Positions 1-64,000 of a stretch of DNA of 64,000 nt are shown piece after piece (position 1 is the stretch's first letter; the number at the start of each line of letters is the position of its first letter). The position numbers and the translations under genes are program-made. The stretch comes from Pseudomonadota bacterium (GTDB lineage Bacteria > Pseudomonadota > Gammaproteobacteria > Burkholderiales > UBA9220). The notes beneath the pieces were generated by a model that saw only the letters and a list, made by a program, of their open reading frames with translations, made no database searches and was not told where the DNA came from. The stretch is from assembly GCA_021845865.1 (NCBI GenBank), contig JAJZVC010000007.1, positions 18,256-82,255 on the forward strand. Reading direction: 5' to 3'.

Positions 1-294
1 GGTGGCAATCATCATCACTTCGATGGCAATCGCCGACAACGTGAGGATCAGGGTCCCGTAGGGCTCCCCCAGCTTCGCCGCCAGACAGTCGGCATGCCGC
101 ACCACCGCCAGGGCCGACCACAGCACCACCGCGAACAGCCACAGAAACACGGCTCCCAGCCAGGAGGAATTATCGAGGCCGCCCAGCAGCGTATCATCGA
201 AGAGAAAAAACGACAGGCTGGTCAGCAGGCTGACGGCAAGAAACCACTCGCCGCGAATGACTTCGCGCATTACCCTCTTGATCGCGCCGCTCAC
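1..294 (-). CDS. chaA: Calcium/proton antiporter ChaA-like (N-terminal part, runs off window)
   Basis: Not in ORF track. Reverse-strand reading from GTG at 294 gives VSGAIKRVMREVIRGEWFLAVSLLTSLSFFLFDD...LGEPYGTLILTLSAIAIEVMMIA, with the CaCA/ChaA-like GEPYGTLILTLSAIAIEV motif. Confidence 0.75.
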   Translation of the reverse strand, partial: MSGAIKRVMREVIRGEWFLAVSLLTSLSFFLFDDTLLGGLDNSSWLGAVFLWLFAVVLWSALAVVRHADCLAAKLGEPYGTLILTLSAIAIEVMMIAT

Positions 295-378
295 GTTATC
301 CCCGCAGAATGGATAGTCGTTATTGCAGCCTATTCTACTGGTTTGACCAGAGGGGGGACAGGGTCACTCGGGCGGGAG

Positions 379-564
379 TCAGAAAGGCTCCGCGTTCCGG
401 CCGTCGGGACAGCGGAAGCTGGTGGTGGCGCGCCAATCCGGCCCGAAGGCCTTTTCCAGGATGGCGGGGCTGATTTCCTCGACGGCAAGGCCCCGCCGCC
501 GGAGCATGCAGACAATCTTCAGCGTCAGTTGTTGATGGTGGCTGGCGGCGTCGTGGAAGTTCAT
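379..564 (-). CDS. Small hypothetical protein (61 aa)
   Basis: ORF MNFHDAASHHQQLTLKIVCMLRRRGLAVEEISPAILEKAFGPDW... in otherwise intergenic space; no recognised family. Confidence 0.4.
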   Translation of the reverse strand: MNFHDAASHHQQLTLKIVCMLRRRGLAVEEISPAILEKAFGPDWRATTSFRCPDGRNAEPF

Positions 565-651
565 GGGCTTGCGTGGGAAAAAATAAGAATTTAATTATTT
601 TATCATAATCTGGACAAACTCCAGATCGAACCCCGGCGCCGAGGCGCTTCC

Positions 652-1536
652 TTATTCCTCCACCGCCACTTTCTCCACCAGCAGCGTATGGAGACGGCGG
701 CTGTCGGCCCGCAGCACGGTGAATTTCAGGCCATCGAAGCTGATCTGCTCGCCCCGCTTGGGCAAATGGCCGAAGCGGTTCACCACCAGGCCGCCCACGG
801 TATCGTAATCCTCGTCGGAGAACTCGCTGCCCATCACCTCGTTGAAGTCGGCGATCTCGGTCAAGGCCTTGACCCGGAAGCGCCCCTGGCGATCGCGGAT
901 GATGTTGTCGCCGGCCTCGTCGAAATCGTACTCGTCCTCGATCTCACCAACGATCTGCTCCAGCACGTCCTCGATGGTGATCAGGCCGGCCACGCCGCCG
1001 TACTCGTCCACCACGATGGCCATGTGGTTGCGGTTGCTGCGGAATTCCCGCAGCAGGACGTTGAGGCGCTTGGATTCCGGGATGAACACCGCCGGCCGCA
1101 GCATGTCCCGCACGTCGAATTCCTCGCCGGCGTAGTAGCGCAGCAGGTCCTTGGCCAGCAGGATGCCGATCACATTGTCCTTGCTGTCCTCGAACACGGG
1201 AAAGCGGGAATGGGCGGTCTCGATGACGAAGGGGATGAATTTTTCGGGGGAGTCGGCGATGTCGATGACATCCATCTGGGCGCGGGGAATCATCACGTCC
1301 CGCACCTGCATTTCGGAGACGGTCAGCACCCCCTCGATCATGGAGAGGGCATCGCCGTCCAGCAGGTTGCGCTGGTAGGCGGAGTGCAGCAGGGCCACCA
1401 GTTGGTCCCGGTCCTCCGGTTCGCGCAGCAGCAGGGCGCTGAGGCGTTCGAACCAGCCCGGTTTCGCAGGGTCGTCCATATTGTTCGGAGCGCTCCGAGT
1501 AATGAGAAACGGATGGGGGCTCAGGCCAGCCCCCAT
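652..1536 (-). CDS. corC: CorC/HlyC-family CBS-domain protein (true start probably MDDPAKPGWFERL..., near 1480)
   Basis: CBS-pair and CorC_HlyC domain sequence (VSEMQVRDVMIPRAQMD..., NHMAIVVDEYGGVAGLITIEDVLEQIVGEIEDEYD); adjacent to ybeY/phoH. Confidence 0.9.
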   Translation of the reverse strand: MGAGLSPHPFLITRSAPNNMDDPAKPGWFERLSALLLREPEDRDQLVALLHSAYQRNLLDGDALSMIEGVLTVSEMQVRDVMIPRAQMDVIDIADSPEKFIPFVIETAHSRFPVFEDSKDNVIGILLAKDLLRYYAGEEFDVRDMLRPAVFIPESKRLNVLLREFRSNRNHMAIVVDEYGGVAGLITIEDVLEQIVGEIEDEYDFDEAGDNIIRDRQGRFRVKALTEIADFNEVMGSEFSDEDYDTVGGLVVNRFGHLPKRGEQISFDGLKFTVLRADSRRLHTLLVEKVAVEE

Positions 1537-1546
1537 CCGTTACCCA

Positions 1547-2011
1547 TCACTTCTCGCCGCCGTAGGGGTCAGCGTACCCCAGCTTGATGACAATTTGGCT
1601 TTCCCGATTCTCCATGATTTGCGCCTCGGCGTCATCCTCATGGTCGTAGCCCTGGAGGTGCAGCACGCCATGGACGGTGAGATGGGCATAGTGGGCTTCG
1701 GGGCTGATGCCCTGCTCCGCCGCCTCCCGCTCCACCACCGGGGCGCACAGCACCAGGTCGCCCATCAGCCCGGCTTCCGGGGGCAGGTCGTCATAGACGA
1801 AGGTCAGCACGTTGGTGGCGTAGTCCTTGCCGCGGTAGTCCCGGTTCAGCTCCCGCCCCTCCTCCGCGCCGACGACGCGGATGGCCACTTCGGCATCCCG
1901 TTCCAGGGCGGCCTTGGCCCAGCGGCGGAACAGGGGCCGGGTCGGCATCCCTTCCGCCTTTTCCGCGTACTGGACCGACAGGGTCAGCTTAGGCGCCGGC
2001 GTTTTTGGCAT
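1547..2011 (-). CDS. ybeY: Endoribonuclease / rRNA maturation factor YbeY
   Basis: Motif HLTVHGVLHLQGYDHEDDAEAQIME (H-x3-H-x5-H metal site); start trimmed to [13 protein letters not shown]. Confidence 0.93.
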   Translation of the reverse strand: MPKTPAPKLTLSVQYAEKAEGMPTRPLFRRWAKAALERDAEVAIRVVGAEEGRELNRDYRGKDYATNVLTFVYDDLPPEAGLMGDLVLCAPVVEREAAEQGISPEAHYAHLTVHGVLHLQGYDHEDDAEAQIMENRESQIVIKLGYADPYGGEK

Positions 2012-2951
2012 GCTGGTCGTAGGCGTTGATGATACGGGCCACCAGGGGGTGGCGCACCACGTCCTCGGCCTGGAAATGAGTGAAGCCGATGCCACGCACG
2101 GCCTTCAGCACTTCCTGGGCCTCCACCAGGCCGCTTTTCTGGCCCCGGACGAGGTCGATCTGGGTCACGTCGCCGGTGACCACGGCCTTGGCGCCGAAAC
2201 CGATGCGGGTGAGGAACATCTTCATCTGCTCCGGCGTGGTGTTCTGGGCCTCGTCGAGGATGATGAAGGCGTGGTTCAGGGTGCGCCCCCGCATGTAGGC
2301 CAGGGGGGCGATCTCGATGGTGCCGCGCTCGAACAGCTTGCCCACCTTGTCGAAGCCCATCAGATCGTAGAGGGCGTCGTAGAGGGGACGCAGATAGGGG
2401 TCCACCTTCTGGGCCAAGTCGCCGGGGAGGAAGCCCAGGCGCTCGCCGGCCTCCACCGCCGGGCGAACCAGCACCAGGCGCTTCACCAGGTCCCGCTCCA
2501 GGGCGTCCACGGCGCTGGCCACGGCGAGGTAGGTCTTGCCGGTGCCGGCGGGGCCGATGCCGAAAGAAATGTCGTGGTCCTGTATCTGGCGCAGGTAGTC
2601 GTTCTGGCGCGGCGTGCGGCCGTGCAGATCGGAACGGCGCGTCATCAGAACCGGGATGGCGCCCCCTTCCTGGGCTTCGGGCTCGCCCCGGGTCAGCTCG
2701 ATCAGACCGAGCTGGATCTCGTCCACGGTCAGGGCCTGCTTGGCGCGGGGGTAGAACTTTTCCAGGGCCGCCACCGCCAGCCGGCAGCGGGCCGTATCGC
2801 CGTGGACACTGAAACGCTCGCCGCGGCGGGTAATGGTCACGTCCAAGGCGGTTTCGATCTGGCGCAGGTTCTCGTCCAGCACGCCGCACAGGTTGGCGAG
2901 GCGGACGTTGTCCACGGGCTGGAAATCGATGTCGAGGGGGTCGCCGCTCAC
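1989..2951 (-). CDS. ybeZ: PhoH-family ATPase (YbeZ)
   Basis: [21 protein letters not shown] Walker [27 protein letters not shown]; overlaps ybeY and miaB ends. Confidence 0.93.
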
Positions 2952-4282
2952 GATTCGCGCACCACGATTTCACCCCGCAGACTGTGGGGCAGGGCGGCGG
3001 TGACGGTGACGTCCACCAGGGTGCCGATGAGACGCGGATTGCCGGCGAAATTCACCACCCGGTTGTTGTCGGTGCGGCCGGAAAGCTCCCGGGCGTCCTT
3101 CTTCGACACTCCTTCCACCAGCACCCGCTGCACCGCGCCCACCATGGTGGCGCTGATGGCCTCCGCCTGGCGCTGGAGCTGGGCCTGGAGGCGCTCCAGG
3201 CGCTGCTTGGCGATTTCGGGGGCGACGTCGTTGTCCAGTTCCGCCGCCGGAGTGCCCGGGCGGGGGCTGAAAATGAAACTGAAGCTGGCGTCGAAGTTCA
3301 CCTCTTCCACCAGCTTGAGGGTGGCCTCGAAATCGGCGTCGGTCTCGCCAGGAAACCCGACGATGAAATCGGAGGCGACGGAAATGTCCGGCCGGACCTT
3401 GCGCAGCTTGCGGATGATGGACTTGTATTCCAGGGTGGTGTAGCCCCGGCGCATGGCGGCGAGAATGCGGTCCGATCCCGACTGCACCGGCAGGTGCAGG
3501 TGGTTGCACAGCTTGGGAATCGTGGCGTAGGCATCGATCAGGCTCTGGCCGAACTCCATCGGATGGGAGGTGGTGAAGCGCAGGCGCTCGATGCCCGGCA
3601 CCTCGGCCAGGTAGTGGAGCAGCAAGGCCAGGTCGGCGCTGCCGCCGTCGTGCATCTCGCCCCGGTAGGCGTTGACGTTCTGGCCCAGGAGGGTGATTTC
3701 CTTCACCCCCTTCTCCGCCAGCCGCACCGCCTCGGCGATGACGTCGTCGAAGGGGCGTGACACCTCGGCGCCCCGGGTATAGGGCACGATGCAGTAGGTG
3801 CAGTACTTGCTGCAGCCTTCCATCACCGAGACGAAGGCGCTGGCGCCCTCTACCCGGGCTTCGGGCAGGTGGTCGAATTTCTCGATTTCGGGGAAGGACA
3901 CGTCCACCTGGGCGCGGCCAGAGGAACGCCGGGCCCGCACCAGCTCCGGCAGGCGGTGCAGGGTCTGGGGACCGAACACCATGTCCACATAGGGCGCCCG
4001 GGCGATGATGGCATCCCCCTCCTGGCTCGCCACGCAGCCGCCGACGCCGATGAGGAGATGGGGGTTGTCCCGCTTGAGCTGCTTGATCCGCCCCAGTTCG
4101 CTGAACACCTTCTCCTGGGCCTTCTCCCGCACCGAGCAGGTGTTGAGGAGGATGACGTCGGCCTCCTCCGCCTTGTCGGTGGTCTCCATGCCCTCGGCGG
4201 CGGCGAGCACGTCGGCCATCTTGGCCGAGTCGTACTCGTTCATCTGGCAGCCGAAGGTTTTGATGAAGACTTTGGGCGCCAC
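2948..4282 (-). CDS. miaB: tRNA-2-methylthio-N6-dimethylallyladenosine synthase MiaB (GTG start at 4282)
   Basis: [22 protein letters not shown]; radical-SAM [19 protein letters not shown]-like C-terminus. Confidence 0.95.
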
Positions 4283-4283
4283 G

Positions 4284-4604
4284 TTACTGACTCGCGGCCT
4301 GCCGGGCGGCGGCCTCCTCCTCCGGGGCGAGCAGCCACAGCTGGGCCAGGTTGCCCTGCAAATCCAGCTTGTACAGCACGTAACCGCCGGCCTGGAGGGC
4401 AACGGGCAGGATCATGAGGTTGTTGCGGTCGTAGATGCGCAATCCCGGCGCGGCATGATAGACCTGGTCGCCGATGGCGATGGCGGGATAATCGTTGCTT
4501 TTCAGTTCCCCGAAAAGAGCGTTCGACGGCAGAATCCGCCCGGCCAGGGACGGCAGGGAAAAGGAGAAAGCCAGGAGAAACAGGAGGGAACGAATAAGTC
4601 GCAT
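4284..4604 (-). CDS. Small exported hypothetical protein (106 aa)
   Basis: Signal peptide [22 protein letters not shown]; stop codon lies 1 bp from the miaB GTG. Confidence 0.65.
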
Positions 4605-4620
4605 AACCGGACCGGGAAGA

Positions 4621-4645
4621 CTTGGCGTGGCATCGCCACGCCAAG
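4621..4645 (-). terminator. Strong hairpin downstream of tRNA-Met (11-bp stem, 3-nt loop), lacking a clear U-tract
   Basis: cttggcgtggc atc gccacgccaag. Confidence 0.4.
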
Positions 4646-4651
4646 AGTATC

Positions 4652-4728
4652 TGGTGGTGATAGGTGGACTTGAACCACCGACCCCAGCATTATGAGTGCT
4701 GTGCTCTAACCAACTGAGCTATATCACC
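4652..4728 (-). tRNA. tRNA-Met (CAT)
   Basis: Minus strand GGTGATATAGCTCAGTTGGTTAGAGCACAGCACTCATAATGCTGGGGTCGGTGGTTCAAGTCCACCTATCACCACCA; cloverleaf, loop CTCATAA, encoded CCA. Confidence 0.97.
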
Positions 4729-4806
4729 CTGTTCAGAAGGGATGCGATTTTGGAGCGTCACCGGACTTTTGTCAAGTGCGGCAGCGTCCCGTGGCGGCGC
4801 AAGCCG

Positions 4807-5895
<1,089 letters not shown>

Positions 5896-5968
5896 AACCG
5901 AAATTCCTTAACAATTGAGCGCCATCGAGCCTAGGGCGGGCATCGTGGGCGTGCTGGACTCAAGCCGG

Positions 5969-6026
5969 GAACGCTGGCGGCAGAAGCCATAGCGGATTGC
6001 AAAACCGCAATCCGCTGCCAGCGTTC
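5969..6026. repeat. Nested inverted repeat between ychF and the antiporter gene
   Basis: Outer arms gaacgctggc (5969-5978)/gccagcgttc (6017-6026); inner arms gcggattgc (5992-6000)/gcaatccgc (6007-6015). Confidence 0.85.
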
Positions 6027-6195
6027 GAATTCTGGATCAGTTTTGTCTTAAAAAACCGCGATTATACCTCTCTCGGGGCATCCCTTTCGCAAACCGTTTC
6101 CCGCCCCCCCCACGTTTTTATATACTGGCTTGACCCGGCAAACGAAACGGGCATTGCCGCCCCGGACGGCCAGACAATAAATCATCAACAAAAAC

Positions 6196-7755
6196 ATGCT
6201 ATTACTCGAACTCGTTCTGATGTTGTTGCTGTGCGCCGTGGCGCTGGGGTGGGTGGCGCGGCACTTCAAATTCCCCTACCCCATCGCTCTGGTCGTGGGC
6301 GGCGCGGCGCTGGGGTTCATCCCGAAACTGCCACAGTTCCCCTTCGACCCCCAGTTGATTCTCATCCTGGTGCTGCCCCCCATTCTGTACCAGGCGGCCC
6401 TGCTCACGTCCTGGACCGACTTCAAGGCCAACATCCGCCCCATCGGCCTTCTCGCCATCGGCCTGGTCGTCGTCACCACCCTCGCCGTCGGCGCGGCGCT
6501 GAAGCTGGCGGTCCCCGGCGTCCCGTGGGCCGCCGCCTTCGTCCTCGGCGCCATCGTCTCGCCCCCCGACGCGGTGGCCGCGACCGCCATTCTGTCGCGG
6601 CTGAATATCCCGCGGCGCATCGTCACGGTGCTGGAAGGGGAGAGCTTGGTCAACGACGCTTCCGGACTGGTGCTGTACAAGTTCGCCATCGCCGCGGTGC
6701 TGACCGGCACATTTTCCCTTGCCGGCGCCAGCCTCCAGTTTGCCAGCGTCTCCGCCGGCGGACTGGTCACCGGCGTCCTTCTCGCCTTCGTTTTCATCGC
6801 CATTCACCGCCGGCTGAACGACCCGTTCATCGAGGTCCTCACCACGCTCACCATTCCCTACGTCACCTACATCGCCGCCGAATCCGTTCACGTTTCCGGC
6901 GTGCTCGCGGTGGTGGCCGCCGGCCTGGTGCGCGGGCGCTACGCGCCAGAAATCGTATCGGCCGAAATGCGCATCATCGCCCGTTCCGTGTGGAACATCC
7001 TGACCTTCATCCTCAACAGCCTGATTTTCATGCTGATCGGCATCCAGATGTCGGACGCCATGGAAAAACTGACCAAATACTCGATCACCGAACTGGCGGG
7101 CTGGGGGATATTCATCAGCGTCGTCGCGGTCGCCGTTCGCTTCGCCTGGGTTTACCCCGCCAGCCACCTGCCGCGCATGCTGAGCAGGCGCCTGCGGGAA
7201 CAGGAATCCCCGCCACCAAACCCGGAACTGTTCATCATCAGCTGGTGCGGCATGCGCGGCATCGTTTCCCTCGCCGCCGCTTTCGCGCTGCCCCTCACCC
7301 TTCCCAGTGGCGAGCCCTTTCCCTATCGCGACCTGATCGTGTTCCTGACTTTTTTCGTGATTGCCGTGACGCTGGTGGGGCAAGGATTAACGCTGCCTTC
7401 ATTTATTCGCAAGCTGAAGGTGGGCTCCGACTGGAGCATGCAGCGGGAACAGCAACGGGTGCGGGCCGCGATGGGCGCCGCCGCGATCGCGGCCATCGAC
7501 GACATCGTGAAGACCGAGAACGCCCCCGACGAATGGGCGGATCAGCTGCGGGCAGAAATCACCGGCCGGCTCTCCGTCGCCGCTCCCGAAGGCCTGGAGC
7601 TCAGCCCCAAAGCCGCCTTGGTCATGCGCCTGCGCCAGGCGGCCATCGCGGCGGAACGCAAGGAGCTGATCCGCCTTTGGCGGAACAATGAAATCAGCGA
7701 CGAAGTCATGCACCACATCGAAGAAATCCTGGACTACCAGGAAGCCCATCTGTAG
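6196..7755 (+). CDS. CPA1-family Na+/H+ antiporter
   Basis: ~12 hydrophobic segments; VLGAIVSPPDAVAATAILSRLNIPRRIVTVLEGESLVNDASGLVLYKFA is a CPA1/NhaP-type core motif. Confidence 0.92.
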   Translation: MLLLELVLMLLLCAVALGWVARHFKFPYPIALVVGGAALGFIPKLPQFPFDPQLILILVLPPILYQAALLTSWTDFKANIRPIGLLAIGLVVVTTLAVGAALKLAVPGVPWAAAFVLGAIVSPPDAVAATAILSRLNIPRRIVTVLEGESLVNDASGLVLYKFAIAAVLTGTFSLAGASLQFASVSAGGLVTGVLLAFVFIAIHRRLNDPFIEVLTTLTIPYVTYIAAESVHVSGVLAVVAAGLVRGRYAPEIVSAEMRIIARSVWNILTFILNSLIFMLIGIQMSDAMEKLTKYSITELAGWGIFISVVAVAVRFAWVYPASHLPRMLSRRLREQESPPPNPELFIISWCGMRGIVSLAAAFALPLTLPSGEPFPYRDLIVFLTFFVIAVTLVGQGLTLPSFIRKLKVGSDWSMQREQQRVRAAMGAAAIAAIDDIVKTENAPDEWADQLRAEITGRLSVAAPEGLELSPKAALVMRLRQAAIAAERKELIRLWRNNEISDEVMHHIEEILDYQEAHL

Positions 7756-7773
7756 CGACGGCCCGCCGTACCC

Positions 7774-8361
7774 TTACTTGGTATGCAGCCAGCGCATGGC
7801 GCCGGCGAAATCTCCCCGCGCCAGGGGGCCGACGACGGCCAGCGATTGCTCCAGGGCCTCGCCGATAGCCTCGGCCTCTTCCTTGCGCGGCGGGTGGAGC
7901 ACGAAATCCGCCACCCGCGCCCGGTCGCCGGGATGGCCGATGCCCAGGCGCAGGCGCCAAAAGTCCGGCGTCTTGAGGGCGGCGGCGATATCCCGCAGAC
8001 CGTTGTGGCCCGCGTGGCCGCCGCCTTTCTTCAGCTTGGCCGCTCCTGGCGGCAGGTCCAGTTCGTCGTGGACCACCAGGATTTCGCTCGGCGCGATCTT
8101 GTAGAAAGCCGCCAGGGCCGCCACCGAGCGCCCGCTGGCGTTCATGTAGGTCTGGGGCTTGAGGAGCCACACTTCCTGCCGCTCCAAGGAGGTCTTCGCC
8201 GCCAGGCCATGGAATTTTGCCTCGGCGCGGAAGACGGCATGGCCGTCGGCCGCCAGCCGCTCCACCAGCCAGAAGCCGGCGTTGTGGCGCGTCGCTTCGT
8301 ATTCCTTGCCGGGATTACCCAGGCCGACGATGAGGCGGATGCCGTTGTCCATGCTATCCAT
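7774..8361 (-). CDS. pth: Peptidyl-tRNA hydrolase
   Basis: [24 protein letters not shown]...; [15 protein letters not shown]. Confidence 0.97.
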
Positions 8362-8375
8362 CGCTGCAGCTCAAA

Positions 8376-8407
8376 AAACAAGGCCCGTCGCCGGGGCGAC
8401 GGGCCGT
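8376..8407 (-). terminator. Intrinsic terminator downstream of rplY
   Basis: GC stem acggcccgtcgcc/ggcgacgggcc followed on the minus strand by ttgttttttg. Confidence 0.75.
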
Positions 8408-8425
8408 TGCCGGAAGAAGCGCCGC

Positions 8426-9034
8426 TTACTCCGCCGCCTCGCCCTCGGCAGCGCCCAGGCCGCCACGGGGAACGGGGATGGAGACCACCGCCTTGTCGTT
8501 GCCGTGGGACAGGTCGACGAACTCGACGCCCTTGGGCAGCTTGATCTGGGACAGGTGGATGGAGTGCCCGGCTTGCAGCTCAGCCAGGTCCACTTCGATG
8601 AACTCGGGCAGGTCCTTGGGCAGGCAGGCCACGTCCGCTTCGGTCATGACGTGGGTGACGGTGCTGTGGGCCAGCTTCACGCCGGGGGCCACGTCGGCGT
8701 TGACGAAGTGGAACGGCACCTTCATGTGGATCTTTTCCTTGGCGTTGACGCGCTGGAAGTCCACGTGCAGCACTTCGGGCTTGTAGGCGTGCATCTGGGT
8801 GTCGCGCAGCAGCACCTGCACTTTTTTCTTGCCGTCCAGCATCATGGTCAGCACGGAGGCGTGGAAAGCCTCGCTGCGCAGGGCATGGTACAGCTCGTTG
8901 TGGTCCAGGTCGACGGCCATGGCGTCTTCGCCGCCGCCATAGACGATTCCGGGTACGCGGCCGGCGCGACGCAGGCGGCGGCTCGCACCCGATCCCTGCA
9001 GTTCGCGCTTGTTGGCGTTGATTTCGAGTTTCAT
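8426..9034 (-). CDS. rplY: 50S ribosomal protein L25/general stress protein Ctc
   Basis: [34 protein letters not shown]; long Ctc-type C-terminal domain. Confidence 0.96.
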
Positions 9035-9113
9035 CGTTTTCTCCTAAAGTACGCCGCCCGCGACCAGGCGACGTGTTGCAAAAGCGGGGCAGGAAGCCCT
9101 GTCCCGCGAATCC

Positions 9114-10070
9114 TTATTCCATGAACAGCGAGCTGACGGACTCGTCGTTGTTGATGCGGCGCACCGTCTCGGCCAACAGTTCGGCGATGCTGATCTGGCG
9201 GATGCGGCCACAGCGCTTGGCTTCTTCCCGCAGGGGAATGGTGTCGGTGACCACCAGTTCGTCCAGGGCGGAATTTTCGATGCGCTCCACCGCCGGCCCG
9301 GACAGCACCGGGTGGGTACAGTAGGCGCGCACGCTGGCGGCGCCGTGCTCCTTCAGGGCGTTGGCGGCTTCGCACAGGGTATTGGCGGTGTCCACCAGGT
9401 CGTCCATCAGCACGCAGTTGCGGCCGCGGACGTCGCCGATGATGTGCATCACCTTGGCCACGTTGGGCTTGGGGCGGCGCTTGTCGATGATGCCCAGGTC
9501 GCAGTCCAGGCGCTTGGCGATGGCCCGGGCGCGCACCACGCCGCCCACGTCGGGGGACACCACCATCAGGTTGTCGAAGTTGTTCTTCCAGATGTCGCCC
9601 AGCAGGATGGGGGCGGCATAGATGTTGTCCACGGGGATGTCGAAGAAGCCTTGGATCTGGTCGGAGTGGAGATCCATGGTCAGCAGCCGGTCGACGCCGA
9701 CGCCGGCCAGCATGTCGGCCACCACCTTGGCGGTGATGGGCACCCGGGCGGAACGGGGACGGCGGTCCTGGCGGGCATAGCCGAAGTAGGGGATGACGGC
9801 GGTGATGCGGCCGGCGGAAGCGCGCTTGAGGGCATCCACGATGACCATCACTTCCATCAGGGTCTCGTTGGTGGGCGCGCAGGTGGACTGCAGCACGAAC
9901 ACGTCCTTGCCGCGCACGTGGTCGAGGATCTCGACCATCACCTCGCCGTCGCTGAAGCGCCCGACCGTGGCGCGCCCGAGGCGGGTGTTGAGATGCTTCG
10001 CCACATCCTCGGCCAGCTTGGGATTCGCATTGCCGGTAAAAATAATCAAGTCGCGGTTCGCCACGCCCAT
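9114..10070 (-). CDS. prs: Ribose-phosphate pyrophosphokinase
   Basis: [69 protein letters not shown]. Confidence 0.97.
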
Positions 10071-10082
10071 CCCCTGAAAGAA

Positions 10083-10115
10083 AAAAGCGTGTAACCAGGC
10101 AGATACACGCTTTTA
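10083..10115 (-). terminator. Hairpin/terminator between tRNA-Gln and prs
   Basis: aaaagcgtgta ... tacacgctttt with T-rich flanks. Confidence 0.6.
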
Positions 10116-10120
10116 TTTTT

Positions 10121-10196
10121 TGGCAGGGGCGGCTGGACTCGAACCAACGAATGCCGGAATCAAAATCCGGTGCCTTACCAACTTGGCGACGCCCCT
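10121..10196 (-). tRNA. tRNA-Gln (TTG)
   Basis: Minus strand AGGGGCGTCGCCAAGTTGGTAAGGCACCGGATTTTGATTCCGGCATTCGTTGGTTCGAGTCCAGCCGCCCCTGCCA; anticodon TTG. Confidence 0.96.
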
Positions 10197-10202
10197 AGAA
10201 AC

Positions 10203-11042
10203 CTAGCTTGCAAACTCGTACAACGGGTGCCGGTCCATTCCGGCGGCCACGAATCCCTTCATGGTCTCCGGTCGCGCGTCGAACACCTGCCGCGCCTCCT
10301 CCCGCGTGGCAAACGCGGCGAAGACACAGGCGCCCGACCCGGTCATCCTGGCATCGCCGAATTGCTTCAGCCAGCCAAGGTGCTCGGCCACCGACGGGTG
10401 CTTGCGGCACACCACCGGCTCGAGGTCATTATGCCCCTGGCCCGTTGAAAAGTCCGCTATTTTGATGGGAATCGTATCCCGTGTCAATTCCCGGTCAGCA
10501 AAAATTTCCGGGGTCGAGACATGGACCGGCGGCACCAGCACCACGTACCACGCGGGGGGCAGTTCCACCGCCTGCAGCACCTCCCCCACCCCCTCGGCGA
10601 AGGCGCTGCGGCCGAAGACGAACACCGGCACGTCCGCCCCCAGAGTCAACCCCAGCCGCTGCAATTCCGTCCGTGGCAGGTTCAACCGCCACAACCGGTT
10701 GAGGGCCAGGAGCACGCTAGCAGCGTCGGAACTCCCGCCCCCCAGCCCGCCCCCCATGGGCAGGCGCTTTTCCAGCTGGATATCCACCCCCAGGGCGCAC
10801 CCCGTCTCCCGCTGCAGCAGGCGGGCGGCGCGGACGGCGAGGTCCTGCTCGGGGTCGAGGCCGGGAAGGGGGTTGGTCCGCGCCACCCGGCCATCGTCGC
10901 GCAGGGCAAGGCGCAATTCGTCGCCATAATCGAGAAAGCGGAACACGCTTTGCAGCAGGTGGTAGCCGTCCGGCCGGCGGCCGACCACATGCAGGAAAAG
11001 ATTCAGCTTGGCGGGAGCCTGGCAGATCAGCACGCCGCTCAC
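10203..11042 (-). CDS. ispE: 4-diphosphocytidyl-2-C-methyl-D-erythritol kinase (GTG start)
   Basis: [50 protein letters not shown]; overlaps lolB by 4 bp. Confidence 0.96.
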
Positions 11043-11602
11043 CGGTTCCCTCCTTGCCAAGAGCTCACGGCCAGCTTGACCTCCAGGTTGTCCCGGCGCA
11101 TCACGGTAAGGGTCGGCACGCCATCGGCGCCGCGCTCCCACTCGATCTTCCACCCCCACTGACGCAATCCTCCTTCGCTCAACTGGTAAACACCCGGCGC
11201 TGGAAAACCGCGCACCCAATAGGGCAGTCCCGCCAGGGGTAGACGCCAGCCCAGCACCTGCTCGGTGAGCGACTCGGCATCCGGGGCGGAGTAGGTCTTG
11301 CGGTCGGAAGTGGCCAGCGTCACCCCGTCGGCATTTCGCACCAGCTGGGCCACCCCCTGGCCGAGGGGGGTGAAGAGGAGCATATCGTCGTCGGCCAGGG
11401 CGTGACGCCAGCGCAGGTTGCCGAAGAAGCCCTGTCCATCGTAAATCACGCTCAACTTGCCGCGGAGGGAAAAGGCTTGGTCGGGCACGGTCGCCGCAAT
11501 GGCCGGCGCGCCGCTCGGCCCTTGGGAGGGAAGCTCCGCGCAGCCGGCCAGAAGCGCCACCGCTCCCAGGCACAGGAAACGGCCCAGCATGCCGAAATTC
11601 AT
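11039..11602 (-). CDS. lolB: Outer-membrane lipoprotein LolB
   Basis: Lipobox LLAGC; position upstream of isp[23 protein letters not shown]. Confidence 0.9.
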
Positions 11603-13374
11603 TGGGGCGGCTGGAATTTCTTGATGGCGGCGAGGAGCGCTTCGTTGTCCGGATTGTTTTTGAGCGCCTCGGCCCAGACCCTTTTCGCCTCGTCCTTGTG
11701 GCCCCGTGCCCAGAGGACCTCTCCCAGGTGGGCGGCGATCTCCGGATCGGGCTTGGCGGCCAGGGCCTGGCGCAGGTAGCCCTCGGCCTTCGCCAGGTTG
11801 TGGCGGCGATAGGACAGCCAGCCCAGGCTGTCGAGGATGAAAGGATCGTCCGGGGAAAGCTGGTTCGCTTTCTCCAGCAGTTTCTGGGCCTCGTCCAGCC
11901 GCTCGTTGCGGTCGGCGAGGGTATAGCCGAGGGCGTTATAGGCCTGGGCGAAATCCGGCTTGAGCTGGATCGCCTTGCGCAGGTTTTTCTCCAGCACGTC
12001 GAGGCGGCCGATCTTCTCCGCGGCCAGGGCCTGGTCGTAGAGCAGGTCGGTATGCTTGGGCTGCTTCTTCAGCGCCTTGTCCAGCACGTCGTAAGCTTGT
12101 TGGTAGCGCTTGTAATCCCGCAGCAGCTGGGCTTCGGCCAGGGCCAACTGGGCCTGCTGCTGCAGGTCCGCCGGCTTCACCTGGTGGAAACGCTCCAGCC
12201 CTTCCTCCAGCTTGCCCTGCTTCGCCAGGAGATTGGCGATGCGGATTTGCGCCGTCACGTAGGACTCGCCCTCGCCCACCTTGCCGTAACGCTCCAGAGC
12301 CTCGTCAGGCCGGTTGCGTGCCTCGCTCACTTGGCCGAGATAGAGATAAACCGTGTCGGCATCGCCGTAGTTATGCGCCAGGGCCTGCTGCAACTGCTCT
12401 TCGGCGCCGTCCAGGTCCCCCAGTTGCAAGGACAACAGGCCGACAGCCAAGGACACTTCGGGGCTGCCGGGAAAATCCGCCATCAGGCGGCGGAATTGGT
12501 TTCTGGCTTCAGCGTAATCCTTTTCGCCCACCAGCAGCCTGGCGTAGGCAAGGCGCACTTCCCGGGCCTTGGGGTGTTCCTGCAAATAGGATTGGTAGAA
12601 GGCCTTGGCCTCCGCCGGGGAACCGTGGCGCAGGACTTCCCCCTCGAACAGCACCGCCCCCTCCCAATCGGGCCGCAACTGACGCGCCGCACGGATTTCC
12701 TCCAGGGCCCGGCCCCGCTGCTGAGCCCCCCAGGCGGCGTAGGCCACGGCGTAATGGGCCTCGGGAAGGGAGGGATAAGGCTTGGCCAGGTCTTCCACCA
12801 GTTTGAGCACGGCCTTGCGGTCGGTCTGCTTGGCGAACAGGCCGTTCAATTGCAAAAAGCCCTTGGCCCGGTTGACCGCATCGGCGGCGATCAGTTTTTC
12901 CAGCAGGGGCCGCACCTCGCCCAGCTTGCCGTTGTTGAGCATCAGGGCCACGACCGTCTGCTGGGCCTTGAGGGATTCCGGCTCCAGTTCCAGCCACAGC
13001 TTCGCCGCTTCCAGGGCGGCATCGTAGCGGCGGGCGAAGAGGGACACCTCCGTCGCCCGCTGGGCCAGGCGCGGGTCGCGGGTGCTCTTGGCCAGGTCCA
13101 GGTAGGCCTCCGAGGCGAGGGGCGCCTCGCCGCGCTGACCGGCCACCTCGGCCAGGAGGAATTCGTACAGTACCTGTTCGGTCAGTTCCTGCTTGGGGAG
13201 ATTGGCCGGCGACTCGACGGCGGCCGGCTTGGCTCCCTGGGCAAGAGCGGAATCGGGGGCTTTCTTGGCCTGCATGGGCGCGCAGGCGGCCAACAGCAGG
13301 GCGGTCGCGAGAACGGAAAGCCGCCCCGCCTTGACGAAGGATGATTTGGGCACGATATGCGGAAGCTCGGTCAA
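11599..13374 (-). CDS. Tetratricopeptide-repeat lipoprotein
   Basis: Lipobox LLAAC; multiple TPR units (e.g. [63 protein letters not shown]). Confidence 0.9.
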
Positions 13375-13470
13375 AGCCTGTGTCGTCTACAATAGGCTGT
13401 CATATTAGGGTATATTTAGGCCTTCTCACAAGCGGCCGCTCTGTTGGGCGGTCCTTAAATTTCGCCAACC

Positions 13471-14211
13471 ATGCCGACCCCCACCCTCAGCGCCCACAAC
13501 CTGGTCCGAGCCTACGGACCCCACACCGCCGTGGACCACGTCAGTTTCGAGCTTCACCGGGGGGAGGTACTGGGCTTCCTGGGCCCCAACGGGGCGGGAA
13601 AATCCACCACCATGCAAATGCTCACCGGCAACCTGGCCCCGACCGCGGGCAGCATCCGCATCTGCGGCGTGGACTTGCTCGAACACCCCACCACCGCCAA
13701 GGCCCACCTCGGCTATCTGCCCGAAACGCCCCCCCTCTACCGGGACCTGACGGTGGACGAGTTCCTTGCCCTGGCCGCCCGCCTGCACCGGGTGGCGAAA
13801 GGGGAAATCGCCGCCGCCGTGGCGCGGGCGAAAGAGCGCTGCGGCCTGAAGAAAGCCGGCAAGAAGCTGATCGCCTCCCTGTCCAAGGGCTACCGGCAGC
13901 GGGTGGGCATCGCCCAGGCCATCGTCCACAACCCCCAGGTGGTGATCCTGGACGAGCCGACGGTGGGCCTGGACCCCCTGCAGATACGGGAAATCCGTTC
14001 CCTGATCCGGGAGCTGGGGGGCGAGCACAGCGTGATCCTTTCCACCCACATCCTGCCCGAAGTCGAAAGCACCTGCGACCGGGTGCAGATCATCAACGAC
14101 GGCAAACTGGTCTTCCAGGATACCCTCTCCAGCCTCCAGCAGCGGATGGGCAGCAGCAGCCTGGAAGAGGTATTCGTGCAACTGGTCGTCAACGAGGAGG
14201 CCGCGCCGTGA
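13471..14211 (+). CDS. ABC transporter ATP-binding protein (GldA/CcmA-type)
   Basis: GFLGPNGAGKSTTMQMLTG; SKGYRQRVGIAQAIVHNPQVVILDEPTVGLDP. Confidence 0.95.
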   Translation: MPTPTLSAHNLVRAYGPHTAVDHVSFELHRGEVLGFLGPNGAGKSTTMQMLTGNLAPTAGSIRICGVDLLEHPTTAKAHLGYLPETPPLYRDLTVDEFLALAARLHRVAKGEIAAAVARAKERCGLKKAGKKLIASLSKGYRQRVGIAQAIVHNPQVVILDEPTVGLDPLQIREIRSLIRELGGEHSVILSTHILPEVESTCDRVQIINDGKLVFQDTLSSLQQRMGSSSLEEVFVQLVVNEEAAP

Positions 14212-14951
14212 TTGTCGCCGTCGCCCGCAAGGAGCTGCGCGCCCTGTTCGGTTCCCCCCTGGCCTGGAGCGTCCTGGCGGTGCTCCAGGCGCTGCTGGCC
14301 TATATTTTTCTCGGCCAGCTGGACGCCTACCTGTCCCTCCAGCCCCGCCTCACCCAGATCGCCAATCCTCCCGGGGTAACGGAGATGGTGGCGGCCCCGC
14401 TCTTCTCCGCCGCGGCCCTGGTGCTGCTGATGGCCGTCCCTCTTCTCAGCATGCGCCTCATCGCCGGCGAGCGGCGGGACCGCACCCTGGTATTCCTCCT
14501 CTCCGCCCCCCTGACCCTGACGGAAATCGTCGCCGGCAAGTTCCTCGGCCTGCTGCTGTTCCTCGCCGCCGTGGCTACGCTGCCGCTGCTGATGGCCCTT
14601 TCCCTCTACGCCGGCGGCACCCTGGACCTGGGGCTGATTCTCGCCAATTTCCTCGGGCTGCTGCTCCTGGCCGCCGCTTTCGCCGCCCTGGGGCTGTTCC
14701 TCTCCAGCCTCACCGCCTCCCCCACCGTGGCCGGCATCGCCAGCCTGGGGGCCTTCCTCGGCCTGTGGGTCATCAACATGGCCGTCAGCGATCCGGACAG
14801 CGCCCTCAACACCCTGTCCCTGCTCAAGCATTTCGAAAGCTTCAACCGCGGCCTGATCGACACCGCCGACATCGCCTATTTCCTCCTCTTCACGGCGCTG
14901 TTCCTGGCTTTTACCGTGCGCCGCCTGGACAACGAGCGGCTGGGGGGCTGA
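14208..14951 (+). CDS. ABC-2 type permease (GldF-like; GTG start)
   Basis: IVAVARKELRALFGSPLAWSVLAVLQALLAYIFLGQLDAY; six hydrophobic segments; 4-bp overlap with the ATPase gene. Confidence 0.88.
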   Translation: MIVAVARKELRALFGSPLAWSVLAVLQALLAYIFLGQLDAYLSLQPRLTQIANPPGVTEMVAAPLFSAAALVLLMAVPLLSMRLIAGERRDRTLVFLLSAPLTLTEIVAGKFLGLLLFLAAVATLPLLMALSLYAGGTLDLGLILANFLGLLLLAAAFAALGLFLSSLTASPTVAGIASLGAFLGLWVINMAVSDPDSALNTLSLLKHFESFNRGLIDTADIAYFLLFTALFLAFTVRRLDNERLGG

Positions 14952-14954
14952 AGC

Positions 14955-16307
14955 GTGAAAATGAACCGCTCCACCCGCCTCAAGCTCAAACTGCACAACC
15001 TGCTGTTCGCCGTCCTGCTGCTGGCCGCGGCCGCCCTGCTGGCCGTGCTCGGCCAGCGCTATCACGGCCAGTGGGACGCCACCCTCAACGCCCGCAACTC
15101 TCTCAGCCAGGCCAGCCTGCGCGTCCTTCACGCGGTCCAGGGACCGGTCACCATCACCGCCTACGCCACCCGCCAGGATGCCCGCCTGGGCGACATCCGC
15201 AAGCTGATCCAGGAAAGCATGGCTCCCTACCTGCGCGCCAAACCCGACATGAGCCTGCGTTTCGTCGATCCCTCGGAGCAGCCCAAGCTGGCCAAGGAAG
15301 CGGGGGTCAAGCTCAACGGCGAGATGGTGGTGGCCTACGGCAAGCGCAGCGAGCACCTGACGGTGCTCAACGAAGAAACCCTGACCAACCTGCTGATGCG
15401 CCTGGCCCGTTCCAGCGAGCGCCAGGTGCTGTACCTGGACGGCCACGGCGAACGCAAGCTGGACGGCATCGCCAACTACGACCTGGGGGATTTCGGCCGT
15501 CAGCTGCGGGACAAGGGCTTCCTGACCGCCCCGCTCAATCTCGCCCTGGCCCAGGACGTGCCGGTCAACGCCGCCCTGCTGGTGATCGCCAGCCCCCAGG
15601 TGGACGTCCTGCCCGGCGAAGAGGCCAAGATCGAGCGCTATCTGGACAAGGGCGGCAATCTGCTGTGGCTGATCGACCCCGAGCCCCTCCACGGCCTTCA
15701 GCCCCTGGCCGACAAGCTGGGGCTGGCGCTCAACAGCGGCATCGTGGTGGACCCCGCCGCCCAGGATTTGAGCCTGCCCCCCACGGTGGCCCTGGCTACC
15801 GCCTACGGCTACCATCCCGTCACCCAATACTTCAACCTGCTGACCGTCTTCCCCCTCGCCCGCCAGATCGGCATCGACGAACGGCGGGGCTGGCACTCCA
15901 CCGCCCTGGTGGAAGCCGCGCCACGGGGGTGGGTGGCCACGGGCAAGTTGGAAGGCGACCTGCGCTTCGACTCCAAGCGCGACATCCCCGGCCCCGTCAC
16001 CCTCGGCATCACCCTCGAGCGCCAGGTGGAAGACAAATCCCAGCGGGTGGCGGTGATCGGCAACGGCGCCTTCCTGTCCAACACCTACCTGGGCAACGGC
16101 GGCAACCTGGACCTGGGGGTGAACCTGGTCAACTGGCTCGCCGGCGACGACCGCCTGATCGCCATCCAGCCCCGGGCCAAGGTGGACAATTCCCTGGTGC
16201 TGAACAAGACCTCCGCCGCCATCATCGGCCTCGGCTTCCTCGTCGGCCTCCCCCTGGCCTTCCTGGTCGCCGCCGTGGCGATCTGGCGCCGCCGCCGGAA
16301 CGGATGA
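14955..16307 (+). CDS. Gldg-family/ABC auxiliary-subunit protein
   Basis: N-terminal TM, ABC_transp_aux-like domain (VLYLDGHGERKLDGIANYDLGDFGRQLRDKGF), C-terminal TM followed by RRRRNG. Confidence 0.87.
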   Translation: MKMNRSTRLKLKLHNLLFAVLLLAAAALLAVLGQRYHGQWDATLNARNSLSQASLRVLHAVQGPVTITAYATRQDARLGDIRKLIQESMAPYLRAKPDMSLRFVDPSEQPKLAKEAGVKLNGEMVVAYGKRSEHLTVLNEETLTNLLMRLARSSERQVLYLDGHGERKLDGIANYDLGDFGRQLRDKGFLTAPLNLALAQDVPVNAALLVIASPQVDVLPGEEAKIERYLDKGGNLLWLIDPEPLHGLQPLADKLGLALNSGIVVDPAAQDLSLPPTVALATAYGYHPVTQYFNLLTVFPLARQIGIDERRGWHSTALVEAAPRGWVATGKLEGDLRFDSKRDIPGPVTLGITLERQVEDKSQRVAVIGNGAFLSNTYLGNGGNLDLGVNLVNWLAGDDRLIAIQPRAKVDNSLVLNKTSAAIIGLGFLVGLPLAFLVAAVAIWRRRRNG

Positions 16308-17128
16308 AGGCCCGCCTGCTGCTCAATATCGCCCTCGCCGCGGCGGTGATCGCGCTGGCCCTGGCGGTGTGGCTGGACCCCGCCCCCCAAGCCAGCGCCT
16401 ACCCCCTGTCCGGCCTCGAACCCGAAACGGTGCGGCAAATCCGCATCGACAAGCCCGGCCAAGCCGCCGTGGTACTGGAAAAAACCGCAGCCGGGTGGCG
16501 CCTTGCCGCCCCCTTCGCCGCCCGTGCCGACGCCATCCGGCCCGAAAGGCTGCTGGCCCTGCTGTCCGTCACCTCGCCCGAACGCTTCGCCGCCACGGAC
16601 CTGGCGCGCTTCGAGCTGGACAAGCCCCTCCTCACCCTCACCCTGGGCAGCCAGCGCTTCGCCTTCGGCGGCCTCAACCCCCTCTCCCAGCAGCAGTACG
16701 TGGCCACCGGCGGCAACGTCTTTCTCATCGACCCCCAGCTTGCCTCGGATGCCTACGTCAAGGCCGCCGATTTCGCCGCCAAGAATCTCCTGGCCCCGAA
16801 CGAGCAGCCCATCGGCTTCGACCTGCCGGAACGCAAGCTGGAACGGGATGGAAACGGCAAGTGGAGCGCCATCCCGCCCTTGCCTGACGTGACCCAGGAC
16901 GGCTTCAACCGCTTCGCCGACGAATGGCGCAACGCCTCCGCCCTGCTGGTGCAGCCCTACGACGGCAGCAAGCCCCTGCGCGGCCTGCGCCTCCATTTCG
17001 CCGATGGCCGCGGCCTGAATCTGGCGGTCATCCAGGAGCGCCCCGATTTCGTGCTGCTGCGGGAAGACGAGAAGCTCCAGTACCATTTCCTGCCGCAAAT
17101 GGCCGAGCGGCTGCTCCAGCCCAAGTAA
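16304..17128 (+). CDS. DUF4340 domain-containing protein
   Basis: [67 protein letters not shown]; follows a Gldg-family gene. Confidence 0.85.
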
Positions 17129-17130
17129 GC

Positions 17131-17946
17131 ATGCCCGAGTTGCCCGAAGTCGAAGTCACCCGGCGCGGCCTGGAGCCCCATCTGGCCGGCAAGCGCCTTC
17201 TCGGCGCGGTGGTGCGCGACCCCCGCCTGCGCCATCCCGTCCCCGACGGCTTGGCCAAGACCCTCGCCGGCCTTACCGTCGGCGCGATCTTGCGGCGGGG
17301 AAAGTATCTGCTGCTGGACTGCGGTTCGGGCTGGCTGATCCTGCACCTGGGCATGTCCGGCAGCCTGCGGGTCCTGCCTGCCGCCGCGCCGCCGGAAAAG
17401 CACGACCACTTCGACCTGCTGCTGGAAGACGGCCTTTGCCTGCGCCTGCGGGACCCGCGGCGCTTCGGCGGCGTGCTCTGGACCGCAGAGGACGCCCTCG
17501 GCCACCCGCTCCTGGCGTCCCTGGGCGTCGAGCCCCTCGGCCCCGACTTCAACGGCGCCGCCCTCCACGCCCTCACCCGCAACCGCCGGGCGCCCATCAA
17601 GCAGGTGCTGATGGACGGCAAGACGGTGGTGGGCGTGGGCAACATCTACGCCAGCGAATCCCTCTTCCGCGCCGGCATCGACCCCCGCACTCCCGCCCAC
17701 AAGCTGGGACCGAAGCGCTGCGCCCGCCTCGCCGAGACGGTGCGGCAAACCCTGGAACGGGCCATCGCCGCCGGCGGCAGCACCCTGCGCGATTTCGTCG
17801 ACCCCTCGGGGAAACCGGGCTATTTCCCCCAGCAATACTACGTCTATGGCCGCGAGGGGCAGCCCTGCCGCGTCTGCGGAACGCCGATCCGGGCCATCCG
17901 CCAGGGACAGCGCTCCACCTTTTATTGTCCCCGTTGCCAGTCCTAA
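17131..17946 (+). CDS. mutM: Formamidopyrimidine-DNA glycosylase
   Basis: [24 protein letters not shown]-terminal zinc finger [25 protein letters not shown]. Confidence 0.98.
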
Positions 17947-18048
17947 GCCGGCTCCAGGCTTGCCGCCAGGCCCCGAACGCAGCCGAATTCATTGATTGGC
18001 AATGAACTTGATGTAGAATTGGGAAAAAATTAGGAGGATGGATTCGCC

Positions 18049-20013
18049 GTGGTCAATCAGGACCTGGTCGCTCACTTCGAGGCCTACAGCGCTTGGCGCG
18101 CCAACCTGTCCGGCAGCCTCACCGACCTGCGCAACTGGCTTGCGGAACAGGGGCTCAACGACGCCCAGACCGACCTGCGCCTGCAGCACCTGCTTGACCG
18201 CCTGCGGGACGACAAGCTGTACGTGGCCTTTGTCGCCGAGTTCTCCCGGGGCAAGTCCGAGCTGATCAACACCCTCTTCTTCGCCGACTACAAGCAGCGT
18301 CTCCTGCCGTCCAGCGCCGGCCGCACCACCATGTGCCCCACCGAACTGCTGTACGAGGCGGACAAGGAGCCCTGCATCCAGCTCCTGCCCATCGAAACCC
18401 GGGCCAGCCACGCCCCCACCGCCGAATACAAGCGCCACGGCGACGAATGGCAAACGGTCCCCCTCGACATTCAGTCCCGGGAAGCCATGGCCGACGCCTT
18501 CAAGCAGGTAAGCCAGACCAAGCGGGTATCGGTGGAGGACGCCACCCGCTACGGCCTTTACGACGCCGGCGACGACGCCAATCTCCTCGCCGTCGGCGCC
18601 GACGGCCAAGTGGAAATCCCCGCCTGGCGTCACGCCGTGATCAATTTTCCCCACCCCCTGCTGAAACAAGGGCTGGTGATCCTCGACACGCCCGGCCTCA
18701 ACGCCATCGGCACCGAGCCGGAGCTGACCCTCAACCTGCTGCCCAACGCTCACGCGGTGTTGTTCATCCTCGCCGCCGACACGGGCGTCACCAAGAGCGA
18801 CATCGAGGTGTGGCGCAACTATATCGGCAACCCCCAGGGTCAGCAGAAGGGCCGGCTGGTGGTGCTGAACAAGATCGACGGCCTGTGGGACGACCTCAAG
18901 TCGGAAGCGGAAATCGACCGGGATATCGCCCAGCAGGCGGAGAAATGCGCCGCCCTCCTCGGCCTGGATACCGGCCGGGTGTACCCGGTCTCCGCCCAGA
19001 AGGGGCTGGTGGCGAAAATCCAGGACAACGCCCCGCTCCTCGAGCGCAGCCGCCTGCCCGCCCTGGAGCGCGCGCTCTCCGACGAACTGATTCCCTCCAA
19101 GCAGGAAATCGTGCGGGACAACATCCGCAGCGAGGCGGAAGACATCCTCGCCGCCACCCGAGGCATCCTGGACACCCGGCTGGCCGGCATCCGCGAGCAG
19201 GCCGACGAGTTGAACGGCCTGCGGGACAAGAACCAGGAAGTGATCCTCCACATGATGGAAAAGGTGGACCGGGAGAAAGAAGAATTCGACAAGAGCCTGC
19301 AGCGCTTCCAGGCCCTGCGCAACGTTTTCTCCCAGCAAAGCCGCTCGCTGTTCACCCTTCTCGGCCTCGACGCCGTCCGCCTGGAGGCGGAGAACACCCG
19401 CGCCGCCATGCAGGCCAGTCTGTTCACCAAGAGCATGCGCGAGGCCATGGATAGCTTCTTCAAGGGGGTGAACGAGCGCATCGACAAGTCCGGCGAACGG
19501 GTGGATGAAGTCAAGGCGATGATGGACAGCATCTACCAGAAGTTCAACGAGGAGCACGGCATCAGCCTCGCTCCGCCGGCGCCCCTGTCCACATTGGAAT
19601 ACCGCAAGCGCATCGAAAAGCTGGAAAAGGTGTACCAGGAACACTTCAGCTCCACCTTCAACCTGCTCAACATCGACAAATCGACCCTGATCAACAAGTT
19701 CTTCGAGACCATCGCCAACCAGGTGGTTCAGGTGTTCGAAAGCGCCAACCGCCACACCGAAAAGTGGCTCGCCGCCCTCATCTCCCCCATGGAAACCCAG
19801 GTGCGGGAGCACCAGTTGCAACTGCGCCGCCGCATGGAGAGCATCAAGCGCATCCACAAGGCCACCGCCACCCTGGAAGACCGGGTGGAGGAGCTGAAGC
19901 AGATGGAAGCCGCCCTGCTCAAGCAGCAGGGGGAGTTGGAGATCATCCAGCAGAGCCTGGAAAATGCCTTGACCTTGGCGCCAGGCGGCCGGCATCTGGA
20001 AAGCGCCGCCTGA
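18049..20013 (+). CDS. Dynamin-family GTPase-like protein (GTG start)
   Basis: VAEFSRGKSELINTLFF P-loop, LVILDTPGLNAIG switch II/G3, VLNKIDGLWDD G4; long C-terminal helical region. Confidence 0.9.
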   Translation: MVNQDLVAHFEAYSAWRANLSGSLTDLRNWLAEQGLNDAQTDLRLQHLLDRLRDDKLYVAFVAEFSRGKSELINTLFFADYKQRLLPSSAGRTTMCPTELLYEADKEPCIQLLPIETRASHAPTAEYKRHGDEWQTVPLDIQSREAMADAFKQVSQTKRVSVEDATRYGLYDAGDDANLLAVGADGQVEIPAWRHAVINFPHPLLKQGLVILDTPGLNAIGTEPELTLNLLPNAHAVLFILAADTGVTKSDIEVWRNYIGNPQGQQKGRLVVLNKIDGLWDDLKSEAEIDRDIAQQAEKCAALLGLDTGRVYPVSAQKGLVAKIQDNAPLLERSRLPALERALSDELIPSKQEIVRDNIRSEAEDILAATRGILDTRLAGIREQADELNGLRDKNQEVILHMMEKVDREKEEFDKSLQRFQALRNVFSQQSRSLFTLLGLDAVRLEAENTRAAMQASLFTKSMREAMDSFFKGVNERIDKSGERVDEVKAMMDSIYQKFNEEHGISLAPPAPLSTLEYRKRIEKLEKVYQEHFSSTFNLLNIDKSTLINKFFETIANQVVQVFESANRHTEKWLAALISPMETQVREHQLQLRRRMESIKRIHKATATLEDRVEELKQMEAALLKQQGELEIIQQSLENALTLAPGGRHLESAA

Positions 20014-20036
20014 GCGCGCAATACCGCGGCAGCCAA

Positions 20037-20075
20037 CAAAAAGGCCCGCGGGGTTTCCCCCGCGGGCCTTTTTGC
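20037..20075. terminator. Bidirectional intrinsic terminator (convergent genes)
   Basis: aaaaaggcccgcgggg tttc ccccgcgggccttttt. Confidence 0.9.
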
Positions 20076-20089
20076 TCAGGCGGTCACGT

Positions 20090-20359
<270 letters not shown>

Positions 20360-20363
20360 TTAA

Positions 20364-21403
<1,040 letters not shown>

Positions 21404-21468
21404 GGCGTATTATAAACCGACAAAAAAGCTGTCTTATACAAGATTCTTAATCCCATGATTAAGTACCT

Positions 21469-22782
21469 TTATTCGCCTCCACCCACCACCACCGTCACCA
21501 TCCTGTCGGGGTGGACGCGACGGGCGAAGGCATCCTTGACGTCCCGCACGCCGACTCTTTCCACATGGCGCACGAAGTCGTCCAGGTAGGTAAGCGGCAG
21601 ATCGTAAAAACCGATCATGGCCAGGTAGCCGAGAATCTTGGCGTTGCTGTCAATGCGCAAAGGAAAGCCGAGAACGATGTTCTGCTTGGCCTTTTCCAGC
21701 TCCGCCGCTTTCGGCCCCGCCGCGACGAACTCCTTCAGGGTGTCGCGCACCACCTCCAGGGCCTGGGCGGTCTGTTCGCGCTTGGTTTGCAGGCCGATGA
21801 CGAAAGGCCCCTCCTGGCGCAGGGGCTCGAAATAGCTGTACACGCTGTAGGCCAGGCCGCGCTTCTCGCGCACGTCCTGCATCAGGCGAGAGGTGAATCC
21901 GCCGCCGCCCAGGACGTGGTTGCCGACGAAGAGGGGGAAATAATCGGGGTCCCCCCGGCGCACCCCGACATCGCCGATCAGGATATGGCTCTGCTTCGCC
22001 GGGTGGGCGATGGTCTGCTGCTCCGCCTTGGCAAGCTGAGCCACGGGAGGAATGGCGCCCTCTCCCGCGCCAGCGGGCAGGTTCGAGGACAGTTCCTTGG
22101 CGATGGCTTCCGCCTCCGCCCGGCTGACGTCGCCGATCAGGCTGACCACCGCGCTGCCCGCCGTGTAGTGGGCGCGGTAGAAGGCGGCCACCTCGTCACG
22201 GCTCAGGGCGGCGACGGTTTCAGGCTTGCCGGCGGGAGGCAGGCCGTAAGGATGGCCGCCGTACAGGTCCCGGAAGAACGCCTTGGCGGCAATGCTCTCG
22301 GGCTGGGTGTCCTCCTCCCGCAGGGCGGCGATGGCGCGCTTCTTTTCCCGCTCCAGAATGGCGGTGGGAAAATCCGGCTGCTGGAGAATCTTGGCCAGGA
22401 GGGCGAGGGACTGGACGCGTTCCCGCTGGCCGCTCAGGGTGCGCAGGGTGTAGCTGGCGCGGTCCTGGTCGAAAGCGCCCCCCAGGGACGCCCCCACGTC
22501 GGCCAGCCCCTTGGCGATATCGTCCTCGGACACGCCGCCCGCCCCCAGGGCCAGCATGTGGCGGGTAAGGGAGGCGAGGCCGGACTTGGGCGCCGTATCG
22601 TAGGCACTGCCGGCAGCGAAATCGACGCTGACGTCCAGCATCGGCAAATCGTGGCTTTCGACGAAATACACCCGGGTGCCGTTGTCGGTTTTCCAATGCT
22701 GGATCGGCAGGGCGGCCTGGGCGGCGGCGGACAGGAGCAGGCCGAAGCCGGCGGCGAGGAGAGCGAGTTTCTTAGAAATCAT
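21469..22782 (-). CDS. M16-family peptidase-like protein, lacking HXXEH (inactive partner subunit)
   Basis: M16 fold sequence; region equivalent to HXXEH reads LTRHMLALGAGG; HILIGDVGVRRGDPDYFPLFVGNHVLGGGGFTSRLMQDVREKRGLAYSVYSYFEPLRQEGPF. Confidence 0.92.
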   Translation of the reverse strand: MISKKLALLAAGFGLLLSAAAQAALPIQHWKTDNGTRVYFVESHDLPMLDVSVDFAAGSAYDTAPKSGLASLTRHMLALGAGGVSEDDIAKGLADVGASLGGAFDQDRASYTLRTLSGQRERVQSLALLAKILQQPDFPTAILEREKKRAIAALREEDTQPESIAAKAFFRDLYGGHPYGLPPAGKPETVAALSRDEVAAFYRAHYTAGSAVVSLIGDVSRAEAEAIAKELSSNLPAGAGEGAIPPVAQLAKAEQQTIAHPAKQSHILIGDVGVRRGDPDYFPLFVGNHVLGGGGFTSRLMQDVREKRGLAYSVYSYFEPLRQEGPFVIGLQTKREQTAQALEVVRDTLKEFVAAGPKAAELEKAKQNIVLGFPLRIDSNAKILGYLAMIGFYDLPLTYLDDFVRHVERVGVRDVKDAFARRVHPDRMVTVVVGGGE

Positions 22783-24151
22783 GATGGAGCCCCTTCGGCG
22801 GCATGGCCGGTTTCTTCGTGTCCAACGGTTGCGGATCGAGGGTGCCGACGGTGAGGTTGTCGTCCGTCAGATACTTGCGCGCCACGTCCCGCACCTGTTC
22901 CGGCGTCACCTGCTGCAGCTTGGCGAGGCGCGCATCGATGTCCTTGTAGGACAGGCCGGACAGTTCCATCTGGCCGATGACCATGCCCTGGTAGAACATG
23001 GAATCCCGCTGGTACACCTTGGCCGCTACCACCTGGGAGCGGACCCGGGCCAGCTCCTCCGCGGTGACGCCATCCTTCTTGATGCGCTCCAGTTCGGCGC
23101 GAATAGCCGTTTCCAGGGCGCCGACGGTCTTGCCCTCGCTGGGCGTGCCCTCCACCACGAAAAGTGCGGGGCCGCGGGAGACGGCGTCGTAGCCGGCCCC
23201 CACCTCGCTGGCGACCTGCTGCTCCCGCACCAGGGAGCGGTTGAGGCGGGCCGCCGGATTGCCGTCCAGCACCCCCGCCAGCACCTCCAGGGCGTAGGGC
23301 TCCCAGTCCTTGTCCACATCGCGCAGGACGGGGGCATGGTAGGCCATCAGCAGATAGGGCAGCTTGGCGGGGGCCTTCACCGTTACCCGCTTGGTGCCGT
23401 CCTGTTTCGGTTCCTCCTGGGGCTTGCGCAAGGGCAGGGCGTGGGGCTTGAGCTTGCCGAAATAGGTCTGGGCCAGTTTGAATACCTCGTCCGCCTTCAC
23501 GTCGCCCACCACCACCAGCACCGCGTTGTTGGGGGCGTACCAGCGCCGGTACCAGTCCCGGGCATCGTCCACCGTCATGTGCTGCAGATCGTTCATCCAG
23601 CCGATCACCGGCCGGCGGTAAGGATGCTCCTGGTAGGCGGTGGCCACGGTCTGCTCGTAAACCAGGGACTGGGGCTTGTCCTCGGTGCGCCAGCGCCGCT
23701 CCTCCATCACCACCTTGATTTCCTTGGCGAACTCGTCGGCGGACAGTGCCAGGTTCTGCATCCGGTCCGCTTCCAGGCGGAAAGCCAGGGGCAGCTTGGA
23801 TTTTTCCACCTGTTCGAAGTAGGTGGTGTAGTCGCTGCTGGTGAAAGCGTTTTCGCGCCCCCCCGCCTCGGCGATGATCTTGGAGAATTCCCCCGGCCCC
23901 ACCTTCTTGGTGCCCTTGAACATCATGTGCTCCAGGACATGGGCCACGCCGGTGGTGCCGTTGAATTCGTCGATGCTGCCGGCCTTGTACCAGACCTGGG
24001 AGGCCACCACCGGAGAGCGGTGATCCTCCTTGACGATGACCTTGAGACCGTTGGATAGCGTGCGGTCCACGGTGGCGGCGCTTGCCGTGGCGGCAAGGAA
24101 CGCCAACCCGGCGACGGCGAAGCGGGAAACGCGGAGACGGGGCATAAACAC
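22772..24151 (-). CDS. M16-family zinc peptidase (catalytic)
   Basis: GTTGVAHVLEHMMFKGTKKVGPGEFSKIIAEAGGRENAFTSSDYTTYFE (HXXEH); signal peptide. Confidence 0.95.
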   Translation of the reverse strand: MFMPRLRVSRFAVAGLAFLAATASAATVDRTLSNGLKVIVKEDHRSPVVASQVWYKAGSIDEFNGTTGVAHVLEHMMFKGTKKVGPGEFSKIIAEAGGRENAFTSSDYTTYFEQVEKSKLPLAFRLEADRMQNLALSADEFAKEIKVVMEERRWRTEDKPQSLVYEQTVATAYQEHPYRRPVIGWMNDLQHMTVDDARDWYRRWYAPNNAVLVVVGDVKADEVFKLAQTYFGKLKPHALPLRKPQEEPKQDGTKRVTVKAPAKLPYLLMAYHAPVLRDVDKDWEPYALEVLAGVLDGNPAARLNRSLVREQQVASEVGAGYDAVSRGPALFVVEGTPSEGKTVGALETAIRAELERIKKDGVTAEELARVRSQVVAAKVYQRDSMFYQGMVIGQMELSGLSYKDIDARLAKLQQVTPEQVRDVARKYLTDDNLTVGTLDPQPLDTKKPAMPPKGLHHDF

Positions 24152-24264
24152 CTCTTGTTGGCTGGGCCGGCGGGCGGGTAGCCGCCAACCGGCAATAGGG
24201 CTAGAATTATAACCTCAAAAAATCGGCCGGCCCGCAGGCCGCCAACCCTCTGACTTCCAAAGCG

Positions 24265-25221
24265 ATGCTGAGTTTCCTCAAATCCGACAAGAAACCGTCC
24301 GACGCCCCTTCCGGCGGCTGGATCGCCCGCCTCAAGCAGGGGCTCTCCCGCACCCGGGAGCAGCTCAACCGGCCGGTGTCCGACCTGTTCCGCAGCCACG
24401 CCAAGATCGACGAGGAGCTGTACGAGGAGCTGGAAACCATTCTCCTCACCTCCGACGTGGGGGTGGAGGCCACCCAGTTCCTCCTCGACGACCTGCGTCG
24501 CAGGGTCAAGAAGGAGCGCCTGGAAGACGCCGGCCAGCTCAAGGCCACCCTGCGCCAGTCCCTGGTGGACCTGCTGGAGCCCCTGGCGAAGCCCCTCGAC
24601 ATTTCCACCCACAAACCCTACGTCATCATGCTGGCCGGGGTGAACGGCGCGGGCAAGACCACCACCATCGGCAAGCTGGCGCGCCGTTTCCAGGATGAGG
24701 GCAAGTCCGTGCTGCTGGCCGCCGGCGACACCTTCCGCGCCGCCGCCCGGGAACAACTCGCCGCCTGGGGGGAACGCAACAACGTGCCGGTGATCATGCA
24801 GGAGGGCAACGACGCCGCCGCGGTGATCTTCGACGCCATCCACTCCGCCCGCGCCAAGGGCATCGACGTGGTCCTGGCGGACACCGCCGGCCGCCTGCCG
24901 ACCCAGCTCCACCTGATGGAAGAGCTGAAGAAGATCAAGCGCGTGATCGCCAAGGCCGATCCCAGCGGCCCCCACGAAGTGCTGCTAGTGCTGGATTCCA
25001 ACACCGGCCAGAACGGCCTCGCCCAAGTGAAGGCCTTCGACGACGCCCTGGGGGTCACCGGGCTGGTGCTGACCAAGCTGGACGGCACCGCCAAGGGCGG
25101 CATGATCGCCGCCATCGCCAAGACCCGGCCGGTGCCGGTGCGCTTCATCGGCGTCGGCGAACAGCAGGAAGATCTTCACCCCTTCGCCGCCGACGAATTC
25201 GTCGACGCCCTGTTCGAATGA
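24265..25221 (+). CDS. ftsY: Signal recognition particle receptor FtsY
   Basis: MLAGVNGAGKTTTIGKLARRF; VLADTAGRLPTQLHLMEELKKIKRV; VLTKLDGTAKGG. Confidence 0.98.
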   Translation: MLSFLKSDKKPSDAPSGGWIARLKQGLSRTREQLNRPVSDLFRSHAKIDEELYEELETILLTSDVGVEATQFLLDDLRRRVKKERLEDAGQLKATLRQSLVDLLEPLAKPLDISTHKPYVIMLAGVNGAGKTTTIGKLARRFQDEGKSVLLAAGDTFRAAAREQLAAWGERNNVPVIMQEGNDAAAVIFDAIHSARAKGIDVVLADTAGRLPTQLHLMEELKKIKRVIAKADPSGPHEVLLVLDSNTGQNGLAQVKAFDDALGVTGLVLTKLDGTAKGGMIAAIAKTRPVPVRFIGVGEQQEDLHPFAADEFVDALFE

Positions 25222-25871
25222 TCAGCTTCGACCAGGTCAGCAAGAGCTACCGCGGCGGCCACGAGGCCCTGCGCAACCTCAGCTTCGAAATCGGCGACGG
25301 GGAACTGGTCGTCGTCACCGGCCACACCGGCGCCGGCAAGACCACCCTCCTCAACCTCATCGCCGCCATCGAGCGCCCCACCAGCGGCAGCGTGGTGGTG
25401 AACGGGCAGAATGTCGGCAAAATGCGCCGCTCCGCCATTCCCTACCTGCGGCGCAACCTGGGGCTGATTTTCCAGGATCACAAGCTGCTCTTCGACCGCA
25501 CGGTGTTCGAGAACGTGCTGCTCCCCTTGCAGATCAGCGGCTTCCCCCATGCCGAGGCGGCCAAGCGGGTCCGCGCCGCCCTCGACAAGGTGGGCCTGCT
25601 GGACCGGGAAAAAGCCCATCCCGTCACCCTTTCCGGCGGCGAGCAGCAACGGGTGTGCATCGCCCGCGCCATCGTCAACCGGCCCAGCATCCTCCTGGCC
25701 GACGAACCCACCGGCAACCTGGACCCGGACTACGCCCACGGCATCATCGAGATGTTCCGCTCCTTCCACCAGGTGGGGGTCACCATCCTCATCGCCACCC
25801 ACGACGAGCACCTCATCGCCAGCCTGCCCGCCCGGGTGCTGACCCTGCAGCACGGAGCCCTGCGCCCATGA
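25218..25871 (+). CDS. ftsE: Cell-division ATP-binding protein FtsE
   Basis: [48 protein letters not shown]; follows ftsY. Confidence 0.97.
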
Positions 25872-26770
25872 TTTCCGTTCACTGGCACACCCTGCTCCTG
25901 GCGCTGAAGCGCTTCCTGCGCGCCCCCCTGTCCAATCTCCTGACGGTTTTGGTGATCGGCGTGGCCCTGAGCCTCCCCGCGGGACTCTACGCGGTGATCG
26001 ACAACCTGAACCGCCTTGCCGACGGCACGACGGGAGAACCCCAAATCACCCTTTTCCTCCAGACCAGCGCCAGCAAAGGCGATATCGGCGACTTGGCCGA
26101 CCGCCTGCGGAAATTGCCCGGCGTGGGACAGACGGATTTCGTCGGCAAGGACAGCGCCCTCAAGGAACTGGTCAAGAACGCCGGGATCGAGGACCTGGCC
26201 GCCACCCTGGACCACAACCCCCTGCCCGACGCCTTCATCGTCCGCCCCCGCAGCGACAATCCGGTCGAACTGGAGGCCCTGCGCAGTGAACTGGAAAAGC
26301 TGCCCAAGGTGGACAGCGCCCAACTGGATTCCGCCTGGGCCAAGCGCTTTTACGCCCTGCTGCAGGTGGGGCGGCAGGGCGTGACGGTACTGGCCATCCT
26401 GCTGGCCCTGGCCCTGACGGCCATCATCGGCAACACCATCCGCCTGCAAATCCTCACCCTGCGCGATGAAATCGAGGTCAGCACCCTCATCGGCGCCACC
26501 GACGCCTTCATCCGCCGCCCCTTCCTCTATTTCGGCGCGCTCCAGGGCCTGCTGGGAGGCATGGTCGCCTGGCTGGTGGTCGCCGCCAGCCTGTTGCTTC
26601 TCAACTCCGCCGTCGCCGACTTGGCCCAGCAATACGGCACGGCCTTCCGCCTCCAGGTGCCTGGCCCGGGAGGGAGTCTCGGCCTCCTCGGCGGCGCGGC
26701 GCTTCTCGGCTGGCTCGGCGCTTACGTCGCCGTCGGCCGCCATCTGAAGCACCCTGGCCGTCACGGATAG
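25868..26770 (+). CDS. ftsX: Cell-division permease FtsX
   Basis: [47 protein letters not shown]; 4-bp overlap with ftsE. Confidence 0.96.
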   Translation: MISVHWHTLLLALKRFLRAPLSNLLTVLVIGVALSLPAGLYAVIDNLNRLADGTTGEPQITLFLQTSASKGDIGDLADRLRKLPGVGQTDFVGKDSALKELVKNAGIEDLAATLDHNPLPDAFIVRPRSDNPVELEALRSELEKLPKVDSAQLDSAWAKRFYALLQVGRQGVTVLAILLALALTAIIGNTIRLQILTLRDEIEVSTLIGATDAFIRRPFLYFGALQGLLGGMVAWLVVAASLLLLNSAVADLAQQYGTAFRLQVPGPGGSLGLLGGAALLGWLGAYVAVGRHLKHPGRHG

Positions 26771-26810
26771 CCTGGTCATTGCTGGCGAATTATTGAACTT
26801 ACATGCCGAC

Positions 26811-26837
26811 TTGGCACTCTCACCCCGCGAGTGCTAA
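26811..26837 (+). promoter_or_regulatory. CIRCE-like element (HrcA operator) overlapping the putative rpoH promoter
   Basis: TTGGCACTC-tcaccccgc-GAGTGCTAA: one mismatch to TTAGCACTC-N9-GAGTGCTAA; contains -35 TTGGCA and abuts -10 TAAAAT (18-bp spacer). Confidence 0.85.
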
Positions 26838-26864
26838 AATTTTCCCCAAGGAGGTTTGCATACG

Positions 26865-27728
26865 ATGACGACTACCGCTTTGGCCATTCCCACCCCGGCG
26901 TCGGCTTCCAGCCTGGAAAGCTATATCCATGCTGTGCAAAGTTTCCCCATGCTCTCCGTCGAGGAAGAGCGGGATCTGGCAACCCGCTTCCACCAGCGGG
27001 ACGACGTGGAAGCCGCCCGCATGCTGGTGCTTTCCCACTTGCGGCTGGTGGTGAACATTGCCCGGGGCTATCTAGGCTATGGCCTGCCCCATGCCGACCT
27101 GATCCAGGAAGGCAACATCGGCCTGATGAAGGCCGTTCGGCGCTTCGACCCCGAGCGGGGCGTTCGCCTGGTGTCCTTTGCGGTTCACTGGATTCGCGCC
27201 GAGATTCACGACTTCATCCTGCGCAACTGGCGCATGGTCAAGGTGGCCACCACCAAGGCCCAGCGTAAGCTGTTTTTCAACCTGCGCAGCCTGAAGCCGG
27301 GTTCCGACACCTTGAGCCCGAGCGAAGTGGCGTCGATCGCGCAGCAGTTGAACGTCAAGGAAGCCGATGTGGTGGAAATGGAAATGCGCCTCGGTGGACA
27401 GGACATTGCCCTGGAGGGCCATTCCGATAGCGACGAAGACAGCTTCGGCCCCATTGATTACCTGGCCGACCCCCACGATGAACCCTCGGTTGTGCTCGAA
27501 TCCAGCGAAAGCGGCATGCTGCGCGAGCGCGGCCTCGAAAAGGCGTTGCATAAGCTCGACCCCCGCAGCCGCCGCATTGTCGAGGCCCGCTGGCTAACCG
27601 AGGACGCCGGGGCGACCCTGCACGACTTGGCCGCGGAATTCGGCGTTTCCGCGGAACGCATCCGCCAGATCGAACAGAAAGCCTTGCAGCAGATGAAGTC
27701 CGTCATCCGTGAAGAGATCGGGGACTGA
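26865..27728 (+). CDS. rpoH: RNA polymerase sigma-32 factor
   Basis: LSVEEERDLATRFHQRDDVEAARMLVLSHLRLVVNIARGYLGYGLPHADLIQEGNIGLMKAVRRFDPERGVRLVSFAVHWIRAEIHDFILRNWRMVKVATTKAQRKLFFNLR; start set at the ATG after aaggagg. Confidence 0.97.
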   Translation: MTTTALAIPTPASASSLESYIHAVQSFPMLSVEEERDLATRFHQRDDVEAARMLVLSHLRLVVNIARGYLGYGLPHADLIQEGNIGLMKAVRRFDPERGVRLVSFAVHWIRAEIHDFILRNWRMVKVATTKAQRKLFFNLRSLKPGSDTLSPSEVASIAQQLNVKEADVVEMEMRLGGQDIALEGHSDSDEDSFGPIDYLADPHDEPSVVLESSESGMLRERGLEKALHKLDPRSRRIVEARWLTEDAGATLHDLAAEFGVSAERIRQIEQKALQQMKSVIREEIGD

Positions 27729-27747
27729 TTTCCCAGCCATCTCGGCA

Positions 27748-27782
27748 ACAAAAAAGGCGCCGCATTCGCGGCGCCTTTTTTG
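27748..27782. terminator. rpoH intrinsic terminator
   Basis: aaaaaaggcgccgc attc gcggcgcctttttt. Confidence 0.9.
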
Positions 27783-27799
27783 TTTCTTTTGCGGGCTGG

Positions 27800-27889
27800 T
27801 CAGGAAAAAATCACCGACAGCACGCTCAACCAAGAAACAGTAATCAGGGCAATCACAGCCAACATGGGCAAACCGTCTCTGCTAAACAT
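27800..27889 (-). CDS. 29-aa predicted membrane microprotein
   Basis: Not in ORF track. Minus strand ATG at 27889 preceded by ggaggaagcag; translates MFSRDGLPMLAVIALITVSWLSVLSVIFS*. Confidence 0.55.
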   Translation of the reverse strand: MFSRDGLPMLAVIALITVSWLSVLSVIFS

Positions 27890-27949
27890 TCTGCTTCCTC
27901 CCGGTTAAATTAAGTGAGCGGCCAAAAACCACAACGGACTTAGTGTATT

Positions 27950-28135
27950 CTAATTTTCCCCATCCTTCAACCGACGGCGGGGGATCATCGGATCGTCGTC
28001 GTCCATGAGAATGCGTTGGGCCGGCCCCTCCATATCCTCGAACTGCCCGCTTCGCACCGCCCAGAAGAATCCCAGGCCGGCGAAGACGACAATAAACACC
28101 GTCATGCCCAACAAATAAATCAAAACGCCGTTCAT
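27950..28135 (-). CDS. ccoS: cbb3-type cytochrome oxidase assembly protein CcoS
   Basis: MNGVLIYLLGMTVFIVVFAGLGFFWAVRSGQFEDMEGPAQRILMDDD. Confidence 0.95.
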   Translation of the reverse strand: MNGVLIYLLGMTVFIVVFAGLGFFWAVRSGQFEDMEGPAQRILMDDDDPMIPRRRLKDGEN

Positions 28136-28190
28136 AAACCTACCGCCACCGCCCTGTTGAGTAGGCGTCTACTCTACCTTCAGAGGAGGG

Positions 28191-30587
28191 CTAGCGCAAC
28201 CTTAGCGCGTTGACCACCACCACCAGGGAACTGGCGGACATGCCGATGGCCGCCAGCCAGGGGGGGATATAGCCGAACATGGCGAAGGGCACCGCCAGCG
28301 CGTTGTAGCCTATGGCCCAGACGAAGTTCTGGCGCATGATCTGTATGCTTTGGCGACCGGTTTCCAGCGCCTGGACCACGTCGGTCAGATTCTGGGTCAG
28401 CAGGACGATATCGCTGGTGGCGCGCGCCACGTCCGTGCCGCCACCCATGGCGATGGAAACCTGACTGCCGGCCAGCACCGGCGCGTCGTTGACGCCATCG
28501 CCTATCATCGCCACCACGTCGCCGGCCTGCTGGAAGCGCTGCAGCGCTGCCAATTTATCCTCCGGCCGCTGTTCCCAGTAGCGGGACTCGACTCCCAGCT
28601 GTTTGGCCATGTACTCCACGGCCGGTCGCGAATCGCCACTCAATATGGTGACCTTCAGTCCCTGTTCCTTCAGGCCTTCGACCGCCGCCCTGGCCTGGGG
28701 CCGCAATTCATCGGACAGCGCAAAAGCGGCCAGGGGACGCCCTTCATCGCACAGCCAAACCACCGTTGCCCCCGGGGGAATTCCCTCCAGCTCTTCCGCC
28801 GGCGTTACCGCTGACATGCTCCGGTTGCCCAAGGTGAAGCGGACGCCCTCTATCGTGCCCGCGACTCCTTTGCCCGGTATGTTTTGCGCGTCCGCCACCG
28901 TCAGCAGGGGGGCTTTGTTGGCGTACAGGAAGCTGGCAGCCAGGGGGTGCTCTGACGCCTGCTCAAGACTCGCGGCCAGGGCCAGGCACCGGGCCTCGTC
29001 CACGTCGGCCAGCGCGACCGTCTGATGCAGGAACGGCTTGCCGAAAGTCAGCGTTCCGGTTTTGTCGAAGACGACGTGGTTGACGTGGGACATGGTTTCC
29101 AGGGCATGCCCCCGGGTCAAGAGGATGCCGCGCTTCAACAGGCGCGACCCTGCCGCGGCGAAGGCGGCTGGCGCGGCCAACGATAAGGCGCAGGGGCAGG
29201 TCACCACCAGCACGGCAAGACCGACGGGGAAGGCCTTGCTCGGGTCCACCAGCAGCCAACCCACGACGGCCAAGGCCGTCAGGACCAGCAGGCCATACGT
29301 GAAGTAGCCCGCCACCCGGTCCGCCAATTGGGCCAGGCGCGGCTTTTCGGCTTGCGCCCGGTCCAGCATGCGAATGATGCCGGCAATGACCGTGTTTTCC
29401 CCCACTCCGCTTACGCGAAGCTGTAGCGGCCCCTCCAAATTCAAGCTACCGGCGATGGTTCCGGAGCCGACTTCTTTCGGGACCGGACGGCTTTCGCCAG
29501 TAAGAAGCGATTCATCCGCGCTGCTTACCCCTTGCTCCACCACCCCGTCCGCCGGGATGGTTTCTCCCGGTTTCACCAGGACCAAGTCGCCGACTTCCAG
29601 CTCCATCACGGCCACGACCGTTTGCTCCCCATTCTGCAAACGGGTGGCCATGGCGGGCATCAGCTTGAGCAAGTTTTCCGCCGCTTCCGTGGATTTTTCC
29701 CGCGCATTGCGCTCCAGAAAGCGGGTGGTCAGCAGGAATAGGCTGAACATGCATACCGCGTCGTAATAAACCACGCCGCTGTTGTTCAGCGTCATCCAGA
29801 GACTGCCGCCGAAGGCGGATATGATCGCCAGCGTCACCGGCACATCCATGTTCATCTGGCCCGAGCGTATCGCCCTCCATGCGCTCTGATAAAAGGGGAT
29901 GGCGGCATAGAACATGACCGGCAAGGTCATCAGCAGGCTGACGTAGCGCAACAGCACCTTGGTGCTTTCCTCGATGCCGCTGTAATCTCCGGAGTAAAGC
30001 GCCACCGCCAGCATCATCACCTGCATCATGGAGATGCCCGCGACAGCAATGCGGCGGAGGTCCCGCTGCCTTTCCTTTTTGCGCACGTCCTCCTGCTGTT
30101 TGGCATTGAAGGGGTGGGCGCTGTAGCCGAGGAGTTGAATCTCCTTGAGAATCCGGGCCAGGTCTATTTCCCGTTCGTCCCAGGTAACCCGAGCGCGGTG
30201 GTTGGAATAGTTGACCAAGACCTCCCTGACTCCCGGAAGTTGCTGCAGGTGCCGCTCGTTTAGCCACACGCAGGCGGCGCAGGTGATTCCCTCGAGGATG
30301 AGCGAAGCCTGCTTCAGGTGCTCCTCGGGGGTGATGACAAAGCTTTTCTGAATTTCCGGGTGGTTGTAGAGCTCGAGCTTGCGCAGCTCTTCCGGAATGA
30401 CGTCGCGCCCGCTTTGAGGCATGGCGGTGCGGTGATGATAGTAAGCCTCCAGGCCATTATCGACGATGGCCTGCGCCACCGCTTCGCACCCACGGCAGCA
30501 CATGTCGCGCTTTTCGCCCTCGACGACGACGGCAAAAGCCGACCCTTCGGGTACCGGCAGACCGCAGTGGAAGCAATTCTCGGTCAT
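28191..30587 (-). CDS. ccoI: Copper-translocating P-type ATPase for cbb3 assembly (CcoI/FixI)
   Basis: CFHCGLPVP...CCRGCEAVAQAI; VTCPCALSLAAP; VFDKTGTLTFGKP; HMA domain ITCAACVW. Confidence 0.96.
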   Translation of the reverse strand: MTENCFHCGLPVPEGSAFAVVVEGEKRDMCCRGCEAVAQAIVDNGLEAYYHHRTAMPQSGRDVIPEELRKLELYNHPEIQKSFVITPEEHLKQASLILEGITCAACVWLNERHLQQLPGVREVLVNYSNHRARVTWDEREIDLARILKEIQLLGYSAHPFNAKQQEDVRKKERQRDLRRIAVAGISMMQVMMLAVALYSGDYSGIEESTKVLLRYVSLLMTLPVMFYAAIPFYQSAWRAIRSGQMNMDVPVTLAIISAFGGSLWMTLNNSGVVYYDAVCMFSLFLLTTRFLERNAREKSTEAAENLLKLMPAMATRLQNGEQTVVAVMELEVGDLVLVKPGETIPADGVVEQGVSSADESLLTGESRPVPKEVGSGTIAGSLNLEGPLQLRVSGVGENTVIAGIIRMLDRAQAEKPRLAQLADRVAGYFTYGLLVLTALAVVGWLLVDPSKAFPVGLAVLVVTCPCALSLAAPAAFAAAGSRLLKRGILLTRGHALETMSHVNHVVFDKTGTLTFGKPFLHQTVALADVDEARCLALAASLEQASEHPLAASFLYANKAPLLTVADAQNIPGKGVAGTIEGVRFTLGNRSMSAVTPAEELEGIPPGATVVWLCDEGRPLAAFALSDELRPQARAAVEGLKEQGLKVTILSGDSRPAVEYMAKQLGVESRYWEQRPEDKLAALQRFQQAGDVVAMIGDGVNDAPVLAGSQVSIAMGGGTDVARATSDIVLLTQNLTDVVQALETGRQSIQIMRQNFVWAIGYNALAVPFAMFGYIPPWLAAIGMSASSLVVVVNALRLR

Positions 30588-31366
30588 CAGGCTTTGGGCA
30601 CGCTTACGCTCTGCTCTACCTGATAGGCGTCGTCCCCGCTCTGAATATGCAGCTCAACGACCCAGCGGCCAGGCCGGGCGAAGTTTACCTGGCCGCGGTA
30701 AGCGCCAGGGTTTTCCTCTTTTAGCTCTATGTCCTGGTGGCTTTCCGCATTGGCCAAGGGCTGGATGCTTATGACCACCTTGGCGTTTTGCAGCGGCGCG
30801 CCGTCGCGGGTAGCGACCTTAACCTCGACACTCCGGCTGGCGCTCGCTGCCTCGAGGCCATCCACTTCCACTTTCCATCCCAGGCGGCGCTGTTTTTCCT
30901 GGGCACTCATGTGCTGAGCGATGGTTTTCGCCGCTTCCTCGTTGTGCGGCACGACGCCGGAAAACGCAGTGTGGATGGGGCGATCGCTCTTGTTCGGCAG
31001 GAACATTTGCGCGACGTTCGTCGGCAGCCCGCGGATGGAGATCATGACAAACGTAGCCATCAGTGTCGCGAGCACGACGAAGAAGCCGATCAACAGCATC
31101 GGAGCCCAGTGCAGCTTGCCGCTGCCGCCTTGCTTGTTGCTGCTGGCGATGGTAATCACCGTTGCGGCGGCGAGGTACACGGTGATGTGTACCGCCACCA
31201 CGTCGCCTCCTGGCCATTGTTTCGAGGCAAAAACCAGGTAGGCCACTGTCGGCAGCAATCCACTCAATACACCTCGCCAGTAGTTACTGACCTTGACGAA
31301 GCGAAGCAGGAAATGCAGCCCTGCAATTACTAGAATGCCACCGAACAGCGTTTCGATTAGAGTCAT
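30587..31366 (-). CDS. FixH/CcoH-like protein with N-terminal multi-TM extension
   Basis: Four hydrophobic N-terminal segments then FixH-like periplasmic domain (LGWKVEVDGLEAASASRSVEVKVATRDGAPLQNAKVVISIQPLANAESHQDIELKEENPGAYRGQVNFARPGRWVVELHIQ); lies between ccoG and ccoI. Confidence 0.8.
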   Translation of the reverse strand: MTLIETLFGGILVIAGLHFLLRFVKVSNYWRGVLSGLLPTVAYLVFASKQWPGGDVVAVHITVYLAAATVITIASSNKQGGSGKLHWAPMLLIGFFVVLATLMATFVMISIRGLPTNVAQMFLPNKSDRPIHTAFSGVVPHNEEAAKTIAQHMSAQEKQRRLGWKVEVDGLEAASASRSVEVKVATRDGAPLQNAKVVISIQPLANAESHQDIELKEENPGAYRGQVNFARPGRWVVELHIQSGDDAYQVEQSVSVPKA

Positions 31367-31367
31367 A

Positions 31368-32804
31368 TCACCCTTCGTGTTTGGAATTGAAGCGCACCTT
31401 GCGGACTGCCGCCTCGTCTGGTTTCCCCTTGGGCGTGATTATAAACTCAATAGTGTCGGTTGTAGCGGCTACTTGCGGCGGCAGCTTCACGTTCACCTGG
31501 ATCATCAGACTCTTGCCAGCCCGCACGTTCATTTCGTTGCTGGAGCCGCCAAAATCGAGCGCCCCGTCAGGAATGCCCTTTACCGCGACCACGTAGGTTT
31601 CCTCATGGTCGGTCTTGTTGGTGACCCGGACTTGGTAACGGTTGCGGATTTCCCCGTCCGACAGCGTCACGAACAGGGGCTGGCGAATTTGCTGCACGCT
31701 CTCCTCGAAAGAGGTGCGGGTCGCCAGGTTGTAAATCATGATGCCGGTCATGATCAGGATGAACGTGCCGTAGCCGATAGTCCTCAGGCGCAGCAGATCC
31801 AGCTTCGGCTTTTGCGGGTTATCGCTCTTGGCATTGATTTCCGAATCGTAGCGCACCAAGCCGCGGGGGAACTTCATGGAATCCATGATCGTGTTGCAGG
31901 CGTCGATGCACAGGCCGCAGGAAATGCACTTGTATTGCAAGCCATTGCGGATATCTATGCCCACGGGGCAGACCTGCACGCACATCCCGCAGTCGATGCA
32001 GTCGCCATAGCCCTGGGCTTGGCGCTCTTCCCGGGTCCGCGCCCCTTGCACAGCCGGGTGACGGCCTTTATCGCTCTCGCCTCGCTTGGTTTCGTAGGTA
32101 ACCACCAGCGTCTCTGACTCGTACATTACCCCCTGGAAACGGGCATAGGGACACATGTAGATGCAGACCTGCTCCCGCAGCACCCCTGCCGCCAGGTAGG
32201 TGGACAGCGTCAGGAAGAACACGGCGGTATACCCGGCCGTCACCATGTGGCCGTTGAAGAACTTGACCAACAGGTCGGGGGCATAGCCGAAATAGAGCAC
32301 GAACGTCATGGCCGTCCACCAGGAGGCAAGCAGCCATAGGGCATGGGTCAATCCATATTTCCATACCTTCTCGAGGTTCCAGCCTTGCTTATACAGGCGC
32401 GTGCGCGCGGGCCGCTCGCCCTGGACCAAGTGCTCAATCCAGATATAGAAATCCGTCCACAGCGTTTGGAAGCAGAAATAACCGCAAAAGGCTCGGCCGA
32501 CCAGCGTCGTGACGAAGAAAAGCGTCACCGCCGCGATAAACAGCAGCATGGAGAGGACAATGATGTCCTGGGGATACAGCGCCAGGTCGAAGATGAAAAA
32601 GCGGCGTCCGACCATGTCGAACAGCACTGCTTGGTGGGGCGCATCGGAGCGGTCCCAGGGCAGCCAGGGCAGCGCAAAATACACCAAATAGGCCATCGCC
32701 AGAATGCCCCATTTGAAGGTGCGGAACTTGCCCTTTACCGAGCGGGGGAATATGGGGATATGTTTCTCGTACAGCGATTCCTGGGTTGATGCTTGGTTTT
32801 CCAT
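31368..32804 (-). CDS. ccoG: Cytochrome c oxidase accessory protein CcoG (RdxA/FixG)
   Basis: Ferredoxin motifs CIDCGMCVQVCPVGIDIRNGLQYKCISCGLCIDACN; FCGYFCFQTLWTDFYIWIEHLVQG; start MENQAST. Confidence 0.95.
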   Translation of the reverse strand: MENQASTQESLYEKHIPIFPRSVKGKFRTFKWGILAMAYLVYFALPWLPWDRSDAPHQAVLFDMVGRRFFIFDLALYPQDIIVLSMLLFIAAVTLFFVTTLVGRAFCGYFCFQTLWTDFYIWIEHLVQGERPARTRLYKQGWNLEKVWKYGLTHALWLLASWWTAMTFVLYFGYAPDLLVKFFNGHMVTAGYTAVFFLTLSTYLAAGVLREQVCIYMCPYARFQGVMYESETLVVTYETKRGESDKGRHPAVQGARTREERQAQGYGDCIDCGMCVQVCPVGIDIRNGLQYKCISCGLCIDACNTIMDSMKFPRGLVRYDSEINAKSDNPQKPKLDLLRLRTIGYGTFILIMTGIMIYNLATRTSFEESVQQIRQPLFVTLSDGEIRNRYQVRVTNKTDHEETYVVAVKGIPDGALDFGGSSNEMNVRAGKSLMIQVNVKLPPQVAATTDTIEFIITPKGKPDEAAVRKVRFNSKHEG

Positions 32805-32930
32805 CTGTTCAAACTCCAGCCTATTGATGTCCGGCTCAATGCCGCCCTGTGCATCAGTAAATTCTAATATAGTGGCGACCGCATTACAAATCCTTGTCGC
32901 ATCGGCTTTTCGCTTCACCCCAAGGAATTA

Positions 32931-32961
32931 AAAAAGGCCCCGGACTTCCGTCTCGGGGCCT
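32931..32961 (-). terminator. Intrinsic terminator of ccoNOQP
   Basis: aggccccg...cggggcct stem with minus-strand U-tract (fwd aattaaaaaa). Confidence 0.8.
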
Positions 32962-33002
32962 GATTAGCGATTAGGCTTATTTAACCGCGCTCACGCGGGT
33001 GA

Positions 33003-33923
33003 TCACTTACCGCCACCCAGTTCGTGCACATAAACGGCCAGCAGCTTGATCTGCTCGTCGCTCAAGCGGCCTTTCCAGGCCGGCATCACGCCTTTGTTCA
33101 AGCCGCTGTTGATCACGGCCTTAACGGCGGCAACCTTCTCATCAGCAGTCTTGGCGCCCGGGACGTTTGCCCACAGCCAAATCTTGTCGGTCAGGTTGGC
33201 GGAACCAATGGCCTGGTTGCCCTTGCCGTCGGCGCCGTGGCAGCCGAAGCAAGCGCCCGCGCCATGGAACAGCTCGTCGCCTTGCTGAACCTTGGCGGCA
33301 TCCATCTGCTCGCCGGAGAGGCTGAGCACATAGTTGGCCAACGCAGTGACTTGCGCGTCGGTCAGGCTGGCATTGCCGCCCTTGGCAGGCATGATTCCAT
33401 GGCGGCCATTGGTAATGGTCTCCTGGATCTTGTCGTAGCTGCCGCCATAGAGCCAGTCATCGTCGGTCAGGTTGGGCGCGAAGCCGAATTTGCCCTGGCC
33501 GCCGCTCTGGTGACAAGCCGCGCAGTTATCCTGGAACAGCACCTTACCGGCGGACACGATGAAACCCTTCAGCTCAGGATCGGCATTGATCTTGTCGAAG
33601 GGGGTCGCCGCCACCTTGTCGAAGTATGGCTTCTGCTTAGCAGCGGCTTCGTTCATGTCCTGCATCAGCAGGGCGCGGGTGTTCCAGTGGCTAACCTTCT
33701 TTTCACCCTTGTCGTTGACGTACTCAATGGTGTTGGTCCCCGTCAGGAAACCCTTGCCAACAGGCCAGGAGGGGTACATAAACCAGTAAATCAAGGCAAA
33801 GATAATCGTGGCATAGAAGGTCCAAAGCCACCAAGCGGGAAGAGGATTGTTGTATTCCTGCAGATCATCGTCCCAGACGTGTCCAGTGGTATTCTGGAAT
33901 TTCGATTCAGTCGCATGACTCAT
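33003..33923 (-). CDS. ccoP: cbb3-type cytochrome c oxidase subunit III (di-haem)
   Basis: Two haem-c motifs CAACH and CFGCH; N-terminal TM; VWDDDLQEYNNPLPAWWLWTFYATIIF. Confidence 0.97.
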   Translation of the reverse strand: MSHATESKFQNTTGHVWDDDLQEYNNPLPAWWLWTFYATIIFALIYWFMYPSWPVGKGFLTGTNTIEYVNDKGEKKVSHWNTRALLMQDMNEAAAKQKPYFDKVAATPFDKINADPELKGFIVSAGKVLFQDNCAACHQSGGQGKFGFAPNLTDDDWLYGGSYDKIQETITNGRHGIMPAKGGNASLTDAQVTALANYVLSLSGEQMDAAKVQQGDELFHGAGACFGCHGADGKGNQAIGSANLTDKIWLWANVPGAKTADEKVAAVKAVINSGLNKGVMPAWKGRLSDEQIKLLAVYVHELGGGK

Positions 33924-34108
33924 TATTTGGCTCCCTTAACGTCTTGGTTGTCATCCATCAGCGGGATGTCCCGGTAGGACTCAAGGCGCTCACCACGCTT
34001 CTTGCTGCCGTACAGGTAGAACAGCACCATGCAGAAGCAGGTGAAGAAAATAATCATCGCCACGGGCTTTGTGTTCTCGAAGCTTTTGAACCAGTTAAGC
34101 CATTCCAC
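33923..34108 (-). CDS. ccoQ: cbb3-type cytochrome oxidase subunit CcoQ
   Basis: MEWLNWFKSFENTKPVAMIIFFTCFCMVLFYLYGSKKRGERLESYRDIPL; between ccoP and ccoO. Confidence 0.93.
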   Translation of the reverse strand: MEWLNWFKSFENTKPVAMIIFFTCFCMVLFYLYGSKKRGERLESYRDIPLMDDNQDVKGAK

Positions 34109-34123
34109 GGGACATCTCCTCTA

Positions 34124-34879
34124 TTAGCGATACTTCACGAACTGGTCGTTATCGTACTTCTTGAAGTCGACCATAGTGCCAAGTACCTGCAGATAGGCAA
34201 CCAGAGCATCCATTTCGGTAATGTTGCTGGCGTCGCCGTCGTAGTTGCCGGGGGCACCGCCGAAGCCGTTCTGAGCCTGGTCAACCAGGTTCTTCTGGGC
34301 GTTGCGGATATCCAGCATCTTGGCCACATCTTCGCCGAACTGCTTGACGTTGCTGTCGTACTCAGCCTGGTTGGAAGAGTAAGGAACACCCGTCAGACGC
34401 AAGGCAGCCATGCGGTCGCCCACATCGGAGTAGTCCAAGGGGGTCTTTTCCAGGAAGCCGTAGTGAGGCATGACGGACTCCGGCACCATGGACTGGGGGT
34501 CCATCAAGTGGGCCACCTGCCATTCGTTGGAGTACTTCTTGCCCACGCGAGCCAGGTCAGGACCGGTACGCTTGGAGCCCCACTGGAATGGGTGGTCGTA
34601 CTGGGACTCAGCCGCCAGGGAGTAGTGGCCATAACGCAGCTGTTCGTCGCGGAAGGGACGAATCATCTGGGAGTGGCACAGGAAGCAGCCCTCGCGAACA
34701 TAGATGTCCCGCCCGCGAAGTTCCAACGGGGTGTAGGGGCGAACGCCGTCCACTTTCTCAATGGTGTCGTTGATGAAGAACAGCGGAATAATTTCCACCA
34801 AACCGCCGACGCTGATGGCCAGCATCATCAGGACCATCATCAGCCCGACGTTTTTTTCTATCGAGTCGTGTTTAAACAT
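34124..34879 (-). CDS. ccoO: cbb3-type cytochrome c oxidase subunit II (mono-haem)
   Basis: Haem-c CFLCH; RDIYVREGCFLCHSQMIRPFRDEQLRYGHYS; start MFKHDSIEKN. Confidence 0.97.
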   Translation of the reverse strand: MFKHDSIEKNVGLMMVLMMLAISVGGLVEIIPLFFINDTIEKVDGVRPYTPLELRGRDIYVREGCFLCHSQMIRPFRDEQLRYGHYSLAAESQYDHPFQWGSKRTGPDLARVGKKYSNEWQVAHLMDPQSMVPESVMPHYGFLEKTPLDYSDVGDRMAALRLTGVPYSSNQAEYDSNVKQFGEDVAKMLDIRNAQKNLVDQAQNGFGGAPGNYDGDASNITEMDALVAYLQVLGTMVDFKKYDNDQFVKYR

Positions 34880-34950
34880 GTTTCCCTCTCTGATCTGTTT
34901 CAGCAACCGGGGCCCCGGCCCCGGTTCCGCGTGATTTCCGTCTTGTACGC

Positions 34951-36384
34951 TTAGGCCGCGACGGGAGCAGGACCCGCTTCAGCAGCTTTACCTTGGCTGA
35001 TGGTCATCCAGCAGTTGTAGGCCATCACCAGCATGCCGGACACAAACACCAGACCACCCAGAGCACGCATCACGTAGAAGGGATGCATGGCGGCGACGGT
35101 TTCGGCGAAGGAATACTGCAGGTTGCCGAAGTCGTCGAAGGCGCGCCACATCAGACCCTGCATGATGCCGGAAATCCACATGGCGGTGATGTACAGCAGG
35201 ATGCCGATGGTCGCCAACCAGAAGTGAACGGTCACCAGCTTGGTGCTGTACAGCTTGGTGTCCCACAGACGGGGAATCATGTGATAGAGAGCGCCGAAGG
35301 AGATCATCGCCACCCAACCCAGGGCACCGGAGTGCACGTGGCCAACGGTCCAGTCGGTGTAGTGGGACAGGGCGTTAACGTCCTTCAGGGACATCATCGG
35401 GCCTTCGAAGGTGGACATGCCGTAGAAGGACAGGGCCACGATCATGAAGCGCATGATGGGGTCGGTGCGCAACTTATCCCAAGCGCCGGACAGGGTCATG
35501 ATGCCGTTGATCATACCGCCCCAGGAGGGAAGCAGCAGCATGATGGAGAAGGTGGCGCCCATGGTGGAAACCCAGTCCGGCAGGGCAGTCCAGTGCAGAT
35601 GGTGAGGACCGGCCCACATGTACATGAAGGACAGAGCCCAGAAGTGCACGATGGACAGGCGGTAGGAGTAGATCGGACGACCGGCCTGCTTGGGCACGTA
35701 GTAGTACATCATGCCGAGGAAGGCGGCGGTCAGGAAGAAGCCCACGGCGTTGTGACCGTACCACCACTGGATCATGGCATCCTGAGCACCGGAGAACAGG
35801 GGATAGGACTTCATGGTGGTCAGGCTGACGGGAACAGCCAGGCCGTTACCCAGGTGCAGCAGCGCCACCGCCAGCAGGAACACGATGTAGAACCAGTTGG
35901 CCACGTAGATATGCGGCTGCTTGCGCTTCATCACCGTACCCACGAACACCGCGATGTAGGCAACCCACACGACGGTGATCAGGAGATCGATCGGCCATTC
36001 CATCTCGGCATACTCTTTGCCCTGGCTATAGCCCAGCACGTAGCTGCTGGCCGCCAGAACGATGATCAACTGCCAGCCCCAGAAGGTAAAGGACGCCAGA
36101 CCGTCGGCGAACAGACGGGTCTGACAGGTACGCTGAACCACGTAGTAGCTGGTGGCAAACAGGGCGCAACCACCGAAACCGAAAATCACGCCACCGGTGT
36201 GAATCGGGCGCAGACGGCCAAAGGTGAACCACGGGTCCATGTTGAGAAAGGGCCAAGCCAACTGGGAGGCAATGAACACACCCATCGCCATCCCGATAAC
36301 CGCCCAAAACAGAGCCATGATCGAGAATTTTCGAACAATATCATAATTATATTGTTCGATTGTTGCAGTTCCCACTGCTGCCAT
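34951..36384 (-). CDS. ccoN: cbb3-type cytochrome c oxidase subunit I
   Basis: [108 protein letters not shown]. Confidence 0.98.
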
Positions 36385-36566
36385 AATTTCCTCCTTGAAA
36401 GATTAAAGCCTTAAGCTTTTCCCCATGTACCGGCCACACCTCGCCGCACCCGGACAGCCTCCCCTTGCTGCTTGAGCCCGTCCAGCCCGGCAGGGTGTGT
36501 TAAATGACACACGCCGTGCACTTTGGTACAACGGTACTAATTTAATCCGATTCAGGCAAAAAAACC

Positions 36567-36580
36567 CTGACGCAGGTCAA
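36567..36580 (-). promoter_or_regulatory. FNR-like box upstream of ccoN, overlapping the fnr stop codon
   Basis: Minus strand TTGAC-CTGC-GTCAG; putative -10 TAAATT at 36539-36544 puts the box centre ~41.5 bp upstream of the inferred TSS. Confidence 0.6.
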
Positions 36581-37374
36581 CCAACCTGCTTATTGCGAGA
36601 ACTGACGGGAGATTGCGGGCGTTTTCCTACCGCCGGACTAGGGGATTCCGCCTTGCCGCCCCCCTGCGCCACCGCTGTCAGTTTCTCGATATCCTTAAGC
36701 CGGACCAAGCGGCGCTGCATGGAAATCAGCCCCTCCTGCTCGAAGCGGGCCAGGACGCGGCACACCGTCTCCTCCGCCATGCCGAGATAGTTGCCGATAT
36801 CGCTGCGGGACATGCTGAGATTGAATTCGGTGGAGGAATAGCTGCGCTTGGCGAAACGGGAGGACAAGCCAATCAGGTAGGTGGCCAAACGCTCGTCGGC
36901 ATTCTTCTTTCCCAGCAGGAGCATCAGCTCCTGGTTGTAGGCGATCTCCTGGCTCATCACGCGCAGCATCTGGTATTGCAGCGAGGGGACCTGTTGCCCC
37001 AACTCCTCCAGGCGGTCGAAGGGAATTTCGCACACCGACGTGGTCTCGAGGGCCCGGGCCTCGCAGCTGTAGACGCGGGTATTCACGGCATTCAGACCGA
37101 GAAGCTCGCCAGCGATATGAAAACCGGTAATCTGCACCCGCCCGTCATCCATCAGGACATAGGTCTTGACCGAACCGCTGCGCAGCGCGTAGACGGAATG
37201 GAAAGGATGACCGAGACGGTAAAGGTACTCGCCGCGCTTGAAAATGCGGCGGTTCTTGACGATCTTATCGAGGAGTTCGATGTCCGCCTGACCAATCCCG
37301 GTAGGCAGGCACAACTGGTAGATGCCGCAATCGGAGCAGAGAATCGGGGCATGCAGTTGATCGGGCCCGTTCAT
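36577..37374 (-). CDS. fnr: FNR-type oxygen-sensing transcriptional regulator (Crp/Fnr family)
   Basis: CSDCGIYQLC N-terminal Cys cluster plus central Cys (VYSCEARALE); C-terminal HTH MSRSDIGNYLGMAEETVCRVLARFEQEGLI; start MNGPDQLHAP. Confidence 0.95.
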   Translation of the reverse strand: MNGPDQLHAPILCSDCGIYQLCLPTGIGQADIELLDKIVKNRRIFKRGEYLYRLGHPFHSVYALRSGSVKTYVLMDDGRVQITGFHIAGELLGLNAVNTRVYSCEARALETTSVCEIPFDRLEELGQQVPSLQYQMLRVMSQEIAYNQELMLLLGKKNADERLATYLIGLSSRFAKRSYSSTEFNLSMSRSDIGNYLGMAEETVCRVLARFEQEGLISMQRRLVRLKDIEKLTAVAQGGGKAESPSPAVGKRPQSPVSSRNKQVG

Positions 37375-37502
37375 CGCCGTGCTCCACACCCGATGGAATA
37401 TATCGCGACTGTTGGCATACGCACCTCCAACCCCATGGTTTCCCTTTTCCGGCGCCCCTCCCTCGCCCCTCAAGGGCCAAAGACAAGGCGCCACCATGCT
37501 AG

Positions 37503-37516
37503 TTGACCCAAATCAA
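37503..37516 (-). promoter_or_regulatory. FNR box upstream of fnr (putative autoregulatory site)
   Basis: TTGAC-CCAA-ATCAA on the plus strand, close match to TTGAT-N4-ATCAA. Confidence 0.7.
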
Positions 37517-37587
37517 TTTTGCAACCGCATTTTGCAACGCCGACACCGCCTTTTGCGGCAAGTAGCGGGGCATACAGGAAAAATCCC

Positions 37588-38268
37588 TCAGAGCGGGAAT
37601 GCGCGAAGATCGAGCAATTTCGCCACGGCATCGGGGTCCGGACGATCCTGCCGCGGGACCGCCCCCAGCAAAGGGGCCGACAAACGGCTGCGCAAGGCGG
37701 CGAGATTGTCGTCGAACCGCGCCATGAGGGGGTCGACCGCATTCGCCACCCACCCGGCGAGCCGCAAGCCCCGGGACCTCACGGCCTCCGCCGTCAACAG
37801 GGCGTGATTGATGCAGCCAAGACGCATCCCCACCACCATCACCACCGGCAGCCCAAGCCGGCAAGCCATCTCGGCGGCGCCTTCATGGTCGTTGAGGGGA
37901 ACCAGAAAGCCCCCCACGCCCTCCACCACGACCGCATCGGCCAAATCCGCCAGATGCCCGCAGGCCTCCGTCACGCGCCCCAGGTCAATCGTCACGCCAG
38001 CGTCGGCGGCCGCCAAATGAGGGGCGATAGGAGGCATGAAGCGGTAAGGGTTGACCCACTCCAAGGGAGCCTCCACATTGGCCGCCCGCTGCAGCGCCAC
38101 GACATCCTCCCACATGGCGGCGCCGTCCGACCCGGCCACCGCGCCGGACGCCACGGGCTTCATTCCCACCGCCTTCCGCCCGGTGGCGGCAAAGGCGCGC
38201 ACCAGGGCCGCCGCCACCAGGGTCTTGCCCACCCCCGTATCGGTGCCGGTAACGAACACCCCTTTCAC
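37588..38268 (-). CDS. bioD: Dethiobiotin synthase
   Basis: MKGVFVTGTDTGVGKTLVAAALVRAFAATGRKAVGMKPVASG. Confidence 0.96.
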   Translation of the reverse strand: MKGVFVTGTDTGVGKTLVAAALVRAFAATGRKAVGMKPVASGAVAGSDGAAMWEDVVALQRAANVEAPLEWVNPYRFMPPIAPHLAAADAGVTIDLGRVTEACGHLADLADAVVVEGVGGFLVPLNDHEGAAEMACRLGLPVVMVVGMRLGCINHALLTAEAVRSRGLRLAGWVANAVDPLMARFDDNLAALRSRLSAPLLGAVPRQDRPDPDAVAKLLDLRAFPL

Positions 38269-39146
38269 GGCCGCCCTCGAAAACGCACCACCCGCTCGCC
38301 CTCCGGCGGATTCCGCGCCGGTACTTGGCCTCGCCAGGCGTGGCCGTAGATCACCTCATAGGTGGCGGGAAGCTTCCCCTCGCGGCGGAACCGCTCGTAA
38401 GCCTCCTCCAAACGGCGCCACTCCTCCTTGCCGGTCATGCCACGGCGCCGGCCGGACGTGGCGTTGTGGGCGCCGATGGCCTTAAGGTCCAGCATCAGGT
38501 CCCGCAACCGGTCATAGGTCAGGGTGAACAGCTCCATTTCCATCACCGGCGAGGCAAAGCCATTGCGCACCAGCGCATCGCCGATGTCGTGCATATCGGC
38601 GAAACGGCTGACGTGGGTAAAGCCGTCGAGAGCGCCGAAGGCCTGGCGCAGTTCCTTCAGGGTATCGGGGCCGAAAGTGGTGAAAATCAGGACGCCATCG
38701 TTCCGCACCACCCGGTGCATGCCGGCGAACAGCCGATCGAGGTCGTTGCACCACTGCATGGCGAGATTGGACCAGGCCAAGTCGATGGACTCCGCCGCCA
38801 GGGGAAGATTTTCCAGGTCCGCGCATACGTAGGCGTCGCGCCGCCCCCCCGGCAGCCAGCGCCGCCACCCCGGCCTGGCGCCCCGTGCCGCATGGAGCAT
38901 GCCCTCGGCGATATCGAGTTCGACCAGGCCGGCCCCGGGAAAGCGTTCCGATAAAAGCCGCCCTCCATAGCCCGTCCCGGCCCCCGCATCCAGGATACGG
39001 CGGGGCTCAAGGCGGATACACGCCAGCCGCTCCGCCAATCGCCGGCAAACCTCGTGCTGCAGCACGGCGGAGCGGTCGTAGTCGGCGGCCGCGCGGCTGA
39101 AGGAGCGGCGCACCAACCCCTTGTCGATGGAAAACGCATCAACCAT
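38265..39146 (-). CDS. bioC: Malonyl-ACP O-methyltransferase BioC
   Basis: VRRSFSRAAADYDRSAVLQHEVCRRLAERL; ILDAGAGTGYGGRLL; FTTFGPDTLKELRQAF. Confidence 0.95.
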   Translation of the reverse strand: MVDAFSIDKGLVRRSFSRAAADYDRSAVLQHEVCRRLAERLACIRLEPRRILDAGAGTGYGGRLLSERFPGAGLVELDIAEGMLHAARGARPGWRRWLPGGRRDAYVCADLENLPLAAESIDLAWSNLAMQWCNDLDRLFAGMHRVVRNDGVLIFTTFGPDTLKELRQAFGALDGFTHVSRFADMHDIGDALVRNGFASPVMEMELFTLTYDRLRDLMLDLKAIGAHNATSGRRRGMTGKEEWRRLEEAYERFRREGKLPATYEVIYGHAWRGQVPARNPPEGERVVRFRGRP

Positions 39147-39885
39147 GGAGAAACCCCCCCGCCAGCCGGGCGAATTCGCCGCGATGGGACAGGAAGGGGG
39201 CGTGGGAGGCCCCCGCCACCACCGCCAGGCGCCCATGGGGAACACGCTGGGAGAGCCACCGGCCTGCCGGCAGGGGCGTGAGCATGTCCCGGTCGCCGTG
39301 TATCACCAATGCCGGACAGCGCAGCGACGCCACGTCGTTACGCAGGTCGCTGTCCCGCAGGATCGCCAGCCCGCCCTGCAATGCCGCATCATCGGGGCGC
39401 CCGCGCTCGAACAGGGAGGAGCGCAAGGCGCGGGTAACTTCCCGCGCCTCATCGTCGCCCCGCGCCTGGAGGGAAAGAAAACGCTTCAGGGTACCTTCGT
39501 AGTCGCCCGCCAGGCCATCGGCAAAGGCCCGCAGCGTCCGCGGCTCCATGCCATGGGGCCAATCCTCGCCACTGACGAAGCGGGGCGTCGAGGCCACCAG
39601 CACCAGGCGCTCCACCCCGGCGGGAAAATCGAGGGCCCACCGCAGCGCCACCATGCCCCCGAGGGACCAGCCACACACCTGCACCGGCCCCGGAAAGCGG
39701 GCCGCCAGGCCGGCGGCGATACTTTCCAGCGCGTAGGGCGCTGCCGCCGCGCTGCCGCCGTAACCCGGCAAATCCACGGCATGGACCCGCAAGCCCCGCT
39801 CTTCGAGCAAAGGCCGCACGCCGTCCCACACCCCGCCGTGCATGCCCCAGCCGTGGAGCAGCACCAAGTCCTTGCCCGCCGTCAT
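39139..39885 (-). CDS. bioH: Pimeloyl-ACP methyl ester carboxylesterase BioH
   Basis: [32 protein letters not shown] (GxSxG); overlaps bioF and bioC. Confidence 0.94.
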
Positions 39886-41036
39886 TCCAATTCCTTGAGG
39901 GCGGCGAGGAGGCGGTCCACATCCTCCGGGGAATGGGACGCCGACAGGGAAATTCGCAGCCGCGCCAGGCCTTTTGGCACGGTGGGGGGACGAATCGCCG
40001 GCACCAGGATGCCCCGCTCCAGCAAGCCCTCGCTCACCGCCAGGGTCTCCTCGTTGCCGCCGATCAGCACGGGCTGGATCGGCGTATCGCTGTCCATCAA
40101 TCGCCAACGCCTGGGCCGCCAGGCACGCAACCAGGCCACCAGCTCCCGCAGGCGCTGCCGCCGCCAATCCTCCCCCGCAATGAGTTTCAGGCTGGCGGAC
40201 AGGGCGCAGGCCAGCAACGGCGGCATGGCGGTGGTGTAAATATAGCTGCGGGCATTCTGGATGAGCCCTTCGACGAGCTCCGACCCGCCGGCGACGAAGG
40301 CGCCGAAAACGCCGGCCGCCTTGCCGAGGGTGGCCATGTAGACGATGCGCGGCGAACGGACGCCGAAATGGGACAGGCTGCCGCGCCCCCCTTCTCCCAG
40401 GACGCCAAAGCCATGGGCGTCGTCCAGCAGCAGCCAGGCGTCGTGGCGCTCGCACAGGGCCAGCAGCTCGTTCACCGGGGCCACATCGCCATCCATGCTG
40501 AACACGGCGTCGCTGACCACCAGCTTGCGTCCCGGCGCGGTTTCCGCCAAGGCCTTTTCCAGAGCCGCCAGGTCGAGATGGGGATAGCGCCGCACGTGGG
40601 CGCGGGACAGCACCATGGCATCGTTGAGGGAGGCATGGTTGAGCTTGTCGGCGAAAACCGTGTCGCCCCGCCCCACCAGGGCCGTCACCACGCCCACGTT
40701 GGCCATGTAGCCGCCGGAGAACAGCAGGGCACGGGGAAGGCCGACGAAAGCGGCCAATTCCTCCTCCAGCCGGTGATGGGGAGCGAAATGGCCGCTCACC
40801 AGATGGGACGCCCCGGCACCGACGCCATAACGCCCGGCCCCCTGGCTGGCGGCCTCGACCAAGGCGGGATGATTGGCCAACCCCAGGTAATCGTTGCTGC
40901 AAAAGGACAGGAAAGGCCGTCCGTCGGCATCCAGGTAGACGCCCTGGGGGCTCTCGACCAGGCGGCGGCGGCGCAGCAAGCCCTGCTGGCGCCGCTGTTC
41001 CAGCTCATCGGCAAAATGGGAAAACGGCATAGGCAT
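39882..41036 (-). CDS. bioF: 8-amino-7-oxononanoate synthase
   Basis: [68 protein letters not shown]. Confidence 0.97.
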
Positions 41037-41069
41037 GCGGCGGGGCGAAAGCGCCCCGCCCGTCAGAGT

Positions 41070-42068
41070 TCAGTGGGCAACGGCCATGGCGCGGATGCCC
41101 AGCTTGTCGAACAGCGCCTGATCCGAATGGGTCTCCGCGTTGTCGGTGGTGAGCAGCCTGTCGCCGTAGAAAATGGAATTGGCGCCGGCGAGGAAACACA
41201 AGGCCTGCAGGCTGTCCGCCATTTCGCTCCGTCCCGCCGACAGGCGCACCAAGCTGGTGGGCATGGTGATGCGGGCGACGGCGATGGTGCGGACGAATTC
41301 CAGGGGGTCCAGCTCCTCGGCACCCTTCAGGGGCGTGCCTTCCACCTGGACCAGCATGTTGATGGGCACCGATTCGGGCACCGGGTCCAGGTTGGCCAGC
41401 TGGGCCACCAGGGCGGCGCGCTGGGCGCGGGTTTCCCCCATGCCGACGATGCCACCGCTGCACACCTTGATGCCGGCCTTGCGCACCCGGTGGAGGGTGT
41501 CCACCCGCTCTTCGTAGCCGTGGGTGGTGATCACCTGGCCGTAGAATTCCTGGGCCGTGTCCAGGTTGTGGTTGTAGTAATCGAGGCCGGCTTCCTTGAG
41601 CTGTTCGGCCTGGTCTTCCTTGAGCATGCCAAGGGTAACGCAGGTTTCCAGTCCCAGGGCCTTCACCGCCCGCACCATCTCCAGCACGGCACGCAGGTCC
41701 CGCTGGTTCGGGCCGCGCCAGGCGGCGCCCATGCAGAAGCGGGTGGCGCCGGATTCCTTGGCCTTCTGGGCCGCCTCCACCACCTCCGCCACGTCCAGCA
41801 GGGGCTCTTTTTCCACCGGGGTGTCGTGATGCGCCGACTGTGAGCAATAGCCGCAATCCTCGGAACAGCCGCCGGTCTTGATGGACAGCAGGGTGCTCAC
41901 CTGGATTTCGTTGGGATCGAAATGCTGGCGATGCACGGTCTGGGCGCGGAACAGCAGGTCGTTGAACGGCAGGGCGAAGAGGGCCTCCACCTCGGCAACG
42001 CTCCACACCTTGCGGGAGCCTTCGGTATTGATGTCCATGGTCATATCATTCATGACGTTCCACCTCAA
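41070..42068 (-). CDS. bioB: Biotin synthase
   Basis: Radical SAM motif [31 protein letters not shown]. Start codon uncertain (several Met). Confidence 0.97.
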
Positions 42069-42528
42069 CGGTAATCTCCGGCCATTCCTCGCGGCGGCTC
42101 TTGACGATGTCGTAGATTCCCCAGGGGACGATCAGCACGATGCCGACGGCCCCGACCCACAGCCACATCACCAGGGGCGTGACATGAAAGAACTCCTGGA
42201 TGGAACCGGCGAAAATCAGCGCCGTGGGCAGGAAACCGGTATAGGCATAGAAGCGGTAGCCAGCCCAGCGGTTGTAGTACCGCACCCGTTCGTTGGGATG
42301 GTGGGCCACCAGGGCGTAGGCAAAAATGGAGCCGGCGAACCACAGAATGAAGGGAATCACCACCACCGCCATGGTAATGTACTGGTTGGCGAAGAGGGTT
42401 CCGGTCAGCAGGTATTTCAGGCCGTCGACGGCGGCGCCGAAGGTGACGGAGACAATGCTGCCGAAATTGAATATCTGGGAAGCGAGCCAACTCCGGCTTC
42501 CGCTGATGACGTGCAACTCTTTTTCCAT
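42046..42528 (-). CDS. Conserved-looking membrane protein of unknown function upstream of bioB
   Basis: [43 protein letters not shown]...; four hydrophobic segments; 3' end overlaps the bioB start region. Confidence 0.75.
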
Positions 42529-42593
42529 GACAGGCCCCAAGGATACAATGGCGGTTTGAAAAAACGCCGCAATGTTCAGGGATTTGCCCCAGC

Positions 42594-43313
42594 TTGTCAA
42601 ATTTCATCCCGCCATTTTTAAACAGCTGTACAAATTTTGTGCAGCGGCTACTACCCCAGGATTGCTTCCTCTGCGGCGCGCCGTCTGGCAGCCATTTGCT
42701 GTGTTCGGCCTGCCAGGCGGATTTGCCCAAGCATAACGGCCCGGCCTGCCCCATCTGCGCCCTGCCGACGCCGCGGGGCGAGGCCTGCGGCGCCTGCCTC
42801 GCCCACCCGCCCGCCTTTGGACGCACCCTGGCGGCCTTCGACTATGCCTTTCCCGTGGACGCCCTGCTCCATGCCTTCAAGTACGGCGGCCGCCTCGCCG
42901 TTGCCGAGACCCTGGCGGACCCCTTGGCGCAGCTGGCCAGCCGCCATTCCCTGCCGGACGGCCTGGTGCCCATGCCCCTCCACCCGTCCCGCCTGCGGGA
43001 ACGGGGGTTCAACCAGGCCATGGAGCTGGCGCGCCATCTTTCCCGCCGGTTGGGAATCAAGACCCTGCCGCACCTCTGCCAGCGCCGGCTGAACACCTCC
43101 CCCCAGGCGGACCTGCCGTGGAAGGAGCGGAAAAAGAACATCCGCGGCGCCTTCGAGTGCCCGGCCGACTTGACGGGCCAACGCCTGGCGGTGGTTGACG
43201 ACGTGATGACCACCGGCGCCACCGTGGGCGAACTGGCCCGCTGCCTGCAGCGGGCCGGGGCGGAGGTGGAAGTCTGGGTAGCCGCCCGCACCCTGGAGAA
43301 ACCCCATGTTTGA
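42594..43313 (+). CDS. comF: ComF-family phosphoribosyltransferase
   Basis: DCFLCGAPSGSHLLCSACQADLP...CPICALP zinc ribbon; VAVVDDVMTTGATVGELARCL-type PRPP motif. Confidence 0.93.
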   Translation: MSNFIPPFLNSCTNFVQRLLPQDCFLCGAPSGSHLLCSACQADLPKHNGPACPICALPTPRGEACGACLAHPPAFGRTLAAFDYAFPVDALLHAFKYGGRLAVAETLADPLAQLASRHSLPDGLVPMPLHPSRLRERGFNQAMELARHLSRRLGIKTLPHLCQRRLNTSPQADLPWKERKKNIRGAFECPADLTGQRLAVVDDVMTTGATVGELARCLQRAGAEVEVWVAARTLEKPHV

Positions 43314-43770
43314 CGTCGTCCTCTACCAGCCGGAAATCCCTCCCAACACCGGCAACATCATCCGCCTCTGCGCCAATACCGGCGCCGGCCTGCATCTGGT
43401 GAAGCCCCTCGGCTTCTCCCTCGACGACAAGCACATGCGCCGGGCGGGGCTGGACTACCACGAGTACGCCTCAGTCACCGTCCACGAGGATTGGCCCGCC
43501 TGTCTCTCCGCCCTTGCCGGCCGCCGCCTGTTCGCCGCCACCACCCGGGGGGCGACGCGCTACACCGAGGTCCGCTACCAGGCCGGCGATGTCTTCGTCT
43601 TCGGCCCGGAAACCCGCGGCCTGCCCGCCGACCTCCTGGAACAGTTCCCCGCCGGGCAGCGCATCCGCCTGCCGATGCGCCCCGGCAACCGCAGCCTGAA
43701 CCTGTCCAACTCCGCCGCCGTGGTGGTGTTCGAGGCCTGGCGCCAGAATGGCTTCGCCGGCGGCGAATAG
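43306..43770 (+). CDS. trmL: tRNA (cytidine(34)-2'-O)-methyltransferase
   Basis: MFDVVLYQPEIPPNTGNIIRLCANTGAGLHLVKPLGFSLDDKHMRRAGLDYHEY; SPOUT knot PMRPGNRSLNLSNSAAVVVFEAWRQ. Confidence 0.96.
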   Translation: MFDVVLYQPEIPPNTGNIIRLCANTGAGLHLVKPLGFSLDDKHMRRAGLDYHEYASVTVHEDWPACLSALAGRRLFAATTRGATRYTEVRYQAGDVFVFGPETRGLPADLLEQFPAGQRIRLPMRPGNRSLNLSNSAAVVVFEAWRQNGFAGGE

Positions 43771-43833
43771 GCTCTTTGCAGGCCGACGGCATCGGGCGAC
43801 AATGGCGGCGACGACACCCTAGCGAGGAAGCCC

Positions 43834-45279
43834 ATGACCGACCCCCTGCTGATCGCCCGCGGCGACCGCCCCCTCTGCCTGCTGCCCGCCCTGGCCAACC
43901 GCCACGGCCTCATCGCCGGCGCCACCGGCACGGGCAAGACCGTCACCCTGCAAACCCTGGCCGAACAGTTCAGCCGCATCGGCGTGCCGGTCTTCCTGGC
44001 CGACGTGAAGGGCGACCTGAGCGGCATCGGCCTGCCCGGCGCCGACAAGCCGAAGGTGCTGGAACGGGCCCGTGCCCTGGGCATCGCCGACTTTTCCCCC
44101 TCCGCCTGTCCGGTAGCCCTGTGGGACGTCTTCGGCGAACAGGGCCACCCGGCGCGGGCCACCGTTTCCGACATGGGCCCGCTGCTGCTGGGGCGCCTCC
44201 TCAACCTCAACGACACCCAGCAGGGCGTTCTCACCCTGGTCTTCAAGATCGCCGACGACCAGGGCCTGCTGCTCCTGGACATGAAGGACCTGCGGGCCAT
44301 GGTCCAGCACGTGGGGGACAACGCCCGCCAGTTCACCACCGAATACGGCAACCTGTCCGCCGCCAGCATCGGCGCCATCCAGCGGGGCCTGGTGGCCCTG
44401 GAAACGGAGGGGGCGGCGAATTTCTTCGGCGAGCCGATGCTGGATATCGACGACCTGATGCAGACCGACGGCAACGGCCAAGGCATGGTCAACATCCTCG
44501 CCGCCGACCGGCTGATGCAATCGCCCCGGCTTTACGCCGTGTTCCTGCTGTGGCTGCTGGCCGAGCTGTTCGAGCGCCTGCCGGAGGCGGGAGACCCGCC
44601 GAAGCCGAAACTGGTGTTCTTCTTCGACGAGGCCCACCTGCTGTTCAACGACGCCCCCGCCGCCCTGCTGGAAAAAATCGAGCAGGTGGTGCGGCTGATC
44701 CGCTCCAAGGGAGTGGGCGTCTATTTCGTCACCCAGAACCCCCTCGACATTCCCGACGCCGTCCTCGGCCAGCTCGGCAACCGGGTGCAGCACGCCCTGC
44801 GCGCCTTCACCCCCCGGGACCAGAAGGCGGTGCGGGCGGCGGCGGACACTTTCCGCGCCAACCCCGGCCTGGACGTGGCCGCCGCCATCACCGAACTGGG
44901 CGTGGGCGAGGCCCTGGTGTCCTTCCTCGACGAAGACGGCAAGCCCGAGCCCGTGGAGCGCGCCCTCATCGCCCCGCCCCGCAGCCGCATCGGCCCCGCC
45001 ACGGCGGAGGAGCGCCAGGCCATCCTCGCCGCCTCCCTCCTGCGGGGCCATTACGAGCAGGCCATCGACCGGGAATCCGCCTACGAACGTCTCAAGGCCC
45101 GGGCAGGGGAGGCAACGGTGGGCACGTCCGCAAAAGACGAACCCGCCCGCGCCCCGGCGCGGCAGCGGGAAACGCCCCTGGAGGCCATGGCGAAAAGCGC
45201 CGCCCGGGCCATCGGCAGCGAGCTGGGCAGGCAGGTACTGCGGGGAGTGCTGGGGTCGATCCTGGGAAAACGGCGCTAG
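43834..45279 (+). CDS. DUF853/HerA-like P-loop ATPase (YjgR-type)
   Basis: [97 protein letters not shown]. Confidence 0.95.
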
Positions 45280-45280
45280 C

Positions 45281-46261
45281 CTACTCGGCCTTCTGTTCCC
45301 GCCCCAGGAGCTCCTCCACCGCCAGGCGGGGAGAAACGCCGTCGAACAGGACCGCGCACACCGCCCGGCTGATGGGCATGTCCACCCCGAGGCGCTCGGC
45401 GATGCCGAGGACTTCCCGCGCCGTGTGCACCCCTTCGGCCACGTGGCCGAGCTCCCGCAGGATATCGTCGAGGGTCTTGCCCTTGGCCAATAGCAGGCCC
45501 ACGGTGCGGTTGCGGGAAAGATCGCCGGTACAGGTAAGAATCAGGTCCCCCATGCCGGCGAGCCCCATGAAGGTTTCCATGTGCCCGCCCAGGGCCATGC
45601 CGAGCCGGGCCATCTCCGCCAGCCCCCGGGTCACCAGGGCGGCGCGGGCATTGTAGCCGAAGCCCATGCCGTCGGAGATGCCGGCGGCGATGGCCATCAC
45701 GTTCTTCACCGCGCCGCCGATCTCCACCCCCATCACGTCGCTGCTGGTGTAGATGCGCAGCCGGCCGCCGTGAAGCCGGCGGGCCGTTTCCCGGGCGAAG
45801 CCCTCATCGGCGGAAGCCAGGGTCAGGGCCGTGGGCAGGCCCTGGGCCACCTCCTGGGCAAAACTGGGACCGGAAAGCACGCCGCAGGGCACATCCCCCA
45901 GCGCCTCGGCCACCACCTGGTGGGGCAGGGCGTTGGTCCCGGATTCGAAGCCCTTGTTGGCCCACACCAGGGGCGTGCGGCAGCCGGTGGCGGCATAGTC
46001 CCGCAGCAAGGGGCGCAAGCCGGCGGTGGGCACCACCGACAGCACCAGGTCCGCCTCGCAGAGGGCGGCCTTCAGGTCGGAGTCGAGGCGCAGGGAAGGG
46101 GGAAAGGAAAACCCCGGCAGGTAGCGCGGATTGGCCCGTACCGCGTCCATTTCCTCCACCTGGGCGGCGCTGCGGGCCCACAGGGTGACGTCGTGCCGTC
46201 CGGCCTGGGACAAGGCCAGGGCCGTGCCCCAGGCGCCGGCGCCGAGAACGGTCAGCTTCAT
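45281..46261 (-). CDS. gpsA: Glycerol-3-phosphate dehydrogenase [NAD(P)+]
   Basis: [40 protein letters not shown]-type motif [16 protein letters not shown]. Confidence 0.97.
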
Positions 46262-46710
46262 AGGCCCCACACCTGGGAAAACTTCACGAAACCGGACCGC
46301 CCGTCGGCGGCCTTGACCTTGGCCCAGCCGGGCGTGGCCTTGGCCTCCGCCACAACTTCCAGGGCCACGTCCTTCTCCGCCCGGAACGCCAGGGGAGCGG
46401 TGTCGGCGGGATCCCGGCGCACATCGGCGAGGGCCGCCGTTACCAGCACGGTACGCCGGTTTCCCAGGTCTTTCTTTTCCACCCATGCCAGGGCGCCGGT
46501 CACGTCCCGCACCTTGACCCAGTCGCCAAGGGCCACCACCACCTCCACCGGGTAGAGGCGGGAGACCACGAACAGCTTGCGGGCGCTGGCGGCGGGGGCG
46601 TCGTAGAACACCGCCGCGGGGGATTCGATGGAGCGGTAATCGAGAGCGAGAGCCGGCAGGGCGAGAAACGCCGCCGCCATGCCGAGGACCGCCCCCGCGC
46701 CGCGCTTCAT
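46258..46710 (-). CDS. SH3-domain-containing periplasmic protein
   Basis: Signal peptide; [57 protein letters not shown]; 4-bp overlap with gpsA. Confidence 0.85.
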
Positions 46711-46711
46711 C

Positions 46712-47164
46712 TTACTGGGGCTGCTGCCCGGCAGCCTGTTCCTGCTGGGCGTAGAGGACCTCGAAGTTCACCGGGCTCAGCATCACCGGCGGGAAACCGG
46801 CGCGGGACACCACGTCGGAGATCACTTCGCGGGCGTAGGGGAAGATGATGTTGGGGCAGGTGATGCCCAGCACCGGGCCCAGGTGCTCCTGGGGCACGTT
46901 GCGGATGATGAAGATGCCGGCCTGGGCCGCTTCCACCAGGAACATGGTCTTGTCCTGGAGCTTGGCGGTGACGGTGACGGTGATCACGGTTTCGAAAATG
47001 CCTTCGTCCACCTGGCGGCTTTCGTTGTGGAGCTGAACGTCCACGGCCGGCGCCTCCCGCTCGAGGAAAATCTGCGGTGCGTTGGGAATCTCCAGGGACA
47101 GGTCCTTGGTGTAAATCTTCTCGATGGAGAATACCGGCTGCTGCTCTTGTTGCTGTTCGCTCAT
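46712..47164 (-). CDS. secB: Protein-export chaperone SecB
   Basis: MSEQQQEQQPVFSIEKIYTKDLSLEIPNAPQIFLEREAPAVDVQLH. Confidence 0.97.
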   Translation of the reverse strand: MSEQQQEQQPVFSIEKIYTKDLSLEIPNAPQIFLEREAPAVDVQLHNESRQVDEGIFETVITVTVTAKLQDKTMFLVEAAQAGIFIIRNVPQEHLGPVLGITCPNIIFPYAREVISDVVSRAGFPPVMLSPVNFEVLYAQQEQAAGQQPQ

Positions 47165-47214
47165 GCTGTTTGATCCCTGTAAAAAAAGAAAACCGGCCGG
47201 AGCCGGGTGATTCG

Positions 47215-47637
47215 TCAGCGGCGCTGGCTCAGCCAGCCTCGCAGGCTGGCCGCGTCCATGGCGCCGGCCACCCGGTCCGCTTCCGCGCCGTCGCGGAACA
47301 GGATCAGGGTGGGAATGCTGCGGACGCTGTAGCGTTGCGCCAGGGGTTGCTCCTGTTCGGTGTTGACCTTGGCGAAGCGCGCCTGCTGCTTCATCTGGGC
47401 CGACACCTGGGCGAACACCGGCGCCATCATCTTGCACGGCCCGCACCAGGAGGCCCAGAAGTCCACCACCACCGGCAGCTCGTTCTTGCCCACGAAGCGG
47501 TCGAAATTGCGCTGGGTCAGGTCCAGGGGATGGTCGTTGAGCACCGGCGCCCCGCACTTGCCGCACTTGGGGTTCTCCCCCAGGCGCTCGACGGGAACGC
47601 GGTTGATGGCTTCACAGGCGGGGCATACCAGGTGCAT
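47215..47637 (-). CDS. trxC: Thioredoxin 2 (TrxC-type with N-terminal zinc motif)
   Basis: LVCPACEAINRVPVERLGENPKCGKCGAPV; active site WASWCGPCKMMAP. Confidence 0.95.
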   Translation of the reverse strand: MHLVCPACEAINRVPVERLGENPKCGKCGAPVLNDHPLDLTQRNFDRFVGKNELPVVVDFWASWCGPCKMMAPVFAQVSAQMKQQARFAKVNTEQEQPLAQRYSVRSIPTLILFRDGAEADRVAGAMDAASLRGWLSQRR

Positions 47638-47655
47638 GGCCGTCTCGCGGGGTGC

Positions 47656-47913
47656 TTATTGGGCGAGAAGGGGGTCCAACTTGCCGTCCACGTCCAGGGC
47701 CGACAGGTCGTCGAAACCGCCCACGTGGAAATCGTCGATGTAAATCTGCGGCACGGTGCGGCGGCCGGTGCGCTCGATCATCTCGGCTTGCTTGCCGGGA
47801 TCGAGGTCAATGCGGATTTTGTTGATCTCGGTGACGCCCTTCTTGTTGAGCAGCTTTTCCGCCATGGTGCAGTAGGGGCAGACGGCGGTGCAGTACATGG
47901 TAACGTTGGGCAT
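47656..47913 (-). CDS. grxC: Glutaredoxin 3
   Basis: MPNVTMYCTAVCPYCTMAEKLLNKKGV; TVPQIYIDDFHVGGFDDL. Confidence 0.95.
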   Translation of the reverse strand: MPNVTMYCTAVCPYCTMAEKLLNKKGVTEINKIRIDLDPGKQAEMIERTGRRTVPQIYIDDFHVGGFDDLSALDVDGKLDPLLAQ

Positions 47914-47914
47914 A

Positions 47915-48328
47915 TCAGCGTTTCTCCATCGGCATGTTGGCCTGTTGCCAGGCGATGATCCCACCGGCCAGATTATACACCTGCTCGAAACCGTTCTTGC
48001 GCAGCACCTTGCACGCCGACAGGCTGCGCTGGCCGCTGCGGCAGCTGATCACCACCGGCTTGCCCTTGAATTTCTCCAGTTCGTGCAGGCGGGAAGACAG
48101 CTGCCCGAGGGGAATGTGCTTGGCGTGGGGAATCTTGCCCTCGGCCACTTCCCGGTCCTCGCGCACGTCCAGCACCATGGCGTCGTGGTGGTTGACCAGC
48201 TGGGTGGCCTCCAGGGCCCCCACTTCCTTGATGCCGGCCAGCTTGCGGCTGATGCCCGGCCAGATCAGCATGTACAGCGCCATCAGGGCAACGCCGATGG
48301 TCATGAGGTTGTCTTGAATGAATTGCAC
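47915..48328 (-). CDS. Membrane-anchored rhodanese-like sulfurtransferase
   Basis: N-terminal TM; VLDVREDREVAEGKIPHAKHIPLGQL; active-site loop CRSGQRS. Confidence 0.94.
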   Translation of the reverse strand: MQFIQDNLMTIGVALMALYMLIWPGISRKLAGIKEVGALEATQLVNHHDAMVLDVREDREVAEGKIPHAKHIPLGQLSSRLHELEKFKGKPVVISCRSGQRSLSACKVLRKNGFEQVYNLAGGIIAWQQANMPMEKR

Positions 48329-48399
48329 AGCGACGACTCCGTAAAACGAACGGCGGCAAGTTTAACAGGCCGCCGTGACGCTTCCAACCGTGAAGAGGA

Positions 48400-48624
48400 T
48401 CAGCAGGAGGAACAGGAAGCCCCTTCCTTGACCCCCAGCTTCTTCAGCAGCTTGGCCGGCGGGCAGAAGCCGGTGAAGCCGCTCTGGAGCAGATTCAGAC
48501 CGACGAAGGCGGTGAACCAGAGGAAGTTGGCGTTGACGAAAATCGGGCTGCCCTCCACGCCCAGGCCCAGGGAGAGCAGGACGAAAAAGCCGGCCATGCT
48601 GCGGATGATGCGTTCGACGGTCAT
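48400..48624 (-). CDS. DUF2892/YgaP-like inner-membrane protein (74 aa)
   Basis: MTVERIIRSMAGFFVLLSLGLGVEGSPIFVNANFLWFTAFVGLNLLQSGFTGFCPPAKLLKKLGVKEGASCSSC. Confidence 0.88.
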   Translation of the reverse strand: MTVERIIRSMAGFFVLLSLGLGVEGSPIFVNANFLWFTAFVGLNLLQSGFTGFCPPAKLLKKLGVKEGASCSSC

Positions 48625-48677
48625 ATTGCCTCCAGATAATTGCGATAAGTGGGTAGATTGGGACGGGGCCCGGCAAT

Positions 48678-51600
48678 TCAAGGGTACTTGCGGTAGTTGG
48701 CCGCGTAGTACAGCACCGGGATCACCACCAGGGTGAGCACGGTGGAGACGGAAATGCCGAAGATGAGCGAAATCGCCAGGCCGTTGAAAATCGGGTCGTC
48801 CAGGATGAACAGGGCGCCGATCATGGCCGCCAGGCCGGTCAACGCGATGGGCTTGGCCCGGGTGCTGGCGGAACGGATCACCGCCTCCTGGAAGTCCATG
48901 CCCTCGGCCACCTGCTGGTTGACGAAATCCACCAGCAGGATGGAGTTGCGCACGATGATGCCGGCCAGGGCGATCATGCCGATCATGGAGGTGGCGGTGA
49001 ACTGGCTGCCCAAGAGGGCATGGCCGGGCATGACGCCGATGATGGTGAGGGGAATCGGCGCCATGATCACCAGGGGGGTAACGTAGGACTTGAACTGGGC
49101 CACCACCAGGAGGTAGATCAGAATCAGGCCGACGGCGTAGGCGATGCCCATGTCGCGGAAGGTTTCGTAGGTCACCTGCCACTCGCCGTCCCACTTCAGG
49201 GCGTAGCCGGCGTAGGGGTCATCCGGCTGGCGGATGAAGTAATCGCCCAGCTTGCCGCCCTGCTTCAGCTCCATGCCCTTCACCGCGGAGCGGATGCCGA
49301 ACATGCCGTAGAGGGGGCTGTCCAGCTTGCCCGCCATGTCCCCCAGCACGAACACCACCGGCAGCAGGTCCTTGTGGTAGATGGTCTTCTCCCGCTCCGC
49401 CGTGCGGACCTCCACCAGTTCGGAAAGGGGCACCAGGGTACCGTCCTGGGCGCGGACCGTGAGCTTGAGCAGGTCATCCAGGCTGCTCTGGCGCTCCGGC
49501 GACAGCTTGAGGCGCACCGGAATCTCGTACTTGGCGGCGCCGTTGTGCACCGGCGTGACGTCCTCCCCGGCCAGGCCCATTTTCATCACTTCCACCACGT
49601 CCCTCTGGGCCACGCCCATCAGGGCCGCCTTGTTCTGCAGCACCCGCAGGACGAACTTGTTGGCGTCCTCCTCCACCGTGTCGTCGACGCCGACGATGTC
49701 GGGGGTCTTGGCGAAGGCCGCGCGCACCTGCTTGGCCACCGCCATCTGGCCGTCGTAGTCGGGGCCGTAGACCTCGGCGACGATGGGGGACATCACCGGC
49801 GGGCCCGGCGGCACTTCCACCACTTTCACCTTGGCGCCGTACTTGGCGGCGATCTTTTCGATGCCGGGGCGGGCGGCGGAGGCGATTTCGTGGCTCTTGC
49901 GGTCGCGCTTGTGCTTGTCCAGCAGGTTGACCTGAATGTCCCCCACCTCGCTGCCGGAGCGCAGGTAGTACTGGCGCACCAGGCCGTTGAAGTTGATGGG
50001 CGAGGCGGTGCCCACATAGGCTTCGTAATCGGTGACTTCCGGCACCGTGGCGAGGTACTGGCCGATCTCCCGCATCACCCGCGCCGTCTGCTCCAGGGGC
50101 GTGCCCACGGGCATGTCCACCACCACCTGGAACTCCGACTTGTTGTCGAAGGGCAGCATCTTGAGGATGACGACCTTGAGCAGTGCCAGGGACACGGCAA
50201 AGACGATCAGCCCCAGGATCACCTTGAGCAGCTTCTTGCGCTTCGGCGCCCCCTGCTCCCGCTTCAGGTAGGGAGTGAGCACATCCTTGAAGAAGCCGTG
50301 CAGGGTGCTCTCCGCCGCCACCTCGCTGTGGGAGGGCGCGTCATGCTTGTGGGACAGCAGCTTGAGGGCCATCCAGGGGGTGATGATGAAGGCGATGGCC
50401 AGGGAGATGATCATGCCGAAGCTGGCGTTGATGGGAATCGGGCTCATGTAGGGCCCCATCAGGCCGGTGACGAAGGCCATGGGCAGCAGGGCCGCGATCA
50501 CGGTCAGGGTGGCGAGGATGGTGGGACCGCCCACTTCGTCCACGGCGCCGGGAATGACCTCCTCCAGGGTCTTGCCATGGTCGAGTTCGCGCCGGCGATG
50601 GATGTTCTCCACCACCACGATGGCGTCGTCCACCAGGATGCCGATGGAGAAGATGAGGGCGAACAGCGACACCCGGTTGAGGGTGAAGCCCCAGGCCCAG
50701 GACGCGAAAAGGGTGGCGGCCAGGGTCAAGAGCACCGCCGCGCCGACGATCAGCGCCTCCCGGCGGCCGAGGGCGAACAGCACCAGCAGCACCACCGAGG
50801 CGGTGGCGAAGATCAGCTTGTGGATCAGCTTCATCGCCTTGTCGTTGGCGGTTTCGCCGTAGTTGCGGGTGACCGTGACGCGGACGCCGTCGGGGATCAC
50901 CGTCCCCTTCAGCTGGGCCACCCGCTGCATCACCCGGTCGGCGATGTCCACCGCGTTCTCCCCGGGCTTCTTGGTAATCGCCAGGGTGACCGCCGGGAAC
51001 TCCCCTTGCTCCTTGATCGCCTTGTCGTGGGCCGCCGGGCCGATGCCCAGCCACAGGTAGCGTCCCGGCTGATCCGGACCGTCGATCACCTGAGCCACGT
51101 CGGTCATGAACACCGGCTTGCCGTCCTGCACCCCCACCACCAGCTGCTTCACGTCCTTGGCCGACGACAGGAAGGCGCCGGTTTCCACCAGCAGCTCCTG
51201 GTTGTCCGCCACCAGCTTGCCCGAGGGCTGGGCGGCGTTGGTGAGCTGGAGGGCGTTTTTGATGTCCTGGGCGGAGACGTGGTAGGAAGCCATCTTTTCC
51301 GGGTCCATCACCACCCGCACCACCCGGTTGGGCCCGCCGATGGTGTACACCTCCCGGGTGCCCTTGATGCGCTTGAATTCGATTTCCGCCGCGTGGGACA
51401 CCTGCTCCAGCTCGAAGGCCCCCCGCTGCGGATCGTCGGTCCACAGGGTGAGGGTGACGATGGGCACGTCGTCGATGCCCACCGGCTTGACGATGGGCTC
51501 GCCGACGCCGAGATTGGGGGAGACCCAGTCGCGGTGGGACTGGATGGTGTCGTAAAGGCGCACCAGCGCCTGGGTGCGGTCCTCGCCCACCTTGTACTGG

Positions 51601-51887
51601 ACGGTGAGGACCGCCATCCCCGGCTTGGATACCGAATAGACGTGGTCGATACCCGAAATCATCGACAGCACCTGCTCCGCCGGGGTGGCCACCAGGGTTT
51701 CCACGTCCTTGGCCGACGCCCCGGAGAAGGGGATGAAAACGTTGGCCATGGTGACGTTGATCTGGGGCTCCTCCTCCCGGGGCGTGACGGCGATGGCGAA
51801 CAGGCCCATCAGGGCCGCCACCAGGGCGATCAGGGGGGTGATCTGGGACGTGAGGAAAGACTTGGCGATGCGGCCGGAAATGCCCAT
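48678..51887 (-). CDS. RND efflux transporter permease subunit
   Basis: 1069 aa, RND topology; GILVDDAIVVVENIHRR, GMIALAGIIVRNSILLVDFVNQ. Confidence 0.96.
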   Translation of the reverse strand: MGISGRIAKSFLTSQITPLIALVAALMGLFAIAVTPREEEPQINVTMANVFIPFSGASAKDVETLVATPAEQVLSMISGIDHVYSVSKPGMAVLTVQYKVGEDRTQALVRLYDTIQSHRDWVSPNLGVGEPIVKPVGIDDVPIVTLTLWTDDPQRGAFELEQVSHAAEIEFKRIKGTREVYTIGGPNRVVRVVMDPEKMASYHVSAQDIKNALQLTNAAQPSGKLVADNQELLVETGAFLSSAKDVKQLVVGVQDGKPVFMTDVAQVIDGPDQPGRYLWLGIGPAAHDKAIKEQGEFPAVTLAITKKPGENAVDIADRVMQRVAQLKGTVIPDGVRVTVTRNYGETANDKAMKLIHKLIFATASVVLLVLFALGRREALIVGAAVLLTLAATLFASWAWGFTLNRVSLFALIFSIGILVDDAIVVVENIHRRRELDHGKTLEEVIPGAVDEVGGPTILATLTVIAALLPMAFVTGLMGPYMSPIPINASFGMIISLAIAFIITPWMALKLLSHKHDAPSHSEVAAESTLHGFFKDVLTPYLKREQGAPKRKKLLKVILGLIVFAVSLALLKVVILKMLPFDNKSEFQVVVDMPVGTPLEQTARVMREIGQYLATVPEVTDYEAYVGTASPINFNGLVRQYYLRSGSEVGDIQVNLLDKHKRDRKSHEIASAARPGIEKIAAKYGAKVKVVEVPPGPPVMSPIVAEVYGPDYDGQMAVAKQVRAAFAKTPDIVGVDDTVEEDANKFVLRVLQNKAALMGVAQRDVVEVMKMGLAGEDVTPVHNGAAKYEIPVRLKLSPERQSSLDDLLKLTVRAQDGTLVPLSELVEVRTAEREKTIYHKDLLPVVFVLGDMAGKLDSPLYGMFGIRSAVKGMELKQGGKLGDYFIRQPDDPYAGYALKWDGEWQVTYETFRDMGIAYAVGLILIYLLVVAQFKSYVTPLVIMAPIPLTIIGVMPGHALLGSQFTATSMIGMIALAGIIVRNSILLVDFVNQQVAEGMDFQEAVIRSASTRAKPIALTGLAAMIGALFILDDPIFNGLAISLIFGISVSTVLTLVVIPVLYYAANYRKYP

Positions 51888-51902
51888 GTCAGCTCCCGGC
51901 CG

Positions 51903-52931
51903 TCACTCGGCTTGCTGCTTGAGGTAGATGGCCGCCTTCACCGGGTCCAGGGCCACCGTCTCGCCGGAATTGATGCCGGCCAGCACCTCCACGTCGCCGT
52001 TGATCTGGGTTTCGCCGAGGCGCACCTGGCGCAGGGATGCCTTGCCCTTGCCATCCACCACGTACACCCCGGTCACCTCGCTGCGGCGCACCACGGCGGC
52101 CTGGGGCACCAGAAGCTTCTTCGCCTTGCCGGTGGTGAAATAAGCCCGGGCGAACATGCCGGGATAAACGCCGCGCAGGTCCTCGGGCAGGTTGAGGCGC
52201 ACCCGGGTGGTGTGGGTGCGGGCGTCCGCCACCGGCAGCACGGTCACCGACGTGGCCTGGACCCATTTATGCTGGGCGGGGAACTCCACCGACGCGCGGG
52301 GGGCGTTGCGGACCTCGTCGATCTTGTACTGGGGCACGCTGGCCACGACGCGCAGGTCCTTGGGGTCGAAACCGGTCATCAGGGGCTTGCCCGGCGCCGC
52401 CATCTCGCCCACCTCGATCTGGCGGGCGGCCACGACGCCGCTGTAGGGCGCGACGATGGTGGCGTAGCCCTTGGTGGTCGCCGCCACGCCGGCCCCCGCC
52501 CCCGCCGCCGCTGCAGCCGCCTGGGCCGCCTTGTACTGGGCGAGAGCGCTGTCCAGGGCCGCCTGGCTGACGAATTTGCGCTCGAACAGTTGCCGGCTGC
52601 GCTCGTAGTTGGCCTTGGCATTGACCAGGGTCGCCTGGGCCTGGGCCGCCTGGGCCTGGCTGCCGGCATAGGCCTGGGCCACCTCCCTTTCGTCGATGCG
52701 GGCGATGACGTCGCCCTTCTTGACGTAATCGCCGACATCGAACAGCACCTCCACCACCCGCCCGGAAATCTGGGCCGACACGGTGGACTGCTTGACCGCC
52801 TCCACATAGGCCTCGGCGGCATAGGTCTGATCCACGTCCCGGTACTGGACCTTGGCCGTGGCGAAAGGCAGCGCCGCCTGGGCGGCGGCGGCAACGGACA
52901 TCAGCACGGCCAGCACTATTCCTCGAGTCAT
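51903..52931 (-). CDS. RND efflux periplasmic adaptor (MFP) subunit
   Basis: Signal peptide; QISGRVVEVLFDVGDYVKKGDVIARIDEREV; GYATIVAPYSGVVAARQIEVGEMAAPGKPLM. Confidence 0.95.
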   Translation of the reverse strand: MTRGIVLAVLMSVAAAAQAALPFATAKVQYRDVDQTYAAEAYVEAVKQSTVSAQISGRVVEVLFDVGDYVKKGDVIARIDEREVAQAYAGSQAQAAQAQATLVNAKANYERSRQLFERKFVSQAALDSALAQYKAAQAAAAAAGAGAGVAATTKGYATIVAPYSGVVAARQIEVGEMAAPGKPLMTGFDPKDLRVVASVPQYKIDEVRNAPRASVEFPAQHKWVQATSVTVLPVADARTHTTRVRLNLPEDLRGVYPGMFARAYFTTGKAKKLLVPQAAVVRRSEVTGVYVVDGKGKASLRQVRLGETQINGDVEVLAGINSGETVALDPVKAAIYLKQQAE

Positions 52932-52951
52932 CCCGCTAACTCCCGAAAATC

Positions 52952-52981
52952 AATGTATATTAGGATAACCTAATATACATT
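52952..52981 (-). promoter_or_regulatory. Perfect inverted-repeat operator upstream of the RND adaptor gene
   Basis: AATGTATATTAGG-ATAA-CCTAATATACATT (13-bp arms, 4-nt spacer), 20 bp from the adaptor ATG. Confidence 0.85.
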
Positions 52982-53081
52982 CTTGAGCAATACGTTAAGG
53001 AATAAGAATTCCGGCCACGGCGCGGCAGCCATGGCCGGAAAAATATCCGCTTCTGTCAACGAGGGGACGGGAACTCGCCGC

Positions 53082-53414
53082 TTACTTGGCGAAACCGCAG
53101 AACACGTCCCGCATCATGCTGATCAGCTTCAGCGTGCGCGGGTCGCCGACACGGTAATACACTCGGTTCGCGTCCTTGCGGGTGCGCAGCACCCCCTTGT
53201 CCCGCAGTATAGCCAAGTGCTGGGAAATATTGCTTTGGGTGGTGCCCACGCTTTCGACGATGTCCTGGACGCTGATCTCCCTGTCGCCCAGAACGCAGAG
53301 AATCTTGAGGCGCAAGGGATGGGACATGGCCTTCATGGCCCGCGAGGCCTGCTCGATGTGATCGTCCCGGTCTATCAGCTCTACTTCTTCCAAATCCATG
53401 TCATCGCCAGCCAT
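53082..53414 (-). CDS. ArsR/SmtB-family regulator with two conserved-position Cys (BigR/SqrR/YgaV-like)
   Basis: wHTH: MSHPLRLKILCVLGDREISVQDIVESVGTTQSNISQHLAILRDKGVLRTRKDANRVYYRVGD; Cys40 and Cys106 by direct count. Confidence 0.93.
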   Translation of the reverse strand: MAGDDMDLEEVELIDRDDHIEQASRAMKAMSHPLRLKILCVLGDREISVQDIVESVGTTQSNISQHLAILRDKGVLRTRKDANRVYYRVGDPRTLKLISMMRDVFCGFAK

Positions 53415-53599
53415 ACTTACCCCTTGGAAAACCGCGCATGTCTATTCTTGCCAAAGACTTATTCTAAAAATTCACAAAAGTCTCGGTGCGCAGCATATTA
53501 AAACGTAATAAAATAATACTATAAGCGACTACAGAAACAAGCGTTTGAAAGGTGTACGGGCTTCCCCAGAGGGTGGAAGTGCCGCATAATGTATAACAA

Positions 53600-55144
53600 A
53601 TGAACGTCACTCCAGTCCTGTTGATCATCCTGGACGGCTTCGGTTACCGTCCCGACGGCGAAGACAACGCCATCCTGAAGGCCCGCAAACCCAATTGGGA
53701 CCGCCTTTGGAACACCTACCCCCATACCACCATCCAAACCTCCGAAGCCGCCGTGGGCCTGCCGTCCGGCCAGATGGGCAACTCCGAAGTGGGGCACCTC
53801 AACATCGGCGCCGGCAGGGTAGTGTATCAGGACCTGACCCGCATCAACCTCGCCATCGAACACGGCGATTTCGAACACAACCTGGCCTTGGCGCGCGCCG
53901 TCAACGCCGCCAAGGAAAAGAATTCGGCCCTGCACATTTTCGGTCTTCTGTCCGATGGCGGCGTGCACAGCCTGGATAGCCACATCTACGCCATGGTGGC
54001 CATGGCCGCCCACGCCGGGCTGAAGCGGGTCTATCTCCACGCCTTTCTCGATGGCCGCGACACGCCGCCCCGGTCCGCCGAAGCCTATCTCCGCAAGACC
54101 GAGGAAAAGTGCGCCGAACTGGGCGTGGGCAAAATTGCCTCCCTCTGCGGCCGCTATTACGTCATGGACCGGGACAAGCGGTGGGACCGGGTGAAACAGG
54201 CCTACGACGCCATGACCCTGGGCCAGGCCGAATTCGCCGCCCCCTCCGCCCTCGAAGGCCTGCGGCAGGCTTACGAACGGGGGGAGAACGACGAGTTCGT
54301 CAAGCCGACCCTGATCGCCGGTCCCGGCGAGGAGCCGGTACGCATCCGCGACGACGACGTGGTGGTGTTCATGAACTTCCGCGCCGACCGGGCCCGGGAA
54401 ATCACCCGCGCCTTCATCGAGCCCAACTTCACCGGCTTCACCCGCCAGGCGTCGCCAAAGCTGGCGGACTTCATCACCCTTACCAGCTACAGCGACGACT
54501 TCAACGTCCCCACCGCCTTCCCGCCGGAGCGCATCCGCAACGGCTTCGGCGAGTACCTGTCCAAGCAGGGCCTGCATCAGCTGCGCATCGCCGAAACCGA
54601 GAAGTACGCCCACGTCACCTTCTTCTTCAACGGCGGCGAGGAAACCCCGGTCCAGGGCGAGGACCGCATCCTGGTCCAGTCGCCCCACGTGGCCACCTAC
54701 GACCTCAAGCCGGAAATGAGCGCCTACGAGGTCACGGATAAGCTGGTGGAGGCCATCAAGAGCCGGAAATACGACGCCATTGTGTGCAACTACGCCAACG
54801 GCGACATGGTAGGCCATACCGGCGTCATGGAAGCCGCCGTCAAGGCGGTGGAAGTCCTGGACGAATGCGTGGGCCGCGTGGTGGCGGCGATGCAGGAGAT
54901 CGGCGGCGAAGTGCTGATCACCGCCGACCACGGCAACGCCGAGAAGATGTACGACGAGGCCAGCCACGACGCCCACACCGCCCACACCATGTACCCGGTT
55001 CCCTTCCTCTACATCGGCCGTCCCGCCAAGCTTGCCCCGCCGGGCAGCGGCGCCCTGGAGGATGTCGCTCCCACCCTGCTGAAGATGATGGGACTCAAGC
55101 AACCGCCGGAAATGACCGGCGAGCCGCTGATCGAATTCGAATAG
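53600..55144 (+). CDS. gpmI: 2,3-bisphosphoglycerate-independent phosphoglycerate mutase
   Basis: PVLLIILDGFGYRPDGEDNAI; SEVGHLNIGAGRVVYQDLTRI; ITADHGNAEKM. Confidence 0.98.
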   Translation: MNVTPVLLIILDGFGYRPDGEDNAILKARKPNWDRLWNTYPHTTIQTSEAAVGLPSGQMGNSEVGHLNIGAGRVVYQDLTRINLAIEHGDFEHNLALARAVNAAKEKNSALHIFGLLSDGGVHSLDSHIYAMVAMAAHAGLKRVYLHAFLDGRDTPPRSAEAYLRKTEEKCAELGVGKIASLCGRYYVMDRDKRWDRVKQAYDAMTLGQAEFAAPSALEGLRQAYERGENDEFVKPTLIAGPGEEPVRIRDDDVVVFMNFRADRAREITRAFIEPNFTGFTRQASPKLADFITLTSYSDDFNVPTAFPPERIRNGFGEYLSKQGLHQLRIAETEKYAHVTFFFNGGEETPVQGEDRILVQSPHVATYDLKPEMSAYEVTDKLVEAIKSRKYDAIVCNYANGDMVGHTGVMEAAVKAVEVLDECVGRVVAAMQEIGGEVLITADHGNAEKMYDEASHDAHTAHTMYPVPFLYIGRPAKLAPPGSGALEDVAPTLLKMMGLKQPPEMTGEPLIEFE

Positions 55145-55146
55145 CC

Positions 55147-56349
55147 ATGAACCGGCTCCTGGGCTACGGTCTGCTGATGCTGCTGGCCGCGCCCTGCCTG
55201 GCGGCCACCAGCCCGAAATCCGAACTGAAGGACGTCCGGGAACGCATCGGCGCCCTGAAGAAGGAAATGAAATCCACCCAGGCCTCCCACAAGGAGGCGG
55301 CGGACGCCCTGCGCCAAAGCGAACAGGCCATCAGCAACACCAACCGCAAGCTGCGCGACCTGGACCGCCAGGAAGGGGACATCCAGCAGCGTCTCGACCA
55401 GCTCCGCCAGCAATCCGGAAAAACCCGCAGCGCCATCGGCCAGCAAAAGGACATGCTGGCCAGGCTGCTGCGCCAGCAGTACGCCAGCGGCGGCCAGCAG
55501 GACGCCTTCAAAATCCTCCTCAACCAGCAGGACCCCAACCAGGCCCTGCGCAACCTGCGCTACTACGCTTATCTCTACCGCGCCCAGGCCGAACTGCTGA
55601 CGAAAATGCGCCGCAACCTGGACACCCTGGAAACGGTCACCGCGTCCACCCAGGCGAAGCAGGACGAACTGGCCCAGGTCAAGGCCGAGCAAACCAAACA
55701 GAAGCAGGTTCTCCTCGACAGCAAGAAGGAGCGCGCCGCGGTCCTGTCCAAGCTGTCGCAGCAGATCGACAGCCAGCGCAAGGAAATCAGCCGCCTGCAA
55801 CAGGACGAACAGCGCCTGACCCAATTGATGGAGCGCCTGGAACGCCAGAGCCGGGCCGCGGTCAAATCCCGCAGGTCCGCTCTCCAGCCCCGTTCCCCCG
55901 GCCGTTCGGCGCCAGAGGTGAAACTGGCCGAACCGGACACCAGCGGCAGCGCCTTCCAGCAATACAAGGGCCGCCTCCCATTCCCGGTAAAGGGCGAACT
56001 GGCGGGCCGCTTCGGCTCGCCGCGGGAGGACACCGGCATCCCCTGGAAGGGTCTCTTCATCCGGGCGAAGGAAGGAACGCCGGTGAAGGCGGTGGCCGCG
56101 GGCAGGGTGGTGTTCGCCGATTGGATGCGGGGCTTCGGCAACCTGATCATCGTCGATCACGGCTCCGGCTTCATGAGCCTCTACGCCAACGCCGAATCCC
56201 TCTACAAGCAGGAGGGAGAAAACGTGAAAATGGGTGAAAATATTGCTTCCGTCGGGAACAGCGGCGGCATCCCCCAAACAGGGTTATACTTTGAGCTTCG
56301 TTACCAGAGCAAACCGGTCAACCCCTCCAGTTGGCTGAGCCGGGGCTAG
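55147..56349 (+). CDS. envC: Murein hydrolase activator EnvC-like (coiled-coil + LytM/M23 domain)
   Basis: Signal peptide, long coiled coil, C-terminal M23 domain (GFGNLIIVDHGSGFMSLYANAESLYKQEGENVKMGENIASVGNSGG). Confidence 0.94.
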   Translation: MNRLLGYGLLMLLAAPCLAATSPKSELKDVRERIGALKKEMKSTQASHKEAADALRQSEQAISNTNRKLRDLDRQEGDIQQRLDQLRQQSGKTRSAIGQQKDMLARLLRQQYASGGQQDAFKILLNQQDPNQALRNLRYYAYLYRAQAELLTKMRRNLDTLETVTASTQAKQDELAQVKAEQTKQKQVLLDSKKERAAVLSKLSQQIDSQRKEISRLQQDEQRLTQLMERLERQSRAAVKSRRSALQPRSPGRSAPEVKLAEPDTSGSAFQQYKGRLPFPVKGELAGRFGSPREDTGIPWKGLFIRAKEGTPVKAVAAGRVVFADWMRGFGNLIIVDHGSGFMSLYANAESLYKQEGENVKMGENIASVGNSGGIPQTGLYFELRYQSKPVNPSSWLSRG

Positions 56350-56391
56350 GGAACGTCCATTACATCAGGAACTACCGGAGCAAACAGAAAC

Positions 56392-57786
56392 ATGGGTGGC
56401 AAATTCAAACAGTTTGGCCTCATCGCCTTCGGTGCCGTGATCGGCATCATGCTGAGCCTCAATCTCTCCGCCGTGGCCGACAAGGCGGCGCCCGGCCCCC
56501 TGCCGGTGGACGACCTGCGCACCTTCGCCGAAGTGTTCGGCAAGATCAAGAGCGATTACGTCGAACCCATCGACGACAAGAAGCTCATCACCGAGGCCAT
56601 CAACGGCATGCTCTCGGGCCTCGACCCCCACTCCGCCTATCTGGACGCGGACGCTTTCAAGGAGCTGCGCGTCGGCACCCAGGGCGAGTTCGGCGGCCTC
56701 GGCATCGAAGTGGGGATGGAGGACGGCTTCGTCAAGGTGGTCTCCCCCATCGAGGACACTCCCGCCTACCACGCCGGCCTCAAGAGCGGCGACCTGATCA
56801 TCAAGCTGGACGACACCCCCGTGAAGGGCCTGACCCTCAACGACGCGGTCAAGCGCATGCGCGGCAAACCGGGCACCCCCATCACCCTCACCGTCCTGCG
56901 CAAGGGCGAGAGCAAGCCCCTGGTGGTCACCCTGACCCGCGCCGTGATCAAGATCCAGAGCGTGAAATCCAAGCTGGTGGAACCCGGCTACGGCTACGTC
57001 CGCATCACCCAGTTCCAGGAGCATACCGGCGAGAACCTGGCCACCGCCCTGGAAAATCTCTACAAGGATAACAAGGCCCCCCTCAAGGGCCTGGTGCTCG
57101 ACCTGCGCAACGACCCCGGCGGCCTGCTCAACGGCGCGGTGGCGGTCTCCGCCGCCTTCCTCAAGCCCGGCCAGCTGGTGGTCTACACCGAAGGCCGCGC
57201 CGAGGATGCCCAGATGCGCCTCTCCGCCAGCAAGGAGTACTACCTCCACGGCCCCCGCGACGTGGACTACATCAAGCAGCTGCCCGAGAGCGTGAAGACC
57301 GTTCCCCTGGTGGTGCTGGTCAACGGCGGCACCGCCTCCGCCTCGGAGATCGTCTCCGGCGCCCTGCAGGACCACAAGCGGGCCATCGTCATGGGCACCC
57401 AGACCTTCGGCAAGGGCTCGGTGCAAACCGTCCTGCCCCTGGGCAATGGCACCGCCATCAAGCTCACCACGGCGCGCTACTTCACCCCCAACGGCCGCTC
57501 CATCCAGGCCAAGGGCATCACCCCCGACATCGTGGTGGAAGACGCCACCGTCAACGGCGTGGACGACGGCCCCGGCATCCGCGAAGCCGACCTGGAGCGC
57601 CACCTAGGCAACGGCAAGGACGACGGCGCCGACAAGGCGCCCAAGTCCGAAGGCAAGGCCGACAAGGCCAAGGACAAGCGCGGCAAGGTGGACGGCAAGC
57701 CGGAGCTGGCCTCCAAGAGCGACTACCAGCTCAACCAAGCCCTCAACCTGCTGAAGGGCCTGCAGATCATGCAATCGCAAAAATAA
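56392..57786 (+). CDS. ctpA: S41-family C-terminal processing peptidase
   Basis: PDZ domain, LVNGGTASASEIVSGALQDHKRAIVMGTQTFGKGSVQTV. Confidence 0.96.
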   Translation: MGGKFKQFGLIAFGAVIGIMLSLNLSAVADKAAPGPLPVDDLRTFAEVFGKIKSDYVEPIDDKKLITEAINGMLSGLDPHSAYLDADAFKELRVGTQGEFGGLGIEVGMEDGFVKVVSPIEDTPAYHAGLKSGDLIIKLDDTPVKGLTLNDAVKRMRGKPGTPITLTVLRKGESKPLVVTLTRAVIKIQSVKSKLVEPGYGYVRITQFQEHTGENLATALENLYKDNKAPLKGLVLDLRNDPGGLLNGAVAVSAAFLKPGQLVVYTEGRAEDAQMRLSASKEYYLHGPRDVDYIKQLPESVKTVPLVVLVNGGTASASEIVSGALQDHKRAIVMGTQTFGKGSVQTVLPLGNGTAIKLTTARYFTPNGRSIQAKGITPDIVVEDATVNGVDDGPGIREADLERHLGNGKDDGADKAPKSEGKADKAKDKRGKVDGKPELASKSDYQLNQALNLLKGLQIMQSQK

Positions 57787-57805
57787 GCCCTGCCGCGCTC
57801 CTGCC

Positions 57806-57830
57806 ACGGCCGCCCTTGGGCGGCCGTTTT
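57806..57830 (+). terminator. Intrinsic terminator downstream of ctpA
   Basis: acggccgccc tt gggcggccgtttt. Confidence 0.75.
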
Positions 57831-57874
57831 CATTCCGTCTTCCGGCGCCCGGCAAATCCAAGTAAGCTAAGGCC

Positions 57875-58621
57875 ATGGACGACAACCAACTGCTGCGCTA
57901 CAGCCGCCATATTCTTCTGCCCCAGATCGGCATCGAAGGCCAGGAGAAACTGCTGGCCGCCCACGCCCTGGTGATCGGCGCCGGCGGTCTGGGTTCGCCG
58001 GTCTCCCTCTACCTCGCTTCGGCCGGGGTCGGCACCGTGACCGTGTGCGACGACGACAGCGTGGACCTCACCAACCTCCAGCGGCAGATCGCCCACACCA
58101 CCCATTCCCTGGGCGCCAACAAGGCCCTCTCCGCGGAACGGGCCATGGCCGCCATCAACCCGGAAATCCGCGTCGCCGCCCTGACGCGGCGCCTGGAAGG
58201 CGCCGAACTGGAGCACCAGGTGAGCCAAGCCGACATCGTCCTCGATGCCAGCGACAACTTCGCCACCCGCCACGCCGTCAACCGCGCCTGCGTCAAACAC
58301 CGGAAGCCCCTGGTATCCGGCGCCGCGGTGCGCTTCGACGGCCAGGTGACGGTGTTCGACCTGCGCCGCCCCGACAGCCCCTGCTACCACTGCCTGTTCC
58401 CGGAGCAGGCGGAGCACGAGGAGGAGCGCTGCGCCACCCTGGGCGTGTTCGCCCCCCTGGTGGGCATCATCGGCTCGGTGCAGGCGGCGGAGGCCCTGAA
58501 GCTGCTGGCGGGGGCGGGGGAAAGCCTGGCCGGACGCCTTCTCCTCCTCGACGGCTTGCGCATGGAATGGCGCGCCATCAAACTGGCCAGGGATCCCGCC
58601 TGCCCGGTGTGCGGGAGCTAG
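57875..58621 (+). CDS. moeB: Molybdopterin-synthase adenylyltransferase/ThiF-like (MoeB)
   Basis: LLRYSRHILLPQIGIEGQEKLLAAHALVIGAGGLGSPVSLYLASAGVGTVTVCDDDSVDLTNLQRQIAHTT. Confidence 0.93.
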   Translation: MDDNQLLRYSRHILLPQIGIEGQEKLLAAHALVIGAGGLGSPVSLYLASAGVGTVTVCDDDSVDLTNLQRQIAHTTHSLGANKALSAERAMAAINPEIRVAALTRRLEGAELEHQVSQADIVLDASDNFATRHAVNRACVKHRKPLVSGAAVRFDGQVTVFDLRRPDSPCYHCLFPEQAEHEEERCATLGVFAPLVGIIGSVQAAEALKLLAGAGESLAGRLLLLDGLRMEWRAIKLARDPACPVCGS

Positions 58622-58629
58622 TCTCCGCC

Positions 58630-59064
58630 ATGCCCCGGCATCCGCCCACGCCGGTCGAAATCGCCGCCGAGCTGCTGGGCAACCTTCCCGCCTCCCAACG
58701 GGCATCCGCCCTGGAAACCCTGAAGGGGCACGACCCGAAGCTGGCCCAGCGGGTGGAGGAAAGCCTCCTCACCTTCGACAAGCTGGCCGCCCTGGACGCC
58801 CCTTCCTGGCAAAGACTGCTGCGGGAAGTCCCCCTGGAGGAACTGGCGACGGCGCTGAATAGCGCGCCCCCGCCGCTGCGGGAGAAGGTTTGGGGCAACC
58901 TGTCCCGCCGGGTGGCGGAACAACTGCGGGAAGACATGGAAAGCCGCGGCGCGACGGCCCAGGCGGTGGACACCGCCCAGCGGCATATCCTCAAACTGGC
59001 GCGGCGCCTGGCCGCCGAAGGGGAAATCGCCCTTGGCGGCGGCGCCGACGAGTGGGTGGAATAG
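58630..59064 (+). CDS. Orphan FliG C-terminal-domain-like protein (144 aa)
   Basis: TFDKLAALDAPSWQRLLREVPLEELATALNSAPPPLREKVWGNLSRRVAEQLREDMESRGATAQAVDTAQRHILKLARRLAAEGEIALGGGADEW resembles the FliG C-domain; nested in the 58045-59064 frame, true start MPRHPPTPVE. Confidence 0.8.
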   Translation: MPRHPPTPVEIAAELLGNLPASQRASALETLKGHDPKLAQRVEESLLTFDKLAALDAPSWQRLLREVPLEELATALNSAPPPLREKVWGNLSRRVAEQLREDMESRGATAQAVDTAQRHILKLARRLAAEGEIALGGGADEWVE

Positions 59065-59640
59065 TCAGCCCAGCAACGCCTTGCGCTGGGCCTCCCAGAA
59101 CTCCAGGGGATCGCGCTTGAAGCCGCTCTTGGCGAACTGGTGCCAGCGGCCGGTGACGAAGCACACCAGGGCGTTGGCCTGGGCCGCCGCGTCCACCCCG
59201 GCGGGGATTTCGTTCTGGCTGGCGGCGAAACGCAGAGCCTGCTTCAGGGTCGCCTCCAGGCGGTCGTGGAGCTGGTTGATGCGGGCCTGGAGCCGGTCGT
59301 CCTCGTTCACCAAGGCATCGCCGATCAGGACCCGGCTCATGCCGGGGTTTTTCTTGGCGAACCCCAGGAGCAGGGAAAGAATGGCGTCGGCCTGCTGGAG
59401 GCCGCTCTTCTCCTCGGCGGTAATCTTGTTGATGAGGCCGAACAGGGTCTGCTCGATGAACTCGATCAGCCCTTCGAACATCTGGGCCTTGCTGGCGAAG
59501 TGACGGTAGAGGGCCGCCTCGGACACATCCAGCTTCGCCGCCAGGGCGGCAGTGGTGATCTTCTCCCCCTTGGGGTTCTGCAGCATTTCCGCCAGCACTT
59601 GCAGGATTTGCAGCTTGCGTTCGCCGGGTTTGGCAGCCAT
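59065..59640 (-). CDS. slmA: Nucleoid occlusion factor SlmA (TetR family)
   Basis: ERKLQILQVLAEMLQNPKGEKITTAALAAKLDVSEAALYRHFASKAQMFEGLIEFIEQTLFGLI. Confidence 0.95.
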   Translation of the reverse strand: MAAKPGERKLQILQVLAEMLQNPKGEKITTAALAAKLDVSEAALYRHFASKAQMFEGLIEFIEQTLFGLINKITAEEKSGLQQADAILSLLLGFAKKNPGMSRVLIGDALVNEDDRLQARINQLHDRLEATLKQALRFAASQNEIPAGVDAAAQANALVCFVTGRWHQFAKSGFKRDPLEFWEAQRKALLG

Positions 59641-59654
59641 TTTTTTCTCTCCTC

Positions 59655-61239
<1,585 letters not shown>

Positions 61240-61260
61240 TTAATCGAAGTGAGCACAAAC

Positions 61261-61287
61261 AAAAAAGCCGGCGGACGCCGGCTTTTT
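61261..61287 (-). terminator. Intrinsic terminator of the Hsp20 gene
   Basis: aaaaagccggc ggac gccggcttttt. Confidence 0.85.
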
Positions 61288-61301
61288 CACCTTTTCGGCG
61301 C

Positions 61302-61730
61302 TTACTTGATTTCCAGCTTCTTCGACGCCGCCGCGGTTTTCTTCGGCAGGGTCAGCTCCAGCACGCCGTTGTCGTACTTGGCCGCCGCCGCGCCGTCGTC
61401 GATGTCGGAACCGAGGGTGAAGCTGCGGGCCACCTTGCCGTAGTAGCGCTCGGAGCGGAGCAGCTTATCGCCCTCCTTCTCCTCTTTCTCCTTCTTCACC
61501 TCGGCGCTGATGGACACCTGGTTGCCGTCGATGGTGACGTGGATGTCCTCCTTCTTCACGCCGGGAATCTCGGCGTGGACGGTATAGGCCTTGTCGTTCT
61601 CCTTCACGTCCATCTTGATCTGCACCTGGGGAACGCCCTCCATCCGCACCGGACGGAAAAAGCCGCGGAACAGGTCGTCCAGGGGCTCGATGCCGAAATC
61701 GAAGGGGTCATAACGGGTGATGTTAGCCAT
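61302..61730 (-). CDS. Hsp20/alpha-crystallin small heat-shock protein
   Basis: VQIKMDVKENDKAYTVHAEIPGVKKEDIHVTIDGNQVSISAEVKKEKEEKEGDKLLRSERYYGKVARSFTLGSDID. Confidence 0.96.
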   Translation of the reverse strand: MANITRYDPFDFGIEPLDDLFRGFFRPVRMEGVPQVQIKMDVKENDKAYTVHAEIPGVKKEDIHVTIDGNQVSISAEVKKEKEEKEGDKLLRSERYYGKVARSFTLGSDIDDGAAAAKYDNGVLELTLPKKTAAASKKLEIK

Positions 61731-61803
61731 GATGCTCTCCTTTCAAATCAGACGGGATGTAAAAGGTCATGTCCCGGGCGGCCAAGCCGCCCGTCTAGTA
61801 TCA

Positions 61804-61831
61804 ATATAGAGCCGCCCGTCATAACTTCAAG
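61804..61831 (-). promoter_or_regulatory. Sigma-32-like promoter of the Hsp20 gene
   Basis: Minus strand CTTGAA-N14-CTCTATAT versus CTTGAA-N13/15-CCCCATNT. Confidence 0.6.
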
Positions 61832-61873
61832 CCCCCGGTCCGGCCAGCTTGCCGGCTCTGGTATCATGCCGCC

Positions 61874-63730
61874 ATGCTTTCCATCACCCATCTTGCCTAT
61901 CACGTCGGCGGCAAGCCCCTGCTGACCGACGTCAACCTGCAAATCTTCGCCGGCCAGCGCATCGGCCTGGTGGGCCGCAACGGCTGCGGCAAATCCACCC
62001 TGTTCCGCCTCATTCGCGGTGAACTGAAGCCCGACGGCGGCGACATCGCCCTTCAGGCGGGCAAGACCCTGGCCTTCGTGGAACAGGAAATCCTCAACGC
62101 CGAGCGCCCCGCCATCGAGTTCGTCCTCGACGGCGACAGCGAACTGCGCCGGCTGGAACAGGAACTGGCGCGGGACGACCACGATGCCGCCTGGTTCGAG
62201 GCACAGCACCGCTATGAGGCCATCGACGGCTACTCCGCCTCTGCCCGGGCCGCCCAACTCCTGGACGGCCTGGGTTTTTCCAGCGCCGAACTGGAGCGGC
62301 CGGTATCGAGCTTCTCCGGCGGCTGGCGCATGCGCCTGAACCTGGCTCGGGCCCTGATGAAGCGGGCCGACCTGCTGCTCCTGGACGAACCCACCAACCA
62401 TTTGGACCTGGAAGCCATCCTGTGGCTGGAAGCCTACCTGGCCAGGTATCCCGGCGCCATTCTGCTGGTGTCCCACGACCGGGAGTTCCTCAACGCCGTG
62501 GTGAACCGCATCGCCCACGTCCACGACGGCGTCATCGACGTCTACAGCGGCGACTACGACGCCTTCGAGGCCGCCCGCGCCGAGCGCCTCGCCCAGCAGG
62601 ACGCCGCCTACCGCCAGCAGCAGGAAAAGATCGCCCACCTGGAGGATTTCGTGCGCCGCTTCCGGGCCAAGGCCACCAAGGCCAAGCAGGCCCAGAGCCG
62701 CCTCAAGGCCCTGGAACGGCTGGAGCGCATCGCCCCGGCCCACGCCGAGGCGGGCCACTTCGCCATGACCCTCGAGGCCCCGGAACGGGGACCGGACGTA
62801 CTGATCCAGGCCGAGAAACTGGCCTTCGCCTACGGCGGCAAGGCCATCCTCGCCAACGTCGCGTTCACCCTGCGCCAGGGCGGCCGCGTCGCCCTCCTGG
62901 GCCCCAACGGCGCCGGCAAGTCCACCTTCGTCAAGCTCCTGGCGGGGGAACTGGCCCCCACCGCCGGCCGGCTGGAAACCGCTCCCGACATCCGCATCGG
63001 CTACTTCGCCCAGCACCAGCTGGAGCGCCTCGACGCCGGGGCCACCCCCCTGGAGCACATGGAGCGGCTGGCCCCGGACGCTCCCACCCTGGAACTGCGC
63101 AGTTTCCTCGGCCGCTTCGGCTTGGCGGGGGACGAGGAGCAGCGCCCCGTGGCCACCTTCTCCGGCGGCGAGAAAAGCCGCCTGGCCCTGGCCCTGCTGG
63201 CCTGGCAGAAACCCCATCTGCTGCTCCTGGACGAGCCCACCAACCACCTGGACCTGGACATGCGCGACGCCCTCACCCTGGCCCTGGAGGACTACACCGG
63301 CGCCATGGTGCTGGTGTCCCACGACAGGGCCCTGATCCGCGCCACCGCCGACGAGCTGTGGCTGGTGGCGGACGGCGCCGCCGCGCCCTTCGACGGCGAC
63401 CTGGAGGGCTACAAGGCCTGGCTCGACGCCCGCCGCGCCGCGGCCGCGCCGCCGAAACCGGCGGAATCCAGGCCCAAAAACGAGCAACAGGCGCGGCCGA
63501 AAAAGAAGGCGTTGCTGTCGAAGCAGGAAAAACTGGAAAAGGAACTGGCCCAGGCCCAGGAACGTCTCGCCGCCCTCAATCAGCAGCTGGCCGACCCCGT
63601 CTTTTACGCCGACCCCACCCACCCGCGCATCCGGGAGGCCAATGCCGAACGGGAGGCATTGGAAGAAAAAGTGGCGGAAATGGAAGAGGCCTGGCTGGAG
63701 CTGGAAAGCGCCCTGGAGAACGCCGTCTAA
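61874..63730 (+). CDS. ABC-F family ATPase (YheS/Uup-like)
   Basis: Two Walker A (GLVGRNGCGKSTLFRL; ALLGPNGAGKSTFVKL), two signature motifs (SSFSGGWRMRLNLARAL; ATFSGGEKSRLALALL), linker, C-terminal coiled coil. Confidence 0.96.
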   Translation: MLSITHLAYHVGGKPLLTDVNLQIFAGQRIGLVGRNGCGKSTLFRLIRGELKPDGGDIALQAGKTLAFVEQEILNAERPAIEFVLDGDSELRRLEQELARDDHDAAWFEAQHRYEAIDGYSASARAAQLLDGLGFSSAELERPVSSFSGGWRMRLNLARALMKRADLLLLDEPTNHLDLEAILWLEAYLARYPGAILLVSHDREFLNAVVNRIAHVHDGVIDVYSGDYDAFEAARAERLAQQDAAYRQQQEKIAHLEDFVRRFRAKATKAKQAQSRLKALERLERIAPAHAEAGHFAMTLEAPERGPDVLIQAEKLAFAYGGKAILANVAFTLRQGGRVALLGPNGAGKSTFVKLLAGELAPTAGRLETAPDIRIGYFAQHQLERLDAGATPLEHMERLAPDAPTLELRSFLGRFGLAGDEEQRPVATFSGGEKSRLALALLAWQKPHLLLLDEPTNHLDLDMRDALTLALEDYTGAMVLVSHDRALIRATADELWLVADGAAAPFDGDLEGYKAWLDARRAAAAPPKPAESRPKNEQQARPKKKALLSKQEKLEKELAQAQERLAALNQQLADPVFYADPTHPRIREANAEREALEEKVAEMEEAWLELESALENAV

Positions 63731-64000
63731 CCGGCGCCGGCCAGTGGCAGCGCGAGCGTGAAAACGGCGCCGCCTTCGGCGTTGCGGGCCTCGACGCTTC
63801 CTCCCATATGCTCCATGAGCATGCGGGACATGTACAGGCCGATGCCGGTCCCCTTGTCCTTGGTGGTGAAATAGGGGTCGAAAATCTTCGGCAGGATGTC
63901 CTCGGGAATGCCGCCGCCGTTGTCGATGATCCTGATTGTCCCCTTATCCCCTTCCCGCCCCGCGGCGATGCGGATTTTCCCGGCGGGAACGCGGCGCTCG
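63727..64000 (-). CDS. Sensor histidine kinase, C-terminal HATPase domain (runs off window)
   Basis: Not in ORF track. Reverse reading ERRVPAGKIRIAAGREGDKGTIRIIDNGGGIPEDILPKIFDPYFTTKDKGTGIGLYMSRMLMEHMGGSVEARNAEGGAVFTLALPLAGAG* shows N, G1, F and G2 boxes. Confidence 0.93.
   Translation of the reverse strand, partial: ERRVPAGKIRIAAGREGDKGTIRIIDNGGGIPEDILPKIFDPYFTTKDKGTGIGLYMSRMLMEHMGGSVEARNAEGGAVFTLALPLAGAG

Follow-up and report, generated by a model that had tools for sequence, protein, structure and literature searches.

In E. coli, control of sigma-32 is largely post-transcriptional, and the gene for this sigma factor, rpoH, is preceded by a sigma-E promoter, P3, with a TGAACTT-type -35. 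The textbook model of sigma-32 from this organism contains no HrcA layer because E. coli has no hrcA, an absence that was reproduced when E. coli was used as a control in our HrcA search. The locus described here also has a sigma-E-type promoter with a TGAACTT-type -35, but it differs from E. coli in that its genome encodes HrcA and its rpoH carries a CIRCE element, which the sampled rpoH loci of related, hrcA-less enterics lack. A 2003 study by Permina and Gelfand (reference 45 in PMC545781) reportedly dealt with the HrcA/CIRCE and sigma-32 regulons in the beta, gamma and epsilon groups of proteobacteria, the same regulators and groups as considered here, and it may well list betaproteobacterial rpoH sites already.

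The closest described system is that of Geobacter sulfurreducens, for which work published in 2004 predicted a CIRCE ahead of rpoH (PMC545781, Table 8), on the basis of profiles that came from a 2003 analysis covering beta-, gamma- and epsilon-proteobacteria. As in our locus, the element immediately precedes rpoH in a genome with hrcA; in Geobacter it is placed 51 nt from the start codon, and groESL has a CIRCE as well (PMC545781). Geobacter sulfurreducens differs in being deltaproteobacterial, in having perfect TTAGCACTC arms and in carrying a further CIRCE at hrcA-grpE-dnaK-dnaJ; the relevant passages of that account do not discuss an overlap between CIRCE and the promoter (PMC545781). Owing to this precedent, a wiring of rpoH to HrcA is not new in kind, and the original prediction that HrcA controls rpoH in our genome, while consistent with the in silico checks below (hrcA present, site conserved, site absent without hrcA), is less novel than it implied. 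A search of the open literature found neither a betaproteobacterial rpoH CIRCE nor a CIRCE/sigma-E overlap beyond PMC545781. The merging of CIRCE with a sigma-E promoter appears to be previously undescribed; judged by the open literature, what is added to the Geobacter precedent is the fusion with the -10 at rpoH and a sigma-E promoter in register with the operator.

The rpoH locus and its CIRCE element

The window, i.e. the whole stretch of 64,000 nucleotides that was analysed, contains the gene order ftsY-ftsE-ftsX-rpoH, with a gap of 94 bp between ftsX and rpoH. The features are as follows.

24265-25221: ftsY, upstream of ftsE
25218-25871: ftsE, between ftsY and ftsX
25868-26770, plus strand: ftsX, upstream neighbour of rpoH
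26794-26800, plus strand: sigma-E-type -35 TGAACTT, in a register kept 16-17 nt before CIRCE
26811-26837, plus strand: predicted HrcA site, CIRCE operator TTGGCACTC-TCACCCCGC-GAGTGCTAA, one mismatch, kept in relatives
26811-26816, plus strand: sigma-70 -35 TTGGCA, made by the CIRCE left arm
26818-26822, plus strand: sigma-E-type -10 TCTCA after a 17-nt spacer, shared between the CIRCE left arm (TC) and the loop (TCA)
26835-26840, plus strand: sigma-70 -10 TAAAAT, opening with the last three bases of the CIRCE right arm
26848-26854, plus strand: Shine-Dalgarno AAGGAGG, before the rpoH ATG at 26865
26865-27728, plus strand: rpoH (sigma-32), 287 aa, NCBIfam TIGR02392
27747-27784, plus strand: intrinsic-terminator-like hairpin, 3' of rpoH

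The rpoH reading frame scored 401.5 bits against TIGR02392 (cut-off 323.1), which identifies the product as RpoH. Compared to the CIRCE consensus, a 9-N9-9 inverted repeat with arms TTAGCACTC and GAGTGCTAA, the element in the ftsX-rpoH gap agrees at 17 of 18 arm positions and lies 54 nt from the rpoH ATG, at the promoter of this heat-shock gene. Dinucleotide shuffling of the window, repeated 100 times, gave no match with three or fewer mismatches, and in the 2.69 Mb assembly the element was the sole such match, while a reversed control pattern gave 0. The shuffles, the genome-wide controls and the conservation across loci (see below) together led us to reject a chance palindrome. The original prediction had thus placed the CIRCE element and its single deviating base correctly; the ribosome-binding site and start codon that it named are both there, its sigma-70 promoter (TTGGCA, 18 bp, TAAAAT) coincides with CIRCE as described, and every point of the observation holds. 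Its suggestion to look for further CIRCE elements in the genome left the rpoH site on its own.

Counted from the predicted sigma-70 start, the leader would be only about 18 nt long. Folding of the first 238 nt was no better than in shuffles (z -0.97), with no exceptional stability around the translation start, and the leader matched no Rfam family. An RNA thermometer of the E. coli rpoH type therefore found no support, as a short, unstructured leader argues against it.

HrcA, groESL and conservation of the element

A full-length HrcA is encoded in the genome (338 aa; 329.7 bits against TIGR00331, cut-off 197.2), its gene adjoining a ferrochelatase-like (hemH) gene and lying opposite an NAD-kinase-like gene, both neighbours being named from their translations only. 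The gene on which the original prediction hinged is therefore present and intact. By contrast, groES and groEL were not found in this 91%-complete assembly, which is probably an assembly gap, since a 99%-complete genome of the same genus has groESL. The regulon was therefore read from relatives: the same-genus genome has two CIRCE sites in all, at groES-groEL and at rpoH, and a genome of the same family likewise carries the pair at rpoH and groESL.

Conservation, proposed earlier as a check, was assessed in the 300 bp upstream of 82 rpoH loci chosen without regard to CIRCE, allowing up to three mismatches. The element was found in 57 of the 82, including almost all sampled Betaproteobacteria; several Gammaproteobacteria also carry it at rpoH (e.g. 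Methylocaldum, Dyella, Halothiobacillus and Pseudoalteromonas luteoviolacea). In a profile of 67 CIRCE loci, the arm columns were mostly invariant or nearly so, unlike the loop and the flanks. Among 49 genomes searched for HrcA, CIRCE was present at rpoH in 26 of 29 hrcA-positive and 0 of 20 hrcA-negative genomes (Fisher p value 6e-11, inflated because shared ancestry is ignored). Among the hrcA-negative genomes there is no exception: rpoH is kept and CIRCE is absent. All three exceptions have hrcA, and two of them (L040 and L054) bear an altered palindrome at the same place.

Two predicted promoters overlapping the operator

The sigma-70 promoter has an 18-bp spacer, a TGC ahead of the -10 (a TG extended -10) and 10/12 matches, and promoter-like sites in the region numbered 2 compared to 0.3 expected. 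The trinucleotide NAT, which turns the end of the right arm into the extended -10 TGCTAANAT, directly follows that arm at 60/67 rpoH sites but at only 4/23 groES sites. Although the betaproteobacterial groESL CIRCE is the same operator for the same regulator, it is thus mostly unfused to a -10. Deviations at arm position 3 were equally one-sided at rpoH (18 in the left arm, none in the right), where a change from A to G improves the -35, while the few at groES were all in the right arm (3, none in the left). The -10 fusion and the left-only deviations, both unlike groES, indicate that the rpoH operator has also been selected as a promoter. The outer bases of both CIRCE arms are shared with the -35 and -10 hexamers; the inner arm bases fall within the promoter spacer, yet they are near-invariant, which a promoter alone does not explain because spacers are not conserved in promoters.

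The original prediction did not include the sigma-E-type promoter that is interleaved with the operator. Relative to the sigma-E pattern (GGAACTT, about 16 nt, TCNNA), the match in the window has 6/7 bases of the -35 and a spacer of 17, one longer than the commonest. In the profile of 67 CIRCE loci, a second conserved block precedes the operator by 8-16 nt and corresponds to a GGAACTT-type sigma-E -35; in 34 of these loci a GGAACTT-like word stood at offset -16 or -17, compared to a background of about 0.34 loci per offset. An A in the loop completes TCNNA, in which TC is contributed by the last two bases of the CIRCE left arm, in 31 of the 34 loci in register versus 4 of the 33 others (p value 2e-11, Fisher's test ignoring shared ancestry). 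Overall, a sigma-E-type promoter occurred within 300 bp upstream of 68/92 rpoH loci, compared to 7.75 in dinucleotide shuffles, and in 21/25 rpoH loci without CIRCE, while it was found in 0/23 regions of that length upstream of groES. The genes for RpoE (332 bits) and RseA are side by side in the genome. However, the pattern was not enriched genome-wide (24 sites versus 48 for the reversed control), although such enrichment is a supporting rather than a strictly defining trait of a sigma-E promoter, and the stretch immediately before rpoE of this genome, used as an internal control, had no match. The sigma-E claim is for these reasons a comparative one.

Regulatory interpretation and variant loci

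From the sequence comparisons, the element at 26811-26837 is probably a functional HrcA operator within a compound rpoH promoter. HrcA binding, repression, feedback through GroEL and use of both starts are parts of the best explanation that we infer. HrcA activity depends on GroEL, so unfolded protein would lift repression. At normal temperature, free GroEL would keep HrcA active, and HrcA on CIRCE would block RNA polymerase at the sigma-70 promoter. Bound HrcA would cover the sigma-70 -35 and -10 as well as the sigma-E -10, and since the latter is carried by the CIRCE left arm, the sigma-E promoter would be blocked too. When GroEL is occupied by unfolded protein, HrcA would become inactive and rpoH and groESL would be released together; under envelope stress, sigma-E activity would contribute further rpoH transcription. 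There is a more far-reaching reading, to which we give somewhat below even chances, in which one HrcA operator gates overlapping housekeeping and sigma-E promoters of rpoH, so that the cytoplasmic folding state, acting through GroEL-HrcA, vetoes the envelope-stress input to sigma-32; this layout would be ancestral in Beta- and many Gammaproteobacteria, with enterics and their relatives keeping the sigma-E promoter alone after loss of hrcA. If true, a GroEL-HrcA sensor controls the master heat-shock sigma factor in most Betaproteobacteria, and cytoplasmic and envelope stress are integrated by one operator.

An alternative explanation is that HrcA represses the sigma-70 promoter alone, either because the sigma-E-like motif is unused here or because sigma-E transcription escapes HrcA. 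The missing genome-wide enrichment and the lack of a match before rpoE speak for it, as does the fact that about half of the CIRCE loci have no sigma-E -35 at -16/-17; we nevertheless consider it unlikely given the sharp register peak with TCNNA completed in nearly all loci in register, the retention of the sigma-E promoter at most CIRCE-less rpoH loci and the presence of RpoE and RseA. It is more doubtful still that the element is bound but minor, with proteolysis and translation chiefly setting the level of sigma-32, as they do in E. coli. While the largely post-transcriptional control known from that species would fit, the operator is deeply conserved and strictly linked to hrcA, and the short leader, with its unremarkable folding and no Rfam match, offers little to such control. 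That the inverted repeat is simply a promoter resembling CIRCE by chance is highly improbable: the coincidence of the outer arm bases with the two hexamers would be expected in this case, but neither the near-invariance of the inner bases within the spacer nor the absence of the site from hrcA-less genomes that retain rpoH would be.

Several loci depart from the layout in the window, in which one operator is predicted to gate both promoters. In some Burkholderiales (L021, L030, L034, L035), the sigma-E-type promoter starts 32-34 nt downstream of the CIRCE start and does not overlap the left arm. At L053, from a gammaproteobacterial genome (G031) whose hrcA is normal, the left half of the rpoH CIRCE has been lost, while a sigma-E-type promoter is retained. 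Paired arm changes, GCAGTC-N9-GACTGC, were seen upstream of rpoH in L040, L042 (imperfect) and L079, and a change of the GCAGTC type in one arm only in L007 and L077; the carriers of the variant are Xanthomonadales and some others, and its sequence suggests a shifted HrcA specificity. Pseudoalteromonas luteoviolacea (L049) has a perfect CIRCE at rpoH as the sole CIRCE-like site (up to one mismatch) in 6.1 Mb, together with a divergent HrcA-like protein (314 aa, 46.6 bits; L129:508-1452, minus strand) that is possibly an HrcA dedicated to rpoH.
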